A stretch of 64,000 nucleotides of DNA, from positions 186,001 to 250,000 of the forward strand of contig NZ_JAIOAO010000004.1 in assembly GCF_021190955.1 (NCBI RefSeq), written 5' to 3'. Below the pieces are notes generated by a model that saw nothing but the letters and a program-made list of their open reading frames with translations, had not been told where the DNA came from and did not search any database. This document shows, in pieces, positions 1-64,000 of this stretch. The stretch's first letter is position 1. Each line of letters starts with the position of its first letter. A program made the position numbers and the translations under genes. This DNA comes from Parachryseolinea silvisoli. GTDB lineage: Bacteria > Bacteroidota > Bacteroidia > Cytophagales > Cyclobacteriaceae.

Positions 1-1
1 T

Positions 2-88
2 GCTGAAACTGTCTATGGCGCCTATGCGTTGTCTCACCGGAGTGTAGTGGAGGAAATCGTCATCAGACCCCTCCTGGGCGACCTGTAG
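2..88 (+). CDS. C-terminal fragment of an unidentified protein
   Basis: An open frame enters from the left edge and ends with TAG at 86-88, giving 28 residues that finish IRPLLGDL. No family is recognisable from so little. The fragment stops about 40 bases before ispG and on the same strand. The frame could be chance, but no other gene occupies this stretch. Confidence 0.35.
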   Translation, partial: AETVYGAYALSHRSVVEEIVIRPLLGDL

Positions 89-103
89 CGACGTCTTTTT
101 CCC

Positions 104-111
104 TACCTTTG
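104..111 (+). promoter_or_regulatory. candidate -7 element for ispG
   Basis: TACCTTTG matches the Bacteroidota -7 consensus TAnnTTTG. Transcription would start near 117, leaving a leader of only about ten bases before the GTG start at 129. No clear TTTG -33 element is visible upstream, so the call is weak. Confidence 0.35.
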
Positions 112-128
112 CCCTAAAATCAGCGTGT

Positions 129-2090
129 GTGAATCAGTCTATTGACGCTTTAAAGCAATATTGTAACAGCCTGGTGCAGTACAGCCGGCGCCAGACCCTG
201 GAAGTGAACATTGGCGACGTGCCGATGGGTGGCACAAACCCCATCCGGATCCAGTCTATGACGACCGTCGATACGATGGATACGCAGGGCTCGATCGAGC
301 AGGTGATCCGCATGGTCGACGCCGGGTGCGAATATGTGCGTATTACGGCCCCCAGCATCAAAGAGGCCCAGAACCTGGCCGAAATCCGCAAAGGCTTGCA
401 TCTGCGCGGCTACAAAGTGCCCTTGGTGGCCGACATTCACTTTACACCGAACGCTGCTGAGCTGGCTGCCCGTATTGTTGAAAAGGTACGGATCAACCCC
501 GGCAACTATGCCGATAAAAAACGCTTCGAGACCATTGAATACACCGAAGCCAGCTACCAGGCCGAGCTGAACCGTATACGCGAGAAATTCCTGCCGCTGA
601 TCCGCATCTGCAAAGAGCACGGCACGGCCATGCGAATCGGTACCAACCACGGCTCGTTGTCAGACCGCATCATGAGCCGCTATGGCGACAGCCCCATGGG
701 CATGGTCGAGTCGGCACTGGAGTTCCTCCGCATTTGTGAAGACGAGCAATACTTCAATATTGTGCTGTCCATGAAGTCCAGCAACCCGCAGGTAATGGTG
801 CAAGCGTACCGCCTGCTGGTGCAGAAGCTCGACGAAGAAGGACTGAAGCCATACCCGCTGCACCTGGGTGTGACGGAGGCGGGCGATGGCGAAGACGGTC
901 GCATCAAATCGTCGGTCGGCATTGGTACCTTGCTCGAAGATGGTTTGGGCGATACCATTCGTGTATCGCTCACGGAAGAACCTGAAGCTGAGGTGCCGGT
1001 GGCCCGCGAGCTAGCCGCCCGCTACGAGCATCGCGTCGGCCATACGCCGATTGCGCCCATCGTGCATTATCCCATCACACCGTTTGAATACAACCGTCGT
1101 GTAACACGCGAAGTACTCAACATCGGCGGGACACACGCCGTGCCTCGCGTCATAACCGACCTTTCGGGACGCGATAAGATCACCGTGGCTTCTTTATTTG
1201 CGGTGGGGTATCAATACTCGGTGCCCCTCGACAAATGGAACATAACCGACACCGCCTGCGACTATATATTCCTGGGTGATCATGCTGTCGACTTTGAAAT
1301 ACCCGGCACGCTGGGATTATTGTACCACCACGCCACCTGGCTGACGCAGCGCGGGAAAGACAGAACCTATCCGGTAATACCCGTCTCCGAATATCTGCGC
1401 GGTGTAGAACAATCACCGGTGCTTAACTTCGTGCGCGTAACACCCGAAGACATGGACCAGGCCCTGTTGGTACGGCTGAAGCAAGACACTACGGCGGTGC
1501 TATTGGCGACGACCGACAATGCCCATGCCATGGCAGCACTGCGCCGGTTGTTCGTCGAACTGATTAACCAGGGCTGCGACGTACCGGTCATCATCGGCCG
1601 CCAGTATCAGGACCTGAACGGCGAGCAACTGCAGCTCTACGCAGCAACCGACACCGGCGGCTTGCTGGTGGACGGCCTCGGCGATGGCCTCTTCCTGGAG
1701 ACCGTACGCAGCGGCTCCGACAAACTCGTAAACGACACCGCCTTTAATATCCTCCAGGCCACACGCACGCGTATTTCGAAGACCGAGTATATATCTTGCC
1801 CTTCGTGTGGACGTACGTTGTTCGACCTGCAGGAGACTACGGCCCGCATTCGGGTGCGCACCAGTCACCTCAAGGGCATCAAGATCGGTATCATGGGCTG
1901 TATCGTAAACGGGCCTGGCGAAATGGCCGATGCGGACTATGGCTATGTAGGCTCCGGCCCCGGCCGCATTACACTGTACAAAGGCAAGGAAGTCGTACGC
2001 AAAAACGTGCCGACAGTCGAGGCGGTTGATGAGCTGATCAACCTGATCCGCGAACACGGCGACTGGATTGAACAGGAATCGGTGAACTAA
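129..2090 (+). CDS. ispG: 4-hydroxy-3-methylbut-2-enyl diphosphate synthase, long form
   Basis: IspG (GcpE) reductively converts methylerythritol cyclodiphosphate to HMBPP, the next-to-last step of the non-mevalonate isoprenoid pathway, in the cytoplasm. The 653-residue product is the long form known from Bacteroidota, chlamydiae and plants, with an extra domain inserted between the N-terminal TIM barrel (IRIQSMTTVDT near the start) and the C-terminal iron-sulfur domain. Cys557 and Cys560 (CPSCGR), Cys591 (MGCIVNGPGE) and Glu598 are the expected [4Fe-4S] ligands and all are present. The GTG start is chosen because no in-frame ATG precedes the conserved region. The stop overlaps the next start as TAATG, suggesting translational coupling. 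Confidence 0.97.
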   Translation: MNQSIDALKQYCNSLVQYSRRQTLEVNIGDVPMGGTNPIRIQSMTTVDTMDTQGSIEQVIRMVDAGCEYVRITAPSIKEAQNLAEIRKGLHLRGYKVPLVADIHFTPNAAELAARIVEKVRINPGNYADKKRFETIEYTEASYQAELNRIREKFLPLIRICKEHGTAMRIGTNHGSLSDRIMSRYGDSPMGMVESALEFLRICEDEQYFNIVLSMKSSNPQVMVQAYRLLVQKLDEEGLKPYPLHLGVTEAGDGEDGRIKSSVGIGTLLEDGLGDTIRVSLTEEPEAEVPVARELAARYEHRVGHTPIAPIVHYPITPFEYNRRVTREVLNIGGTHAVPRVITDLSGRDKITVASLFAVGYQYSVPLDKWNITDTACDYIFLGDHAVDFEIPGTLGLLYHHATWLTQRGKDRTYPVIPVSEYLRGVEQSPVLNFVRVTPEDMDQALLVRLKQDTTAVLLATTDNAHAMAALRRLFVELINQGCDVPVIIGRQYQDLNGEQLQLYAATDTGGLLVDGLGDGLFLETVRSGSDKLVNDTAFNILQATRTRISKTEYISCPSCGRTLFDLQETTARIRVRTSHLKGIKIGIMGCIVNGPGEMADADYGYVGSGPGRITLYKGKEVVRKNVPTVEAVDELINLIREHGDWIEQESVN

Positions 2091-2350
2091 TGTTTTACGC
2101 TAAGAGCACGATCATGGACAATAAAGCAAAGGCAGAAACATCTGCACCTGCCGCGAAGAAGCGGAGCGGTATAAAAGAATTCTTTAGTATGGGGGAAGTA
2201 GGCAATTACTTCTTTCGCAAGAAAGATCCGGCACGCCCCAGCAATATCAACATCAAGATGATGCACGGTGTCAATAAACTGTCCATTGTCATCTTCCTGA
2301 TCGGTGTGCTATACCTCATCTTTAAGCTGGTCATCAAGCCCCGGCTGTGA
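2090..2350 (+). CDS. small single-pass membrane protein (DUF6728-like)
   Basis: The product is up to 86 residues. It has a basic, soluble N-terminal half, a KEFFSMGEVGNYFFRKKDP stretch and one C-terminal hydrophobic segment (about residues 62-81) ending in KPRL. The pattern resembles short conserved Bacteroidota proteins of unknown function; the DUF6728 name is from memory and not checked. The ATG at 2090 overlaps the ispG stop by one base; a second ATG at 2114 would give a 78-residue protein beginning MDNKAKAE. It is co-directional with ispG and two bases from the MmcQ-like gene, so a three-gene transcript is likely. Function unknown. Confidence 0.7.
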   Translation: MFYAKSTIMDNKAKAETSAPAAKKRSGIKEFFSMGEVGNYFFRKKDPARPSNINIKMMHGVNKLSIVIFLIGVLYLIFKLVIKPRL

Positions 2351-2351
2351 T

Positions 2352-2705
2352 ATGGACCTGGAGCACTTTATGCGTTGGTGCAACGCCAAGAAGGCGGTAA
2401 CCGAGGAATTCCCGTTTGGTGAGAACATCCTGGTGTACAAGGTTATGGGCAAAATGTTTGCCCTGACCGACGTTGACCAGTTCGCAAGCATCAACCTGAA
2501 AGTGGATCCTGAACAGGGCATTTTGCTGCAAGAAGAGTACGCCGCCGTGCAGCCAGGCTACCACATGAACAAAAAACACTGGATTACGGTCGTTCTGGAC
2601 GGGTCGGTTCCAAATCGCCTTTTACAGCAGTGGATCGATAATTCTTACAATTTAGTAGTGTCAGGACTGACGAAAAAGCAGCAAAACGCGTTAAGAGAGG
2701 CATGA
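2352..2705 (+). CDS. MmcQ/YjbR family protein
   Basis: A 117-residue protein with the MmcQ/YjbR fold signature FPFGENILVYKVMGKMFAL, then INLKVDP and a late HWITVVLDG strand. This small cytoplasmic family has a CyaY-like, DNA-binding-like fold and no firmly established reaction. The ATG at 2352 follows the previous stop by one base and matches the usual family N-terminus (MDLEHFMRWC). Length is typical. It probably ends the ispG transcript. Confidence 0.85.
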   Translation: MDLEHFMRWCNAKKAVTEEFPFGENILVYKVMGKMFALTDVDQFASINLKVDPEQGILLQEEYAAVQPGYHMNKKHWITVVLDGSVPNRLLQQWIDNSYNLVVSGLTKKQQNALREA

Positions 2706-2762
2706 ATCGAGCGCAAAATGCCATAAATCCTACGCTATCAGGGGAGTTATGGGTAAATTCTT

Positions 2763-2770
2763 TATTTTTG
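2763..2770 (+). promoter_or_regulatory. candidate -7 element for the lysine-rich lipoprotein
   Basis: TATTTTTG matches TAnnTTTG and lies 17 bases before the ATG at 2788. No convincing -33 TTTG is present at the expected distance. Confidence 0.4.
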
Positions 2771-2787
2771 TTTGAATTACCCTGTTC

Positions 2788-3801
2788 ATGCTGAGGGCAT
2801 TTTTTGTTTTATTCATCTGTAGCCTGTTCCTGACTGCTTGTACACAGCGCATGATCTGCCCTGCGTATCAAAGCGCGTTCATTTACGATAAGGACGCGTT
2901 ACGCAAGCATTTTAGCTATTTTCAGGACGATTCCACTCCTAAAGTGCTGACAGCCAGCAAGAACAAATACCTCATTGCCGAGCCCACGTCATATCGCAAG
3001 AAGATTCGCAGCATGCAGACCGTTCCTATGAAGAATGTCTACGTGCAAGTACCCGACTCTCTGAAGGAAGGTTACGACAGCCTGGGCCTGAATGGAGAAG
3101 ACGGCGTGGTGCCAGGAGCGGAGCTCGACCTGGCGGCCCGTTCGGTCATTGATAGTATTTACATCGAAGACGTACCGCAAGACACCACGTCCGAAGAAGC
3201 CGAAGGCGACAGCATCTATGTCATCACCAAAGACAAGGAACTTCGGATGTTGAAGTACGAATACTCCGACACTGCCCACATCGATCCGGCTACCGGCAAG
3301 ATGCTAAAATCGACACCTAAATATGTCGTCACCGAAATTACCTTCAACGTAGAGCAGGACAACTACATGTGGTACCTGCGTAAATCCCTTGTATTGCCGG
3401 ACGTGCGCATTGCCAAGCTTGGCCAGGCGGAAGCCGCGAAAGAGGAAAAGGCCGCGAAGAAAAAAGGTGGATTCTTTAAAAACCTCTTCAGGAAGAAAAA
3501 GGACAAGGAACAACCTGCCGACTCTGTCGTAGCGCCCGAACCGCGCGACGACGACTTCGACTACGTAGACGAAGAAGAACAAAAGCAACAAGCTGACGCC
3601 CAACTCGCACAACCCGAGCCAGAGAAGAAAGGGTTGTTTGGACGCAAAAAGAAAAAAGAAGCCAAGCCCGAAGGCGACGAGCCCGAAAAGCCCGCGAAGA
3701 AGAAAAAAGAGAAGAAGGCTAAGAAGAAAAAAGGCGACGATCAAGCTGAGGAAACTCCTGCCGAAGAGAAGAAGGAGGAGGAAAGCGACGATGGATTCTA
3801 A
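2788..3801 (+). CDS. lipoprotein with lysine/glutamate-rich C-terminal tail
   Basis: The 337-residue product starts with a signal peptide and lipobox (LFLTAC, Cys18), so it is probably anchored in the outer membrane. Directly after the lipid anchor it reads CTQRMICPAYQSAFIYD. A middle domain of about residues 30-210 carries mixed strands and no family I recognise. From about residue 215 the chain becomes highly charged, with alternating runs of Lys and Glu/Asp and two basic patches around GFFKNLFRKKK and GLFGRKKKKE. Function unknown. The CPAY motif after the lipobox recurs in the mini-lipoprotein at 12933. Confidence 0.8.
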   Translation: MLRAFFVLFICSLFLTACTQRMICPAYQSAFIYDKDALRKHFSYFQDDSTPKVLTASKNKYLIAEPTSYRKKIRSMQTVPMKNVYVQVPDSLKEGYDSLGLNGEDGVVPGAELDLAARSVIDSIYIEDVPQDTTSEEAEGDSIYVITKDKELRMLKYEYSDTAHIDPATGKMLKSTPKYVVTEITFNVEQDNYMWYLRKSLVLPDVRIAKLGQAEAAKEEKAAKKKGGFFKNLFRKKKDKEQPADSVVAPEPRDDDFDYVDEEEQKQQADAQLAQPEPEKKGLFGRKKKKEAKPEGDEPEKPAKKKKEKKAKKKKGDDQAEETPAEEKKEEESDDGF

Positions 3802-3856
3802 TGGCACGTGCCTGGCGTGCCTACCCTGGTCCGGTCAGAAGACTAACGTATCCCCG

Positions 3857-4555
3857 TTAATCAAACAAAGTCAAATTCCCGAACTGATCAGCCGGCGGGG
3901 TTGGTATAATCAACGACGGCACGTCGGCAGCATTGTCACTAATGCGTGGCGATACCGAGTAGTGGTTTAAATATTCTGCTTCTAACGGCTTCAACAATCC
4001 CAGTAGGTCTGCCTCTGTACTTTCCTTGTTGAGCCACACAGCCTCTTCCTTTGGATCCAGGATCACCGGCATACGATCTTGCACCGACGCTACGAGCGAA
4101 TTCGCTTGCACGGTAATAACCGAGAAGGTGTGAAACTGATTGCCTTCTGTATCTTCATACTCGTCCCATGTACCGGCGAATGAAAACAATCCCGAGTCCC
4201 GGGCTACAAAACGAAAGGGAATAAAGCTCTTTTTACCCGCGCGCTTCCAGCCATAAAAACTATCGGCGGGAACGATACACCGATTCTTGATGATCGACTT
4301 TTGTTGTGCGGCTTTTTCGAGGATCGTTTCGGTGCGGACGTTTATAATCTTTTCACTGAGGGTTTTGTTCTTCGCCCATGCAGGGGAGGTGCCCCAGTAG
4401 AAATTAGAAATGCCTTGCGGGGCGGTATGGGTAATGACGGGTAGCAGCTGGGTGGTGGTGGCGTTGTAGCGCGGCTTGTAGAATTCTGGCACGTCTACTC
4501 CGAAACGGTCACTGAGCGTAGAGGCAGACGCAGTAATGCTATAGCGATCGATCAT
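3857..4555 (-). CDS. SRAP-family protein lacking catalytic residues
   Basis: SRAP proteins (E. coli YedK, human HMCES) form a thiazolidine cross-link between Cys2 and abasic sites in single-stranded DNA. This 232-residue protein has the fold landmarks: RYNATTTQLLPVI, INVRTET, CIVPADSFYGWKR, SFAGTWDEYED and QDRMPVIL. Of the YedK active-site residues Cys2, Asn75, Glu105 and His160, only the Asn (Asn72 here) is kept. The protein begins Met-Ile instead of Met-Cys, Glu is Gly102 and His is Gln159. The start at 4555 is fixed by the conserved RYS that follows. It is the last gene of a minus-strand run with TerC, DinB and the hydrolase. DNA cross-linking by the known mechanism is not expected. Confidence 0.88.
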   Translation of the reverse strand: MIDRYSITASASTLSDRFGVDVPEFYKPRYNATTTQLLPVITHTAPQGISNFYWGTSPAWAKNKTLSEKIINVRTETILEKAAQQKSIIKNRCIVPADSFYGWKRAGKKSFIPFRFVARDSGLFSFAGTWDEYEDTEGNQFHTFSVITVQANSLVASVQDRMPVILDPKEEAVWLNKESTEADLLGLLKPLEAEYLNHYSVSPRISDNAADVPSLIIPTPPADQFGNLTLFD

Positions 4556-4582
4556 AGTGGCCGGGGGTATTAGGTCGGCAAT

Positions 4583-5554
4583 TTACGTCAAGATAAATTG
4601 CAACGCGCGCTCTTCACTCCAATATAACCCATTTTTATTGATTTGTGCGAAGCCCACGTGGCCACCCCGCGTGATGCACTCAAAGGTGACCGATGCATGC
4701 TTTGCGAGTCGCTCCATCGGAAAAGAGTTTTTGCCGAGGAAAGGATCGTTCACAGCATTGACGATTAACGTGGGCACGTGGATGCCATCCAGGAAATGGA
4801 TTGAGCTATTGCGTTTGTAATAATCCAATGCACTGGCAAAGCCATGCAGCGGGGCGGTATAATATTCGTCGAACTCGAGGATGGTACGAATGTGCTCCAG
4901 GCGGCTTGTGTCGAGGCCTTGCATCTTTGCAGCCTTGCGGGTGATCTTCGATTTCAGGCTCTTCAAAAAACGGCGTGCATAGATCCAGTTTTCGCGCCTG
5001 GAAATTTCCAGGCAGGCATCGTGCAGATCGAGCGGTACGGAGAACACCGCGGCGCGGTGAATGGCCGGCGGCAGGGTGCGCTCACCCAGGTACTTCAGTG
5101 TAAGGTTGCCGCCGAGGCTAAAGCCGACCAGGTCGATTTGAGTATAGCCTTGCTGGATGGCGTGTTGTACGACGAGGTCCAGGTCTTCCGTCGCACCGCT
5201 GTGATAAAAGCGCAGCAGGCGGTTCATATCCAGCCCACAGCCGCGGAAGTTCCAGGCCAGCACGTCGAAGCCCTGTAGAAGAAAGGCTTTGGCCATGCCC
5301 TTGATATACGGACGTTGTGAGTCGCCTTCCAGGCCGTGCGACAGGATGAGCAAAGGCCGCATGCCGGCATCACCAGTCCTCCCGATCTGTTGGGATCGGG
5401 ACAGCCAGTCCAGGTCGAGAAAGTCGCCATCGGGCGTTTCGATGCGCTCGCGGGTGTAGGGAGGAAGCTCCACCGAGCGCATCAGGGCTGGAAAGATGGT
5501 TTCCAGGTGGCGGTTAAAGAGAAAGAACGGAGGGTTGTAGGGCACAAGGGGCAT
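4583..5554 (-). CDS. YheT-like alpha/beta hydrolase
   Basis: A 323-residue alpha/beta hydrolase of the YheT/ABHD1-3 group, which act as lipases or esterases on membrane or wax-type substrates. It begins with the family's PYNPPFFLFNRHLETIFPAL, then the oxyanion region LSHGLEGDS, the nucleophile elbow GFSLGGN (Ser146), the acid in NDPFLG and His in GGHVGF. The ATG at 5554 starts 12 bases after the DinB stop. A longer frame to 5728 would run antisense-like through the DinB gene and is rejected. Substrate unknown. Confidence 0.9.
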   Translation of the reverse strand: MPLVPYNPPFFLFNRHLETIFPALMRSVELPPYTRERIETPDGDFLDLDWLSRSQQIGRTGDAGMRPLLILSHGLEGDSQRPYIKGMAKAFLLQGFDVLAWNFRGCGLDMNRLLRFYHSGATEDLDLVVQHAIQQGYTQIDLVGFSLGGNLTLKYLGERTLPPAIHRAAVFSVPLDLHDACLEISRRENWIYARRFLKSLKSKITRKAAKMQGLDTSRLEHIRTILEFDEYYTAPLHGFASALDYYKRNSSIHFLDGIHVPTLIVNAVNDPFLGKNSFPMERLAKHASVTFECITRGGHVGFAQINKNGLYWSEERALQFILT

Positions 5555-5565
5555 AATACCGGATG

Positions 5566-6093
5566 CTACGACAAGGCCGCCACAATCTTGAGGTGCCCGG
5601 CGTGGTGTTCGCCGTGCCATGCGTAGCTGGCAATCAACTGATCGAGGCGAATGTGCTTCTTCGAGTCCGGGTGGAAGAACGAACGTTGCAGCTCCGGCTC
5701 GCGCAGCGAACGCAGCAAGGGGACCCACTTGGCGTGCAGACTTTTCAGCAGCGCAACCGCCAGGGCGGGGTCGGCAATAATCTCACCCGTTTGGGCCCAG
5801 GCGACTTCGTCGTATGCTTTGATGGTAGGAGTATCTTCCGTCAGCGTCCACTTGGTGCGGATGTAGGCGTTCAGGTGGCTATCGGGAATGTGGTGTAACA
5901 CCTGCCGGGCAGTCCATCCACCGGGGCGATACGGCGTTTCCAACTGACGCGGGGAAAGACCTTTGAAGAGCTTTTCGATCTCCGCGGGCACAGCCTCGAT
6001 GCGATCGATCAGCGCAGTAATTTCAGCCGCGGTATACGAGGCTTTACCCTCGTTGCGACCGATGGGGTAGCGTAAGGCTTCGTCGTTACTCAT
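5566..6093 (-). CDS. DinB/YfiT-like putative metal-dependent hydrolase
   Basis: A 175-residue four-helix-bundle protein of the DinB/YfiT superfamily, which includes bacillithiol S-transferases. The N-terminal LRYPIGR motif is close to that of YfiT/BstA proteins. His residues in VLHHIPDSH and in the C-terminal WHGEHHAGHL are placed to form the metal-binding triad. Its ATG overlaps the end of the TerC gene by eight bases, so the two are probably translationally coupled. A role in thiol-based detoxification is inference from the family. Confidence 0.88.
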   Translation of the reverse strand: MSNDEALRYPIGRNEGKASYTAAEITALIDRIEAVPAEIEKLFKGLSPRQLETPYRPGGWTARQVLHHIPDSHLNAYIRTKWTLTEDTPTIKAYDEVAWAQTGEIIADPALAVALLKSLHAKWVPLLRSLREPELQRSFFHPDSKKHIRLDQLIASYAWHGEHHAGHLKIVAALS

Positions 6094-6838
6094 GAAATTC
6101 TTCTTTGACTTTCTTGCGTTTGCCGCGTGCGCGGATGTTGATCATCTCGATTCCCATCGAGAACACCACCGCAAAGTATATATATCCTTTCGGAATATCT
6201 TTACCAAGCCCCTCAAGAAAGATCATAAAACCGATCAGGATCAGGAAGCCCAGGGCCAGCACTTCCATCGATGGGTGACGGTTGATGAACTCGCTGATTT
6301 TACCCGAGAAAATCATCATGATACCGATCGATAGCACGACGGCAATGATCATGATGATAATTTCATTGGTCAAACCGACAGCCGTCAGGATGGAGTCAAA
6401 CGAAAAGATGATATCCAATAATACGATCTGTACAATAACATTTGATATGTTCACTTTTTTCTGACCGCTTTCCGCGCTTAGCTCGTCCTCGCCTTCCATC
6501 TCGTGGTTGATCTCTCGCGTACTCTTTGCAATGAGGAACATACCACCAAAGATGAGGATGAGGTCACGGCCGCTGATGGCACCGTCTTCAGCCATCCAGT
6601 GCGGTACTTCAAACAGGGGGCGGGTAAATTTCATCACCCAGGTAATGGTCAGTAGCAGCAAGACACGTACGCCCATGGCCAGTAAGAGGCCTATGTTGCG
6701 GGTACGGGCCCGGTACTCGGCAGGTAAGCGGTTCGAAACAATGGAAATGAATATGATGTTGTCAATCCCAAGAACAATCTCAAAAAACGTTAGCGTTAAC
6801 AAGGCAAGCCAGGTTTCCGCGTGAAGGAATATTTCCAT
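6086..6838 (-). CDS. TerC family integral membrane protein
   Basis: A 250-residue polytopic inner-membrane protein with the TerC hallmarks FFEIVLGIDN near the N-terminus and IIFSFDSILTAVG in the middle, each placing an acidic residue inside a membrane helix. About seven hydrophobic segments can be counted, separated by a charged loop (EMEGEDELSAESGQKK). The family includes tellurite-resistance TerC and manganese exporters such as Alx and YkoY. It is the first gene of a four-gene minus-strand unit. Metal export is inference. Confidence 0.92.
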   Translation of the reverse strand: MEIFLHAETWLALLTLTFFEIVLGIDNIIFISIVSNRLPAEYRARTRNIGLLLAMGVRVLLLLTITWVMKFTRPLFEVPHWMAEDGAISGRDLILIFGGMFLIAKSTREINHEMEGEDELSAESGQKKVNISNVIVQIVLLDIIFSFDSILTAVGLTNEIIIMIIAVVLSIGIMMIFSGKISEFINRHPSMEVLALGFLILIGFMIFLEGLGKDIPKGYIYFAVVFSMGIEMINIRARGKRKKVKEEFHE

Positions 6839-6869
6839 GCCGAGGGGTTATCCAGATTAATTTAAGCGT

Positions 6870-6901
6870 TAAAAATAGGATATGTAACGCGATCCTCCAA
6901 A
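6870..6901 (-). promoter_or_regulatory. promoter of the terC operon
   Basis: On the minus strand TTTG (6898-6901) is followed after 20 bp by TATTTTTA (6870-6877), a one-mismatch match to TAnnTTTG. Transcription would start about 25-30 bases upstream of the TerC ATG at 6838. Confidence 0.5.
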
Positions 6902-6958
6902 GGCGGGTTGCGTGGAATTTGCACCGGAACCTAACGTCGTAAGGGGAGGGAATAGACC

Positions 6959-6988
6959 AAAAAAGGCCTTCCTGACGGCAGGAAGGCC
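6959..6988 (-). terminator. rho-independent terminator of ald
   Basis: A perfect 10-bp stem pairs 6965-6974 with 6979-6988 around a 4-base loop, followed on the minus strand by six T residues. It lies about 70 bases past the ald stop codon. Confidence 0.85.
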
Positions 6989-7056
6989 CCTTGTTATGGA
7001 AGACCTGTTTGTTTTAGGTGTAAGAATTACTTACGTCAGGCCCGTTTAATTTACAA

Positions 7057-8172
7057 TTAGGCTAAATAGTTGCTGACGTCGGTATAAGGCAAATTAAAAG
7101 CGTCGGCGACAGCCTTATACACTACTTGCCCTTGAATGACGTTCAAGCCCAGGCGCAGCTCCTGACTTTCCTGGCACGCCTTCTTCCAGCCCTGATTGGC
7201 CAACCGGATGGCATACGGCAGGGTAGCGTTGGTCAGCGCCAGCGTAGAAGTATAGGGCACCGCGCCCGGCATGTTGGCCACGCAATAGTGTACGACCTCG
7301 TCGATGATAAAGGTTGGGTCTTCGTGTGTTGTCGGACGGCACGTTTCAATACAGCCGCCCTGGTCTACTGCTACGTCCACCAGTACTGTGCCGGGACGCA
7401 TCGTCTTCAGCATGTCGCGGGTGATAAGCTTCGGCGCTTTTGCACCGGGCACCAGTACACCACCAATGATCAGGTCGGAGTCCTTCACTTGCTCGCGGAT
7501 GGTATAATCGTTTGATACGAGTGTGTGCACGTTTTTTGGCATGACGTCGTCCAGGTAACGCAGGCGGGTCAGGTTGAGGTCCACGATCGTTACATCGGCA
7601 CCCATACCGGCGGCAATCTTCGCAGCGTTGGTACCGACTACACCACCGCCTAATACCAGTACTTTAGCAGGCTTTACACCCGGCACGCCGCCGAGGAGAA
7701 TACCGCGGCCTTTGAGCGGCTTCTCGAGGTATTTAGCACCTTCCTGAATAGACATTCTACCGGCTACTTCCGACATCGGCACCAGCAACGGCAGGCTGCC
7801 ATCGGCGCGTTCTACCGTTTCGTATGCGAGACAGATGGCGCCACTTTCGAGCATGGCTTTGGCCAGCGGCTCATACGATGCAAAGTGGAAGTAGGTAAAG
7901 ACCAGCTGATCTTTGCGGATTAATTTATACTCTTGTTCGACAGGCTCCTTTACCTTCATGATCATTTCGGCTTTTGCGAAGACGTCGGCTGCGGTGGGCA
8001 ACAACGTGGCACCGGCCTTTTGATACTCGTCATCCTGAAAACCGCTGCCGGAACCTGCTGTCGTTTGGACATATACGGTATGGCCGCGTTTTACCAGTTC
8101 CTGTGTGCCTGCCGGAGTCAGCGCGACACGGTTCTCATTGTTCTTGATTTCTTTCGGTACGCCAATGATCAT
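7057..8172 (-). CDS. ald: alanine dehydrogenase
   Basis: Ald catalyses NAD-dependent reversible oxidative deamination of L-alanine to pyruvate and ammonium in the cytoplasm. The 371-residue product has exactly the family length and numbering: Arg15 in NENRVALTPAG, Lys75 in MKVKEP and His96 in FTYFHFAS. The Rossmann motif is VLVLGGGVVGTNAA, and VLVDVAVDQGG and HYCVANMPGAVP follow near the C-terminus. The ATG at 8172 is chosen because the protein then begins MIIGVPKEIK as in known Ald; an in-frame extension to 8292 has no family match. It is divergent from the fused E1 gene and ends at a strong terminator. Confidence 0.97.
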   Translation of the reverse strand: MIIGVPKEIKNNENRVALTPAGTQELVKRGHTVYVQTTAGSGSGFQDDEYQKAGATLLPTAADVFAKAEMIMKVKEPVEQEYKLIRKDQLVFTYFHFASYEPLAKAMLESGAICLAYETVERADGSLPLLVPMSEVAGRMSIQEGAKYLEKPLKGRGILLGGVPGVKPAKVLVLGGGVVGTNAAKIAAGMGADVTIVDLNLTRLRYLDDVMPKNVHTLVSNDYTIREQVKDSDLIIGGVLVPGAKAPKLITRDMLKTMRPGTVLVDVAVDQGGCIETCRPTTHEDPTFIIDEVVHYCVANMPGAVPYTSTLALTNATLPYAIRLANQGWKKACQESQELRLGLNVIQGQVVYKAVADAFNLPYTDVSNYLA

Positions 8173-8198
8173 GCTTGGATATGGTTTAGAATTTCGTG

Positions 8199-8206
8199 CA
8201 AATATA
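8199..8206 (-). promoter_or_regulatory. -7 element of the ald promoter
   Basis: TATATTTG on the minus strand is a perfect TAnnTTTG match, 26 bases before the ald ATG. The nearest TTTG upstream is only 15 bp away, shorter than usual, so the -33 element is uncertain. Confidence 0.45.
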
Positions 8207-8382
8207 GCAGCCACCCGCTCACAAACAGGGAGTTGGCAAAAGATGATTTTTAATCGGAATAATTGCCTGTTAATGTTCCTTTCGTTCAACAAAAATGTTG
8301 GAGAAGAACTATTCTCGAAATAAAATTTGTATTCGCGCCATCGAAAAAAAGCAGTTGCGAAGGACCCCGTCGGCCAAACGCT

Positions 8383-8412
8383 TTTGAAACGTAAAACTAT
8401 TGTCTATTTTTG
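8383..8412 (+). promoter_or_regulatory. promoter of the fused E1 gene
   Basis: TTTG (8383-8386), 18 bp, then TATTTTTG (8405-8412) is an almost ideal Bacteroidota sigma-A promoter. The predicted start site lies about 25 bases before the TTG start codon at 8444. Confidence 0.6.
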
Positions 8413-8443
8413 ATCTGAACACAAGCACTAAAATCCGGAAATC

Positions 8444-10858
8444 TTGAGCGTGATTAAAGAAGCAAAGACCCGATTCACACAGGCGAGAGTAAAAGAGATT
8501 CTCTCCGACTATCGCCTGGCGTTGGAAAGCCGCGAAGCCAGCATACTTGGCCGCAAGGAAGTCTTTATGGGGAAGGCCAAGTTCGGTATCTTCGGCGACG
8601 GCAAAGAGCTCGCCCAAATTGCGATGGCAAAGGTGTTTCGCAACGGCGACTTCCGTTCAGGCTACTACCGTGATCAGACCTTTATGTTTGCCATCGGTGA
8701 GCTAACCATACAGCAATTCTTTGCGCAATTATACGCCCATACCGACATCGTGGCGGATCCATCCACAGCAGGTCGTTTGATGACGGGCCACTTCGGCACC
8801 CGCACGCTCGACGAGCAAGGCCGGTTCCGCAAGCTGACCGATATAAAAAACAGCAGCGCCGACATATCGCCCACCGGCGGGCAGATGCCGCGTCTGCTGG
8901 GCCTGGCATATGCGTCTAAATTATACCGCAACAATCCCGACCTGCAACGCTATACAGACTTCTCCGTTAACGGCAACGAGATCGCGTTTGGTACAATTGG
9001 AAATGCCTCAACGTCGGAAGGCATGTTCTTCGAAGCCATCAACGCGGCGGGTGTATTGCAGGTGCCCATGCTAACATCGATCTGGGATGACGGCTATGGC
9101 ATCTCCGTACCGCAAGAGTATCACACGACTAAAGGCAGCATCTCGAAAATGCTTGCGGGCCTGCAGCGCACCGAAACCGAAAACGGGTTTGAGATCATTA
9201 CCGTCAACGGCTGGGATTACACCGCGCTGATGGAGGCCTACCAGCGTGCCGAGACGATCTGCCGCGAGCAACATATACCGGTGCTGCTGCACGTCGAAGA
9301 GCTGACACAACCCCAGGGGCACTCGACGTCGGGCTCGCACGAGCGCTATAAATCCAAAGAGCGCCTGGCGTGGGAGGTCGAACATGATTGCGTTAAAAAA
9401 ATGCGCGAGTGGCTCGTCCAGGAAGTCATGATCCTGCCGGAAGAGCTCGACGATATCGAGAAGGAAGCGAAACAAACTGCACGCCAGGCCAAAGAACGCG
9501 CGTGGAAAGCCTTCACAGAAGATGTAAAACGCGACCAGCTTCAGGTAACGACGATCCTCGAACAAGCCGAAGGCATGAGCCGCAACAGCGAGGAGATAGC
9601 CTTGCTGCGCAACGAGTTAACGACGACCATCAACGCTACACGACTCGAGACCATGCGTGCCGCGAAAAGAGCATTACGCTTATTCCGCGAAGAAAGCCAC
9701 GATGCCAAGACCGCGCTCATCGCGTGGTTGACCGCTGCTGAAAAAGACAACCACAGTCGCTATAGCTCACATTTGTATAGCGAGTCCGACGAGTCGGCGC
9801 TGAAACAGGAGATTATTCCAGCAAAGTATAACGAGCACTCGTCCATCGTAGACGGACGCGAAGTACTGCAGGCATGCTTTGACGCCGCCCTTTCACGCGA
9901 CCCGCGTGTGCTGGCCTTTGGCGAAGACGTCGGCAAGATCGGAGACGTAAACCAGGGCTTTGCAGGGCTGCAAGCTAAACACGGCGAGCTGCGCGTGACC
10001 GATACCGGCATTCGCGAGTGTACCATCATCGGCCAGGGCATCGGTACCGCCCTGCGCGGCCTGCGCCCTATTGCCGAAATACAATACCTCGATTATTTTA
10101 TCTACGCCTTGCCGACACTGTCAGATGACCTGGCAAGCTTGCAATACCGTACCAAGGGAGGACAAAAAGCTCCGCTCATTATCCGCACCCGTGGTCACCG
10201 CCTGGAAGGTGTATGGCATGCCGGCTCGCAGATCGGCATGTTGCTGCACAGCTTACGGGGGATATATATCATTACGCCGCGTAACATGACACAGGCGGCA
10301 GGTTTTTATAATACCATGTTAAAGGCAGACGACCCGGCAGTGATCATCGAATGCCTCAACGGCTATCGCCTCAAGGAACGTATTCCCGATAACGTCGGCG
10401 AGTTCACGATACCCCTGGGCATGCCCGAAGTACTCCGCGAGGGTACCGACGTGACCATCGTTACATACGGATCGATGTGCCGCGTAGTGATGGAAGCTGC
10501 GGAAGCACTGGAGCAAGCCGGCATCTCGTGCGAGGTGATCGACGTACAGACACTGCTGCCGTTTGACGTGACCCACCGCATTGCCGACTCGGTCAGGAAA
10601 ACCAACCGCATCGTCTTCGCGGACGAGGATGTACCGGGTGGCGCGAGCTCGTTTATGATGCAGCAGGTGCTCGAGGTACAGAATGCTTATCGTTACCTCG
10701 ATGCGAAGCCGGTGACAATCACTGCGCGCGAACATCGCCCGGCCTACGCATCCGACGGCGATTATTTTACAAAGCCCAATCCGGAGACTGTGTTCGAAGT
10801 CGTGTATGAAATGATGCACGAAACAGACGCCAACAGATTCCCGTCATTATATCGATAA
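8444..10858 (+). CDS. fused 2-oxoacid dehydrogenase E1 (alpha + beta)
   Basis: This 804-residue protein joins the alpha and beta subunits of a thiamine-diphosphate E1, as in Bacteroidota branched-chain or pyruvate-type dehydrogenases. It decarboxylates a 2-oxoacid and passes the acyl group to a lipoyl E2. The alpha part (about 1-400) has GYYRDQTFMFA, IGNASTSEG and WDDGYGIS. The beta part (from about 461) has LAFGEDVG, QYLDYFIYA, RTRGHRLEG and FADEDVPGG. In the cofactor motif the usual G(D/E)G is GNA, while the usual NN before GY is DD. Start is TTG at 8444 (GTG at 8450 is an alternative). It has its own promoter and terminator. Branched-chain keto acid is the likeliest substrate but not proven. 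Confidence 0.92.
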   Translation: MSVIKEAKTRFTQARVKEILSDYRLALESREASILGRKEVFMGKAKFGIFGDGKELAQIAMAKVFRNGDFRSGYYRDQTFMFAIGELTIQQFFAQLYAHTDIVADPSTAGRLMTGHFGTRTLDEQGRFRKLTDIKNSSADISPTGGQMPRLLGLAYASKLYRNNPDLQRYTDFSVNGNEIAFGTIGNASTSEGMFFEAINAAGVLQVPMLTSIWDDGYGISVPQEYHTTKGSISKMLAGLQRTETENGFEIITVNGWDYTALMEAYQRAETICREQHIPVLLHVEELTQPQGHSTSGSHERYKSKERLAWEVEHDCVKKMREWLVQEVMILPEELDDIEKEAKQTARQAKERAWKAFTEDVKRDQLQVTTILEQAEGMSRNSEEIALLRNELTTTINATRLETMRAAKRALRLFREESHDAKTALIAWLTAAEKDNHSRYSSHLYSESDESALKQEIIPAKYNEHSSIVDGREVLQACFDAALSRDPRVLAFGEDVGKIGDVNQGFAGLQAKHGELRVTDTGIRECTIIGQGIGTALRGLRPIAEIQYLDYFIYALPTLSDDLASLQYRTKGGQKAPLIIRTRGHRLEGVWHAGSQIGMLLHSLRGIYIITPRNMTQAAGFYNTMLKADDPAVIIECLNGYRLKERIPDNVGEFTIPLGMPEVLREGTDVTIVTYGSMCRVVMEAAEALEQAGISCEVIDVQTLLPFDVTHRIADSVRKTNRIVFADEDVPGGASSFMMQQVLEVQNAYRYLDAKPVTITAREHRPAYASDGDYFTKPNPETVFEVVYEMMHETDANRFPSLYR

Positions 10859-10860
10859 AA

Positions 10861-10892
10861 AAAATAAGCCGGTTTAGCCGGCTTATTTTTTT
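10861..10892. terminator. bidirectional terminator
   Basis: A perfect 12-bp stem (10861-10872 with 10878-10889) encloses a 5-base loop. The A-rich 5' arm and T-rich 3' arm give a U tract on both strands. It serves the convergent E1 gene and the lipoprotein gene ending at 10916. Confidence 0.85.
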
Positions 10893-10915
10893 ATACTGGT
10901 GCTACCGCGGCGCTG

Positions 10916-11827
10916 TTACCGTCGGATCTCGGCAAGCGTAAAGGGCGGTGTGACAATGGTGTTACTTTCATTCAATGCACGATCGCGAATCTTGATTGTC
11001 AGTCGTAATTGTGTACTCATGCCAAAGATGCCGACGAAACCTTCCGACACCATGTGGTACCGGATGATCCCATCCAACGATCCGTCGTCTTGTGTGAGTA
11101 CGGGGAACCGGCCGTCAAAAGACGGTGCACAGGTCTTGGCCTCACTATCGCGCGTCCAGTCGTAAGAAGTCCACTCACCATTCGGATTTTGGTCGGTTTT
11201 CAGTAGATATTCGAAGTCTACTTCGATGTTGAATGAGGTCGGGTTACGTTCGACTACAAAACGGCCTTCTACTTTCAGAAGGTTGTCTCCTTGTATGGCA
11301 ATCCGTCTCTTTACTGTAAATGTTTCATCGATGAGGTTGTCGCTTTCCAGCACGTACACGGAGTCGAAATGATAGGTAGTACAAGTGTTGGGATAGATGT
11401 CCGCCGGCATGGTGGCGTAATACGCCGGATCGTCCAGGGCCTTGTCCGTCAACAGTATCCCTTGATTTTGGGTCGTGGGGCGGATGAAGTCGATCCGGTC
11501 GAGTCCGAGCGCTTGCGTGTCGTCGTCGGCAATGCGGAAAGGTACAATGCCCTTGTCAAATCCACCCGGTGAACCATTCTTGATCGCGTAGGTGTACGAA
11601 TTATAGGGAGCTGCCTGGTAGCGCGGGTCGTTTGCGTCCAAACCCAGGTCGCCGTCGCCGTCCTGGAACGACATGGACAGGGTCAGCGAGTCGGAGCCGT
11701 TCACTTCACGGAAAGAGACGCCTTCAAAGGCTATTTTGGGCGTATTGGGATATTCAGGCGACTCAAAGCAGGCACTGATCATCCACGCCAAACCACCAAA
11801 CAGGCACAAACTTTTTATAACTCTCAT
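10916..11827 (-). CDS. lipoprotein of unknown function
   Basis: The 303-residue product has a signal peptide with lipobox (WMISAC) followed by FESPEYPNTP. The body is rich in beta-type sequence, with SFQDGDGDLGLDAND near residue 60; similar acidic DGDGDxGL patches occur in many Bacteroidota surface lipoproteins and may bind calcium. No catalytic motif is seen. The ATG at 11827 directly precedes the hydrophobic segment. It is divergent from the LuxE-like gene with only 35 bases between starts. Confidence 0.75.
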   Translation of the reverse strand: MRVIKSLCLFGGLAWMISACFESPEYPNTPKIAFEGVSFREVNGSDSLTLSMSFQDGDGDLGLDANDPRYQAAPYNSYTYAIKNGSPGGFDKGIVPFRIADDDTQALGLDRIDFIRPTTQNQGILLTDKALDDPAYYATMPADIYPNTCTTYHFDSVYVLESDNLIDETFTVKRRIAIQGDNLLKVEGRFVVERNPTSFNIEVDFEYLLKTDQNPNGEWTSYDWTRDSEAKTCAPSFDGRFPVLTQDDGSLDGIIRYHMVSEGFVGIFGMSTQLRLTIKIRDRALNESNTIVTPPFTLAEIRR

Positions 11828-11832
11828 TTCCG

Positions 11833-11840
11833 TATTTTTG
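11833..11840 (+). promoter_or_regulatory. candidate -7 element for the LuxE-like gene
   Basis: TATTTTTG matches TAnnTTTG and sits 22 bases before the TTG start codon at 11863. No clear TTTG lies at -33. Confidence 0.4.
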
Positions 11841-11862
11841 GACCCGGTCAAGTTAACGACGC

Positions 11863-12852
11863 TTGGATACTTTTAAAAATTTTGAATCGAAATTATACTC
11901 GGTAAACGATGACACCTTCAATGATATTGCTTTGGAGGTATTTCGTTTCCAGGCCGGGAACAACCCCGTTTACGCTGCCTTTATTCGTCACCTGGGCGTA
12001 GCCCCGGCCGCGATCAGGCATTGGCAGGACGTCCCGTTTTTACCCATATCGTTTTTTAAGACGCATTTTCTGCAAACCGGCCAATGGACGCCCGAAGTGA
12101 TCTTTACCAGCAGCGGCACCACCGGGGCGGCCACGAGTCGTCACGGCGTCGGGCAGCTGGCCTTTTACCATCGACACGCCCAGCGGTGTTTTGAGTTCTT
12201 TTTTGGTCCCCTGACAGACTACCATTTCCTGGCCTTGTTACCATCGTACCTCGAGCGGCAAGGTTCGTCGCTCATTGCCATGATGGACTATTTCATAAAA
12301 AACAGCCAATCCGAATATTCGGCGTACTACCTGCACCAGACAGACAAGCTGCTGGCCGATGTAGAGAAGCTGCGCCATACCGCTAAAAAGATCATCCTGT
12401 GGGGAGTATCGTTTGCCTTGCTGGACCTGGCTGAAAAACACGACGTCGACCTCAGCCATTGCCTGATCTTTGAAACCGGGGGCATGAAGGGGCGACGCAA
12501 GGAAATTACCCGCGCCGCGCTGCACCAAACCTTATATGAACGATTGCATGCGCGACCGGTATTCTCCGAATACGGCATGACTGAGTTACTTTCCCAGGCC
12601 TATACAACCGGAAAATATACATTTAAATGCCCACCCTGGATGCGTATTACGGGCCGGGAAGTGACGGATCCGCTACGCAAGGGGTTACTTGATGAAACGG
12701 CGGGGATTAACGTCGTAGACCTGGCAAACTTCCAGACGATTTCCTTCCTGGAAACCGAAGACCTGGGAAAAGTATATGGATCAGGCGCATTTGAGGTCCT
12801 TGGACGGATGGACAATAGTGATATTCGAGGATGTAATTTGATGGTGGAGTAA
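11863..12852 (+). CDS. LuxE/PaaK-like acyl-protein synthetase
   Basis: A 329-residue member of the LuxE acyl-protein synthetase family within the adenylate-forming (ANL) superfamily. Members activate a carboxylic acid with ATP. The phosphate-binding motif is FTSSGTTGAA (81-90), followed by a C-terminal SEYGMTELLSQAY and FLETEDLGKVYG. The length fits LuxE rather than full PaaK, and no CoA-ligase C-terminal domain is evident. Start is TTG at 11863, placed by the promoter and by the conserved FRFQ region downstream. No reductase (LuxC) partner is nearby, so this is not a luciferase operon. The natural acyl substrate is unknown. Confidence 0.8.
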   Translation: MDTFKNFESKLYSVNDDTFNDIALEVFRFQAGNNPVYAAFIRHLGVAPAAIRHWQDVPFLPISFFKTHFLQTGQWTPEVIFTSSGTTGAATSRHGVGQLAFYHRHAQRCFEFFFGPLTDYHFLALLPSYLERQGSSLIAMMDYFIKNSQSEYSAYYLHQTDKLLADVEKLRHTAKKIILWGVSFALLDLAEKHDVDLSHCLIFETGGMKGRRKEITRAALHQTLYERLHARPVFSEYGMTELLSQAYTTGKYTFKCPPWMRITGREVTDPLRKGLLDETAGINVVDLANFQTISFLETEDLGKVYGSGAFEVLGRMDNSDIRGCNLMVE

Positions 12853-12881
12853 GAAAACCGCGTCGATTGCACCTTTTCGCA

Positions 12882-12912
12882 TTTGTTTTCTTATTAAAGA
12901 ACCATATTTTTG
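12882..12912 (+). promoter_or_regulatory. promoter of the mini-lipoprotein
   Basis: TTTG (12882-12885), 19 bp, TATTTTTG (12905-12912): a full match to the Bacteroidota promoter consensus, with the predicted start site about 14 bases before the ATG at 12933. Confidence 0.6.
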
Positions 12913-12932
12913 TTAGTAACCAATTCTATAAC

Positions 12933-13058
12933 ATGAAAAAGATTGTTGCATTCGCACTCTTAGCAGCTTTCATCTCAGCGTGCAGCCAGTACACTTGTCC
13001 TACCTATACGAAAAAGGAGGCTCCCAAGCATACTGCCAAAACCGCCCAAAGAATCTAA
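12933..13058 (+). CDS. 41-residue mini-lipoprotein with CPTY motif
   Basis: The ORF encodes MKKIVAFALLAAFISAC followed by SQYTCPTYTKKEAPKHTAKT and a short basic end. The first 16 residues form a lipoprotein signal, so the mature peptide would be only 25 residues, lipid-anchored through Cys17. A consensus promoter lies upstream and a terminator downstream, which supports a real gene. The CPTY stretch shortly after the anchor recalls CPAY in the larger lipoprotein at 2788. Function unknown. Confidence 0.7.
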   Translation: MKKIVAFALLAAFISACSQYTCPTYTKKEAPKHTAKTAQRI

Positions 13059-13227
13059 TCAGCATCCCTTCATTCCCAAAGGTGCTACTTCGCGGTAGCC
13101 ACCAGATACGGAAAAGCCAACGTCCTCTCCGGCCACCGCATTACTTCGGTTGTTCAGCAGCGGATGTATGTTTTCCGGCATAGTTTCCTGGAATGGATAT
13201 GTTTACTTTTCCGTCAACCAGGAAAAG

Positions 13228-13263
13228 AAAAGGCTCTCTGATGATCTCAGAAAGCCTTTTTTT
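13228..13263. terminator. bidirectional terminator
   Basis: Arms at 13231-13241 and 13247-13257 pair with one mismatch around a 5-base loop, followed by seven T residues on the plus strand and preceded by A residues. It lies between the mini-lipoprotein and the convergent valS. Confidence 0.7.
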
Positions 13264-13284
13264 ACAGGCACAAGCCAGAGATGC

Positions 13285-15933
13285 CTACCGGCTCAAAGCT
13301 TCTTCCAGCGCTTTAATCCTTGCCTCAGCGTCTGCCTTCTTTCTATTCTCCGCGTCCAGCACCTTCTGCGGTGCACCCGCCACAAACTTCTCATTCGAAA
13401 GTTGCCGATTCACCTTCTCCAAAAATCCCTGCTGGTAAATCAATTCCTTCTGCATTTCTTCACGTTCCTTGCGTTCCTTTTCAGCATCCACTTTTCCTTC
13501 CAATGGAATAAAGAACTCAGTCGACCGCACCAGGAACGGCGATGATTGCCCCGCCGGCGCCTCCGTTACAAACTTAATGTCATCCAGGTTTGCCAGCTTC
13601 TTTACCACCGGCCAGAATGCCTTTACGGGTACCGTCTCACTATTCTTGACGAGTAGCGTCAGCGTCGCTTTCGGCGACATGCCTTTTGAATTGCGCGTGT
13701 TACGTACCTTGGTAATAATTTCAAACGCCAATCGTGCTTCCAGCATCAGGTCGTCTTCCAGGGGCGTCAACGGTCTCACCACAGGCCATGCTGCTCGGAT
13801 CACACAGTCGTCTTCGGTGCGATCTTGCAGTTCGTGCCACAGCTCTTCGGTAATGAACGGCATGAACGGGTGCATTACCTTCAACAGGGTTTCGAAGAAA
13901 CCAACCGTGCGGTTATACGTCATCCTGTCGATCGGCTTTTCAAACTCCGGTTTGATAGCTTCGATGTACCACGAGCAGAAGTCGTCCCACGCCAGCTTGC
14001 GTACGGCATTCACAGCGTCCGACATTCTGAATTTGCTGAAGTGGTCGTTTAACTCGGTCAGCGACGCTTGCAGCTGTGCGTCAAACCATGCGACAGCCGT
14101 AGTATTTTCTTCCGGAGTCGGTATGTCGGCTACTGTCAGGCCCTTCACAAATCGAAAAGCGTTCCAGATTTTGTTGTTAAAGTCTCGGCCCTGCTCAATC
14201 AGCTTCTCATCGTACAGCAAGTCATTGCCCGCCGGGGAACTGAACAGCATACCCGTGCGCACGGCGTCGGCGCCGAAGGTGGCAATGAGATCGAGCGGAT
14301 CGGGTGAGTTGCCCAGCGATTTCGACATCTTGCGGCCTTGCTTGTCGCGCACAATGCCCGTCAGGTATACATTCTTAAACGGCATGGCGCCGCGGTATTC
14401 ATAGCCTGCAATGATCATACGCGCCACCCAGAAGAAAAGAATCTCCGGAGCCGTCACCAGGTCATTGGTGGGGTAAAAATAATTCAGGTCGGCGTTGCCG
14501 GCGTTGCCATCTTTAAATACCGTGGTATCAAAAACGGCGATAGGCCACAGCCAGCTCGAGAACCAGGTGTCCATCACGTCGGGATCCTGGCGAATTTCGG
14601 CGGCGGTAACGTTCGGGTTCCTGGCCTGGAAGAGCGTGAGAGCTTCGGCTTCGGTTCTCGCTACTACGTGGTCGCCGGCGGCATTATACCATGCCGGTAT
14701 ACGGTGCCCCCACCACAGCTGGCGGGAGATGCACCAATCCCGCACATTGCTCATCCAGTGGTTGTAGGTGTTCTTGAACTTCGGCGGAATAAGTTGAATG
14801 TCGTCATTCATGACGTGCTCCAGCGCCGGCTTGGTGATGGTATCCATTTTCAGGAACCACTGCAGTGACAGGCGTGGCTCGATCACAGCGTCCGTTCTTT
14901 CCGAGAAGCCCACATGACTGGTATACTCTTCGGCCTTCACCAGGTAGCCGGTAGCTTCGAGTTCTTTGGCAATCTTCTTCCGTGCGATGAAACGATCTTC
15001 GCCAATGTATAGCCTGGCCTTTTCGTTCAGCGTGCCGTCCTCATTAAGAATGTCGATCACCTCCAGGTTGTGCTTGCGGCCAAGCTCGTTGTCGTTCATG
15101 TCGTGCGCGGGCGTTACTTTCAAACAGCCCGTGCCAAAATCCATCGCGACATATTCGTCTTCTATAATGGGAATAGCGCGGTCGATCAGCGGGATCAATG
15201 CACGCTTGCCCTTCAGGTGTTTGTACCGCTCGTCGGCAGGGTTAACGCAGATGGCCGCGTCGGCCATGATCGTTTCGGGACGTACCGTCGCGATGGTTAC
15301 ATACTCATCCTGGCTGCCTTCGATGGCGTAGCGAATGTGGTATAATTTCGAGGGAACGTCGCGGTGGATAACTTCGTCGTCCGACAATGCCGTTTTGCCG
15401 GCAGGGTCCCAGTTGACCATGCGCATGCCGCGGTAGATATTACCCTTGTTGTACAAGTCGATGAAAACATCGACCACGGCGTCATAGTAGTCGGGGTCCA
15501 TGGTAAACTTGGTGCGATCCCAGTCACAGGAGGCACCGAGCTTTTTCAGCTGTTCAAGGATGATCCCACCGTACTTTTCCTTCCATTCCCACGCATACTT
15601 TAAGAACTCGTCGCGGGAGAGGTCTGACTTCTTAATGCCGCGTTCGCGTAGCATGGCAACGACCTTGGCTTCCGTGGCGATCGAGGCATGGTCGGTGCCC
15701 GGCACCCAACAGGCCTCTTTGCCTTCCATACGTGCTTTACGCACGAGTACGTCCTGGATGGTGTTGTTCAGCATGTGGCCCATGTGCAGCACGCCGGTCA
15801 CGTTCGGCGGCGGGATGACGATGGTGTATGGTTCTTTTCCGGAAGTCGGCTTGGCGTGGAAAAAGCCTTTTTTCATCCAGTACTGGTACCACTTGTCTTC
15901 TACTTCTGCAGGGTTATATTTTGTCGAAAGCAT
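13285..15933 (-). CDS. valS: valyl-tRNA synthetase
   Basis: ValS charges tRNA-Val, using an editing domain to remove mischarged threonine. The 882-residue product shows the class I signatures HMGHM (HIGH) near residue 50 and [12 protein letters not shown] (KMSKS) around residue 530, the editing-domain region, an anticodon-binding domain and a C-terminal coiled coil rich in Glu/Lys ([14 protein letters not shown]). The ATG at 15933 gives [16 protein letters not shown], which fits the family; ATG 15954 adds seven residues. The frame stays open to 16461 but that part lacks family similarity. Transcribed from a promoter near 16006. Confidence 0.97.
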
Positions 15934-16005
15934 ATCAATAAGTATTGGGCTCATGGAGCACCGTTTTGGCAGCGGTTGTAACTGCCGCCAGGGTCCATAA
16001 GGCCG

Positions 16006-16013
16006 CAAAAATA
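16006..16013 (-). promoter_or_regulatory. -7 element of the valS promoter
   Basis: TATTTTTG on the minus strand is a perfect TAnnTTTG match, about 70 bases upstream of the valS ATG. No strong -33 TTTG is visible. Confidence 0.45.
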
Positions 16014-16134
16014 AAGAAAATGAGCATACGATCGCGGGTAAAATGGCCTCAAAATGCAGGGGCAGGAATAATCTGGCCGGATCGAAATCCACCGGGCCAT
16101 CGCGTTGCGTAGATAAGGCACCTGAGACACCTTT

Positions 16135-17265
16135 ATGAAAATTCTTGCTGCCATGAAACCCGAGCCGGAAATCCGGTGGAAGCAGCTTTGGAGCCTGGCC
16201 GCCCTGTATGCCTCGGTGGTCATCGGCTGGATAGCGTACCAACGCTATCAACCCAAGCTGCTCGTTGAATTTCACTTCACGCAGTTTTCGCTTTTGCTCG
16301 TCGTGGCAGAAGCTATCATTGTGACCGTTACACCACCCCTGGCCGGCTTGCTGGGCGACCGATATCGCGCCGAGAAGGGACATCGTATTCCCATTATCTC
16401 GGCGGGCATCAGCTTTGCCGCCATGATCTTTATGGCCGTAGCCTTTACGCTCCTGGCACACCCCGGCGAAACTTTTAAATGGATACTGCCGGTGTTGATT
16501 ATCTGCTGGCTCATCGCCATGAGCATCTTCACCAGCCCGGCACTGTCCACGCTTGAACTCTTTACCCCCGTCGAGCAGCTGCCACGGGCCATGGCTTTAC
16601 TCACGATCATCGGCAACCTGGTCTATGCGCTGGAACCTGTCATTGTCGACATCATCGACTACGCCGGCGCACCGGCCACCTTCATGGCGGGTGGGGCAGT
16701 CGTGGCCCTATCCGGCCTGGCCCTGAAAAAGAACTCGCTGCACCTGTTCAAAACGCAGGCCGGCAGAGAGAAAGAAGCAGACGCTGATGCAGATCTGGGC
16801 AAAGCACGCTATGGCCACATTTTCCTACTGGGCATAGCGTTGGGCACGGCCACCACGGTCATGTTCAATCTCTTCCCGGATGTGCTGCAACCGCACATCG
16901 GCGCGTGGCTGCATGCTGCCAACGGCAAGGTACTACTGGTATATATTCTGGTGCTGTCGGCCATTGCCTCATGGCCAGCCAGCAACGTGGTCACGCGACT
17001 GGGGCTGCGTAAGACTTTTTACGGCAGCTTGTTCCTGATCGTACCCGTCATGACATTGCTCTTTGTGGTGCAACAGCCGATAGGCGTACTGGTGCTTACG
17101 TTGTTGTTTGCCTTGTTATTCTCGACCTTATCAGTAAGCTCATTGCCGCTGGCTATCCGCCGCGCAGCATCCGAGCACAAAGTCTTTTCCGTCGGTATAT
17201 TTTTTAGCGGCGTCGCACTGCCCGATGGTATAATCGAAGTATTACAAGCGCTCCATATTTTATAA
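16135..17265 (+). CDS. MFS-type transporter (SLC45/sucrose-transporter-like)
   Basis: A 376-residue polytopic protein with about ten to twelve hydrophobic segments and the loop [16 protein letters not shown], which resembles the loop 2-3 motif of the SLC45/GPH-like group of major facilitator transporters. It is shorter than a standard 12-helix MFS protein, and the middle loop ([16 protein letters not shown]) is hydrophilic. The substrate cannot be deduced. ATG 16135 or 16153 are both possible starts. It is a single-gene unit ended by a terminator. Confidence 0.7.
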
Positions 17266-17295
17266 AATCGTTTTTGACAAGCGAGGTTAGCCCGG

Positions 17296-17327
17296 CCGGT
17301 CTGAGTTTCTCAGCCGGTCTTTTTTTT
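17296..17327 (+). terminator. rho-independent terminator
   Basis: CCGG plus CTGAG (17296-17305, one bulged T) pair with CTCAG plus CCGG (17309-17317), then a run of T residues to 17327. It ends the MFS transporter transcript. Between here and the next promoter at 17525 I see no gene; the stretch is AT-rich and featureless. Confidence 0.75.
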
Positions 17328-17524
17328 ATGCAATACTCATCTACCGAAAGACATAACAGAGAGAAACCTCGCAACAGTCACAGCTATACCTCCTTCACCT
17401 GTTAATTTAAAGTTTCACGTCGCGTGCATGTTCTTTAAAGCCAAAACGGAATTCGCTTTTCATAACTTTTTACGCTACAAAATTTGATGTTTTACGCCAC
17501 TGGCGATAAAAAGAGAGCCGTTTT

Positions 17525-17555
17525 TTTGGTGGTTCAAACATTTGCGCTAGTTTTG
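17525..17555 (+). promoter_or_regulatory. promoter of the mannoside operon
   Basis: TTTG (17525-17528), 19 bp, TAGTTTTG (17548-17555): a full Bacteroidota consensus. Transcription from about 17561 would cover the isomerase-like gene and probably the porter and two GH92 genes. Confidence 0.6.
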
Positions 17556-17641
17556 ACTTGTTGAATGTTCATACATACACACATTTTTACAAAATGGGTA
17601 AGTGTGGGCGAAATGCACAAATGAAAAGACAGATAAGGGTC

Positions 17642-19447
17642 ATGATGAATAGAAGCGATTTGACAGCAGGAGCAGCGGTTAACGGAACTACGATAACATC
17701 AAATTATGATAAACATCCGGCTATCCGGGTGGAGGCGACTGACGAGAATTGCTGGGCAGGCTGGAAACACATAGCTACCCAGCTTCAGAAACATATTACC
17801 GAAAAACGACAACAACAGCCAAACGTTGTGCTGGTGGTCGATTGCTACCAGGGGGTGTATACGGAGCCCCTCGAGAAGACCCTGCGCGAAACCTTGGTAT
17901 ATGATTCCTTTGTTGTCGCCCGCACGGCGTATAAGAATGAGGAGGACATTCGCAAGATGGTATATCCCTACCTGACGGATGACCGTGTTTTTGGTAAACT
18001 GACATCGTTGGAAATCCAGGATTACTTTGACCCCAAAGCTGTTGAGACGCTCAAAAAGCAAGTGGCATCTGGCCAGGGCGTGACCGTGGTAGTAGGAGAG
18101 GGCGCTGCCGCCATGGTCGGCCGGGGCGATATCCTGGTTTATGCCGACATGGCGCGGTGGGAAATTCAACTGCGCATGCGCCGGCACGAGGTGAACAACC
18201 TGGGCGTGCACAACCAACAGGATACTTTCGCACAGCAATATAAACAAGGATTCTTTGTAGACTGGCGCGTGTTGGACCGCCACAAACAAACCCTGATGGA
18301 CTCATGGGACTATGTCCTGGATACGAATAAACACGATGAGCCCAAGCTTGTGCGCGGCGCGTCTGTTCGGCATGGACTGAAACTGGCATCGCACAGGCCT
18401 TTCCGCGTGGTGCCATTTTTTGATCCGGGCCCGTGGGGTGGACAGTGGATGAAGGAAGTATGCGACCTCGACAAGTCTGCAGAGAATTATGCCTGGTGTT
18501 TTGACTGTGTGCCTGAAGAGAACAGCCTGTTGCTGCAATTCGGGCAGCATGTCGTTGAAATACCGTCCATCAACCTGGTGTTCGCGTATCCGCAGTCGCT
18601 GCTGGGGGAGCATATTTACCAACGTTTTGGCAAAGAGTTTCCCATTCGTTTCGATTTTCTCGATACCATGGACGGGGGCAACCTGAGCTTACAGGTACAC
18701 CCCACAAAAGAATATATCAAAGAGCACTTCGGCCTGGACTACACACAGGACGAAAGCTACTATATGCTGGATACCCGCGAGGACGCCGTAGTATACCTCG
18801 GCCTAAAGAACGGTATAAATCCAACGGAGGTGATTGATAAGCTACGAGAAGCTCAGCAAACAAGTAAGTTCGATGCCGAAAAGTACGTAAACAAGTGGCC
18901 TGTAAAGAAACACGACCACGTGCTCATCCCCGCGGGAACGATACATTGCTCCGGGCGCAACAGCATGGTGCTGGAGATCAGCGCCACCCCCTACATCTTC
19001 ACCTTTAAATTGTGGGACTGGGATCGCTTAGGCCTTGACGGCAGGCCGCGTCCCATTCACATTGACCATGGTGAGAAAGTAATTCAATGGGATCGTCAGA
19101 CGGAGTGGACAAAGGAAAACCTTATCAATGCCGTTGAGAAGATCGGACAGGGCGACGGTTGGATCGAAGAAAAAACGGGCTTGCATGCCTCGCAATTCAT
19201 TGAGACCCGTCGGCATTGGTTTACCGGCACAGTGCCACATCATACGGATAACACAGTCAATGTGCTTAACCTGATTGAAGGACGAGAAGCGATTGTCGAA
19301 AGCCCCTCCGGCGCATTTGAGCCGTTTGTGGTACACTATGCAGAAACATTTATTGTGCCAGCAGCCGTAGGAGAGTATACGGTTAGGCCACATGGTGAGT
19401 CTGTTGGACAACAGTGCGCCACGATCAAAGCATTTGTACGAAACTAA
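17642..19447 (+). CDS. phosphomannose isomerase-like protein with N-terminal extra domain
   Basis: The C-terminal half is a cupin-type class I mannose-6-phosphate isomerase. It shows FAYPQSLLGE, the metal-binding LQVHPTKEY, IPAGTIHCSG with the expected His, and a later LKLWDWDRLG-like stretch. Class I enzymes interconvert mannose-6-P and fructose-6-P with Zn. The first 220-280 residues are extra: VVLVVDCYQGVY and VVVGEGAAAMVG give an alternating alpha/beta pattern recalling uridine-kinase-like folds, but I see no clear Walker A. The product is 601 residues from ATG 17642; ATG 17645, 17621 and TTG 17558 are alternatives. It leads a run with a sugar porter and two GH92 glycosidases, which fits use of mannose. 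The function of the N-domain is unknown. Confidence 0.82.
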   Translation: MMNRSDLTAGAAVNGTTITSNYDKHPAIRVEATDENCWAGWKHIATQLQKHITEKRQQQPNVVLVVDCYQGVYTEPLEKTLRETLVYDSFVVARTAYKNEEDIRKMVYPYLTDDRVFGKLTSLEIQDYFDPKAVETLKKQVASGQGVTVVVGEGAAAMVGRGDILVYADMARWEIQLRMRRHEVNNLGVHNQQDTFAQQYKQGFFVDWRVLDRHKQTLMDSWDYVLDTNKHDEPKLVRGASVRHGLKLASHRPFRVVPFFDPGPWGGQWMKEVCDLDKSAENYAWCFDCVPEENSLLLQFGQHVVEIPSINLVFAYPQSLLGEHIYQRFGKEFPIRFDFLDTMDGGNLSLQVHPTKEYIKEHFGLDYTQDESYYMLDTREDAVVYLGLKNGINPTEVIDKLREAQQTSKFDAEKYVNKWPVKKHDHVLIPAGTIHCSGRNSMVLEISATPYIFTFKLWDWDRLGLDGRPRPIHIDHGEKVIQWDRQTEWTKENLINAVEKIGQGDGWIEEKTGLHASQFIETRRHWFTGTVPHHTDNTVNVLNLIEGREAIVESPSGAFEPFVVHYAETFIVPAAVGEYTVRPHGESVGQQCATIKAFVRN

Positions 19448-19520
19448 ACAACCGAGTACCTGCACCTGTACCATTCATTCATACGAGAGGATATAGGGCG
19501 GCGCTAAATTTTTATGTCTT

Positions 19521-20930
19521 ATGGATGTGAACGCAAAAGCAGCAGAAATAGAAAAGGCCGGCCCGGTCAATGAAAGCCCCCGTGCCAATATGCGGTTTGT
19601 TGTAACGATATCGCTCGTAGCAGCCTTTGGCGGCCTGCTGTTTGGATACGATACAGCAGTGATCGCCGGCGCCATTGGTTATCTGCAAACCAAGTTTCAA
19701 CTTTCCGCTGCCATGACGGGCTGGGCAGCATCCAGCGCTATCTGGGGATGTATCTTCGGTGTACTCTGTACAGGCTACGTCAGCGATGCCATCGGCCGCA
19801 AGAAAGTACTGGTCCTGACCGCCATCATCTTTGCCGTCTCGGCGGTGGGCTCGGCCATTCCGGTGGACCTCACGCAGTTTGTTATCGCCCGGTTTATTAA
19901 TGGCATTGCCGTGGGCGCCGCGTCGATGTTGTCACCATTGTACATTGCCGAGATCGCGCCGGCGAAGTACCGCGGCATACTGGTGACGCTGTATCAGCTG
20001 GCGATTGTGATCGGCATAAACCTGATCTACTTCATCAACATGAAGATCGCCAGCATGGGTAACGAAGCCTGGAACGTAGAGCTGGGCTGGCGGTATATGC
20101 TGGGCTCGGAAGTAGTGCCGGCAATCATCTTTTTCGGCCTGCTCTTCTTCGTGCCGGAAAGTCCGCGTTGGCTGGCGAGCAAAAACCGGATCGATGAAGC
20201 ATTGAAGATTCTGAAGAAGCTCAACGGTGACATCCAGGCGCGCATCGTGCTGCAAGACATTCTTACTACACTGCACGAGGAAAAAGGTACTGTCCGCGAG
20301 TTGTTCTCTAAAGGACTGCGCGCAGCGTTGATCGTAGGTGTCGTACTGGCATTGTTCTCGCAGATAACAGGTATCAATGCAATTATTTATTATGCTCCGG
20401 AGATTTTAAAAAGTATTGGCATGGGCCAGGATGCGGCGCTGGTGCAGACCGTCATCATCGGGACCACCAACACGATCTTTACGTTCGTGGCTATCGCTTT
20501 TATTGACAAGATTGGCCGGCGCTCACTGTTGTTGTGGGGTGTGTCGGGTATGGTCATCTGCCTGGCGGCCATTGGCCTGTTGTTTTACCTGCAGGTAGGC
20601 AACAACACCTGGCTGATGGTGTTCATCATTGGTTACATCGCTTCGTTCGCATCTTCGCTTGGACCCATTCCCTGGGTTATCATCTCTGAAATATTCCCTA
20701 CGAAAACACGCGGTGTAGCCATGTCATTGGCCACCGTCGTACTGTGGATCGGCGTGGCGCTGATCACGCAGTGGACGCCCGTGATGATGGAGCAGCTGGG
20801 CGGCGCCTATACATTTTGGATCTTCATGGTCAACGCTGTCATACTACTGGTCTTCTCGTACCGGATGATTCCCGAAACGAAAGGGAAGACCCTGGAAGAG
20901 ATTGAGCAGATTTGGAAAAAGAAAGGGTAG
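19521..20930 (+). CDS. sugar porter family MFS transporter
   Basis: A 469-residue, 12-helix sugar:proton symporter of the XylE/GLUT type in the inner membrane. Diagnostic motifs are GGLLFGYDTAVIAGA, GYVSDAIGRKK, PESPRWLAS, QITGINAIIYYAPEI, and PETKGKTLEEIEQ at the C-terminus. It starts 73 bases after the isomerase-like gene and ends 30 bases before the first GH92 gene. In this context it most likely imports the mannose released by the glycosidases; substrate choice among hexoses and pentoses cannot be read from the sequence. Confidence 0.93.
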   Translation: MDVNAKAAEIEKAGPVNESPRANMRFVVTISLVAAFGGLLFGYDTAVIAGAIGYLQTKFQLSAAMTGWAASSAIWGCIFGVLCTGYVSDAIGRKKVLVLTAIIFAVSAVGSAIPVDLTQFVIARFINGIAVGAASMLSPLYIAEIAPAKYRGILVTLYQLAIVIGINLIYFINMKIASMGNEAWNVELGWRYMLGSEVVPAIIFFGLLFFVPESPRWLASKNRIDEALKILKKLNGDIQARIVLQDILTTLHEEKGTVRELFSKGLRAALIVGVVLALFSQITGINAIIYYAPEILKSIGMGQDAALVQTVIIGTTNTIFTFVAIAFIDKIGRRSLLLWGVSGMVICLAAIGLLFYLQVGNNTWLMVFIIGYIASFASSLGPIPWVIISEIFPTKTRGVAMSLATVVLWIGVALITQWTPVMMEQLGGAYTFWIFMVNAVILLVFSYRMIPETKGKTLEEIEQIWKKKG

Positions 20931-20960
20931 GAGCCAGCGGAAGAAGTTTTAAACAATAGC

Positions 20961-23900
20961 ATGATGAAAAGAATACTTTTGCTAGGTCTATTTGCCCTGA
21001 TCGGCGTGGATCGTGCCGTAGCGACCGATATTTGGAGTATTGGCAAGAACGACAACTCGGGTGCCGACCTGGCCCTGGGTCCGGTAGACTATAAAAAATT
21101 CTTAAGTAAGGACTTCGGATTCGAGGACCGTTTTTTCCTGGTCGGACGTTCGGATGCCACGAGAGACTTTCCGTATGTGCTGCCCGGCCCCGATGACACC
21201 TGGGGTGGAACGTGGGGTACGTCGGGCTGGCGTACACACGAGATCAACATTCTGTTTGGTATAAAAACATTGCCCGCCGGTGGCCCCTGGAAACTCGTCA
21301 TCGACCTGGTTGACACGCACCCCGGCAAGTCGCTCCTCAAGGTCGGTATCAATGAACAGCAATTCGAGAAGTTCTTATTGAAAGGCAGCTCCGACGCATC
21401 GTTGATCGGGAACATCCCGGCAAACGCCGAACGGATTCTGGAGATCCCGTTGCGCGACGGCGTGATCCGCCGTGGCGGCAATGCAATCATGATCACCGTG
21501 CTGGAAGGTTCGTGGGTAGTATTTGATCATATACGACTGGAAGGCCCGAACGGCGTTACGCTGACGGCCAACGACGACGTTTTTTTGCGCAGTGTAAAAC
21601 CCGCATCCTATGAAGTAAAAAGCGGAAAGAAAAACATTCAGCCACTGTTGGTAGACGTAGAACATCTGGCGGGCACCCCCCGCCTTGAAGTACAGCTCGA
21701 CGGCAAGACGATATTACAAAGCACCCTGGACTCGGCCCGTTATCAACTCGAAGCGCCTATGCCGGCCGTTACCAAACAGACGACAAGCCAGTACCGCATT
21801 CTGGTGAATGGCAAAGAAATGGAAGCCGGCTCCATCCAACGTGCGGCTGGTAAAATACAAACGCCGGCGGATTATGTCGACACCCGCATCGGCACGGCGC
21901 ACTCACGCTGGATGATCGCACCCGGACCATGGATGCCCTTCAGCATGGTAAAGCTCAGCCCTGATAACCAGAACATCGGCTGGCAGGCTGGTTATCAACC
22001 TACCTTCGAGACCATTGGCAGCTTTACACACATCCACGAGTGGACTATGGCCGGCCTCGGCATGATGCCGACCAACGGTGCCTTGCAAACCAAAGTAGGC
22101 GACCAGTTCGATCCGGACGGTGGCTACCGATCGCGTATCGACAAGGCTACAGAAGAAGCTCCGCTGGGATATTACAAAGTATATATGCCTGATACACGTA
22201 TCTGGGCCGAAGTAACAGCCACAGAGCGTGCCGGCTTCCAACGTTATACCTTCCCGAAAGACCAGGATGGCCGTGTCATGATCGACCTGCACGTGCAGGC
22301 CGAATATGACTATAAATTATTAGACGTTGAGATCAGGAAAATGAGCGACTATCGTATCGAGGGTCGCAGCCACCAGATATCACCGCGCCCCACCGTGTGG
22401 AGCGATGATGCTGACCAGGAATACACTGTCAACTTCGTTATCGAATTTGACCAACCCATCAAGAAGATCGGTGGCTGGCTCAACGATGAGCAGGTAGACA
22501 TTAGCAAGCTGCAAGGCAAAGACCTGAAGGACGCCGGTGTATACGTCGAGTTTGATACTAAGAAATCAGCTGTCGTACAGGCCCGCTCGGGCATATCGCT
22601 GGTGAGCATTGCGAACGCGGGTGAAAACCTGGAAAAGGAAATTACTAAACCCTTCGGCTGGAAGTACGATGCCGTGGTAGAGAACCAAAAGAGCGTGTGG
22701 AACAACTACCTGTCGCGTATCACCGTCACAACCGATAACAGGCTGGAGAAAGTGCGTTTCTATACCAACTTCTTCCGTTCGCTATGCCGCAATACGTGGA
22801 GCGATGTGAACGGCGAGTGGATGGCGCCGGACGAAACGAAACAGAAATTCACCAACCCCAACCACCTGGCCCTGGGATGTGACGCCTTCTGGAATACATT
22901 CTGGAACCTGAATCAGTTGTGGAACCTGGCGACACCGGAGTGGTCGTCGAAGTGGGTGAACTCGCAGCTGGCGATGTACGATGTAAGCGGCTGGTTGGCA
23001 AAGGGCCCTGCCGGTATGGAATATATACCGGTGATGGTGGCCGAGCACGAAATACCGTTGATGGTATCGGCTTACCAGATGGGCGTCCGCGACTTCGATG
23101 CCGAGAAGGCCTTCCAGGCCATGAAGAAAATGCAGACGACACCCGCCGGCCCTGTGGCGGGAGGCTTCGCGGGCAACCGCGATCTGGTGGCGTACATGAA
23201 GTATAAATATGTGCCGTCCGACCTTGGGCGGTTCTCCAATTCGCTTGAATATTCGTACGACGACTGGACGGTGTCGCAGTTCGCGAAAGCATTGGGCAAA
23301 GATGCAGACTACAAAGTTTTTGCCGCGCGTGGCGAATGGTGGCGGAATGCTTTTAACCCGAAGAACGGCTATGCGCAACTGCGCGACAGCAAAGGTGTGT
23401 TCACCGAGCCGTTCGATCCTTTCCAGTCCGGCCGCAACCACCACTACGTAGAAGGAAACTCCTGGCAGTTGAGCTTCTTTGTGCCGCAAGATGTACCGGC
23501 CCTCGCGAACGTGGTTGGACAGAAGACATTTGTCGATCGGCTCCACTGGGGTTTCGTAGCCAGTGAGCCCTGGCGCTACAATGCGCCCAACGACCAGTAT
23601 TGGGATTACCCGGTCGTGCAAGGCAACCAGCAATCCATGCACTTTGCCTTCTTGTTTAATTGGGTAGGCTACCCGTGGCTGACGCAGAAGTGGAGCCGCT
23701 CGATCCTGGAAGAATATTATGGTGGCGGCATGGCAAATGCCTACCTGGGTGATGAAGACCAGGGGCAGATGAGCGCGTGGTTTGTGATGGCGTCAATAGG
23801 CCTCTTTCAAACCGACGGGGGGTGTCGTACAGAACCGGTATACGAAATCGCCAGTCCGCTGTATGAACAGATCGTGATCGACCTCGGCGGACGTTACGGT

Positions 23901-24098
23901 CGCGGCAAGCAATTTGTAATCGAAGCAAAGAATGCATCACGCAACAACAAATACGTGCAATCGGCCACACTCAACGGCAAGCCGCTTACCTCTTTTAAAT
24001 TCCCGGCAAAGGATTTACTACAAGGTGGCACGCTGACATTAGTGATGGGCAACAAGCCGAATATGCAGTGGGGCATTGAACCTGGCAAAGCAAAATAA
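20961..24098 (+). CDS. GH92 glycosidase with N-terminal PL4-domain-III-like module
   Basis: GH92 enzymes are calcium-dependent exo-alpha-mannosidases. This 1045-residue secreted protein has a signal peptide (about 1-22). Next comes a jelly-roll module of about 23-197 resembling rhamnogalacturonan-lyase domain III (IWSIGKND, FFLVGRSDATRDFPY, WVVFDHIRLEG), then a beta linker. The GH92 N-domain starts near 305 (YVDTRIGTAHSRW) and an alpha/alpha barrel follows. The barrel carries GCDAFWNTFWNLNQLW and LGDEDQGQMSAWFV. The usual GH92 glycine/His-rich start motif is replaced by GTAHSRW. ATG 20961 and 20964 are both possible. It lies six bases before a second GH92 gene. Confidence 0.88.
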   Translation: MMKRILLLGLFALIGVDRAVATDIWSIGKNDNSGADLALGPVDYKKFLSKDFGFEDRFFLVGRSDATRDFPYVLPGPDDTWGGTWGTSGWRTHEINILFGIKTLPAGGPWKLVIDLVDTHPGKSLLKVGINEQQFEKFLLKGSSDASLIGNIPANAERILEIPLRDGVIRRGGNAIMITVLEGSWVVFDHIRLEGPNGVTLTANDDVFLRSVKPASYEVKSGKKNIQPLLVDVEHLAGTPRLEVQLDGKTILQSTLDSARYQLEAPMPAVTKQTTSQYRILVNGKEMEAGSIQRAAGKIQTPADYVDTRIGTAHSRWMIAPGPWMPFSMVKLSPDNQNIGWQAGYQPTFETIGSFTHIHEWTMAGLGMMPTNGALQTKVGDQFDPDGGYRSRIDKATEEAPLGYYKVYMPDTRIWAEVTATERAGFQRYTFPKDQDGRVMIDLHVQAEYDYKLLDVEIRKMSDYRIEGRSHQISPRPTVWSDDADQEYTVNFVIEFDQPIKKIGGWLNDEQVDISKLQGKDLKDAGVYVEFDTKKSAVVQARSGISLVSIANAGENLEKEITKPFGWKYDAVVENQKSVWNNYLSRITVTTDNRLEKVRFYTNFFRSLCRNTWSDVNGEWMAPDETKQKFTNPNHLALGCDAFWNTFWNLNQLWNLATPEWSSKWVNSQLAMYDVSGWLAKGPAGMEYIPVMVAEHEIPLMVSAYQMGVRDFDAEKAFQAMKKMQTTPAGPVAGGFAGNRDLVAYMKYKYVPSDLGRFSNSLEYSYDDWTVSQFAKALGKDADYKVFAARGEWWRNAFNPKNGYAQLRDSKGVFTEPFDPFQSGRNHHYVEGNSWQLSFFVPQDVPALANVVGQKTFVDRLHWGFVASEPWRYNAPNDQYWDYPVVQGNQQSMHFAFLFNWVGYPWLTQKWSRSILEEYYGGGMANAYLGDEDQGQMSAWFVMASIGLFQTDGGCRTEPVYEIASPLYEQIVIDLGGRYGRGKQFVIEAKNASRNNKYVQSATLNGKPLTSFKFPAKDLLQGGTLTLVMGNKPNMQWGIEPGKAK

Positions 24099-24104
24099 AC
24101 TTCC

Positions 24105-26453
24105 ATGCGTATACCATCCCTGAAAACAATACTGACCGCGTGCCTGCTGACAACCGTCGCCACGGCGGCCCTGGCACAAGAAGATTATACGCAGTTTGTC
24201 GATCCGAACATCGGCACGGCCCACAGCCGCTGGTTCTTTTATACACCATCTGCGGTACCGTTCGGCATGGCGAAGCCTGCACCGGCCACCAATGCGCATT
24301 ACGGCAACGTAAGCGGTTGGGAAGCCGTAGGGTATGACCACCGCCACGAGTCCATCGAGGGGTTCCCGAACCTGCACGAGTTTCAGGTGGGCGGCATGGT
24401 GTTCATGGCCTCAACCGGAACACTCAAAACCATTCCCGGCAAACTGGAGAACCCCGAAGAGGGCTATCGCTCGCGATTCGACCGGAAAGACGAAGTAGCG
24501 ACCCCCGGCTATTACTCCGTGATATTAAAAGACCACGGTATAAAAGCAGAGCTTACCGCTACCAAACGCGTAGCCTTGCATCGCTATACGTTCCCCGCCG
24601 GCAACCAGTCACACATTTTGTTTGATATCGGCAACAAACAAGGCGAAAGCGGAAACGTGAAAGACGCCCGCGTATACATCACACCCGATGGCCGCATCGA
24701 GGGGTTTGTTACTACGCTGCCGGTATACGTACAAAAGTATCAACCCGGTGCAGAAGTAAGCATGTACTTCTCGGCAGTAGTAGACAAGAAGCCCGCGGCC
24801 GTGGGTGTATTCCAGGGAGCAACAGCACGACCGGGCGTAACAGAGCAAACAGGTCAAGGTGCCGGTGTATACCTGACCTTCACCACCAAAGACCAGGAAA
24901 GCATCACCATCAAAGCCGGCTTCTCCTACACGTCCATTGACAACGCGCGGTTGAATCTGCAAACCGAAGCACGGGAGCTTACCTTCGACCAGGCCCGGGC
25001 GCAGGCACACGCCACCTGGAACGACTACCTCGGACGCATTAAAGTCGAAGGGAAGGTGCGCGAAGACAAAGTGAAGTTTTATACCGGCTTATTCCATGCC
25101 TTGCTGGGCCGAGGCCTCGCGAGTGACGTAAACGGCGCGTATCCTAAGAACGACGGCGCCGTTGGACAAATAGCACTCGACGCCAGTGGCAACCCCGTGC
25201 ACCATCACTACAACACCGACGCCGTGTGGGGAGCCTTCTGGAACCTCACACAACTATGGGCCATCGCTTATCCCGAGTACTATTCCGACTTCGTCAAAAG
25301 CCAGTTGCTGGTCTATAAAGATGCGGGCTGGCTTGGTGACGGGATTGCCAACAGCCGCTATGTCTCGGGCGTGGGTACCAACTTCGTCAGCCTTGTCATG
25401 GCCAGCGCCTACATGGCGGGCATCCGCGACTTCGACGTAAACCAGGCGTACCAGGCGTCGCTCAAGAACGAGGTCGAGGGCAAGAATCGCCCGCGGGGCG
25501 CCGGTAAGTTGGACGTCGATCAGTTTGTAAAGTATGGCTACGTTCCGCACCTCGACAAAGGCAATGACTGGGAAGAGATGTGGAAGTTCTCGGCATCGCA
25601 CACCCTGGAATATTCCTTCAGCGCCTATGCCGTCGCGCAGTGGGCCAAAGCCCTGGGCAAAAAAGACGACTATGAAAAACTTCTGCGCCTATCCCGCGGG
25701 TGGGAACAGATTTATGACCCCGCATTAAAGCTTGTTCATCCAAAGACTGCCGAAGGCAAATTTATCGACAATTTTAAACCCGGCGAACCCTGGCGCGGAT
25801 TCCAGGAAGGGAACGCGTGGCAGTATACGTTCTACGTGCCGCATGATCCAGAGGCCCTGATCAAAAAGATCGGCCAGGAAAAGTTCAACGCGCGCCTCGA
25901 TAGCATCTTTACACTATCGCAAAAGAATGCCTTCGGTGGTGGCACCACACTCGACGCCTTCTCCGGTCTGGCAGGCCTATATAACCATGGCAACCAGCCC
26001 AACCTGCATATATCCTGGCTTTTTAACTATTCAGGAAAACCGTCGCTTACACAGAAGTGGGTACGCGCCATTTGCCATGAGTTTTACGGAACCACCGGCA
26101 TCCACGGCTATGGCTACGGCCAGGACGAAGATCAGGGGCAACTGGGTGCCTGGTACGTTGTTGCCAGCATGGGCCTGTTCGACGTCAAAGGCCTCACAGA
26201 CCTAAAACCAACGCTTGGCATCGCCAGTCCCGTATTCGACAAGATCACAATCCAGCTACGCGCACCGTATGCTACAGGCAAAGAGTTCGTCATCGAAACG
26301 CAGAACAATGGCGGTGGTAATATCTATGTGCAGTCTATGAGCTTCGATGGCCGAAAGGTAAAGAAACCATTCATCGCCCTCGACGACATCAGGAAAGGGG
26401 GCACGCTAACATTGCAAATGGGGAATCAACCCCGCAACGACTATAATCGATAG
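24105..26453 (+). CDS. GH92 glycosidase
   Basis: A 782-residue secreted GH92 protein. A signal peptide ends at about residue 24 (AALAQ), and the GH92 N-domain starts at once (FVDPNIGTAHSRWFFYTP, VPFGMAKPAPATN). The barrel has NTDAVWGAFWNLTQLW and GQDEDQGQLGAWYVVASMG, the conserved calcium and catalytic region. It shares GTAHSRW and DEDQGQ with the neighbouring GH92 protein, so the two are paralogues; this one lacks the extra N-terminal module. It closes the mannoside operon at a terminator. Exo-alpha-mannosidase activity is expected from the family; the linkage is unknown. Confidence 0.9.
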   Translation: MRIPSLKTILTACLLTTVATAALAQEDYTQFVDPNIGTAHSRWFFYTPSAVPFGMAKPAPATNAHYGNVSGWEAVGYDHRHESIEGFPNLHEFQVGGMVFMASTGTLKTIPGKLENPEEGYRSRFDRKDEVATPGYYSVILKDHGIKAELTATKRVALHRYTFPAGNQSHILFDIGNKQGESGNVKDARVYITPDGRIEGFVTTLPVYVQKYQPGAEVSMYFSAVVDKKPAAVGVFQGATARPGVTEQTGQGAGVYLTFTTKDQESITIKAGFSYTSIDNARLNLQTEARELTFDQARAQAHATWNDYLGRIKVEGKVREDKVKFYTGLFHALLGRGLASDVNGAYPKNDGAVGQIALDASGNPVHHHYNTDAVWGAFWNLTQLWAIAYPEYYSDFVKSQLLVYKDAGWLGDGIANSRYVSGVGTNFVSLVMASAYMAGIRDFDVNQAYQASLKNEVEGKNRPRGAGKLDVDQFVKYGYVPHLDKGNDWEEMWKFSASHTLEYSFSAYAVAQWAKALGKKDDYEKLLRLSRGWEQIYDPALKLVHPKTAEGKFIDNFKPGEPWRGFQEGNAWQYTFYVPHDPEALIKKIGQEKFNARLDSIFTLSQKNAFGGGTTLDAFSGLAGLYNHGNQPNLHISWLFNYSGKPSLTQKWVRAICHEFYGTTGIHGYGYGQDEDQGQLGAWYVVASMGLFDVKGLTDLKPTLGIASPVFDKITIQLRAPYATGKEFVIETQNNGGGNIYVQSMSFDGRKVKKPFIALDDIRKGGTLTLQMGNQPRNDYNR

Positions 26454-26478
26454 AGGCGAAAGAGTTAGGTTAAGAAGA

Positions 26479-26525
26479 AGAGCGTGAGGCTGTCGCTAAG
26501 GTGTTGTGACAGCCTCTGCTCTTTT
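26479..26525. terminator. bidirectional terminator
   Basis: A long stem pairs AGAGC plus GAGGCTGTC (26479-26494) with GACAGCCTC plus GCTCT (to 26522), then TTT. It ends the mannoside operon and probably the convergent NmrA-like gene. Confidence 0.75.
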
Positions 26526-26530
26526 CCATG

Positions 26531-27424
26531 TTACGAAGCTGCCGTAAAGGCCGCCTGAAATTCAGACGCAAAATCTTCAAGCTTTGTCGACCCGGGGGTA
26601 GGAGCGTGTTTTTCCAGATCCTCCTGCATCCGTCCGCTACGCAACATGGCGCCCATCTCGATAAACGGTCCGGCATGCGACGCCGGCACTCCGGCATCCA
26701 ATGCTCCCTTCAACGCTTGTTCATCCGTAAAGACAACCCAGGGTATGTTTTTGCCAATGGCTTGTCCGAGGACACGTGCCGCGTCCTGCATCGTACGGTG
26801 GTCGCTCAGAATATACCGGAACGATTTGCCGGCAAAAGATACGTTGAGCAATTCTTCCAATGCCACCGCGGCAATATCGCGTGTGTGTACCAGCGGGATC
26901 TTCTGACCTTCTAATCCGAAATTGTCACCCAGTATACCGGCATGGTTGATGAGGCCGATTTGCGTAATGAAATTATAAAAGAAATAGCCAGGGCGTAGAT
27001 GCTTCACCTGTATACCAGGTAAACCGTTTAGCATCTTTTCAAAATCTGCCAGGCCGTCTACCGGCCCTACACCGTTGCCGAGGTGCGCGCCGATGCTGCT
27101 CAGGTTAACCACATACTTTACAGTGCTGCCCTGCAGCGCTTCGGTGTAGATTCTAGCCACTTCGTTTTGCGCCGCGCGCCAGTCGCTTGTTTGCCAGATG
27201 GGCGGGATCATGGTATATACCACATCGGCGTCGCGAAACGCACGCTTGACAAAGTCGCGATCGGACACAGAACCCACCAGGGCCTTTGCCCCCAGGGCCT
27301 CGATCGCGGATACCCTGGCGGCATCGCTGGTAATAACGTTCACTTCTTTTCCGGCTTTCACCAGGCCCTCTACGACAGGCTTGCTGATGTGCCCGATCGA
27401 TCCGGTAATGACATACTTTTTCAT
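26531..27424 (-). CDS. NmrA-like NAD(P)-binding oxidoreductase
   Basis: A 297-residue atypical short-chain dehydrogenase of the NmrA/HSCARG type. The N-terminal VITGSIGHISKPVV replaces the usual GATGxxG nucleotide motif but keeps its spacing, and NLSSIGAH and HLRPGYFFYNF follow as in NAD(P)-binding sugar-epimerase-like proteins. These often sense redox state or reduce quinones. ATG 27424 gives MKKYVITG; ATG 27433 adds three residues. It is divergent from an HxlR regulator, a frequent pairing in which the regulator controls the reductase. Confidence 0.85.
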   Translation of the reverse strand: MKKYVITGSIGHISKPVVEGLVKAGKEVNVITSDAARVSAIEALGAKALVGSVSDRDFVKRAFRDADVVYTMIPPIWQTSDWRAAQNEVARIYTEALQGSTVKYVVNLSSIGAHLGNGVGPVDGLADFEKMLNGLPGIQVKHLRPGYFFYNFITQIGLINHAGILGDNFGLEGQKIPLVHTRDIAAVALEELLNVSFAGKSFRYILSDHRTMQDAARVLGQAIGKNIPWVVFTDEQALKGALDAGVPASHAGPFIEMGAMLRSGRMQEDLEKHAPTPGSTKLEDFASEFQAAFTAAS

Positions 27425-27491
27425 GGAATACATAAGTTTTTAAACTGTGAGAATGAAATCACGCAGCCACTTGTCGCGAACAGAAATGGTG

Positions 27492-27522
27492 TTGCAATAC
27501 TAACGGGACAGTCTTATATTTG
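27492..27522 (+). promoter_or_regulatory. promoter of the HxlR gene
   Basis: TTG (27492-27494), 20 bp, TATATTTG (27515-27522), matching the Bacteroidota consensus. The predicted start site is near 27528, leaving a leader of about 58 bases that includes the dyad at 27546. Confidence 0.5.
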
Positions 27523-27545
27523 TTAGTAGATACTTTTTTATGATC

Positions 27546-27565
27546 TAGTCTGTATTTATGGACTA
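27546..27565. promoter_or_regulatory. candidate HxlR operator
   Basis: TAGTC, 10 bp, GACTA forms a 20-bp dyad between the divergent NmrA-like and HxlR genes, just downstream of the predicted HxlR start site. HxlR-type winged-helix dimers often bind such dyads beside their own gene. Binding is inferred. Confidence 0.35.
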
Positions 27566-27585
27566 ATACTGAAAACCAACTAGTT

Positions 27586-27936
27586 ATGACGGTAAAGATA
27601 AAAGACCTGGAGAACTGCCCCGTAACGGCAACACTGGAAATCATCGGCGGGAAGTGGAAAATGCTGGTCATTTACCTGGTCAGCAACGGCATCAACCGCT
27701 TTGGTAAAATGAGCATGATGATGAAAGACATCAGCAAACAAATGCTCACCACCCAGCTGCGCGACCTCGAGCGCGACGGGCTGCTGGAGCGTGTGATCTA
27801 TCCCGAAATACCGCCCCGCGTAGAATACTTTCTCACCCCCAAAGCGAAAGCCCTGATGCCTGCTCTGACCGTGCTGCGGGATTGGGGCCTGGAATATGCG
27901 CTGGTCGACAAGCCGGCAGAAGCCATAGCGGAATAA
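27586..27936 (+). CDS. HxlR family transcriptional regulator
   Basis: A 116-residue winged helix-turn-helix protein. The HxlR signature CPVTATLEIIGGKWKMLVI opens the domain, with MLTTQLRDLERDGLLERV as the recognition helix and start of the wing. The Cys in the CP motif is the redox-sensing residue of the MarR/DUF24 group (YodB, HypR), so thiol stress or electrophiles may be the signal. It is divergent from the NmrA-like oxidoreductase, its probable target. Confidence 0.93.
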   Translation: MTVKIKDLENCPVTATLEIIGGKWKMLVIYLVSNGINRFGKMSMMMKDISKQMLTTQLRDLERDGLLERVIYPEIPPRVEYFLTPKAKALMPALTVLRDWGLEYALVDKPAEAIAE

Positions 27937-27976
27937 GCGACGCCGTCGCTACCGGCGCTTTTCTTCAAAATCGTGT

Positions 27977-27984
27977 TACCTTTG
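27977..27984 (+). promoter_or_regulatory. -7 element for the HelD-like gene
   Basis: TACCTTTG is a perfect TAnnTTTG match ending only four bases before the ATG at 27989. The start site would fall on or next to the start codon, suggesting a leaderless mRNA. The -33 element is not clear. Confidence 0.45.
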
Positions 27985-27988
27985 CGCG

Positions 27989-30028
27989 ATGATCCATCGT
28001 ACAGAGCAGGAAGAGCGCGAATATCTCGAAGTCATAAAGGAAAAACTGCTGTATGCCATCCGGCGTGCAGATGATACAGTGCGTAGTTATTCGGCCGAGC
28101 TACAGCAGAGCAAGGAATACCTGTATGAGCACCAGTCGGGCATGGATGAAGCCGACATGGTAGCTTCCGAGCAGTCGATCAACCGTATGGCCTACACAGG
28201 CGAGTCGGCCGTGTCCCGAAAACGCAAGCTGCTCAAACTGGGACAATCCCCGTACTTCGGCCGCATCGACTTTTTACAAGAGGGCAAAGACAAGGAGAGT
28301 CTGGTATACATCGGCATCTACTCCTTTGCCGACGAGCGTGCAAACCTCATCTACGACTGGCGTGCTCCCGTATCGTCGATGTTCTACGACTTCGAGCTTG
28401 GTCCGGGTTGGTATACGACGCCGGGCGGTAAGGTCAATGGTGAGATCACGATTAAACGCCAGTACAAGATCCGCGAAGGTCAGATGGAGTTTATGATCGA
28501 AAACTCGGTCAACATCCACGACGACGTGTTGCAGAAGGAACTAAGCAAGGCCTCGGATGAGAAGATGAAAAACATCGTGGCCACGATTCAGCGCGACCAG
28601 AACGCTGTGATCCGTAACGAAACGGCTCCGGTCATGATCATCCAGGGAGTGGCCGGCTCCGGAAAGACGTCCATCGCGCTGCACCGTATAGCCTTTCTGT
28701 TATACCGCTTCCGCGAAGAGATTTCCGCCAAAGACATCCTGATCATATCACCCAACAAAGTCTTTGCTGACTACATCTCCAACGTATTGCCCGAGCTGGG
28801 AGAGGAGCAGATCCCCGAAATGGGCATGGACGAGCTCGCCGATACACTGCTGGAAAACAAGTCACGGTTCCAGACCTTCTTTGAGCAGGTATATGCCGTG
28901 TTGGAAAATCCCGATGCTGCCTTCATTGAGCGCATTAAATTCAAAGCGTCCCCCGAGTTTCTCAGTCAGCTCAACCGCTTTATCATTCACCTCGAAAATC
29001 ACTACTTCAACGAAACGGAGATTCGCGTCGCCGGCGTGATCGTGCCCTGGCCGTTCATCCAGGAGCGCGTAAAAACATACCATCGGGTACCGCTCCTGAA
29101 GCGGTTTCCGGAAGTAGTCAAAGATGTATTCCAACACATCCGCAGTCAGACAAACCGTAAGCTCAGCGGCCAGGAAAAAGCAAAAGTATGGGAGGCCGTG
29201 CCGCGCATCTTCAAGCTGACCAACGTCATGGAAGTATACCGGGAGTTCTATAAATTCATTGGCAAGCCCGAGATGTTCCGCATGATGCCGGGTGAGGTGT
29301 TGGAGTATTCCGATGTTTTCCCGCTGATCTATTGTAAAATACGCATGGAAGGCATACCCGCCTACGATCACGTAAAACACTTGCTGATCGACGAGATGCA
29401 AGACTACACGGCCATTCAGTACGCGGTGCTGTCGCGCTTGTTCAAATGCCGCAAGACCATTCTGGGCGATGTCAGCCAGCAAGTGAATCCGTACAGCGCA
29501 TCTTCGGCGGAAACGATCGAGCGTGTGTTTCCGCAAGGCGATGTGGTAAAGCTTTTAAGAAGCTATCGCTCCACGTTGGAGATTACCGCCTTCGCACAAC
29601 GCCTGTTCCGCAACCCCGACCTCCTGCCCATGGAGCGCCACGGCGAAGAACCGCAAGTAAAAGGTTTTGAGAGCAATGCGGAAGAAGCTGCCGCCATCAA
29701 ACATCATGTTGCCACCTATAAAGAAGCCGGCTATCAATCCCTTGGTATCATTGCCAAGACGCGCGACCAGGCTGCTTACCTGTATAATGAACTCCGTTCA
29801 CCGCATGTACATTTGCTGACAACCGACAGTACAGCCTTTCACGAAGGCGTCATTATTACCACCGCCCACCTGTCAAAAGGGTTGGAGTTTGATGAAGTCG
29901 TTGTTCCTTTTGTGTCGGCCCGTAACTACAACACCGCCGTCGACAAAAGTATGCTCTACATCGCCTGCACGCGGGCCATGCACAAGCTTACGCTATTATA
30001 CACGCAGGAGCGTTCTTCTTTTATTTAG
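27989..30028 (+). CDS. HelD-like UvrD/Rep-family ATPase
   Basis: HelD proteins are superfamily-1 ATPases that strip stalled RNA polymerase from DNA. The 679-residue product starts with a coiled coil (about 1-65), which in HelD enters the polymerase secondary channel. It continues with the HelD hallmark YDWRAPVSSMFYDF (about 122-135), Walker A GVAGSGKT (220-227) and Walker B-like LLIDEMQDYTAIQ. Late motifs include TTAHLSKGLEFDEVVVP and YIACTRAMHKL. The length is close to B. subtilis HelD. There is no DNA-unwinding partner nearby. The ATG at 27989 is the only good start and may be leaderless. Confidence 0.92.
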   Translation: MIHRTEQEEREYLEVIKEKLLYAIRRADDTVRSYSAELQQSKEYLYEHQSGMDEADMVASEQSINRMAYTGESAVSRKRKLLKLGQSPYFGRIDFLQEGKDKESLVYIGIYSFADERANLIYDWRAPVSSMFYDFELGPGWYTTPGGKVNGEITIKRQYKIREGQMEFMIENSVNIHDDVLQKELSKASDEKMKNIVATIQRDQNAVIRNETAPVMIIQGVAGSGKTSIALHRIAFLLYRFREEISAKDILIISPNKVFADYISNVLPELGEEQIPEMGMDELADTLLENKSRFQTFFEQVYAVLENPDAAFIERIKFKASPEFLSQLNRFIIHLENHYFNETEIRVAGVIVPWPFIQERVKTYHRVPLLKRFPEVVKDVFQHIRSQTNRKLSGQEKAKVWEAVPRIFKLTNVMEVYREFYKFIGKPEMFRMMPGEVLEYSDVFPLIYCKIRMEGIPAYDHVKHLLIDEMQDYTAIQYAVLSRLFKCRKTILGDVSQQVNPYSASSAETIERVFPQGDVVKLLRSYRSTLEITAFAQRLFRNPDLLPMERHGEEPQVKGFESNAEEAAAIKHHVATYKEAGYQSLGIIAKTRDQAAYLYNELRSPHVHLLTTDSTAFHEGVIITTAHLSKGLEFDEVVVPFVSARNYNTAVDKSMLYIACTRAMHKLTLLYTQERSSFI

Positions 30029-30153
30029 CTGCCGCCGCCGCGTCGTGCATGATCTTTTCCTTGTGCGACGCGCTAACAACTGAAAAAGCTATCGCGTATC
30101 GTAAACGCCGAGCGGCGGATATATACCCGTGCGCCAATCCCCAGGACTGCGCA

Positions 30154-30801
30154 TTAGCCCTGCGTGACCACGGCATCTGCCTGATCTTCAGCCGGCGGGT
30201 TGATGTACGCCTGAATTTGGGGCAGGTATTTTGTCTTAACGATTACGGTATCCGCAATGAAGTCGTGAATCGCGCGACGTTGTTTGTTGGTTAGCAAGAC
30301 GATCAATTCGCTGTAAAACCAAACGTTGTTTATCCAGGTGTTTATCGTAAAAAGCAAGGGTGCCATCGACATCAGGTAGCGGGAACGCTCCAGAAAGCCG
30401 AGGCTGGTGTAGGTATTCATGTCGGCGGCGAATAAGGCTGTGGTCATGACGAACACAGAAAAGATGGAAAGGGCAAATGTCACAATATTTCGCAGAAAGG
30501 CCTCCTTTAGGCCAATAGGCTGTCCGGTAGTTTTTAGAATGGTAAGTCCCGCGATGAGCTTGCCGGGTGTACCACCATTTCGAGCGGGAAGATACACCGC
30601 GTACCACAGGTTGAATGCCAGTATGGGCAGGATGCTCAGCAGGTATGCTTCGCCGCCGAAGGATTGAATGTACATGGCCAGGAGCGCAACTGGGGTACAA
30701 AAAAGGCCGTCGAGCAGCAGGGAGCCAAGCCGGAGGCCAAAGCCGCCGTAAATATTGTCGGGAATACCTGGGATTTGATGTGGAACGTCGTCTGCGTGCA
30801 T
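30154..30801 (-). CDS. RDD family membrane protein
   Basis: A 215-residue protein with about four hydrophobic segments. The RDD motif appears as FGLRLGSLLLDGLF, with Arg and Asp inside the first helix, and NGGTPGKLIAGLTIL follows as in other members. The domain occurs in transporters and in sodium/proton antiport-like proteins, but a general function is not settled. It converges on the HelD-like gene with no visible terminator between. Confidence 0.85.
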   Translation of the reverse strand: MHADDVPHQIPGIPDNIYGGFGLRLGSLLLDGLFCTPVALLAMYIQSFGGEAYLLSILPILAFNLWYAVYLPARNGGTPGKLIAGLTILKTTGQPIGLKEAFLRNIVTFALSIFSVFVMTTALFAADMNTYTSLGFLERSRYLMSMAPLLFTINTWINNVWFYSELIVLLTNKQRRAIHDFIADTVIVKTKYLPQIQAYINPPAEDQADAVVTQG

Positions 30802-30965
30802 AGCGGAAAATTTACGCGATTAATGGCTGTTTCGGTGGGGGAGTAACCCTCGGGATTTGAAAATCAGCATTGGCAGCGGCACAGACGAACGATGCTGTGG
30901 TTAAACCCCGAACACGCCATGATGCTTTCCGAAGGAGTGGCGAGTAAAATTCAGAAACCGCTTTC

Positions 30966-31382
30966 TTAATGGGATTGACCCAATAGCCGCTCCATGATCA
31001 CGTAATCTATACCGTCTTTTAAGAACGTACTGTTGGTTTTATGAAAGCCAGCCCTTTCGTAGAATGCGGCTTTCGATGTACGTGCATTGCACCATAACCT
31101 TCGGACACCGTAATCGCCGGCCTTATCCAGTAGATACCGCAATAGCGCGCGGCCATACCCCTTGCCTTGTTCGTCTGTGTGCGTGGCGAATTTTCTGAAT
31201 TGTGCCTCCTGGCCATCCATAAAAAGAGAAATGACCGATACAAGGCGATCGCCTTCATAAACGCCAAAGTGCCGTCCCTGTTCGTCTTCTGCCAGCTGTA
31301 CATAGCCAATCGGTTTGTCAGGCCACATGACCTGGTGTCGGATAGACCATGTGTCTGCCGCAGTGATTTCCCGTACGTCCAT
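30966..31382 (-). CDS. GNAT family N-acetyltransferase
   Basis: A 138-residue acetyl-CoA-dependent acetyltransferase. The CoA-binding motif A is TDEQGKGYGRALLRYLLDKA (R/QxxGxG/A), followed by RLWCNARTSKAAFYERAGF. The ATG at 31382 gives MDVREITAADTW; an upstream extension is not supported. The acceptor is unknown. It is a single-gene unit. Confidence 0.9.
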   Translation of the reverse strand: MDVREITAADTWSIRHQVMWPDKPIGYVQLAEDEQGRHFGVYEGDRLVSVISLFMDGQEAQFRKFATHTDEQGKGYGRALLRYLLDKAGDYGVRRLWCNARTSKAAFYERAGFHKTNSTFLKDGIDYVIMERLLGQSH

Positions 31383-31507
31383 GCGGCAAAGATATCGGAA
31401 CAATAGTAATTTTTTTGCGACTTTTGAGACGCCCTTTTTTTGTTCCTACAATACATCCGGATGAAACAATATCACGTTAACTATACTGCAATACTAAAAA
31501 CACCCCG

Positions 31508-32308
31508 ATGAAACATCCCCTGATCTACCTTACCCTGTCGTTGCTGCTCGTAATACGCTGTAGCTCCGACGATGACCACCAGGCCGCCGAGACCAAGCCC
31601 CGACTCCTCTCTGTCGTCATGTCCATGCAACGCAGTGACGGCACCTTTCGTCCCGGCTATTCCCGCACATTCTTCTACTCATCCTCCGGCCGCCTCGAAC
31701 GCGAAGAATATGCTTCGTATGAGAGCGAAGAAGAAAAGTTCTACGTCCTCTGGACCGACGCATTCACCTACGCCGGCAACAAAGTCACCCGGATCGATCG
31801 CACCCGCACGGAAACAGGCTCGATGAGCACCACAAACTATACGTACGACACAAAAGGCCGCGTCTCTGCCATCCACCTGGACGAAGACATCGACACCGAC
31901 GTCACCATTACCTACGAAGCAGGAGACACCCTCAACGCGCTTTATCAAAGCAGCAATGGCCGGTGGTTCAAATACCGCATGTTGATGTCCGGCGACAACA
32001 TCGTCTACGGCAAAACCATCGACGACTCCAATCGCTTTGCCAACGAGACGTACTATGAATTTGACGACAATGTCAATCCCTACAGCCTGCTGGGCTTCAC
32101 CGACATGTTCTTCGAAAGCGCATCCAAAAACAACAAAGTTCGCCAAAGCAGCAGTTATTACACACCTGCCAAACCCACCTCGGTACCATATTCTCACGAG
32201 TATACTTATCTCAACGGCCTCCCCGTAAAACAGACCATTCGTTACAAGTCTTACAACACGGGTGAGCACACCGGCGTAGCGCAATGGGAGTTTGAATACG
32301 AAGAGTAA
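31508..32308 (+). CDS. surface lipoprotein with YD-like repeats
   Basis: A 266-residue lipoprotein with lipobox ending at Cys18, followed by SSDDDH. A serine and run of acidic residues right after the lipidated Cys is the Bacteroidota lipoprotein export signal for display on the cell surface. The body is made of short beta repeats of the type YTYDTKGRVSAI and YEYDDNVNPYSL-like units, resembling YD/RHS-type or DUF4595-like proteins. No enzyme motif is seen. It lies 204 bases upstream of the chitinase gene on the same strand. Confidence 0.75.
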   Translation: MKHPLIYLTLSLLLVIRCSSDDDHQAAETKPRLLSVVMSMQRSDGTFRPGYSRTFFYSSSGRLEREEYASYESEEEKFYVLWTDAFTYAGNKVTRIDRTRTETGSMSTTNYTYDTKGRVSAIHLDEDIDTDVTITYEAGDTLNALYQSSNGRWFKYRMLMSGDNIVYGKTIDDSNRFANETYYEFDDNVNPYSLLGFTDMFFESASKNNKVRQSSSYYTPAKPTSVPYSHEYTYLNGLPVKQTIRYKSYNTGEHTGVAQWEFEYEE

Positions 32309-32364
32309 CTGAAGTAAACGATAGAGCCCGATACATTTTCGATAGACTGTGTAAGGGTATTTTG

Positions 32365-32399
32365 CAATTATTGAACGGTTATCGCCAATTATTAAACGG
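32365..32399. promoter_or_regulatory. 14-bp direct repeat upstream of chitinase
   Basis: CAATTATTGAACGG (32365-32378) and CAATTATTAAACGG (32386-32399) differ at one base and start exactly 21 bp apart, two helical turns. They lie about 115 bases before the chitinase ATG. The geometry suits a regulator binding two direct half-sites on one DNA face. Confidence 0.5.
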
Positions 32400-32512
32400 A
32401 GCAGTGTACTCTTACCTGCTCCTTACTTTTACGCGCTGTCATAGCCCTTAATGGGTATATAAAAAGTGTAGCCTTAAAAGTTACAGCGCGGAAACGATAA
32501 ATCGTACTATAT

Positions 32513-35068
32513 ATGCAAAAACAAAAACTACTACTATTATTCTCACTGCTGTTGTTTGCGGGTAGCGCCTTCGCGCAGACCTGCTACAATGTCGTAGGCT
32601 ACTATCCTTCGTGGGTAGCCGGCGGAAACTACTACATCAATTCTCCTTCGAAAATTGACTACAGCAAGTACACGCACATTTGTTATGCCTTCGTAATTCC
32701 CGGTACCGATGGTAACATTGGCGGCGTGGGTAATGGCGCCGCACTGACCGACCTGGTGACCCGTGGTCACGCAGCCGGTGTAAAAGTGCTGCTGTCGGTA
32801 GGGGGGTGGTTGGATTCATCGCCCGGTAACACGCCCTTCGAAGCGATCGCTACCAACACGGCGTCCATCAACCGTCTGGCCGAGGCTTGCGCGCGATTGG
32901 TAACGCAATACAACCTCGACGGCATCGACCTCGACTGGGAGTATCCGACCACAAAAGCACGCTGGAATGCACTCGCTCCCGTGATCGCTACCCGCATGCA
33001 CGGCATGGGCAAGCTGTTTACAGCAGCGGTCGCCGAAAGCGCTTATTATGGTGACAACTACGACAACGTCAGCATCGTAGATTTGCTCAACATCATGTGC
33101 TATGGCCCGTACTCCATGGCCCGCGACGCCATGCAATACTGGACCAACCGCGGCGTGCCGCAAAACAAGCGCATGCTCGGTGTTCCGTTCTACGACCAGC
33201 ACAACACTACGGCAGAACACGTTCAGAAATCCAACCTGGCCAAGACCACAGCCGCCGGTATCATGATCTGGGACATTGCGTCCGAATACGGCGACATCAA
33301 CTCCATTTACAATACGCTCGGTAATGTTTGTAACAATGCCACACCGGTGCCGGGCAACCTGGCGCTGAACAAAACCGTCACGGCATCGTCTACGGAAGAT
33401 CCGCAATACGCGGCATCGTACGCGGTAGACGCCAGCTACAGCACACGCTGGTCGTCTACATTCTCTAACGATCAGTGGATCTATGTGGACCTCGGCGGTC
33501 CGTATAGTGTCAACCGGGTAAAGATCACGTGGGAAGCCGCGTATGCCACAGCCTATGAAATACAAGTATCGGACAACCCCGCCGCCAACGACTGGAAACA
33601 AGTTAAAGCGGTCACCGGTAACAACACGGTGGTCAATGATCATACTGGCCTGAGCGCCACCGGCCGCTATGTGCGCATTGCCGCCTCGGCCCGTGCCACA
33701 GCCTATGGATACTCCATCTTCGCCCTGGAAGTATACGGCACACAAGCCGACAACCAGGCACCGACCGCACCGACAAACCTGCGCAGCACCGCGGTGGCCG
33801 CCGGCAGCGTCAGCCTGGCCTGGAATGCATCGAGCGACAACGTGGCGGTTACGGGCTACGATGTATTTAAAGACGGTGTACTGGTGACGACTACAACAGG
33901 CACCACGTATACGGCTACAGGCCTGGTAGAGAACACCACCTATACCTTTACCGTCAAAGCAAAAGACGCGGCGGGCAATAGCTCTGCGGTAAGCAATAGT
34001 GTCAGCGTGGTAACACCGGTGAACATTGCACGCAACAAACCCGTTACCGTTTCTTCAGAAGAGACCACAGACTATGTGAAGGCTTATGCTGTCGACGGCA
34101 ATCTGACAACCCGCTGGTCGACATTGTTCAGCGATCCGCAATGGATCTACATCGACCTCGGCGCACGCTACGACCTCAACCGCGTACGCACGGTATGGGA
34201 GACCGCGTATGCGAAGGCATTTGACGTGCAAGTGTCTGATAATCCGTCTGCCAACGACTGGAAACAGCTCTACAGCACAACCACCGCCACAGGTGGCACG
34301 AACGACATCCCGGTAACAGGCACTGGCCGCTATGTGCGCATCTATGCGACCCAACGCAACACCGTCTATGGCTACTCCCTGTGGGAAGTGGAAGTATACG
34401 GCACACCGGCCAGCGAAGAGCAACTGGTGAACCTGGCGCTGAACAAAACAGCCGTAGCGTCCTCCCTCGAAGACGCCACCTTCCCGGCCAACCTGGCCAT
34501 CGATGGCAACGTGGCTACCCGGTGGGCGAGCCTTGAAGGCATTGATCCGCAATTCATAACGGTTGACCTGGGCGCTACGTACGACATCCGCCGTGTGAAG
34601 CTGGTGTGGGAAAATGCCTATGCAAAAAACTACACGCTCGAAGTATCGACCGACGGCAACGCCTGGAACGAAGTATACAACACCACGACCGGCGACGGTG
34701 CTGCAGATGACATCGCCCTCACGGCGGTAGCCGCGCGCTACGTACGTTTGAACGGCACTGCCCGCGGTACGACGTATGGCTATTCCCTGTACGAGTTTGA
34801 AGTGTACGGCACGACACAAGCGGCGCGTATGGCCCTCTCGGTATATCCGAACCCGGCACGCGTAATGATCGGTGTCAGCGTACAAGGCACTGTTGGTCAA
34901 GCTGCTATAAAAATTGTCAACACGTCTACCGGACAGGTATCGCACACGTCTGCGGTAACGAAAGAAGGAACGACACAGATTAGCGTTTCCGGCTGGCAAA
35001 AAGGTATATACCTCATCCAGCTGAAGACAGAAAAAGAAACACTGCAGCAGCGACTCGTCATCGAGTAA
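32513..35068 (+). CDS. secreted GH18 chitinase with three discoidin domains and T9SS sorting domain
   Basis: GH18 enzymes hydrolyse chitin-type beta-1,4-GlcNAc chains. The 851-residue protein has a signal peptide (1-22) and a GH18 domain (about 24-275) with DGIDLDWEYP, whose Glu143 is the catalytic acid. Three F5/8-type-C (discoidin) carbohydrate-binding domains follow at about 282-410, 504-631 and 639-767, with a fibronectin III domain between the first two (416-501). A T9SS type A sorting domain (SVYPNPA, about 775-851) ends it. T9SS cargo is exported across the outer membrane, so it acts outside the cell or on its surface. The GH18 domain is compact. It precedes a SusC/SusD pair that may import the products. 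Confidence 0.92.
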   Translation: MQKQKLLLLFSLLLFAGSAFAQTCYNVVGYYPSWVAGGNYYINSPSKIDYSKYTHICYAFVIPGTDGNIGGVGNGAALTDLVTRGHAAGVKVLLSVGGWLDSSPGNTPFEAIATNTASINRLAEACARLVTQYNLDGIDLDWEYPTTKARWNALAPVIATRMHGMGKLFTAAVAESAYYGDNYDNVSIVDLLNIMCYGPYSMARDAMQYWTNRGVPQNKRMLGVPFYDQHNTTAEHVQKSNLAKTTAAGIMIWDIASEYGDINSIYNTLGNVCNNATPVPGNLALNKTVTASSTEDPQYAASYAVDASYSTRWSSTFSNDQWIYVDLGGPYSVNRVKITWEAAYATAYEIQVSDNPAANDWKQVKAVTGNNTVVNDHTGLSATGRYVRIAASARATAYGYSIFALEVYGTQADNQAPTAPTNLRSTAVAAGSVSLAWNASSDNVAVTGYDVFKDGVLVTTTTGTTYTATGLVENTTYTFTVKAKDAAGNSSAVSNSVSVVTPVNIARNKPVTVSSEETTDYVKAYAVDGNLTTRWSTLFSDPQWIYIDLGARYDLNRVRTVWETAYAKAFDVQVSDNPSANDWKQLYSTTTATGGTNDIPVTGTGRYVRIYATQRNTVYGYSLWEVEVYGTPASEEQLVNLALNKTAVASSLEDATFPANLAIDGNVATRWASLEGIDPQFITVDLGATYDIRRVKLVWENAYAKNYTLEVSTDGNAWNEVYNTTTGDGAADDIALTAVAARYVRLNGTARGTTYGYSLYEFEVYGTTQAARMALSVYPNPARVMIGVSVQGTVGQAAIKIVNTSTGQVSHTSAVTKEGTTQISVSGWQKGIYLIQLKTEKETLQQRLVIE

Positions 35069-35094
35069 CGAGTCTATAGTGTATATGTAACGTC

Positions 35095-35124
35095 AAAGCC
35101 CCACTGAATCAGTGGGGCTTTGTT
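35095..35124 (+). terminator. rho-independent terminator of chitinase
   Basis: AAAGCCCCACT (35095-35105) pairs with AGTGGGGCTTT (35111-35121) around a 5-base loop, with a short T-rich tail. Confidence 0.75.
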
Positions 35125-35345
35125 CTGTCGAGCAGTTGTATACCGTTGTTTAAAAAATACTCCCCCAGATTACGGTAAGTAGCCGCATTAAAAAATTAAG
35201 AAGATGTGCGCCGTGCAAATTTAATCTTACATGCACCGCAAGGCCGGATGCCCTAATCCGTGCGTTAAACCCTCTTTTCCAAACCGGACAGTACATTGTG
35301 TACGCACACGTTGTAAGCGTTGGCGTCCACGATTGTTGTATGTCC

Positions 35346-35375
35346 TTGTTTTTCATTTTCGCACATTCTACTTTG
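35346..35375 (+). promoter_or_regulatory. candidate promoter of SusC/SusD pair 1
   Basis: TTG (35346-35348), 20 bp, TACTTTG (35369-35375). The -7 element is one base shorter than TAnnTTTG. The start site would be near 35382, just before the tandem palindromes. Confidence 0.4.
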
Positions 35376-35385
35376 CGCCCGTTTT

Positions 35386-35422
35386 GCTAAATAGGTTTAG
35401 CTGTAAGCTAAAAGCGTTTAGC
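35386..35422. promoter_or_regulatory. tandem palindromes in the SusC 1 leader
   Basis: Two copies of GCTAAA-N4-TTTAGC lie at 35386-35401 and 35407-35422, exactly 21 bp apart. The four arms are identical. They sit just after the predicted transcription start, where a repressor dimer pair could bind, or the RNA could fold as alternative hairpins. Confidence 0.55.
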
Positions 35423-35459
35423 AATAACCGCAACTAACTTAACAATATTAAACGCTAAC

Positions 35460-38400
35460 ATGTTTATGAAAACAACGTTTCGCATCCCGCTGACAGTTTT
35501 CTTGTTGCTGGTGTGTGCCTACGCAGGTGCGCAGACGGTTACTGGAAAAGTCACGTCCATTTCTGAAGGGAATGGAATGCCCGGTGTTTCGGTTGTGCTG
35601 CAAGGCACGACAATCGGAACATCTACCGATGCTGATGGTAACTACACCCTCAGCAACCCGGCTCTCGCAACAGGTACGCTCGTCTTCTCTTTTATCGGTT
35701 ACGGTACAGAAGAAGTAGCAGTCGCCAACAGAACACAGATTGACGTCGCCATGACGGAAGACATCTTTTCACTTGGCGAGGTGGTCGTCACCGCGTTCGG
35801 TGTGAAGCGCTCTGAAAAAACGGTTACGTATGCTACGCAACAAGTGAGCAGCGACGAGCTGACACGCGTAAAAACAGATAACCTCATGAACACCCTGAAC
35901 GGTAAAGTGCCTGGCGTAAACATTTCGCCTAGCGCATCCGGTGTGGGTGGTTCAAGCAAAGTTACGCTACGCGGTAACCGTTCACTCTCCGGCTCTAACC
36001 AGCCGCTGTATGTAGTAGACGGCATTCCTGTGACGAACAGCGGTAACTCCAATGGGCAGCCAAACAGCGCTTACGGTGGCTCGACCAGCGTCGACGGTGG
36101 TGACGTGATTTCTACGCTTAACCCCGACGATATCGAAAACATCAGCGTACTGAAAGGCGCTTCTGCAGCGGCCCTCTACGGTAGCCAGGCTGCCAACGGT
36201 GTGATCCTCATCACCACCAAGAAGGGCAAAGAAGGCCAGACGCAAATAAACTTCAACTCGACCTTCACTGCAAGCACCGTGGCGTATACGCCCGATTTCC
36301 AGAATGCCTATGGCGGAACCACAGCAACCGCGAAACAAAGCTGGGGTGCAGCTGCAGCGGGGACCGGTGAGCGTAACACGGACGAATTCTTCCGCACGGG
36401 TACAAACTGGACAAACTCCCTCAGTCTGTCAGGCGGTAACGAGATCGCGCAAACATACTTCTCGTATGCCAACACCCGCGCAAAGGGTGTTATGCCGACC
36501 AACGATCTGGATCGTAACAACATCTCCCTGCGTGAGACGGCCAAATTCCTGGACAAGAAACTGAGTGTAGATGCCAGCATCAACTATACCACGCAAACGA
36601 TCGACAACGCACCGAATGCAGGTCTTTACCTCAATCCACTTGTAGGCCTGTACCTGTTCCCGCGTAACGCCGACATCATGCCGTACAAAAATCAGTATGA
36701 GATAAGCAGCGCAACAGGCTACGATCGTCAGAACTGGATCGATACCGAAGATATTCGTCAGAACCCGTGGTGGGTCGCTAACAGAAATACCAACGAAGCA
36801 AACCGCAAGCGGTACTTGCTGTCAGGCAGTGTGAAGTATGAATTCAATAAGTACCTCAGCCTGCAACTCCGCGGCAACATGGACCACATTGAAGATATCT
36901 TCGAAGCGAAGATGTATTCTGGTACGCATGCTACTTTGACGGGCGGTTCGCCCAACGGCTTCTACGTGTACAATTCTCAGACGCTTTCACAAAAATACGG
37001 CGATGCGTTACTGACATTCAATCTTCCGATGGAAGGTGCCATCAAAGTTGACGGTCTCGTAGGTACTTCCATTACCGATAGCCGCCGCGTTGGACTGGAG
37101 ACAGGCCCCGGTAGCCTTGGCCTGAGAAACCCGAACTTCTTCGTGGCACAAAACGTACTGGCTAGCGGTGACATGAATGCCACCAAGACGATTCCCGAAA
37201 ACCACACACAGTTGCAATCTGTGTTCGGAACGGTTAATGTTGGTTACCACGAGTGGTTATATCTGAATGCCACCGCCCGTAATGACTGGTCTTCAAACCT
37301 GTCGTACACACCGGATGTTTCGTTCTTCTATCCTGCGGTAGGTCTCTCCGGTGTTCTGTCGGATGCAGTAGATCTGCCTTCGCCTATCACCTTCGCGAAA
37401 GTTCGCGTGAACTATGCTGAAGTAGGTAACACCGTACCGCTGTACGTGACGAATCCGCAAAACTATACCAATCCTAGCACCGGTGCGATAGACCTGCGTC
37501 GTGTGATGGCGTTTGCTACCCTCAAGCCCGAGCGTACCCGCACGTACGAGGCTGGTGCCGACCTTAAGTTCTTTGACAACCGCCTCAGTGTGATGTTTAA
37601 CTACTACAAGTCGAATACCCTCAACCAGTTCATTCCGGTGATACCGTCTGCCGCCAGCCTCTACGAAACCGCGTACATCAACGCAGGTGAAGTGCAAAAC
37701 AAAGGCTTTGAATTTTTGGTAGGCTACGATGTGATCCGCGGTGAAAAGTTCTCCTGGAATACTTCGCTAAACGGCTCACGTAACGTAAACGAAGTGATCG
37801 ATATCGCTGCCGACCGCGGTATCAATAACCTCGTCGTTACAGGAAACAACAACCTTGGTTACCTCGGTCAGGTAGCAGTTGGTGGTATGATCGGCGACAT
37901 CTACGGTTACCAGCTGATGCGCGACGAGCAAGGTCGTGTTATGCTCGATGCAAACGGAGCTCCCCGTCGTACGACGAACTTCGAATTCATCGGCAACGCT
38001 ACCCCCAAGTTCTCTATGGGCTGGACCAACACGTTTAACTACGGTAATTTCGTACTCAACGTCCTTGTAGACGGCCGCTTCGGCGGAAAGGTACTGTCGA
38101 TGACAGAAGCCCTCATGGACCAGTATGGTGTTTCGGAAAGAACGGGTGATGCAAGAGCGCAAGGTGGTATACGCGTAAATGCTGTTAACCCCGAAGGCGA
38201 AGCTGTTTCGACGGTCGATGCCCAGGCATGGTACGGCACTACCGGCGGCCCCAACGGTATCATGGGTCAATACATGTATGACGCTACCGTTGTACGCCTG
38301 CGCGAAGCATCGCTCGGCTATACGTTCCCGATGAAAAGCAATGTGGTGAAAAGCCTCCGCTTCTCGCTCATCGGTCGTAACCTGTTCTACATTTCCAAAG

Positions 38401-38516
38401 ATGCTCCGTTCGACCCTGAACTCACACTCTCGACGGGTAACGGTCTTTCCGGTGTAGACATTTTCAGCCAGCCCGCGACCCGCAATATCGGTTTCTCGGT
38501 TAATGTTACTCTCTAA
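35460..38516 (+). CDS. SusC-like TonB-dependent outer membrane transporter 1
   Basis: SusC proteins are TonB-dependent beta-barrels that take up oligosaccharides or peptides together with a SusD lid. The 1018-residue product has a signal peptide ending AGAQ, a carboxypeptidase-regulatory-like domain (VTGKVTSISEGNGMPGVSVV, about 26-110) and a TonB-box-like EVVVTAFGV. The plug domain carries NTLNGKVPGVNI, LRGNRSL, PLYVVDGIPV and SAAALYGSQAANGVI. The barrel ends in aromatic NIGFSVNVTL. ATG 35460 or 35466. The SusD gene follows after 20 bases. Its position after a chitinase suggests a chito-oligosaccharide ligand, which is inference. Confidence 0.95.
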   Translation: MFMKTTFRIPLTVFLLLVCAYAGAQTVTGKVTSISEGNGMPGVSVVLQGTTIGTSTDADGNYTLSNPALATGTLVFSFIGYGTEEVAVANRTQIDVAMTEDIFSLGEVVVTAFGVKRSEKTVTYATQQVSSDELTRVKTDNLMNTLNGKVPGVNISPSASGVGGSSKVTLRGNRSLSGSNQPLYVVDGIPVTNSGNSNGQPNSAYGGSTSVDGGDVISTLNPDDIENISVLKGASAAALYGSQAANGVILITTKKGKEGQTQINFNSTFTASTVAYTPDFQNAYGGTTATAKQSWGAAAAGTGERNTDEFFRTGTNWTNSLSLSGGNEIAQTYFSYANTRAKGVMPTNDLDRNNISLRETAKFLDKKLSVDASINYTTQTIDNAPNAGLYLNPLVGLYLFPRNADIMPYKNQYEISSATGYDRQNWIDTEDIRQNPWWVANRNTNEANRKRYLLSGSVKYEFNKYLSLQLRGNMDHIEDIFEAKMYSGTHATLTGGSPNGFYVYNSQTLSQKYGDALLTFNLPMEGAIKVDGLVGTSITDSRRVGLETGPGSLGLRNPNFFVAQNVLASGDMNATKTIPENHTQLQSVFGTVNVGYHEWLYLNATARNDWSSNLSYTPDVSFFYPAVGLSGVLSDAVDLPSPITFAKVRVNYAEVGNTVPLYVTNPQNYTNPSTGAIDLRRVMAFATLKPERTRTYEAGADLKFFDNRLSVMFNYYKSNTLNQFIPVIPSAASLYETAYINAGEVQNKGFEFLVGYDVIRGEKFSWNTSLNGSRNVNEVIDIAADRGINNLVVTGNNNLGYLGQVAVGGMIGDIYGYQLMRDEQGRVMLDANGAPRRTTNFEFIGNATPKFSMGWTNTFNYGNFVLNVLVDGRFGGKVLSMTEALMDQYGVSERTGDARAQGGIRVNAVNPEGEAVSTVDAQAWYGTTGGPNGIMGQYMYDATVVRLREASLGYTFPMKSNVVKSLRFSLIGRNLFYISKDAPFDPELTLSTGNGLSGVDIFSQPATRNIGFSVNVTL

Positions 38517-38536
38517 CGATAAAAGACTACATAGCT

Positions 38537-40096
38537 ATGAAAAAATATATTCTGGCACTCCTGACAGCCGCTGCAATGGTGGGCTGTACGGACAACTTCG
38601 AAGATTATAATACGGATAACACCGGCGTGGGTGACGATGCGAAGCTGTTGTTTCCCACGATGCAGCACGAGCTGTTCCACGACTATCAAACGGCACAGAA
38701 CCTGGGTGCCGATGCATACGCGGGCTATATGATGTCCCCCAACCCGTTTTCGTTTCAAAACAACCTGAACTACGGTTTGGTAGACGGCTGGAACAACAAT
38801 GCCTTTAAAGGTATGTATACATTCGTGTTACGAAATATCGACCAGATGCAGCGCAGCGGCCTGGGTCAAACCAACCCGGACCTGTGGGCTGTCGCGTTGA
38901 TCATGAAAGTCGAGGCTATGCACCGCGTAACGGAGAAATTCGGTCCTATTCCGTATAGTGCGGCAGGGAAGTCCGCTACGAACATCGCCTACGACAGCGA
39001 GTCGGATATCTATAACCAGTTCTTCCTGGAACTCGATACTGCCGTAAATAACCTTGGAGCATTCGTAAGCAATCCTGCCAACGACGGTCAGAAACCTTTC
39101 GAATCGGTAGACCTGTTCTACGAAGGTGACTATACCCAATGGATCAAGTTTGCTAACTCGTTGCGTCTGCGTCTTGCTATGCACATCGCAAAGGTAGCTC
39201 CCGAAGTTGCCAAGCGTGAAGGAGAAAAGGCGCTCGCCCACGCTGGCGGATTGATGGAAGTACCCGCCGACGATGCCGCCCGCGAGGTGACCAACGGTAC
39301 AAGCGATCTGTTCATGATTACCGAGCAGTGGGCTGATAACCGCGTCAACGCATCCGTTATCACGTACCTGCAGGGATATAACGATCCGCGTCTGCCAATA
39401 TACGTAGCGCAGACAACGACTCCTGCCGCCGGTGATCCCGACTTCTCCGGCCAGTACATCGGTATTCGGATAGGTTCCGATATCGTCGAGAAAGCGAGAT
39501 ACACGCCCTACTCGAGTCTCAACACGGCGACATTTACCCAGACACGTGCCCAGCACGTTATGTCTGCTGCCGAAGTATGGTTCCTGAGAGCGGAAGCTGC
39601 CCTGCGCGGCTGGGCTGGCGCAGGTGACGCGCAAGCGAACTATGAAAAGGGTGTGCAGGTATCGATGCAGCAGTGGGGTGCCAATATCGGCAGCTACCTG
39701 TCCGACAACACCAGCACACAAGCTGATTACGTAGATCCGTTGAACGACGAGCGCAACATTGACGCAATGTCTAACATCACCATCGCCTGGGACAACAGTG
39801 ATAGCGATGAACGCAAGTTCGAGCGCATCATAACCCAGAAATGGATTGCCATGTTCCCCGAAGGCATGGAAGCATGGACGGAATTCCGCCGCACAGGCTA
39901 TCCCAAGCTGTTCCCGGTTTACGTCAATAGAAGTGGTGGCTCGATCGACACGGACGTCCAGATCAGAAGACTTCCGTATCCTCAGGCTGAGTTCCAGACC
40001 AACCGTACTGCCGTCGACAATGCGGTTACCCGCCTGAAGGGTCCGAATACTGGCGGCACACGCCTCTGGTGGGATGTTGACAAAGCAAATTTCTAG
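38537..40096 (+). CDS. SusD-like lipoprotein 1
   Basis: A 519-residue surface lipoprotein that forms the ligand-binding lid over SusC. The lipobox is AAAMVGC, followed by TDNFEDYNTD. Helical TPR-like segments give the SusD-like_2 pattern (WAVALIMKVEAMHRVTEKFG and IPYS, then WIKFANSLRLRLAMHI, AEVWFLRAEAALRGW, QKWIAMFPEGMEAWTEFRR). It pairs with the SusC gene just upstream and shares this arrangement with the second pair at 45-49.8 kb. A terminator follows. Confidence 0.95.
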   Translation: MKKYILALLTAAAMVGCTDNFEDYNTDNTGVGDDAKLLFPTMQHELFHDYQTAQNLGADAYAGYMMSPNPFSFQNNLNYGLVDGWNNNAFKGMYTFVLRNIDQMQRSGLGQTNPDLWAVALIMKVEAMHRVTEKFGPIPYSAAGKSATNIAYDSESDIYNQFFLELDTAVNNLGAFVSNPANDGQKPFESVDLFYEGDYTQWIKFANSLRLRLAMHIAKVAPEVAKREGEKALAHAGGLMEVPADDAAREVTNGTSDLFMITEQWADNRVNASVITYLQGYNDPRLPIYVAQTTTPAAGDPDFSGQYIGIRIGSDIVEKARYTPYSSLNTATFTQTRAQHVMSAAEVWFLRAEAALRGWAGAGDAQANYEKGVQVSMQQWGANIGSYLSDNTSTQADYVDPLNDERNIDAMSNITIAWDNSDSDERKFERIITQKWIAMFPEGMEAWTEFRRTGYPKLFPVYVNRSGGSIDTDVQIRRLPYPQAEFQTNRTAVDNAVTRLKGPNTGGTRLWWDVDKANF

Positions 40097-40111
40097 TAGT
40101 TCCAAATACAC

Positions 40112-40147
40112 GAAAGGGCGTCTGGATCAGGCGCCCTTTCTGTTTTT
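40112..40147. terminator. bidirectional terminator
   Basis: GAAAGGGCG (40112-40120) pairs with CGCCCTTTC (40132-40140), and a T-rich tail follows. It separates SusD 1 from the convergent DUF418 gene. Confidence 0.75.
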
Positions 40148-40165
40148 ACAGCGATAACCGAAGTG

Positions 40166-41506
40166 TTATGCTGCAGTTACCATCGTTCCTGAGACAGGCC
40201 GCACCAACGGCTGCCGCTTCCAATACGTCAAGCTCCGCCACACCCACTCCAACGGCCCGTACAGAAAATACCGCAGCCATATCGCGCTGAAGATAATCTG
40301 AAACACCCACACGCCCACAACAACATACCAAAGCTCGCTGCGGGTAAGCTTACCGTAAAATCCCAAACCATAGCCGTGAAAGAACAAGGTGCACAGCACC
40401 GACTGCATCAGGTAATTGGTAAATGCCAGCTGTCCCACGTTAGCAAAAGCGTTGAGAAACCAATCCATCCAGCCGCTCTTCCACGCCAGCACGATTAATC
40501 CGATGTGCCCGCATGTCACCAACAAGCGGTGTAACTGGTATATCTCGATCTTGATAGGCCGGATCTCCAAGTACCGGTAATAATCAAAATTCGCCGCGTG
40601 GTAGGCGTTCCCTTCCAGTATACCCCAGCCGAATCCCAGCGTATACCCCACGACGACAAACACGCCATACAGCCACAAAGGTTTGTCGCCGGTCAGGATG
40701 CCCGTCTTATAGAAGGCCATGCCCAGAAAGATGAACAACATCACGTCAAAGAAAAAGGCGTCATAGATCTTGGTGCTTTCAAATGCCCGTATCATCGGGG
40801 CCAGGTGTTCCCAAACTTCGGGATAGGACTTTTGCATCTCGTTGATCTTCTTCCCGGCGCCCTCGCGCAGTTTGGCAACGCTGCTTTTTTCTTCGATTGT
40901 CTTCCAGGCTTTAAGGTCCTCTTGTTGTTTGTCGGTCAGCGGCTTCTGCTGTTTCTCAAGTGCCAGGGCTGCGAGTGCCCGTTCGCGCACCGCCAGTCGT
41001 TCGGTGGTGCGGGACCAACCTTTATAGACCGTCACCGCAAAGCAAAAAACCGCGAGTACCAGCAGCAGCTTAACAGAACTATTACGAAAAGGAAATAAAA
41101 ACAGTCCGCAAAGCGCATACGCATAGAGAATATCGCCGAACCACAGCAATACGTATGCATTAAACAAGCCGAAGAGCAACAGCCAGATCAGTCGCCGATA
41201 ATAAATATCGGCTGCGGCAAGACCCGTGTGTTGCTTGGCGAGCCGGTGTACGAGCAACAACATGCCCGCGCCAAACAGCATCGAAAACAACCCGCGATAA
41301 GACCCTTCCACCAGGAAGTTGGTAACGTACCAGGAGGCAAGATCCACGGGGGATGTTTCGTTGTAGACTAATAGGTGGCGCGAAGCCTGATGCGGCCGGG
41401 CAAAGCCACCGATGTTCAGTATCAGGATGCCACACAGGGCAATGCCCCGAATGGCATCCAAAATGAAAAGTCGTTCCTTTTGTCGTAGAGGTTGTATTGT
41501 TTCCAT
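40166..41506 (-). CDS. DUF418 family integral membrane protein
   Basis: A 446-residue polytopic protein of the DUF418/YeiB family. The N-terminal LDAIRGIALCGIL is the hallmark first helix with Arg, also seen in acyltransferase-3-like proteins. A large soluble insert (about 165-250, rich in Lys/Glu, LEKQQKPLTDKQQEDLKAW) sits between membrane segments. The C-terminal DUF418 region has FANVGQLAFTNYLMQS and GPLEWVWRSLTYWK. Family members may act on cell-surface polymers; the role is unknown. Confidence 0.9.
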   Translation of the reverse strand: METIQPLRQKERLFILDAIRGIALCGILILNIGGFARPHQASRHLLVYNETSPVDLASWYVTNFLVEGSYRGLFSMLFGAGMLLLVHRLAKQHTGLAAADIYYRRLIWLLLFGLFNAYVLLWFGDILYAYALCGLFLFPFRNSSVKLLLVLAVFCFAVTVYKGWSRTTERLAVRERALAALALEKQQKPLTDKQQEDLKAWKTIEEKSSVAKLREGAGKKINEMQKSYPEVWEHLAPMIRAFESTKIYDAFFFDVMLFIFLGMAFYKTGILTGDKPLWLYGVFVVVGYTLGFGWGILEGNAYHAANFDYYRYLEIRPIKIEIYQLHRLLVTCGHIGLIVLAWKSGWMDWFLNAFANVGQLAFTNYLMQSVLCTLFFHGYGLGFYGKLTRSELWYVVVGVWVFQIIFSAIWLRYFLYGPLEWVWRSLTYWKRQPLVRPVSGTMVTAA

Positions 41507-41538
41507 AACGAGTATATAGCTAACGTGAAATTAATATA

Positions 41539-41563
41539 CGGTGTACGCCGCTGGCATACACCG
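41539..41563. repeat. 7-bp inverted repeat between DUF418 and FG-GAP genes
   Basis: CGGTGTA (41539-41545) and TACACCG (41557-41563) are separated by 11 bp. The site is 84 bases past the FG-GAP lipoprotein stop and 33 bases before the DUF418 start, both minus strand. It could be a weak terminator without a clear U tract or an operator of the DUF418 gene. Confidence 0.35.
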
Positions 41564-41646
41564 ATATTTACATGAACGGTATAATCGGCGATATCAGTTC
41601 TCGTCGTGGCCGTTTTTGGTATAGGATACAGTATAGGTATATGATT

Positions 41647-44600
41647 TTACGGGAGTGGCCGTTGCGTCAGGCGATAGCATGTCAAAGGTTGTCCGGTAGC
41701 GCCACTCATTAGTAAAGTCGAGCCCCCGGTGGCAATCACCGCAAGTGCCCGCGTATCATGCCGCAGCTGCAAGCCGCTCTGGTTTTGAGGTAGATAGGAA
41801 AAGTTTCCTTTGCCATCATTCAACAGCACCGCACCGCTGAGCGCATCCGACCGGCCGACACGAACACGCACGTTTGTCTCATTGCCTGCCAGGATCAGAT
41901 CGGAGTCGCCATCGTGATCTACATCACTGGTAGCAATAGCATATACCGGCGCAAACTGTGCCTGAACAGGCAATGCGTGCTGTACAAATCGGCCGCCTTG
42001 ATTTTCGAAATAGGCCGTATATAAGAAGGGCGCGGAAAGCGTCGTCGCACCGTCCAGCTCTTCGGGGGTAAACATCGTGCTCAGCGTAGCGTTGGCATAC
42101 GATGTGTAATCGTTGAACCGTGGCTTAAGGAACGTCACTTGCCCCAGCGCTTCATCGCGACTGGCAAACGGATAGGACTGATTGCCTATATAATAACAGA
42201 AGAAAGGATCGATCTGGTTGTCTTTATTAAAGTCTTTATAGACCAGCGTCGCGGGGTGTTCCGCTGTAACGTTGTACTGATGATTCGCCCCATAGTTACC
42301 GGCTACGATATCGACATCACCATCGCTGTCCAGGTCCTCCAGTTTCAGACAGTTCCACCAGCCCGACGTGTTCCCGGCAAAGAAGGTAGCCGTAGCATCA
42401 GCAAACGCTGCGCCGCCCTGGTTGATCAGCGTACGCACGGGTGTCCATTCACCGGCCACGACCAGATCGGTCTTACCATCACGATTGATGTCCGCCGCCT
42501 TCGCGTCGCGTATCATGCCCAATCCGGTAAATACGCCATCCGTACTCGAAGTAAAGGTGCCCTTACCATTATTGATCAGCAATACGCTGGCCGAGGCGAT
42601 GGGGTATTGTCCCGGCGTTATACCGGTGCCGACAAATATATCCATGTCCTTGTCGCCGTCCGCATCCAGTACAGCAACGCATGATCCTGCCAGCGTTTCC
42701 GTTGGTAATGTACCGCGTGTAAACTGCCCGTGGCCATCGTTCAGGTATAGTCTATCTTGTAGCAGGGCATCGTTCGGTTGGAACTGATAGCCACCGCTCA
42801 CCACGTACAGATCTGCATCGCCGTCGCCATCGGCGTCCAAAAAGGCAGCATCTTCATCCTGGTACGCCTTATCCTGCTCAAACACCGACACAGTCGCTTC
42901 CGTAAACGTGCCGTCTTTCCGTTGCAGCAACAAGGTGCCACGCTGGCCTTGCGGCCCGCAAAGGTAGAGATCTTCCAACCCATCGTGGTTGATATCCGCT
43001 TGCGCCATGCGCGGACCCGAGCGTGAGTACATCCGCGGCAACAGAAACTGACGCTTAAAGTCATTCACCCTGGGCGGAACATGTTGCCAGCCGGGGGCCT
43101 GGGTCGCCATGAACAACGGCTTTGCAGTAGGCGAATAGTGATAGAAAGTAGTGGCTTGTGCATACTCTGGTTCCAGCACGGTAGAGATTTTTGTAAAGTG
43201 CTGACTTTTATTATCCGGCCAGGTAATACGCACCGAGTCCACGCTGTCGGCGCCCAGGCCGATCTGCATAGGCGTGTAGCTGCACGACTGAAACCCCCGC
43301 ACCGGTTCGAACTCATAGTGCTGGACACGACCCGGTTGGTATACCGTCACCTGCGTACCCGCGAGCGAGCGACCGGCATTATGCTTCCGCAGGTCTACGG
43401 TCAGAAATCTGGCCTGATGATCTTCCACACTGCGGTTGCGATATAGCACGGCTGGCTCGTTCAAGGTATTGACCACCAGGTCGGGGTCGCCGTCGTTATC
43501 CAGGTCGGCATACGCCGCACCGTTCGATTTGTACAACCGCGTTATGCCCCAGTCTGTATTCATTTTGCTAAATGTCAGGTTACCATTGTTCTTAAACACA
43601 CAGTTGCCAACCTGAATGGACGGCATTTGGTCCAGGATTAACTGCAGGTTGGGCGCGGTGCCGGTGGTACGGGCCTTCACCTGCTCGTCTACCGTAAACT
43701 TCAGGAACTGCATGTTGGTATAATCTTTCTCATAACCGTTGGTGATGTATAGATCCTTCCAGCCATCACCGTCGTAGTCGTTAAACAAAGCAGCCCAGCT
43801 CCAGTCGGTATTCGAAACACCGGCCAGCTGCCCGACTTCTGAAAACGTACCGTCGCCGTTATTGATCTGCAGCATATTGCGCATGGTCTGGTCGTGAAAG
43901 CCTGCTTCCAGAAGCAAATTATACTTGTCGTAATTGTCATCACCCGACGAAAGTTTGATGCGTTCGTTGCTTTCAGGCAACATGTCGAGTGTGATGAGGT
44001 CAGTCAAGCCATCGTTGTTGATGTCTGCGGCGTCAGAGCCCATCGAGAATAACGATACGTGCCCTGTGGCAGTTGTAATGGTATTTTTAAACGTGCCATT
44101 ACGTTGGTTGATATATAAATAGTCTTCTTCATTAAAGTCGTTGGAGATATACAGATCCGACCATCCATCGTTGTTGAAATCTGTAATCGCCAGACCTAGT
44201 CCAAAGCTCAAGACGTTATTGATGAGCCCTGCGCTTTCGCTCACATCCGTAAACTTGCCGCCGTCGTTCCGGTACAGGCGGCTGCCAAACTTATCGCCCT
44301 TCTGATGTTTAAGACCAGCCAGTAGTTTGCTAAAGCCGCCGTACTTCGGGATGGAGTGGTTGAGTACAAACAAATCGGGGTCTCCGTCTTTGTCGTAATC
44401 AAAGAATGCCGCTTGTGTAGAATAAGAGTCATCGGCCACGCCATACTGTGCTGCCTGCTCCGTAAAGGTCAGGTCGTGGTTATTGATGAAGAGCAAATTT
44501 TTACGTAGCGTAGAGTCCGTTCGCGCAGAGCGGCATACATATATATCGAGCCAACCATCCTGGTTTACATCGGCCAGTGTCACACCGGTCTTCCAACCCT

Positions 44601-44949
44601 GTGGCACGGCCACACCTGCCTGGGCCGTAATGTCTTCAAAAGTAAAATTGCCCTTGTTGAGGTATAGTGTGTTGGCTACCTGGTTGCCCGAAAAATAGAG
44701 ATCAGGTAAGCCATCGTTATTCAGATCACCGATGGCCACGCCGCCGCCGTTAAAAAAGTAGGGGTAGTTCAATACGTGGTTGTCACCTTGCTGACGCACC
44801 GTATTGGTAAACGTCACACCCGATTGTTGCGGCGCAATTTCTTCAAAGAGGGTAGGGGCCGATGAAGTTGTAGCGTCGTGTTTACAGCCAGCGATAAGCA
44901 CGGCGCCGCAAAGCAAAGGAATGAAACGTAAGAGGCAAATGGATTTCAT
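41647..44949 (-). CDS. FG-GAP/VCBS-repeat lipoprotein with ASPIC/UnbV domain
   Basis: A 1100-residue lipoprotein (lipobox VLIAGC, then KHDATTS). Many FG-GAP-type beta-propeller blades carry calcium-binding loops such as GDLNNDGLPDLYFSGN, DVNQDGWLDIYV and DYDGDGWKDLYITNG in the first 480 residues. An ASPIC/UnbV region (SVRITWPDNKSQHF) follows around 510-610, then a second propeller (DINHDGLEDLYLCG, DADGDGDADLYVVSGG). Such proteins are often encoded beside SusC/SusD pairs and are thought to bind glycans or proteins at the surface. It lies after SusD 2 on the same strand, but a hairpin at 44993-45029 separates them. Confidence 0.9.
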   Translation of the reverse strand: MKSICLLRFIPLLCGAVLIAGCKHDATTSSAPTLFEEIAPQQSGVTFTNTVRQQGDNHVLNYPYFFNGGGVAIGDLNNDGLPDLYFSGNQVANTLYLNKGNFTFEDITAQAGVAVPQGWKTGVTLADVNQDGWLDIYVCRSARTDSTLRKNLLFINNHDLTFTEQAAQYGVADDSYSTQAAFFDYDKDGDPDLFVLNHSIPKYGGFSKLLAGLKHQKGDKFGSRLYRNDGGKFTDVSESAGLINNVLSFGLGLAITDFNNDGWSDLYISNDFNEEDYLYINQRNGTFKNTITTATGHVSLFSMGSDAADINNDGLTDLITLDMLPESNERIKLSSGDDNYDKYNLLLEAGFHDQTMRNMLQINNGDGTFSEVGQLAGVSNTDWSWAALFNDYDGDGWKDLYITNGYEKDYTNMQFLKFTVDEQVKARTTGTAPNLQLILDQMPSIQVGNCVFKNNGNLTFSKMNTDWGITRLYKSNGAAYADLDNDGDPDLVVNTLNEPAVLYRNRSVEDHQARFLTVDLRKHNAGRSLAGTQVTVYQPGRVQHYEFEPVRGFQSCSYTPMQIGLGADSVDSVRITWPDNKSQHFTKISTVLEPEYAQATTFYHYSPTAKPLFMATQAPGWQHVPPRVNDFKRQFLLPRMYSRSGPRMAQADINHDGLEDLYLCGPQGQRGTLLLQRKDGTFTEATVSVFEQDKAYQDEDAAFLDADGDGDADLYVVSGGYQFQPNDALLQDRLYLNDGHGQFTRGTLPTETLAGSCVAVLDADGDKDMDIFVGTGITPGQYPIASASVLLINNGKGTFTSSTDGVFTGLGMIRDAKAADINRDGKTDLVVAGEWTPVRTLINQGGAAFADATATFFAGNTSGWWNCLKLEDLDSDGDVDIVAGNYGANHQYNVTAEHPATLVYKDFNKDNQIDPFFCYYIGNQSYPFASRDEALGQVTFLKPRFNDYTSYANATLSTMFTPEELDGATTLSAPFLYTAYFENQGGRFVQHALPVQAQFAPVYAIATSDVDHDGDSDLILAGNETNVRVRVGRSDALSGAVLLNDGKGNFSYLPQNQSGLQLRHDTRALAVIATGGSTLLMSGATGQPLTCYRLTQRPLP

Positions 44950-44992
44950 GCCGCGAAGGGATAAGGTTCAGGTGTACCGAAAGATAAAAATG

Positions 44993-45029
44993 AAAAAGGT
45001 CAGGCAGTGTATACCGCCTGACCTTTTTT
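44993..45029 (-). terminator. terminator or attenuator between SusD 2 and FG-GAP gene
   Basis: A-rich flank plus GGTCAGGC (44998-45005) pairs with GCCTGACC (45016-45023) and a T run; the A/T flanks make it functional on both strands. It follows the SusD 2 stop by 19 bases and precedes the FG-GAP start by 44, so it probably reduces or stops read-through. Confidence 0.7.
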
Positions 45030-45047
45030 ATCGAGGATTTTTGAGCA

Positions 45048-46661
45048 TTAATTGCGTGGAATGACGTCCCACCACAGCGGTGTCTGCGTGTCATCCGGGC
45101 CGTTGAGCAAAGCTTCGCCAGTGGCAACGCCTTCGGGGTTGATCCCGCGCTCCGATTCGAGGAACGGAATGCGGCGAAGCCATTGCGAAGAAGGGTTTCC
45201 AATCAGCGGGTTGTCGGAGTTTACCACCGGGTACAGTTTCAGTTTATGACTGCGGCGGTAGTCGGCCCAGGCTTCCACTCCGTCGGGGAAGAGCGCGATC
45301 CATTTCTGGGTGGCTATCTGCTCTTCCTGGACTTCCAGGGTGCTACCGAATGCAACGGGAATATCCGTCATCGCCGGCGAGTTGAAGAAATCGTCGGGCT
45401 CGGTGGGTGTGTTGCCACTGGCGGCGTATGCCGCGGCTTGACCGGCCGTGAAGCCCCATTGCAGGAAAGACTGGGTGATGCCCGCCTCATAGTATTCCTG
45501 AGGTGTGCCGCCGCCCATATTCCAGTTTTTCAGAGCGCCTTCTGCGCGCAGGAACCAGGCCTCTGCAGAACACATAACATTCTGAGGTGTAGAGTTGTAG
45601 GTTGCTATACCACCGACCGATACAGGCGACCAGCGGGGTCCCTGCTGGGAAAGCGAATCCGTATGGTTAACAGCCGCTGCCATCTGACCAGGAGTCATAC
45701 CGTTACGTACACCGTCATATTCGCGGCGAACTTCCGTGCCGCCGATCACCACAGGGTGATCCAGGTAATATTCCGATATACGCGGGTCTTCGTATCCTTT
45801 CAGGACCGATTCCATCGATGCGCTCATGCGAAATTCGTTCCACTGCATAATAGCCAGTCCGTTGCCATCGCCGCCGTTCAGCGAACGCTGTACCAGCGCG
45901 TCGTCGGCAGGGCTCTCTTCCATCACACCACCGGCAACGGCGGCTTCCGCCTCGGTTTGCGCACGCTCCGGGTTTACGTTTGAAATGCGCATGGCTAGCC
46001 GAAGCCGTAGTGTATTGGCGAATTTTATCCAAAGGTCTACATCACCGCCATACAGGATGTCATAGTTTCCGAACGGAGTCTCTGTACGTTTCCCCTCCAG
46101 CACAGTAACGGCAGCGGATAGTCGTTCAAAGAAGTTATTGTAGATTGCGTCTTGTGCATCATACGGTACGACCTCACTGTCTTGTAAAATCTGCGTGTAA
46201 GGGATTGGGCCCCAATAGTCCGTCACCCGGTGGAATGCATATACCCACCAGATGCTGGCCAATTGGTATTCTGCACTGGAAGGATCCGTCAGTTGAAATA
46301 TAGCATCCAGTTGTGGTGCAACCTGCGTGTAGATCGGATTGAAGGCGGCACCCACCCAGTTCTGGTTGATGACCAGACGGTCAGACCCGAAGGAGCTCGC
46401 GGTACAGGCAAAATATTGCGCATACTGGTCGGCAAAAAGGTTCTGTGCGATCTGGTAATTGTTCTGGTTGTTCGGGGCCACCGACAAGGCCTTGCTGAAC
46501 AGGAACGGAATTTCCGCTGCCGTCATCACGGTCACATTTCGTTTGTCGGTATTGATGCTTTCGTAGCTCTCCGTACACGCCAGCAACAACATGCAACTGC
46601 CCAACAACATACAGGTGGCGCGGAGTATATAGCGTTTTGTTTTTTTCATAAGTATTGTCAT
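45048..46661 (-). CDS. SusD-like lipoprotein 2
   Basis: A 537-residue SusD-like_2 protein and probable ligand-binding partner of SusC 2. The lipobox is MLLLAC followed by TESYESINTDKRN. Family landmarks are WWVYAFHRVTDYWGPIPYTQ, WIKFANTLRLRLAMRI, SAEAWFLRAEGALKNW and QKWIALFPDGVEAWADYRR. It is clearly paralogous to SusD 1 but the two are diverged. ATG 46661 adds a few residues before MKKTKRY at 46649. It starts seven bases after the SusC 2 stop. Confidence 0.95.
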   Translation of the reverse strand: MTILMKKTKRYILRATCMLLGSCMLLLACTESYESINTDKRNVTVMTAAEIPFLFSKALSVAPNNQNNYQIAQNLFADQYAQYFACTASSFGSDRLVINQNWVGAAFNPIYTQVAPQLDAIFQLTDPSSAEYQLASIWWVYAFHRVTDYWGPIPYTQILQDSEVVPYDAQDAIYNNFFERLSAAVTVLEGKRTETPFGNYDILYGGDVDLWIKFANTLRLRLAMRISNVNPERAQTEAEAAVAGGVMEESPADDALVQRSLNGGDGNGLAIMQWNEFRMSASMESVLKGYEDPRISEYYLDHPVVIGGTEVRREYDGVRNGMTPGQMAAAVNHTDSLSQQGPRWSPVSVGGIATYNSTPQNVMCSAEAWFLRAEGALKNWNMGGGTPQEYYEAGITQSFLQWGFTAGQAAAYAASGNTPTEPDDFFNSPAMTDIPVAFGSTLEVQEEQIATQKWIALFPDGVEAWADYRRSHKLKLYPVVNSDNPLIGNPSSQWLRRIPFLESERGINPEGVATGEALLNGPDDTQTPLWWDVIPRN

Positions 46662-46668
46662 TGAATGC

Positions 46669-49600
46669 TTAGAACGTAAGTGTCAGATTACAACCCAGGC
46701 TGCGCGTAGAAGGAAGCGTTGCAATCTGAATTCCTTGATAGTTACCATTGCCCATGCTCATATCGGGATCTATTTGCATCTTGCGTTTGCCAAGTCCGGG
46801 TATATCCAGAAGCGACTCGCCGCGGTACAGCCAGGCCAGGTTTCTGGCGACGATCGAAAATTTAGCTGAACGGATCAAAAAGTTGGAAGGAACCGGTATG
46901 TTATAGCCGATGCTCAACTCGCGGATGCGGAAGTTGGTGGCATCATAGGCAAATACCTCGCCTACACCATAACGTTTTCCGGCAACGACGTTGTCACCGG
47001 CCGACCAGAATTGTTCGGCTGTAACGTTGGTTGCGACAGGGGTGCCGTTGGAATCAACACCACCAAGGTTCCAGCCTTCCTCGCGGTTGCTGGCCGTTAC
47101 TTCGGCGATGCCACTGTTAGCCAGGTTCATCTCGGTTGCGTCAACCACGATGCCTCCGATACGACCGTCTATCAGCACGCGTGCCGAGAAGTTCTTATAG
47201 GTGAAGGAGTTTGTAATACCCATGGTAGCCTTCGGGTTGAAGTTGCCCAGGCGTGTATGCTGGCCGTCGGTAGTCGGCAGACCATTAGGCGTTACCACCA
47301 ATTGGCCGTCGTCGTTGCGAACCCAGTGTTTGCCATACAGATCACCATAGCTCCCGCCTTTTACAGCGATGGGAGTCGCCAGGCGGCCATAGCCGGTGCC
47401 GCCTCCCAGGAAAAACTCGCCGTCCGGAAGAGAAGGGTCTATTTCAATTACCTTGTTTCGGTTTAAACCAAAGTTATAGGTAATATCCCAGCTGAAATCT
47501 CCGCTCTTGACAGGAGTACCGCTCAACACGGCTTCGATGCCCTGGTTCTGAATGTTACCGGCGTTGAAGTACTTGGATTCATAGCCTGTGCCAACAGGTT
47601 GACGTGCTTGAAGAAGTTGGTTGCGGGAGTTACTCTTATAGTAGGAAAATGTAAGCCCGAGACGCCCTTCCAGGAAACGTGCATCAAACCCGAACTCGAT
47701 ATTGGTTACCTCTTCGGGTTTTAAGTCTGCAAGAGCCTGTGTGTATTGACGGTGCAGAAAGCCATTGCCTGCACCAGCTTCATATGGATACGATGGATTG
47801 ATAATGAATGGCTGGCCTCCGTTACCTACCACGGCGAAGTTTGCATTTAGTTTAAGAAACGATATTGCCTGTGGCATTGTCACCAGATCGGAGATCACGC
47901 CTGAAAGGCCGACCGACGGGTAGAACACATTATACGGATCAGGAAGTGACGAGAACCAGTCATTCCGGCCTGTTACTTCTAAGAAAATGGCTTCCTTATA
48001 CGCAAAGCTTAACTGTCCGAAAACTGCCTGCACCTGTTGGTGAAAGAGATTTGATGCGTCGTAAGGATAATTAAAAGACTTTCCGTTCGACATGAGAAAC
48101 AGGTTGGGGACGTTCAGGCCGTTCGCCTGCGAAACGTTGCGCTCATGTTGTTTGTCCTGGTAGATGGCACCGGCGCGGTAGTCCAGCTTTAAATCTTTAT
48201 TCAGATCAAACGCACCGTAAAAATTCAGATCATACCACTGTTGAGTGGCGACCATGTCCATGCGTTCGTAGAGACCGCCGGCTGTCGTGGCCCATAACAA
48301 CGTGCCGTCCGAGTATTTTGAATTCCCCATGTCAATTTGTTTGTCCAAATTGGCGCGGCCCGAAATCCCGAACTTCTTGCTGAATTCATATTTCGCGGAA
48401 ATAAAACCCATGATGCGGTTTCGTGTCTCATTGATGCTCGTCATCTCTGTCATCCAATAAGGATTTTGATAAATGGACGAGAGCGTGGCAGGCCAGGGGG
48501 CCGGCGCCGGGGTGCCTACTTCGATAGGAGCCAGGTATTGTTTAACATCGCCAATACTCATACTCCGGGGCACCTGGTAGAGGTCGCTTACCGGCGCGTT
48601 TTCTTCACCCGTACGAGGGCGGCTATCGATGTCCTGGTAGATATAGGTCAATTTCGCATCCGTGGAAAACTTGCTGCTGATCTGGTTGGTCAGGCGCACC
48701 GTTGTCGTGTGCCGTTTCAAGTCGTTGTTGGGTATAATCCCCTTCACATTGTTATTGGTGTACGACAAATACGTCTGCATTTTTTCCGAACCACCTTGTA
48801 CGCTGATGGAGTTGTTCAAGGTTACGCCTGTCTTGAAGAAATCCTTGATATTGTCCTCTTGAGGACTGTAGGTACGCTCTTGGCCCATGAGATTCGTATA
48901 GGTCTGCCCGTTCATACGTGCACCCCAGCTGTTACCGGATGCCATTGTTAGCGCTCCCTCTATACCCTGTCCATATGTATTTTGTACGGCTGGAAGAGTA
49001 AACGGCTTTTCAGCTGTTATCCCTGAGTTTATATTAACGGTGAATCTATCCTTCGTACCCTTCTTTGTCGTAATGACCACAACGCCGTTACCTGCTTCGC
49101 TGCCGTAGAGAGCAGCGGCAGAGGCACCGCGAAGAACAGTGACCGACTCGATATCGTCCGGATTGATGTTGGAAGCTCCGTCGGAGTTTTGTACCGCGCC
49201 GAAGTCGTTGCTCGCAGGAGAAAGCGATACGTTGTTGATAGGAATACCGTCGACCACGATCAACGCATTGTTGCTTCCCTGTAGCGAGCGGTTACCACGC
49301 ATGACAAAACGTGCCCCACTACCCGGGCCACCCGAGCCCTGCGTGATCTGCACGTTAGCAATCTTGCCCTGCAGCGAGTTTACAAAGTTGTTTGCATCGC
49401 GAACTTCTGTCAATTGCTGCGCCTTAACCGTCTGGGTAGAGTACACCAGCGTCTTTGCCTCACGCTGCACACCAAGCGCCGTGACAACCACTTCGTTCAG
49501 TTGGGAGATATCCTCCGTCAGCACCACGTCAATGGACGTCCGGCCGGCCAGTGGTACATCCTGGGTGGCATACCCGATAAACGAAATAGTAAGCGTCGCG

Positions 49601-49806
49601 TTCGACACATCCGGGACACTCAGGGTAAAACGCCCCTCGGTATCCGTCGCCGCACCAACAGTCGAACCTTTCAATAGAACCGATACTCCCGGCATGGCAC
49701 TTCCGTCACTCGCAGACGTGACCCTGCCAGTCACGCTCTGCCCATACGCCACTGCTGTTGTTAGCCACAAGAACAGCAAAGACGTAAGTCGTAGACTTCT
49801 TCTCAT
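46669..49806 (-). CDS. SusC-like TonB-dependent outer membrane transporter 2
   Basis: A 1045-residue SusC homologue with signal peptide ending VAYGQ and a carboxypeptidase-regulatory domain (VTGRVTSASDGSAMPGVSVL). EVVVTALGVQR marks the TonB-box region. The plug domain has LQGKIANVQI, MRGNRSLQGSN, ALIVVDGIPI and SAAALYGSEAGNGVV. The barrel closes with a C-terminal LGCNLTLTF ending in Phe. It heads the minus-strand unit SusC-SusD-FG-GAP. The substrate is unknown; no glycosidase is linked to this pair. Confidence 0.95.
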   Translation of the reverse strand: MRRSLRLTSLLFLWLTTAVAYGQSVTGRVTSASDGSAMPGVSVLLKGSTVGAATDTEGRFTLSVPDVSNATLTISFIGYATQDVPLAGRTSIDVVLTEDISQLNEVVVTALGVQREAKTLVYSTQTVKAQQLTEVRDANNFVNSLQGKIANVQITQGSGGPGSGARFVMRGNRSLQGSNNALIVVDGIPINNVSLSPASNDFGAVQNSDGASNINPDDIESVTVLRGASAAALYGSEAGNGVVVITTKKGTKDRFTVNINSGITAEKPFTLPAVQNTYGQGIEGALTMASGNSWGARMNGQTYTNLMGQERTYSPQEDNIKDFFKTGVTLNNSISVQGGSEKMQTYLSYTNNNVKGIIPNNDLKRHTTTVRLTNQISSKFSTDAKLTYIYQDIDSRPRTGEENAPVSDLYQVPRSMSIGDVKQYLAPIEVGTPAPAPWPATLSSIYQNPYWMTEMTSINETRNRIMGFISAKYEFSKKFGISGRANLDKQIDMGNSKYSDGTLLWATTAGGLYERMDMVATQQWYDLNFYGAFDLNKDLKLDYRAGAIYQDKQHERNVSQANGLNVPNLFLMSNGKSFNYPYDASNLFHQQVQAVFGQLSFAYKEAIFLEVTGRNDWFSSLPDPYNVFYPSVGLSGVISDLVTMPQAISFLKLNANFAVVGNGGQPFIINPSYPYEAGAGNGFLHRQYTQALADLKPEEVTNIEFGFDARFLEGRLGLTFSYYKSNSRNQLLQARQPVGTGYESKYFNAGNIQNQGIEAVLSGTPVKSGDFSWDITYNFGLNRNKVIEIDPSLPDGEFFLGGGTGYGRLATPIAVKGGSYGDLYGKHWVRNDDGQLVVTPNGLPTTDGQHTRLGNFNPKATMGITNSFTYKNFSARVLIDGRIGGIVVDATEMNLANSGIAEVTASNREEGWNLGGVDSNGTPVATNVTAEQFWSAGDNVVAGKRYGVGEVFAYDATNFRIRELSIGYNIPVPSNFLIRSAKFSIVARNLAWLYRGESLLDIPGLGKRKMQIDPDMSMGNGNYQGIQIATLPSTRSLGCNLTLTF

Positions 49807-49886
49807 AATTGTAGTTTGGGTTTTGGGTTAGTAAATATTTTGAATCGACACGCTCAAGCGGAATTTTGTGCGTATCGATTACTTAG

Positions 49887-49917
49887 TAAAGATATAATGT
49901 TTTGAAACTAAAACAAG
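49887..49917 (-). promoter_or_regulatory. candidate promoter of SusC/SusD pair 2
   Basis: On the minus strand TTG (within 49914-49917), 19 bp, TATCTTTA (49887-49894), one mismatch to TAnnTTTG. The leader to the ATG at 49806 would be about 75 bases. Confidence 0.4.
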
Positions 49918-49926
49918 CGAAAGCGA

Positions 49927-49944
49927 GTGTGCGTGCACGCACAC
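49927..49944. promoter_or_regulatory. 18-bp perfect palindrome upstream of SusC 2
   Basis: GTGTGCGTGCACGCACAC is its own reverse complement. It lies 10 bp upstream of the -33 element of the SusC 2 promoter, an activator position. A related imperfect dyad, TGTGC-N4-GCACA, follows at 49956-49969. The rest of this non-coding stretch (49807-50136) holds the promoter and a terminator. Confidence 0.5.
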
Positions 49945-50084
49945 ATGCAACAGTGTGTGCGTAAGCACAAGGTTTTGAAAGTTCAGAATAACGTTTTCGA
50001 TCGTGTGCGGGGCATAATTACGGAATCACCCAATAGGTATGAAAATTTAAAAAATTTAGGGGCAGTGCCTGTAAAAAATACCCT

Positions 50085-50130
50085 AAAGACCCATACCGGT
50101 ACCGTGTTGTGGGTGATATGGGTCTTTTTT
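50085..50130 (-). terminator. terminator after the aminotransferase gene
   Basis: AAAGACCCATA (50085-50095) pairs with TATGGGTCTTT (50117-50127) across a 21-base loop. It begins seven bases past the minus-strand aminotransferase stop. The T run is stronger on the plus strand, so it may act both ways. Confidence 0.6.
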
Positions 50131-50136
50131 AATCCT

Positions 50137-51369
50137 CTATTGGATTGTTTTTTCAAAAAACGACAAGAAAAGATTGAGCTCCTGGTCCGTCGTCAGGTAG
50201 TGCGGCGACGCCCGCAGCGCCCAGGAAACGCCCTTTTCATCAAAGTCCAGCACCGCAAAATCGCGGTAGCTTGGAACGATATTAATATGCTGATTCCGCA
50301 TTTGCTGCACCAACGAAACCGGCTCGCCACCTATCACCGTAAAAGTCACCAACCCGCAAACATCCGGACCACGGTCCAATACCCGCACGCCCGGCAGAGA
50401 TTGTAACCCTTGGCGCAGATTGTTGGCCAGCATCTTGACGCGTTGCTCGATGCGGTCTTCGCCTATCGCCAAACAATATTCGATTGCCTTGCTGCTACCC
50501 AATACCAACGCATACGCAAACTCCCAGTCTTCAAAACGCGTAGCATCCGGTTGTGGCGCATAGCGATCTTTCTCTTTCCAGGTGGCACCGCGCATATCCA
50601 GAAACAATGGTTCAAGTCCTGCCTGCAAGGCCTTGTCAGATATATAGAGGAAGCCGGTGCCACGAGGTCCCCGCAAAAACTTACGCGTCGTCACACTCAG
50701 AAAGTCACAGTGTAAACGTTGTACATCGAGCGTCATCTGGCCGGCCGATTGACAGGCATCCAACAGATAATAGGTCTCCGGATATTGGGCAGCGATCTTT
50801 CCGATAGCATATACCGGCTGCACCAGTCCCGCATTGGTCGGCACGTGGGTAATGGCCAGCAGCCGCGGCCGCAGCACGCGCAGCTTTACGTCAAGATCCT
50901 CTAACGATACGCCGCCCTCCGGCGCATTCTCCACATGCACCACCCGCACGCCAAACCGTTTCTGGCAGGAGAGGAACTGAATCTGGTTGGAGACAAAGTC
51001 GTCTTGAGTAGTTAAGATCACATCATCCCTCCGGAAGGGAATAGACGACAGCGCACGGCTATACGAATCGGTGGCGCTCGATGTAAACGCTATGTTGCCG
51101 GGCTTGGTGTTGAGCAACTGGGCGGCCTGCGTATAGAAGGATCGTACTTCAGGCTCGCGCAGGGCCGCGGCTTCATAACCCCCGATACGAGCTTCCAGGT
51201 CGAGGTGGTCATGCAGGGCCTGGATCACGGGCGTTGGCATCAGTCCGGCGCCGGCATAGTTGAGATGGACAACATGACTACAGCCCGGTGTGTCGCGCCG
51301 CAGCGCATCGACCTCGGCCGGAGTAAACGGGGCGACAGATAAGTCTTTGGATAAAGTTGGTTGATTCAT
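50137..51369 (-). CDS. class V aminotransferase-fold PLP enzyme
   Basis: A 410-residue pyridoxal-phosphate enzyme of the class V (cysteine desulfurase-like) fold. FTSSATDSYSRAL contacts the cofactor phosphate, Asp204 in DACQSAGQ binds the pyridine nitrogen, and Lys230 in SVTTRKFLRGPRGTGFLY forms the Schiff base. The LNYAGAGLMP start resembles a group of uncharacterised aminotransferases and EgtE-like lyases. The substrate is unknown. It is divergent from an Lrp/AsnC regulator, which suggests an amino-acid substrate. Confidence 0.88.
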   Translation of the reverse strand: MNQPTLSKDLSVAPFTPAEVDALRRDTPGCSHVVHLNYAGAGLMPTPVIQALHDHLDLEARIGGYEAAALREPEVRSFYTQAAQLLNTKPGNIAFTSSATDSYSRALSSIPFRRDDVILTTQDDFVSNQIQFLSCQKRFGVRVVHVENAPEGGVSLEDLDVKLRVLRPRLLAITHVPTNAGLVQPVYAIGKIAAQYPETYYLLDACQSAGQMTLDVQRLHCDFLSVTTRKFLRGPRGTGFLYISDKALQAGLEPLFLDMRGATWKEKDRYAPQPDATRFEDWEFAYALVLGSSKAIEYCLAIGEDRIEQRVKMLANNLRQGLQSLPGVRVLDRGPDVCGLVTFTVIGGEPVSLVQQMRNQHINIVPSYRDFAVLDFDEKGVSWALRASPHYLTTDQELNLFLSFFEKTIQ

Positions 51370-51491
51370 AAGCGTAATCGTAAAAGTTTAAGGATGCAAA
51401 ACTACCGGTGGCGCCGGGCGTGATTTCTGCAAAGACGGAGGGCAAACGCTTTTTTACTTTATCTTTAATATCCTAAACGGGTAAAAAACGC

Positions 51492-51950
51492 ATGGACGTT
51501 GATCAGTTCGATAAACACCTTCTCCGGTTGCTGCAACAAAACAACCGGCTCACCGCCGACGAGCTTGCGCAGGAAGTAGGCCTTAGCGCATCGGCCGTGC
51601 AGCGGCGATTGAAACGCTTGCGCGAAGACAAGATTATCGAAGCCGATGTATCCATCATCGCGCCAGCCGTCGCCGGCATCGCTATCACCTGCATTGTCGA
51701 CGTCATCCTTGAACAGGGGAACTCCAAAGCGCTCGATAAATTTAAAGCCACCATGCTGGCGCAACCCGAAGTGCAGCAATGTTATTTTGTCACCGGCAAC
51801 TACGACTTCATTCTCATGGTGAACACACGTACCATGCAGGAGTACGAAGCCTTTGTGAAAAAATGGCTCATGGACAACAGCAATGTTAAGCACTTTTATA
51901 CCCACGTGGTCATGGACCGGGTCAAGGTCAGCCATAGCCTGGCGTTATAA
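51492..51950 (+). CDS. Lrp/AsnC family transcriptional regulator
   Basis: A 152-residue regulator with an N-terminal helix-turn-helix (DKHLLRLLQQNNRLTADELA, then VGLSASAVQRRLKRLREDKI) and a C-terminal RAM effector domain (CYFVTGNYDFILMVNTRTM). Lrp/AsnC proteins sense amino acids and form octamers. TATCTTTA at 51460-51467 could be its -7 element. The divergent PLP enzyme gene 122 bases away is the natural target. Confidence 0.94.
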   Translation: MDVDQFDKHLLRLLQQNNRLTADELAQEVGLSASAVQRRLKRLREDKIIEADVSIIAPAVAGIAITCIVDVILEQGNSKALDKFKATMLAQPEVQQCYFVTGNYDFILMVNTRTMQEYEAFVKKWLMDNSNVKHFYTHVVMDRVKVSHSLAL

Positions 51951-52034
51951 TTAATAGAAACTTAATGCCCTGCATACCCGTTCGCCTGGCAATCCTCCCA
52001 ATCTTTGCACGTAACCTGATTTTTTAAACTATAT

Positions 52035-53519
52035 ATGATACGAAGAGACTTTATCAAAGGATTGGGCGTGTTGGGTGCTGTCGCCATCGCTCCGGTTGTC
52101 ACCCAGGCCCAGCGCCTCGTGGGCGCCAACCGCGACCTCAACACCACACAGCTCAAGGGACGTGTCCTGGCCAATGGGAAAGGCCTGGCCGGCGTTGCCA
52201 TCACCGACGGCATCAACGTCGTGCAGACCAACGCCAGGGGCGAATACACCCTGCTGAGCAACAAGACTGCTTCGTACGTATATATGTCGCTGCCGGCGGG
52301 CTATGCATTTCCGCACGAGCAGAGCATCACCCAATTTTATCGCGCGATCGACCACCGTCAGAAGACTTTCACAGCCGACTTCACACTGCAAGCCCTTCCC
52401 GGCAGCGACGACAAACACGCTTTTGTCTTGTGGGCCGACCCCCAGATACAATCCAAAGACGACGCGCAGAAACTGCTGACCCAGTCGGCCCCCGACCTGA
52501 AGGCGCTGGTGAGCGGATACCCTGCCGGCACGCTCTTTCACGGCATCGGCTGCGGCGACCTGGTGTGGGATAAGTTCGAGTTGTTTGCCGACTACAAACA
52601 AGCCATCGCGCAAAGCGGCATACCATTCTTTCAGGTCATCGGTAACCACGACATGGACCTCGAAGCTCGCACCGACGAAGGCTCGTCCAAAACCTTTGAG
52701 AAAAACTTCGGCCCGTCGTATTATTCCTACAACCGCGGCAAGATCCACTATGTCGTACTCGACGATGTGTTCTTCGTCGGCGTAGACAAAAAATACATCG
52801 GTTACCTGGACGAGCGCCAGCTTGCATGGCTCGAACAAGACCTACAAAACATCAAGGCCGGTACTACGGTCGTGGTAAGCCTGCACATTCCCACCAACAC
52901 AGGCAAGCGTCGCCGCTATAAAGAAGATGCCGACGACATGGGCGGCGTCGTATTGAACCGCGAGCGCCTGTATACGTTGTTGAAGCCATACAACGTACAC
53001 ATCCTCTCCGGCCACGCGCACGTAAACGAAAAATGGACGGAGAACAACATCACCGAGCACAACCACGGCGCAGTCTGTGGTGCCTGGTGGACCGGCCCCA
53101 TCTGCAGCGACGGAACACCCAGCGGTTATGGTGTATACGAAGTAGATGGCAACGACCTGAAGTGGTACTACAAGGCCACCGGCCGCCCGAAAGAGCACCA
53201 GCTACGCGCCTATGTGCCGGGCCGCCACCGCGTATTCCACGACGAAGTATGCATCAACGTGTGGAACTGGGACAAAGCCTGGAAGATCGAGTGTTTTGCC
53301 GACGGCAAATCCCTCGGCAGTCCCGAGCAGCGCACTGAGCTCGATCCATGGTCCGTCGAGCTACACGAAGGCGCCACCAAGCCGGTGCCGCGCAGCTGGG
53401 TAGATCCCTCGCTCACCGATCACCTGTTCTTCATCAAACCGCCGGCAGGCACTAAAAACTTTGAAGTAGTGTGTAGCGATCGTTTTAACAATCGCTACAC
53501 AGACACACTGACATTGTAA
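52035..53519 (+). CDS. Tat-exported calcineurin-like phosphoesterase
   Basis: A 494-residue protein with a twin-arginine signal (MIRRDFIKGLGVLGAVA). The domains are a carboxypeptidase-regulatory-like N-domain (LKGRVLANGKGLAGVAI, about 40-115), a calcineurin-type metallophosphatase core (about 125-345) and a C-terminal beta domain (MetallophosC type). Metal motifs are ADPQ (Gln where the family often has His), GCGDLVWD, VIGNHDMD, SLHIPT and LSGHAHVN. It likely hydrolyses phosphoesters outside the cytoplasm; the substrate is unknown. Its stop is two bases from the end of the convergent AraC gene. Confidence 0.9.
   Translation: MIRRDFIKGLGVLGAVAIAPVVTQAQRLVGANRDLNTTQLKGRVLANGKGLAGVAITDGINVVQTNARGEYTLLSNKTASYVYMSLPAGYAFPHEQSITQFYRAIDHRQKTFTADFTLQALPGSDDKHAFVLWADPQIQSKDDAQKLLTQSAPDLKALVSGYPAGTLFHGIGCGDLVWDKFELFADYKQAIAQSGIPFFQVIGNHDMDLEARTDEGSSKTFEKNFGPSYYSYNRGKIHYVVLDDVFFVGVDKKYIGYLDERQLAWLEQDLQNIKAGTTVVVSLHIPTNTGKRRRYKEDADDMGGVVLNRERLYTLLKPYNVHILSGHAHVNEKWTENNITEHNHGAVCGAWWTGPICSDGTPSGYGVYEVDGNDLKWYYKATGRPKEHQLRAYVPGRHRVFHDEVCINVWNWDKAWKIECFADGKSLGSPEQRTELDPWSVELHEGATKPVPRSWVDPSLTDHLFFIKPPAGTKNFEVVCSDRFNNRYTDTLTL
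53470..53501. repeat. hairpin inside the 3' end of the phosphoesterase gene
   Basis: TGTGTAGCGAT (53470-53480) and ATCGCTACACA (53491-53501) form a perfect 11-bp inverted repeat around a 10-base loop, 16 codons or fewer from the stop. There is no U tract. With only two bases between convergent genes it may serve as a shared 3'-end structure. Confidence 0.5.
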
Positions 53520-53521
53520 TA

Positions 53522-54379
53522 CTACGCACCGGCCACGAGCTTTTGCCCGGCCATCGATTTTTTCCGGAATACGGTAGGACTAACGCCCGCGTGTTTCTTA
53601 AAGGTGCGGTTCAGGTGGCTTTCGTCGGCAAAGCCAAACTCGTCGGCGATCTCGCGAATCCGCATGTCTGTATAACGCAGGCGTGTTTCGATCAGCTTGA
53701 GCTTATAGCCGGTAATATATTGTTGCAGCGACTCGCCCGTCAACTTCTTGAAATACTCGCTGATATAGGTGGGCGAGAGATTAAAACGTGTCGCGATCTT
53801 TTCGATCTTCAGCTGTTCGGGAGTATAGATATGTTCGTGAATATAGCTTAGCAGGGGGAGGGACGTGTCGGAGAACGGCTTGGAAGGCCCTTCGTCAACC
53901 TGCAGGGTGAGATTACGGGCAGCGATGGTAATGATGGTATTGACAAGCTGCGCCATCACCTCGTGGTTATGCGGGTGGTCATTGGCCTGCTCGCGTATGA
54001 GGGCTTCGACCAACGCGCGAATCAGGTGTTTGTCGGGGGTGTTCTTCAATATGCATACCGGTAGGTGGTTGTGATGGTGAAAGATGAACTCCATCTTTTG
54101 TACCCATGCGCGGCCTTGCGTTTTAAGGTAGCTATCATTAAAGCGTATAAAGAAGAACTTGGTAAAGGCCTTTACCTCAAAGCTGTGTTTGTCCTGCGGA
54201 AAGATCAGAAACATCTTGTTGGCGGCATACGCCAGCTGGTGTGTATTAATGGTTTGTATCCCTTCGCCTTCGAGAATAAAGACCAGCTCGAAAAATGTTT
54301 TCCGGTGCTCGCGCACGGCGTAAGCGTCGGTTTCCAAAAGCTCCAACGCAAACGGCTGATGAAGATTCCTGACTTCCAT
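53522..54379 (-). CDS. AraC family transcriptional regulator
   Basis: A 285-residue regulator with an N-terminal cupin-like sensing domain (FFELVFILEGEGIQTINTH, FLIFPQDKHSFEV) and a C-terminal pair of helix-turn-helix motifs (IEKIATRFNLSPTYISEYFK, then IREIADEFGFADESHLNRTF). It is a close paralogue of the regulator at 62313 (shared FFELV, PQD.HSF, FADESHLN). It is divergent from a DoxX gene, with 88 bases between. Confidence 0.94.
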   Translation of the reverse strand: MEVRNLHQPFALELLETDAYAVREHRKTFFELVFILEGEGIQTINTHQLAYAANKMFLIFPQDKHSFEVKAFTKFFFIRFNDSYLKTQGRAWVQKMEFIFHHHNHLPVCILKNTPDKHLIRALVEALIREQANDHPHNHEVMAQLVNTIITIAARNLTLQVDEGPSKPFSDTSLPLLSYIHEHIYTPEQLKIEKIATRFNLSPTYISEYFKKLTGESLQQYITGYKLKLIETRLRYTDMRIREIADEFGFADESHLNRTFKKHAGVSPTVFRKKSMAGQKLVAGA

Positions 54380-54406
54380 GACCTGTAAATGTACAGATCA
54401 TCCCCC

Positions 54407-54437
54407 GAAATGTTCTATCCCGACGCTGAAATTGTCT
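54407..54437. promoter_or_regulatory. candidate AraC direct-repeat operator
   Basis: GAAATGTTCT (54407-54416) and GAAATTGTCT (54428-54437) match at eight of ten bases and start 21 bp apart, the spacing of AraC half-sites. A small dyad CTGTA-N4-TACAG lies at 54383-54396. Both sit between the AraC and DoxX genes. Confidence 0.35.
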
Positions 54438-54467
54438 CCACCTTTGTTGCGTAAAACAACGTATTTC

Positions 54468-54863
54468 ATGAACACAACGTCTTTCTTATTGCTCCGCCTG
54501 GCCCTCGGTGCCAGCCTGTTAGGCCACGGCCTGGTACGTCTTCCCAAACTTGCGGGCTTCTCGCAGGGAATGGTTGGCGCCTTTCAAAAGTCCATGCTGC
54601 CCGCCGCCCTCGTCACACCCTTCACCTATGCCTTGCCTATCCTGGAATTCGTCATCGGCCTGCTGCTCGTCGCGGGACTCTTTACACGCCTGTCGCTTGT
54701 CGCCGCCGGCGTTTTGATGTTGCTCCTTATCCTGGGCACCTGCCTGATCGAGAGTTGGGAGGCGCTGCCATCACAGTTTATCCACGTGGCCTTTGCCGCC
54801 ATTTTGCTAAACTTCCTGACCAGCAATACCTGGGCGCTCGACAACCTGCTGGGCCGGAAATAA
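54468..54863 (+). CDS. DoxX family membrane protein
   Basis: A 131-residue protein with four hydrophobic segments and the DoxX pattern LLLRLALGASLLGHGLVR, PILEFVIGLLLVAGLFTR and a final LLNFLTSNTWALDNLLG. DoxX/MauE-like proteins are small inner-membrane proteins linked to quinone or thiol redox. The ATG at 54468 starts MNTTSFLLLR; the open frame before it is not part of the family. It is divergent from an AraC gene and followed after 52 bases by an esterase-like gene. Confidence 0.88.
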   Translation: MNTTSFLLLRLALGASLLGHGLVRLPKLAGFSQGMVGAFQKSMLPAALVTPFTYALPILEFVIGLLLVAGLFTRLSLVAAGVLMLLLILGTCLIESWEALPSQFIHVAFAAILLNFLTSNTWALDNLLGRK

Positions 54864-54915
54864 AAGGCACATGCCATCCCGGCGGGAAACCGCACGACAA
54901 TATGTATATTGTGTC

Positions 54916-55887
54916 ATGGCACTGTATAGACTATGGCTGGCGATATTGTTGCTGCCGCTCACGGGCTACGCGCAACGCACGGAGGGTCTTACTCACCGGG
55001 CCGACACGTCGTTCAACAATGCCAGCGCGTATCGCCAGGCGCGCAAGCAATATCCGTCCATCATGCTCGTCACCGACAGTGTACCGCCGGGTGTGAAACA
55101 AGCGCGCAACGTGCCTTATACTACCATCGGTGGCTATACCCTGCAGCTGGATGTATTTTATCCTGAGCATGGCCGGAAGCCTTTACCGGCCGTCATGATC
55201 ATCCATGGCGGCGGCTGGCGCTCGGGCAACCGGCAACAACACATACCCCTGGCGCAGCGATTGGCCGCGCGGGGGTTTGTGTGCTTTACCGTATCGTACC
55301 GGTTGTCAACCGATGCGCTCTATCCGGCGGCTGTCCATGATCTGAAAGCCGCCATCCGCTGGATCCGTGCAAACGCGGCTACCTATCACGCCGACCCCAC
55401 ACGCATCGCTGCGCTCGGCTTTTCTGCCGGTGCCCAGCTCGCCGCTTTACTCGGCAGTGCCACCAACGTGCCGGCCCTCGACGACAGCACCCGCAACATG
55501 GACTATAGCAGCGCCATACAGGCCGTGGTAAACATCGACGGCATATTGGCTTTTATACACCCCGAGTCGGGTGAAGGTGACGACACCAGGTCGATCTCGG
55601 CTGCTACAAATTGGTTTGGCTATACACGCGCGGAGAACCCCGACCTTTGGCGGCAGGCATCGGCGTTGACCTATGCCGGTAAACAGTCACCACCCACGTT
55701 ATTTCTTAATAGCAGCGTAGCCCGCATGCACGCCGGTCGTGAAGACTATATGGCAATTCTGCAGCGGTATGGCATTTATACGGAAGTGCATACTTTTCCG
55801 GATACACCCCACACATTTTGCCTTTTTGAGCCTTGGTTTACACCGGTGTTGAATTATACGGCCGTTTTTCTGCAAAAGGTGTTGTAG
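54916..55887 (+). CDS. secreted alpha/beta hydrolase (BD-FAE/carboxylesterase-like)
   Basis: A 323-residue secreted hydrolase: signal peptide to about residue 20 (LTGYAQ), oxyanion-hole motif IIHGGGWRSGN, nucleophile Ser170 in GFSAGAQL, and the catalytic His in FPDTPHTFCLF. It resembles the BD-FAE/acetyl-esterase group that removes acyl groups from plant or microbial polysaccharides. The ATG at 54916 begins the signal peptide. It probably shares a transcript with DoxX. The substrate is inferred from the family only. Confidence 0.88.
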   Translation: MALYRLWLAILLLPLTGYAQRTEGLTHRADTSFNNASAYRQARKQYPSIMLVTDSVPPGVKQARNVPYTTIGGYTLQLDVFYPEHGRKPLPAVMIIHGGGWRSGNRQQHIPLAQRLAARGFVCFTVSYRLSTDALYPAAVHDLKAAIRWIRANAATYHADPTRIAALGFSAGAQLAALLGSATNVPALDDSTRNMDYSSAIQAVVNIDGILAFIHPESGEGDDTRSISAATNWFGYTRAENPDLWRQASALTYAGKQSPPTLFLNSSVARMHAGREDYMAILQRYGIYTEVHTFPDTPHTFCLFEPWFTPVLNYTAVFLQKVL

Positions 55888-56074
55888 ACGCTCTCGGAAT
55901 TCGAATCGTCCGGGTATACCTGATTTTTCAGGTACGAAAGTACCAGGTTATGTGTTTTTTGTTCAATCAATCGGTTGTTTATAGAACAGATCAGCCTTTT
56001 CGACACAACGTAAAGGTATACTGTATAATTCCGGTAAGGTGTTTATCAGTGGTCAGGCAGCTTATTATATAAGC

Positions 56075-56115
56075 AATAGATAATGAGTTATTTAGTAATA
56101 GATATTCAATAGATA
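56075..56115. repeat. three AATAGATA copies at 22 and 11 bp
   Basis: AATAGATA occurs at 56075-56082, 56097-56104 and 56108-56115, so starts are 22 and 11 bp apart, close to whole DNA turns. The surrounding gap from 55888 to 56285 is markedly more AT-rich than its neighbours and holds no gene I can support. It may be a curved upstream region or an operator of the next gene. Confidence 0.4.
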
Positions 56116-56285
56116 ACAAATAGCTTATTAGCTCTTGAATATCTTATACTATTTTCCATTTCCTTAAAATTTAAATTATACAATTGATAGGCTGCGTGCT
56201 GACTTTTGCTACTTTCGAATCGGGCACGCTCGTTTCTCACGAGGTGCCAGTTGTTATAGGATGTTCACTACGAAACCAATTGATT

Positions 56286-57551
56286 ATGCCATTTCTGGAG
56301 GGGATTACATTCACGGGTAAATTAGGCGATTTGAGCGCCTATCGCATGCGTGGTTGTTCGAAGATCGTTGTGCGGCGCAAGGGCGGACCAAACCCGAACG
56401 AGCTTAAAAACGGCGCTAACTTTATCAATACGCGCCGTACAATGTCCGAGTTCGGCGGATGCTCGCGCATGGGCTGGCATGTGCGCATGACGATGAACCC
56501 GATCCGGCGCCTGGCAGACTATAATTTTGGCAGTGACATCAACAGCATCATGCGCCGCGTGCAGTTGCTGGATGGTACCAGCGACTGGGGGCGCCGAAAC
56601 ATCATACTGTCTGATCATGCCCGCATACTGGAAGGTTTTTCAACTACCCAGGAAATGCCACGCTTTGACTCCATCGTGCGCAACCCGGTATATTATACCC
56701 TCGACCGCGCCACCCTCAGCGCCCGCGTCGATATACCCGAATTGATACACAGTATAAACTATTTTCCGCAGAATAACCACGCCTCATTTCGCATTACCGC
56801 CACGCTAGGCATTGTACCTGACTTATTCTTTGACGTTGCCAAGAAGGAGTATTCGCCGCACACCTGGTATAATCGCAGCGCCTTCGGAGTACATGCTTCG
56901 ACGGAATGGCATCCATCGCTGGAAGGAATGGATGCTACTACACTACAACTTTCCATGGATCAGATGCCGCCTGAGGAAGGGTGGACATTGGTGTTGTCGA
57001 TCGGCATTGAATTTGGATCACTGCGCGAGGGTGGTCGGATCAAAGAAGTGAAACGTTTCGGCGCGGCAAAAATCATGGCGCTGCGTGGTCGCGCGGCATC
57101 TGTGGAAGAAACGCCGGAAGGCAATGACGATGAGCGTGAAGCGGACGTTGTTGCTCAGGAACCTGTGCGTAAAATAAAGTTTACGACAATAAGAACGCAG
57201 TCAGAGCACGCGCCGGCGCGAAAGAGTACACCGGCCGTTGATGGCGAGACGATGGATATTCGGACAGCCAAAGCGCCACAGATGGTATACCAGTACGAAA
57301 AGAAGGCCGCGTCTGTTCAACCTGTACACACGGAGGCGCGGACCTATACGTATGTGCTGACAAGATTAACGCCAGATGCCGACGTTCGTGGGAAAGAAAG
57401 CAAAGAAAAAGTGAAAGCTACTCCTCCGATACAAAATCAGACAGCATGGCCTGTTCAGACCGTTGTGGCGTTTCCGTCGTTATTCGGATCGTCGCCAGGA
57501 GAAACGGTAACCTACTCGTACACCCAAAACCAGCCCCGCTTCGTCACGTGA
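56286..57551 (+). CDS. Bacteroidota protein of unknown function
   Basis: A 421-residue protein without signal peptide. The N-terminal part (about 1-260) is dense and conserved-looking: GKLGDLSAYRMRGCSKIVV, then KGGPNPNELKN, NTRRTMSEFGGCSRMGW and IRRLADYNFGSDINSIM. I recall similar N-termini in multicopy Bacteroidota hypothetical proteins, but no function is known. The last 160 residues are low-complexity, charged and probably disordered. The ATG at 56286 is preferred over TTG 56184. The AT-rich leader and lack of operon partners suggest it may be acquired. Its 3' end overlaps the next, convergent gene by 72 bases. Confidence 0.75.
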   Translation: MPFLEGITFTGKLGDLSAYRMRGCSKIVVRRKGGPNPNELKNGANFINTRRTMSEFGGCSRMGWHVRMTMNPIRRLADYNFGSDINSIMRRVQLLDGTSDWGRRNIILSDHARILEGFSTTQEMPRFDSIVRNPVYYTLDRATLSARVDIPELIHSINYFPQNNHASFRITATLGIVPDLFFDVAKKEYSPHTWYNRSAFGVHASTEWHPSLEGMDATTLQLSMDQMPPEEGWTLVLSIGIEFGSLREGGRIKEVKRFGAAKIMALRGRAASVEETPEGNDDEREADVVAQEPVRKIKFTTIRTQSEHAPARKSTPAVDGETMDIRTAKAPQMVYQYEKKAASVQPVHTEARTYTYVLTRLTPDADVRGKESKEKVKATPPIQNQTAWPVQTVVAFPSLFGSSPGETVTYSYTQNQPRFVT

Positions 57552-58169
57552 TGTCTCGTCGTTGCTAAATTCGAAAAATGAGTCGTCGTCCAGGTCAAAC
57601 GCTGGAAGTATTTTGCTGTAGTGGATAAAGCGATAACACAAGCCACCGTTTACATCGAGCAGGACAGGACCCATGTTCCAGAGAAAGCCAAACTTTCCGC
57701 TGAGCCCTTTTTCTTCGTGGTAGACTCGTTGGCGATAGGTCTTTTCATAGAGGGCATCCTTGGTCTCGTCGTAGTACTCGTAGGTCATCAGCTGTTTTTT
57801 ATAATTGATATTGTTATAATACAGCTCACCGGCGGTGTACCAGACAAAGCGCGCACGTTGCGTAGCATACACGTAGTACCGTGCTTCCAACTTGGCCTTA
57901 TAACCTTTTCGGTCGCTGTCCCAGGCGTCGTCGATCCTGTTTCCCCGGTGGGTGCCCTGAAGGTTTACGATCTGGCCATATTCACCCTGGATCGTCCAGC
58001 GGGGGGCGATGCGTTGCTCGTAGGCAAACTCGACGGTAGGGTGGTAGTTGATCAATAGATGGCCCGGGCTGAATTTGATGGCTTGGTGCGGCACCGCCTG
58101 ATCGTAACGGTCCGAATCTTGCGCCACGGCCGCGGTACTGAAAAAAACTAGAACGAACAATAATCTCAT
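57480..58169 (-). CDS. small outer-membrane beta-barrel-like protein
   Basis: A 229-residue protein with signal peptide (LVFFSTAAVAQ) followed by alternating hydrophobic/polar strands such as KAKLEARYYVYA and ARFVWYTAGELYY. The end is LVLGVRVGYRFSWRRSE, with an aromatic near the C-terminus, as in eight- to ten-stranded barrels of the DUF3575 type. It is the last gene of a minus-strand unit with two propeller-like lipoproteins, 23 bases after the second. Its end overlaps the plus-strand unknown gene. Function is not known. Confidence 0.75.
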   Translation of the reverse strand: MRLLFVLVFFSTAAVAQDSDRYDQAVPHQAIKFSPGHLLINYHPTVEFAYEQRIAPRWTIQGEYGQIVNLQGTHRGNRIDDAWDSDRKGYKAKLEARYYVYATQRARFVWYTAGELYYNNINYKKQLMTYEYYDETKDALYEKTYRQRVYHEEKGLSGKFGFLWNMGPVLLDVNGGLCYRFIHYSKILPAFDLDDDSFFEFSNDETSRDEAGLVLGVRVGYRFSWRRSE

Positions 58170-58192
58170 GGCGGTATATACAATTGTACGGT

Positions 58193-58939
58193 TTAAGGTC
58201 GTTCCACGGCAATGGTGCTGACCTTGGTAAGCTCCGGGCCGTTGAGATAGCGGTACTGCAGAATGCCCTCCGCGCTGGTAACGGTCGCCAGACCATTACT
58301 GGCAATAACATCGTAAGGGCGATCGATCTCTACTTCGGTTAGGAGCAGGGGATAGATGTCAGAGCTCACGTCAAATACCTTGAGGGACTCGTCGCAAACA
58401 AAGAGCAGGTAGCCGTCGACTGCCAGGCCACGGGGCGCCTTGAGCGGATAGGCTTTTAGCAGCCTTGGCCGGTGAGGATCGTCGATGTCGATCACCTCCA
58501 GGTTATTACTGCTGCCACCGCAGGTATTCCCGCTGCGCAGGGTAACGTAGGCCCGGTTGCCGCGTACCACCACAGGGTCGCAGGAACGAATGTGCTCGTA
58601 CTTAAAAATGAACGCGGGTTGGTCGGGATTTTCGAGGGAGTAAATATGCATCCCGGTTTGGGCACCCAGGTAGAGATAGTCACCTTGGGCATGGATCGTT
58701 TCGATGTCGGCTGGAATGGCAAGGGTGTATACGGCGTCAAGCGTATCGCGGCGCACGATGTCGATAACGGTGAGCTCCTCGCCCACGGCGGTATACAGGT
58801 AGTTGCCATGCACCGTAAAACGCGCCATCGAGCCGCCTTCGCCGGTGGGTGTTGTTCCACTGGAGCCATCATTGTCGCACGCAGCCAAACAACCGGCAAA
58901 CAGCAAAAGTATGGTAACAGGGTAGTTAGTTAGGCGCAT
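58193..58939 (-). CDS. LVIVD-type propeller lipoprotein A
   Basis: A 248-residue lipoprotein (AGCLAAC, then DNDGSSG). Short repeats of beta-propeller type follow: GNYLYTAVGEELTVIDI, GDYLYLGAQTGMHIYSL, NRAYVTLRSG, NNLEVIDIDDPHRPRLLKAY and DGYLLFVCDESLKVFDV. These match the LVIVD-repeat pattern of Bacteroidota surface proteins. The ATG at 58939 lies inside the end of the upstream gene, a 14-base overlap indicating coupling. No enzyme motif is seen; a binding role is inferred. Confidence 0.82.
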   Translation of the reverse strand: MRLTNYPVTILLLFAGCLAACDNDGSSGTTPTGEGGSMARFTVHGNYLYTAVGEELTVIDIVRRDTLDAVYTLAIPADIETIHAQGDYLYLGAQTGMHIYSLENPDQPAFIFKYEHIRSCDPVVVRGNRAYVTLRSGNTCGGSSNNLEVIDIDDPHRPRLLKAYPLKAPRGLAVDGYLLFVCDESLKVFDVSSDIYPLLLTEVEIDRPYDVIASNGLATVTSAEGILQYRYLNGPELTKVSTIAVERP

Positions 58940-59474
58940 AGCAGGTGGGGTTATGAAGGGTAGTAGCTTCCCAGCCGATGACATATCCTTGCATGGGGTC
59001 TATGCATTCAAAGTAGTAGCCACGGGGTGGCGGCGGTATATTAGAAGTTCCACTATAGTGGTACGGTGATCCCAGTGGCCTGGAGCTGATTTGTACAACG
59101 TTGTTAAAATCGTCAATGGTAAGGGCCGTCAGGTTATCGAGGTGGTTGACGTATAGTATATCCTGGCCCACGGCCAGCTCGCGGTTACCGAGAATGCGGA
59201 TAAAGCCGATGGGGGCGGGTTTTTCGGGTGTTTTGTTGTCGAAAACGTGGATGCCGGCATTATATTCATTGATCAACAGATAGTCGCCGTAGCGGTATAT
59301 TTTTCCGGGGCGTTGTAAGGCGCGCGCTTCCTGCATGACGATCGGGCTTTCCGCTTCCTGTCCATACAGCGGGCGATAGCCCTGCACACTTTCCAGGTTC
59401 TCGCCGTCGTCGTGCTGGCAGCCAATCAGCGCCAGGAGTAGCGCGAGAAGCGTACTCGTTGATAGGTTTTTCAT
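58926..59474 (-). CDS. LVIVD-type lipoprotein B
   Basis: A 182-residue lipoprotein (ALIGC, then QHDDGE, an acidic stretch consistent with surface export). Propeller-like units include GDYLLINEYNAGIHVFDN, GQDILYVNHLDNLTAL and a final PPRGYYFECIDPMQGYVIGW. It is shorter than its neighbour, so it may contribute only some blades or complete a propeller with it. ATG 59474 begins the signal peptide. It is the first gene of the three-gene unit ending with the barrel protein. Confidence 0.8.
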   Translation of the reverse strand: MKNLSTSTLLALLLALIGCQHDDGENLESVQGYRPLYGQEAESPIVMQEARALQRPGKIYRYGDYLLINEYNAGIHVFDNKTPEKPAPIGFIRILGNRELAVGQDILYVNHLDNLTALTIDDFNNVVQISSRPLGSPYHYSGTSNIPPPPRGYYFECIDPMQGYVIGWEATTLHNPTCYAPN

Positions 59475-59597
59475 CGGTAGGGGTTTCTCTTGAACAGACA
59501 CGCCGGGTTGGCAAAAAGTTGGAATGATTCTACGCAAGGCTGATATAAATCAGTTGGCACCCTGACGGCTTTCAGCTGCGGCGTTTCTATGCCTTGT

Positions 59598-59605
59598 TAC
59601 TTTTG
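59598..59605 (+). promoter_or_regulatory. -7 element for the universal stress protein
   Basis: TACTTTTG is a perfect TAnnTTTG match, 27 bases before the ATG at 59632. No clear TTTG is present around -33. Confidence 0.45.
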
Positions 59606-59631
59606 ATATACGATTTGAAAACACAACAATC

Positions 59632-60471
59632 ATGAAACGAATCATTGTACCCTGCGATTTTTCCGGACCCGCCGTACACGCCTTCCGGTTTGCCGTCGAC
59701 GTAGCCGCACAGTCAGCCGGTGAAGTACACCTGTTGCATGTTATCGAAGTACCTGTATTGCAAGATTCGGCAGTTTTGTCGTATGACGACGGACTCTTTA
59801 AAGAGCTGCGCGCGCAAGCCGTGCTGGAAATGCGCACGCTCACGGCGGACGTGCCCGATAGCGTCAGGGTTATCCATGCGATCCGATTCGGCCCCATGCA
59901 CAAGATTATACCCATCTATGTGGCTGCTGCCGACGGCGACCTGATCATCATGGGCACCCACGGCGCCAGCGGCCTGCGTGAGTTCTTCGCGGGCTCCAAT
60001 GCCGGGAAGGTCGTGCGTACCTCGGCCGTACCGGTCATCACCGTCAAGGATAAATGCGACGGTCCGGTGAAACGCATTGTGTTCCCCTGTACGCTTGAAA
60101 ACGACTTCCAGGAAGAGCTGGCCCACAAGGTCAAAGCCCTGCAACAATTCTTCCAGACACACCTGCACATGGTCTGGATCAATTCGCCCCTATATCCCGA
60201 GCAAGATGCTGTCGTTCTTGAACGGCTCGAAGCTTTCGCGGAGCGTTTGGGATTTGAGAATTATACAGTCAATATATACCATGACATGGATGCTGAAGCC
60301 GGTATCTTAAAATTTGCCCATGAGATCGAAGCCGATATGATTGCCCTGGGCACCCACGGCCGTCGTGGCGTGGCGCACTTTCTGCACGGCAGCACGGCCG
60401 AAGACATCGTCAACCACTCCAGGTCGATGATCTGGACATCGGTGATGCCGTCCGCTATTAGTGAGTATTAG
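59632..60471 (+). CDS. tandem universal stress protein (UspA family)
   Basis: A 279-residue protein made of two UspA domains (about 1-140 and 146-275). Domain 1 begins MKRIIVPCDFSGPAVHAF and has the ATP-type motif MGTHGASGLREFFAGSNAGK; domain 2 begins KRIVFPCTLENDF and has LGTHGRRGVAHFLHGSTAED. Both G2xG9xGS-type motifs are largely intact, so nucleotide binding in both is plausible. Such proteins support survival under starvation, redox or envelope stress. It is a single-gene unit. Confidence 0.93.
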   Translation: MKRIIVPCDFSGPAVHAFRFAVDVAAQSAGEVHLLHVIEVPVLQDSAVLSYDDGLFKELRAQAVLEMRTLTADVPDSVRVIHAIRFGPMHKIIPIYVAAADGDLIIMGTHGASGLREFFAGSNAGKVVRTSAVPVITVKDKCDGPVKRIVFPCTLENDFQEELAHKVKALQQFFQTHLHMVWINSPLYPEQDAVVLERLEAFAERLGFENYTVNIYHDMDAEAGILKFAHEIEADMIALGTHGRRGVAHFLHGSTAEDIVNHSRSMIWTSVMPSAISEY

Positions 60472-60507
60472 CGAATCCGTAAGAGGTACTGATTTTAAAA
60501 GGAAGAA

Positions 60508-60738
60508 TTAGTCTCTAATCTTTTCAAACCGCCACATTCCAAACGGATTCTCAAACAGGTCGTGGCCGGCGTTGGGTTGGTCGTGTTCAGGGACCAAGGT
60601 AGCAGTTTGCCTACAACGGCAAAACGTGCCTCTGTTCAGCGGCGGCAGAGTGTCCAATCCCGTGGACAGGAGGGCGGTTGCAATTTTTTTTGCATAGATG
60701 TGCTTGGCGGGCGACAGCTGCTGACATACGGCTGTCAA
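60508..60738 (-). pseudogene. possible short CDS or gene remnant
   Basis: A minus-strand frame of 76 codons from TTG ends in HDLFENPFGMWRFEKIRD, which reads like a real protein end, while the first part looks like random sequence. No ATG is in frame. It may be the tail of a decayed gene or a real small protein of a family I do not recognise. The 306-base gap 60472-60777 otherwise holds only the promoter of the next gene. Confidence 0.25.
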
Positions 60739-60748
60739 CCGGGTGGCC

Positions 60749-60756
60749 TACTTTTG
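60749..60756 (+). promoter_or_regulatory. -7 element for the ABM-domain gene
   Basis: TACTTTTG is a perfect TAnnTTTG match, 22 bases before the ATG at 60778. The -33 element is unclear. Confidence 0.45.
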
Positions 60757-60777
60757 GTCCATCAAACACCCAAGGCC

Positions 60778-61206
60778 ATGAAACTTGCTATCTTTCTGAT
60801 CACCATGTGCGCATCGTCAGTGGTGTGCACGGGACTATTTTTTAAAACACAGACCAAGAACCAAAAGAATACGACCATGGAAAAGACCAATGCTACTGCA
60901 ACCAAGTATGGTATGACCGGCAAGTTTCGTGCGAAACCGGGCCAGGCAGAAAAGCTCGCGGACATTTTGCTGGAAGCCTCGCGGCAGGTATCTGCTGTGA
61001 AGGGCATACGCGTATACGCCATCGGGCGCGACCCGAAAGATGAGAATGTTATTCATGTCATGGAAATCTGGGACAGCAAAGAAGATCACGACCAGTCGCT
61101 CACGCTGCCCGAAACCCGCGCGCTGATCAGTCAGGCGATGCCGTTGATTGATGGCAAGCCCGAAGGTGTTGCACTGGAGATGGTTGGCGGACTGGGCGTC
61201 GACTAA
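60778..61206 (+). CDS. exported antibiotic-biosynthesis-monooxygenase (ABM) domain protein
   Basis: A 142-residue protein with a hydrophobic N-terminus (LAIFLITMCASSVVC) that serves as signal or anchor, followed by a ferredoxin-like ABM domain: MTGKFRAKPGQAEKLADILL, KGIRVYAIGRDPKDENVIHV and MEIWDSKEDHDQSLTLPETR. ABM proteins are small dimers, some oxidising quinols. An internal ATG at 60877 would give a cytosolic form, but the -7 element favours 60778. It lies convergent to the quinone oxidoreductase, with a terminator between. Confidence 0.85.
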   Translation: MKLAIFLITMCASSVVCTGLFFKTQTKNQKNTTMEKTNATATKYGMTGKFRAKPGQAEKLADILLEASRQVSAVKGIRVYAIGRDPKDENVIHVMEIWDSKEDHDQSLTLPETRALISQAMPLIDGKPEGVALEMVGGLGVD

Positions 61207-61218
61207 TATGCTCTCAGT

Positions 61219-61251
61219 AAAAGCACGGTTTTTTTAGGCCGTGCTTTTTTT
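61219..61251. terminator. bidirectional terminator
   Basis: AAAAGCACGG (61219-61228) pairs with CCGTGCTTTT (61239-61248), with A- and T-rich flanks. It separates the convergent ABM-domain and oxidoreductase genes. Confidence 0.8.
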
Positions 61252-61282
61252 GTTTGTGTATAAAATCGTATGGTGGTATAAA

Positions 61283-62224
61283 TTATACTCTCACGACGAT
61301 CTTGCCTACTGTGCGCCCTGTCTCCACGTGCAGGTGCGCGGCGCCCATTTCGCTGAAGGAGAAAACTTGTGACACGTGCGCTTTGAGGCTACCCTTGGCG
61401 AGCAGGGCGGCGATGGCCTCCAGGTCCGCGCCGTTGGATTGTACCAGCATGAAGCTACCATCGACACCTTTGTCTTTTGATTTCTGTACTACGGCTTCGC
61501 TCAGGCCGGAGACAATACTAATGATGGCGCCACTCCGGTTGATGATGGTCAACGATCGATCGATGGTGTCGCCACCGAGGGTGTCGAGTACGAAGTCTAC
61601 CGACCCCGCTACTTGCTCAAAGGGCTGTGCGCGGTAGTCGATGTGTTCGTCTGCACCGAGTCCCAGGACGAAGTCTTTGTTTGCGGCCGACGACGTGCCG
61701 ATCACGTGGGCGCCACGGTGTTTGGCCAGCTGCACGGCGAAGTGTCCTACGCCACCGGCGGCGGCGTGAATGAGCACACGTTTGCCCGGGCCCACTTGCG
61801 GATGGTTTGCCATGGCCTGCCAGGCTGTGAGCGGCGCGAGCGTGGCGGCCGCGGCTTCTTCAAACGATATATTGGCGGGTTTATGCGCGAGATGATGTGC
61901 CGGAGCAGCAACGTATTCGGCGTACCCCTGACCGTGGCCAGGGAAGTTCACCATGCCAAAAACGGCATCGCCAGGACGGAAGGTGGTAACGCTGGCGCCT
62001 GCGGCGGCGACAATACCGGCAATGTCCCAACCAATGACGATGGGCGTAAGCTCTTTCAGGCGACCGTATACACCCTTGCCTGCCCGGGTCTTGACGTCTA
62101 CGGGGTTGAGGCTGATGGCTTTTACTTGTATCAAGACGTCGTTTTCGCCCACTGCGGGCTGGGGAAGCTCGGTATACTGCAGCTGATCAATGCCGCCGGG
62201 AGCCTTTAGGATAATTGCTTTCAT
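61283..62224 (-). CDS. zinc-free quinone oxidoreductase-like MDR enzyme
   Basis: A 313-residue medium-chain dehydrogenase/reductase of the NADPH:quinone reductase group. Markers are the N-terminal GroES-like fold (VGENDVLIQVKAISLNPVDV), GWDIAGIVAAAG, the Rossmann motif HAAAGGVGHFAVQLAK, and DFVLDTLGGDTIDRS. Structural zinc cysteines are absent. The reaction is probably NADPH reduction of quinones or enones. It is divergent from an AraC regulator; a 21-bp-spaced direct repeat lies between. Confidence 0.93.
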   Translation of the reverse strand: MKAIILKAPGGIDQLQYTELPQPAVGENDVLIQVKAISLNPVDVKTRAGKGVYGRLKELTPIVIGWDIAGIVAAAGASVTTFRPGDAVFGMVNFPGHGQGYAEYVAAPAHHLAHKPANISFEEAAAATLAPLTAWQAMANHPQVGPGKRVLIHAAAGGVGHFAVQLAKHRGAHVIGTSSAANKDFVLGLGADEHIDYRAQPFEQVAGSVDFVLDTLGGDTIDRSLTIINRSGAIISIVSGLSEAVVQKSKDKGVDGSFMLVQSNGADLEAIAALLAKGSLKAHVSQVFSFSEMGAAHLHVETGRTVGKIVVRV

Positions 62225-62273
62225 GTCTTATGTGATGTTTAATAATGCAAATTTCTACCGATTTTGATGGGTA

Positions 62274-62302
62274 TTTCGGTACTATTCATACCTTTTTCGG
62301 TA
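62274..62302. promoter_or_regulatory. candidate AraC operator (direct TTTCGGTA repeats)
   Basis: TTTCGGTA occurs at 62274-62281 and 62295-62302, exactly 21 bp apart, in the 88-base region between the oxidoreductase and AraC genes. AraC-type activators bind such direct half-sites. A partial inverted copy (TACCGA) is at 62256-62261. Confidence 0.5.
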
Positions 62303-62312
62303 ATTTTACGTC

Positions 62313-63158
62313 ATGAAGCGCGAAACTTTGTACGAACCGTTTGAAGTGGCCTTTAGCAAGCTGGACGAAGGGCCCAGCGCGGGCCACCGCCATTTGTTTT
62401 TCGAGCTGGTATATATCATGTCAGGTACAGGCAAGCAGTGTATCAACAAAAGCACCTTCTACTACCGGCCGGGCCACATGTTCCTGATTACGCCACAAGA
62501 CTGCCATTCGTTTGATGTCGAGGCCACCACGGAGTTTTTCTTTCTCCGGTTCAACGATAACTATATACGCTCCAAGTCCTTCCACACCGACGACCTCCGG
62601 CGGCTGGAATATATTTTGCAGAATGCCAATCATCAACCCGGCTGTATCCTAAAGAACTTATCCGACAAACCGCTGGTGCGGAGCCTGGCCGAGGCTATCA
62701 TTGCCGAGTTTGTAAACCGCGACCTGTATAACCGCGAGCTCGTTGAGAAGTTGGTGAATACATTGATCGTCATTGTCGCCCGGAACATCGCCAAGTATTT
62801 ACCCGCCGCCGTGCACGAAGATACCGACGGGCGCGCCGTGGATATGCTCCATTATGTACAGGCTAATCTATGCCAGCCGGAGAAGCTCAAGGCAGAACAC
62901 CTCAGCAAACAGTTCGGCGTATCCGGATCGTACCTGGGGCGTTATTTCAAAAATAAGACACAGGAAACCTTACAGCAATATATTTCCAACCTGCGCCGGC
63001 GGCACATCGAATCGCGCCTGCGCTTCAGCGACCTGCGCGTGCACGAGATCGCGGCCGAGCTCGGCTTCGCCGATGAGAGCCATCTCAACAAGTTCTTGCG
63101 AAAAGCAACGGGCAAAAGTGCTTCACAATTCCGGAAGGAATTACAGCCCGTCCGTTGA
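62313..63158 (+). CDS. AraC family transcriptional regulator
   Basis: A 281-residue regulator with a cupin-like N-domain (HRHLFFELVYIMSGTGKQCI, FLITPQDCHSFDV) and two C-terminal helix-turn-helix motifs (AEHLSKQFGVSGSYLGRYFK, VHEIAAELGFADESHLNKFL). It is a paralogue of the regulator at 53522. It is divergent from the quinone oxidoreductase, its probable target. The region after it (63159-63565) holds no gene I can support; it is AT-rich with no clear repeat. Confidence 0.94.
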   Translation: MKRETLYEPFEVAFSKLDEGPSAGHRHLFFELVYIMSGTGKQCINKSTFYYRPGHMFLITPQDCHSFDVEATTEFFFLRFNDNYIRSKSFHTDDLRRLEYILQNANHQPGCILKNLSDKPLVRSLAEAIIAEFVNRDLYNRELVEKLVNTLIVIVARNIAKYLPAAVHEDTDGRAVDMLHYVQANLCQPEKLKAEHLSKQFGVSGSYLGRYFKNKTQETLQQYISNLRRRHIESRLRFSDLRVHEIAAELGFADESHLNKFLRKATGKSASQFRKELQPVR

Positions 63159-63565
63159 GTGCGATCGATGGCAGGTCGCCTGTCTCGAAAAAAGTGACAT
63201 CGTGCGGACCATGATAACGATGGTAAGTATAGTCACCGCCGACCAGGTATATATGGAAAGGCTCTCCCTATAGTAATACTGTCATATTTGGATTTTTTTT
63301 CCTTTCTTCAGGCAAAAGGCGGTGTTGTATGCCAAAAACGATGGTGACGTCGGTAACAAGAGGATACCGTTCGGTCTGTTTTTTAGAAAATAATTTTTTA
63401 TACTGCTTAGGGAAGTGCCTTCGTTCGTATACGTATCCTTGAGGGGCCGTATAGCAAGTTAGCGGCAGGCCGGCGGATGTATGTAAGGATCACTTCGCGA
63501 AAGACCCCGTTTATGGTAGCGTTAAAACAATAACTCATATTTCGTTTATTTATTAACCTAATCCT

Positions 63566-64000
63566 ATGACGTATTTTTACTTGTGTGCCCGTGGCATATG
63601 CCTGCGGTTTGGCCTTTCCTTCTTATTGATAGTATGCCTGGCAGTGTGCGCGATGGCGCAGCCGCCGGGGCAAGCCGGTGCCGGGACGGTGCCGGGAATT
63701 GTGCGGGTCAGGGTGAGCGAAGCGTATGCGCGACAGCTTGAGACGGCGCGACTGCGCGTCACCGCGGGGAATGTCGTGCAGACGGGCATGGCGTCGTTCG
63801 ATGCCGCCCACCAGCGTGTTGGCGCGCGGAAAATGAAACGTGTGTTTCCGGTAGCGGGTAAATTTGAGCAAAAGCACCGTCGCCACGGATTGCACCTGTG
63901 GTATGAAATCCAGGTAGATGAAAAAATGTCGCTTGGGTCGGTACTGGAATCGTACCGGTCGGTCGACGGTGTGGTAAAAGTCGAAGCAGTGCGGCAGAAG
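63566..64000 (+). CDS. N-terminus of a probable secreted S8 (subtilisin-like) peptidase
   Basis: The frame runs off the right edge after 145 codons. A signal peptide (FGLSFLLIVCLAVCAMAQ) is followed by a compact domain, GIVRVRVSEAYARQLE, MKRVFPVAGKFEQKHRRHGL, WYEIQVDEKMSLGSVL and YRSVDGVVKVE. This matches the propeptide pattern found before the catalytic domain of Bacteroidota S8 peptidases, many of them T9SS cargo. The catalytic domain lies outside the window, so the call rests on the prodomain only. Confidence 0.6.
   Translation, partial: MTYFYLCARGICLRFGLSFLLIVCLAVCAMAQPPGQAGAGTVPGIVRVRVSEAYARQLETARLRVTAGNVVQTGMASFDAAHQRVGARKMKRVFPVAGKFEQKHRRHGLHLWYEIQVDEKMSLGSVLESYRSVDGVVKVEAVRQK

Follow-up and report, generated by a model that had tools for sequence, protein, structure and literature searches.

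SRAP proteins, distributed from bacteria to humans, have been explained mainly by one reaction, the cross-linking of abasic sites. The cysteine at their second residue has been called absolutely conserved (PMC3765255). In E. coli YedK, E105 is needed for ring opening and Schiff-base formation, the C2A mutant forms a Schiff base via its N-terminal amine and retains lyase activity, and the C2A/E105Q double mutant is severely impaired in trapping and lyase activity, being 25-fold slower; when Cys2 is blocked, the E105Q and H160Q variants retain DNA binding (PMC9436759). Human HMCES has been suggested to travel on PCNA via a C-terminal PIP box, a motif that in the same paper is found to fit APIM better (PMC8053108), and its role in end-joining requires DNA binding, not cross-linking (PMC10250235).

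The window, the 64,000-nucleotide stretch of DNA analysed here, encodes a SRAP protein that shares with YedK the fold (Foldseek E-values of 2e-16 to 6e-13 for the YedK chains) and the residues Asn75, Trp106, Arg4, Arg77 and Arg162, but lacks Cys2, Glu105 and His160 and carries a C-terminal tail that is missing from YedK. HMCES resembles it in the SRAP fold, in a suggested C-terminal clamp motif and in having one cross-link-free role (PMC8053108, PMC10250235), but forms covalent AP-site cross-links and involves another clamp and another motif. The nearest solved structure by both sequence and fold, Bacteroides BT_1218 (PDB 2f20), is 29-30% identical and, unlike the window protein, keeps the active-site Glu and His, its residue 2 lying outside the alignment. 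SRAP-like partners of UmuC-like polymerases are also SRAP-related and are proposed to bind another protein, but are linked to PolY genes (PMC12926913), a neighbourhood that was not found at the SRAP loci studied here.

Fold and catalytic residues of the window SRAP

The homology of the window protein to SRAP is certain. It scored 177.7 bits against the Pfam SRAP family (PF02586, cut-off 27.1) over residues 1-206 of 232, and its AlphaFold model, with a pLDDT of 93.7 and a pTM of 0.90, gave 2f20, HMCES and YedK as top Foldseek matches, so that both the score above the curated cut-off and the fold place it in the SRAP superfamily. The 21 Foldseek matches at E ≤ 0.001 were read as SRAP structures, several of them being titled by gene or target name alone. 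The initial annotation had described an otherwise intact 232-residue protein kept in an operon, and both points are supported, the model being confidently folded and the gene lying directly behind a same-strand YheT-like hydrolase gene (Table 1).

Table 1. Features of the SRAP locus, in window coordinates
Feature	Position	Strand	Remark
SRAP-fold protein without cross-linking residues	3857..4555	(-)	232 aa; ATG start; stop included in coordinates
C-terminal tail ADQFGNLTLFD	3860..3892	(-)	resembles beta-clamp-binding peptides
Arg161 codon	4073..4075	(-)	YedK Arg162, taken as predicted DNA contact; kept
Gln159 codon	4079..4081	(-)	place of His160; YedK and HMMER alignments
Gly102 codon	4250..4252	(-)	place of catalytic Glu105; YedK and HMMER alignments
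Arg74 codon	4334..4336	(-)	YedK Arg77, taken as predicted DNA contact; kept
Asn72 codon	4340..4342	(-)	YedK Asn75, kept; YedK alignment
Ile2 codon	4550..4552	(-)	place of cross-linking Cys2; YedK alignment
YheT-like alpha/beta hydrolase	4583..5728	(-)	27 bp upstream of SRAP gene; start 5554 likelier than 5728
DinB_2/YfiT-type bacillithiol transferase	5566..6093	(-)	not a DNA polymerase; next upstream of hydrolase
TerC-family membrane protein	6086..6838	(-)	further upstream; homologue beside 9/153 loci

The claim that Cys2, Glu105 and His160 are replaced by Ile2, Gly102 and Gln159, with Asn75 kept as Asn72, had been made by eye and is borne out by an alignment to the YedK sequence of E. coli MG1655 (state INGQ at YedK C2, N75, E105 and H160), a HMMER alignment giving the same pairing at positions 105 and 160. 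Judged by these alignments, the window protein would fall outside the class of abasic-site cross-linking SRAPs of the YedK/HMCES type, lacking three of its four residues and having Asn75 alone. In BT_1218 the His stands one place closer to the Pro than in YedK; no His occurs at either place in the window protein (..VQDRMP), and none is found at the BT_1218-shifted place in the 78 fully eroded relatives described below.

An assembly error or a wrong start is ruled out, because relatives share the loss and the open frame, 241 codons in length, offers no Met-Cys start ahead of the ATG: a search of the nine preceding codons for a canonical start, raised in the initial annotation as a counter-explanation, found none. 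The SRAP of Dawidia soli, the nearest named relative with 90% identity, reads MIDRY with A102 and Q159, so that all three residues are gone there too, and two genomes of the same genus (G074 and G127) start MIERY and MIDRF. The other four named relatives are Cyclobacteriaceae and Flammeovirgaceae MAGs. The Dawidia protein also shares the segment NATTTQ, encoded at window positions 4448-4465, where Pro stands in 76 of the 78 fully eroded proteins.

Cleavage of an initial Met that precedes Ile is not expected, which leaves the N-terminal amine of the window protein out of place. Given that Cys2 and Glu105 are missing and the amine is displaced, cross-linking is taken as lost, and the window SRAP, as far as its sequence tells, has very probably ceased to cross-link abasic sites. 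A Pfam search of the 7.9-Mb window genome returned one SRAP match, the window protein itself, ruling out a paralogue backed by a canonical SRAP elsewhere in that genome.

Repeated loss of the catalytic residues within one clade

Searches with the window protein covered 148 genomes of its family (146 with a match), 198 of its class (105) and 194 of its order (111), in overlapping sets that favour near relatives through the choice of query, and part of all matches were retrieved as regions (120 further family, 40 order-level and 40 class-level). In a first set of 154 SRAPs, comprising the window protein, family loci and five named relatives, C2, E105 and H160 were all kept in 64 and all lost in 62, with one kept in 24 and two kept in 4. 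The merged set held 233 distinct SRAPs besides YedK, of which 221 were aligned after removal of 12 rows that were short or had a gap in a catalytic column. Ten of these 12 keep N75, E105 and H160, have lost only residue 2 through start choice and would probably have enlarged the canonical tail-less group; the remaining two are L157, which is eroded and lies at a contig end, and L209, which was truncated by the start choice. Seven family loci were omitted as duplicates, but three of them (L186, L188 and L190) belong to other genomes, begin with MCGRY and carry the tail; including them would raise the canonical tail rows above the 44 counted below.

Cys2 is absent from 95 of the 221 aligned SRAPs, and a C-terminal tail of the pattern [DN][QL].G[NSH]..LF is present in 154. 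Within this tail clade, 44 proteins are canonical and 110 depart from C/N/E/H, including 78 that lack all of C2, E105 and H160 and are referred to as fully eroded; Asn75 is lost as well in 23 of the 78. Among the 67 proteins outside the tail pattern, 62 are canonical and five are not: L207, L229 and L235 are partly eroded and have related tails; L243, a fully eroded protein, ends in its own ELTLF; and L247 really belongs to the tail clade but has an X that hides the pattern. These last two are the only 2 of 80 fully eroded rows outside the pattern. Beyond the order, 40 further class-level SRAPs all keep C2, N75 and E105, as read with a start choice that sought Met-Cys first and gave starts (MCY, MCF, MCG) that look homologous. 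His occupies the H160 column in 31 of them, and the other nine are long forms whose missing His we think is a misalignment. Cys2 is likewise present in all 16 further merged-set rows of L161-L185, which are mostly class-level.

These distributions indicate that the eroded SRAPs form an order-wide clade, not one odd gene, the order being Cytophagales as judged from the named relatives. We found no report of a Cys-less SRAP clade in the literature, including PMC3765255, PMC12926913 and PMC8041192, with subscription papers mostly outside the search. A plasmid search returned 758 records with SRAPs, at less than 60% identity.

The seven outgroup rows are canonical, so that the direction of change is most simply loss. 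In an IQ-TREE tree of 84 chosen rows, built with the catalytic columns left out, the minimum numbers of changes at positions 2, 75, 105 and 160 were 14, 14, 11 and 9, and those under irreversible loss were 22, 14, 13 and 22; an earlier FastTree tree of 222 rows gave 18, 16, 13 and 13, all of these counts being rough because many forks are weakly supported. Intermediate states are found in living genomes, including MSERY..E..H, MPGRY..E..H, MCERY..D..N and MCERY..A..G. As reconstructed on these trees, the catalytic residues are shown to have been lost repeatedly within one order-wide clade, sometimes with Asn75 included.

Among the 136 covered genomes of the window's family, the tail-clade SRAP is present as a single copy in 128 and missing from 8. 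A fully eroded copy occurs in 56 of the 136 and is the sole SRAP match in 27 of these; the other 29 have further SRAP matches, mostly unretrieved, a canonical copy having been seen in G127 alone. In another order-level family, each of seven listed genomes has two SRAP matches, all seven retrieved tail-clade copies (L222-L228) being eroded and the three retrieved others (L196, L202 and L246) being canonical and tail-less.

A third group is an order-level family with reduced genomes of 1.0-1.6 Mb (completeness 54-93%), which from their size and order we take for Amoebophilaceae-like symbionts. Each of 15 genomes has a single SRAP that exceeds the Pfam cut-off. None of the 15 proteins (L208-L221 and L247) has Cys2, that of L209 reading MIDKY, and the AlphaFold model of one of them keeps the fold (pLDDT 90.0, pTM 0.88). 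A search at two of these loci for RNA elements gave none.

The dN/dS check proposed with the initial annotation was carried out by the Nei-Gojobori method on pairs more than 75% identical, using those with dS below 2.5, and revealed purifying selection, with a ratio of 0.056 between the window and Dawidia soli genes (dN 0.063, dS 1.11). Median ratios were 0.094 for fully eroded pairs (18 usable of 22), 0.040 for partly eroded pairs (3 of 4), 0.066 for canonical tail-clade pairs (20 usable of 192) and 0.054 for canonical pairs without the tail (19 of 27), the dS values being high and the eroded pairs evolving somewhat faster than the canonical ones. Loss of the chemistry under purifying selection is well supported by these comparisons.

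In the 78 fully eroded tail proteins, M1, N31, W54, G55, P163, W174, G226, L230 and F231 (window numbering) are invariant, and N227 (77/78), Q224 (76/78), W103, the equivalent of YedK W106 (76/78), and K104 (74/78) are nearly so. Six of the invariant columns lie outside the tail. The tail itself is among the best-conserved parts, its conservation stemming partly from the group having been chosen with the tail pattern; neither the tail nor the clade was mentioned in the initial annotation. At the catalytic positions 2, 102 and 159, whose conservation the initial annotation had suggested checking, the loss proved common to the relatives. Of the 78, 66 have I, V, P, L or F at position 2 and 67 have A, L, V, F, G or I at YedK position 105, with no single replacement fixed at either, and 61 have T, S or Q at YedK position 160. 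From this composition, the old pocket seems to have been filled, not rebuilt. At position 3, 60 of the 78 fully eroded proteins carry D or E, as opposed to the G of all 44 canonical members of the tail clade. The codon for Asp3 of the window protein lies at 4547-4549, and D or E already stands at this position in 15 of 19 partly eroded proteins that still have Cys2.

The C-terminal tail and the sliding clamp

The published clamp-binding consensus is QL[SD]LF, with QLGLF as the Pol II motif (PMC3716654). The window protein has Leu-Phe at residues 230-231 of 232, so that the end of such a motif stands at its C-terminus, and has Asn227 (NLTLF) at the first pentapeptide place, not Gln as in the consensus, a Gln lying three residues earlier. 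LF falls within the last five residues of 153 of the 154 tail-clade SRAPs, which were selected by the pattern, of 29 of the 62 canonical SRAPs without it and of 11 of the 40 class-level SRAPs, against a baseline of 6 in 899 neighbouring open reading frames of at least 150 aa. Since the remaining 33 of the 62 and 29 of the 40 do not end in this way, a clamp tail is not general. Canonical SRAPs of other groups end in QLDLF (L172/L178), QLKLF (L149), QGSLF (L236-L238) or QLGLF (L277), which fit or approach the published consensus and the Pol II motif, and clamp binding may be widespread in the SRAPs of the phylum.

Comparable peptides occur elsewhere in the window genome, where a Pol IV-like Y-family protein ends in PADQLTLF, with QIDLF present in a second Y-family protein and QQSLF in MutL. 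Taken together, the motif evidence makes it likely that the predicted function of the tail is to tether the SRAP to the sliding clamp. We found no report of a clamp motif in bacterial SRAPs in the literature searched, subscription papers being mostly outside the search. In the AlphaFold model of the window protein, residues 221-230 have a mean pLDDT of 80 and residues 231-232 one of 53, with DSSP bridges at 222 and 228, and the model of the reduced-genome homologue has a similar tail pattern. The tail thus does not look plainly disordered and may be packed against the rest of the protein; this, together with the Asn at the first pentapeptide place, speaks against clamp tethering.

The initial annotation had proposed a new role without the cross-link; such a role is likely, given that the residues are gone, the fold is intact and the gene is under purifying selection. 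The reading we put first, at somewhat short of an even chance, is that the window SRAP no longer cross-links, is still needed, and acts non-covalently at replication forks while tethered to the clamp. The tail (..DQFGN[YL][TS]LF) would attach the SRAP to the DNA polymerase sliding clamp, and the tethered protein would cover single-stranded or primer-template DNA non-covalently, compete with Pol IV and further clients of the clamp, or do both. On this view, SRAP would have an older function associated with the fork, to which cross-linking was added as an optional second activity. Extended to all Cytophagales, this becomes a more tentative proposal, namely that clamp-tethered non-covalent activity at forks is the core SRAP job and that the Cys/Glu/His chemistry is an add-on shed many times, including in genomes of 1.0-1.6 Mb that have a single SRAP.

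The findings suggest a second role, not previously described, for a SRAP whose shape and tail are under strong selection. A clade that drops the reaction and keeps the protein, even in reduced genomes, separates the chemistry from the function that remains, which bears on the HMCES role that needs DNA binding without the cross-link. It also suggests that bacterial SRAPs may ride the sliding clamp, as has been suggested for HMCES, and both ideas, a cross-link-free function and clamp riding, can be tested with ordinary purified proteins.

Gene neighbourhood and alternative roles

In the first alternative, which we consider rather unlikely, the SRAP would be a non-covalent shield for abasic sites or single-stranded DNA, its groove binding DNA unreactively and its tail serving as a structural lock of the fold. 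Two conserved arginines at the pocket rim, R86 and R180 of 1zn6, have been predicted to contact DNA (PMC3765255), and in our reading these correspond to YedK R77 and R162. The window protein retains both, as R74 and R161, together with R4, W103 and a basic stretch (K104/K108/K109), and YedK carrying E105Q or H160Q, with Cys2 blocked, still binds DNA (PMC9436759). A locking function would agree with the fairly confident AlphaFold prediction of the tail and with the recurrence of its bridges at corresponding positions in two divergent proteins, but a mere lock leaves the QxxLF-type ends of other SRAP groups unexplained. Moreover, of the 78 fully eroded proteins, just 22 have R or K at the R77 position, where 26 have D or E, and 32 have R at the R162 position, which makes YedK-like DNA binding unlikely as the shared function of the clade. 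The non-covalent DNA binding put forward in the initial annotation is possible for the window protein itself, but most of its fully eroded relatives lack R77 and R162. The same losses, some of them to Asp or Glu, speak against a shared DNA-binding mode in the preferred reading of a clamp-tethered protein as well.

The gene neighbourhood was counted at 153 SRAP loci with long flanks. A homologue of the hydrolase is the immediate upstream same-strand neighbour at 86 of them, and the family is found upstream, nearly always as the next gene, at 37 of 38 loci in the canonical tail-clade group, at 33 of 59 in the fully eroded group and at 13 of 24 in the partly eroded group. The hydrolase and SRAP genes of the window probably share one transcript. 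Given that the same upstream hydrolase family spans canonical and eroded loci, gene replacement by transfer is not needed as an explanation. For the frequent neighbours, namely the hydrolase and a protein judged by eye to be FabH-like, no connection with replication is known, and this speaks against the fork role that we favour.

A second alternative, distinctly improbable in our view, is that the SRAP regulates a Y-family translesion polymerase as one of its subunits; this has been proposed for the SRAP-like proteins beside UmuC-like genes and is the closest competing idea in the literature searched. The window genome does hold two Y-family matches, but none of the 22 larger neighbour clusters at the 153 loci, read by eye, is polymerase-like, and the reduced genomes retain the SRAP in 15 of 15 cases as against the Y-family polymerase domain PF11799 in 8 of 15, these being drafts of 54-93% completeness. 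Still less probable is a different chemistry, in which Asp or Glu at position 3 and Thr, Ser or Gln at position 160 would make up a new active site, for example of a lyase or hydrolase; the prevalence of these residues in the fully eroded proteins is in its favour, but positions 105 and 2 are mostly hydrophobic or small with none fixed, which looks like a filled pocket. Decay of a gene drifting on its way out after loss of function is scarcely credible, for although the catalytic columns vary freely and dN/dS is somewhat higher in eroded than in canonical tail-clade pairs, the ratios are low, the frames of the proteins counted are intact, six columns outside the tail are invariant and every one of the 15 reduced genomes retains a SRAP.

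The evidence favours neither a yes nor a no for the regulatory decoy raised in the initial annotation. An acidic DNA mimic is a weak candidate, since YedK, with a net charge of -8, is more negative than the window protein at -4. Fully eroded proteins had a median net charge of -2 and partly eroded ones a median of -2.5; in the canonical groups it was 0.
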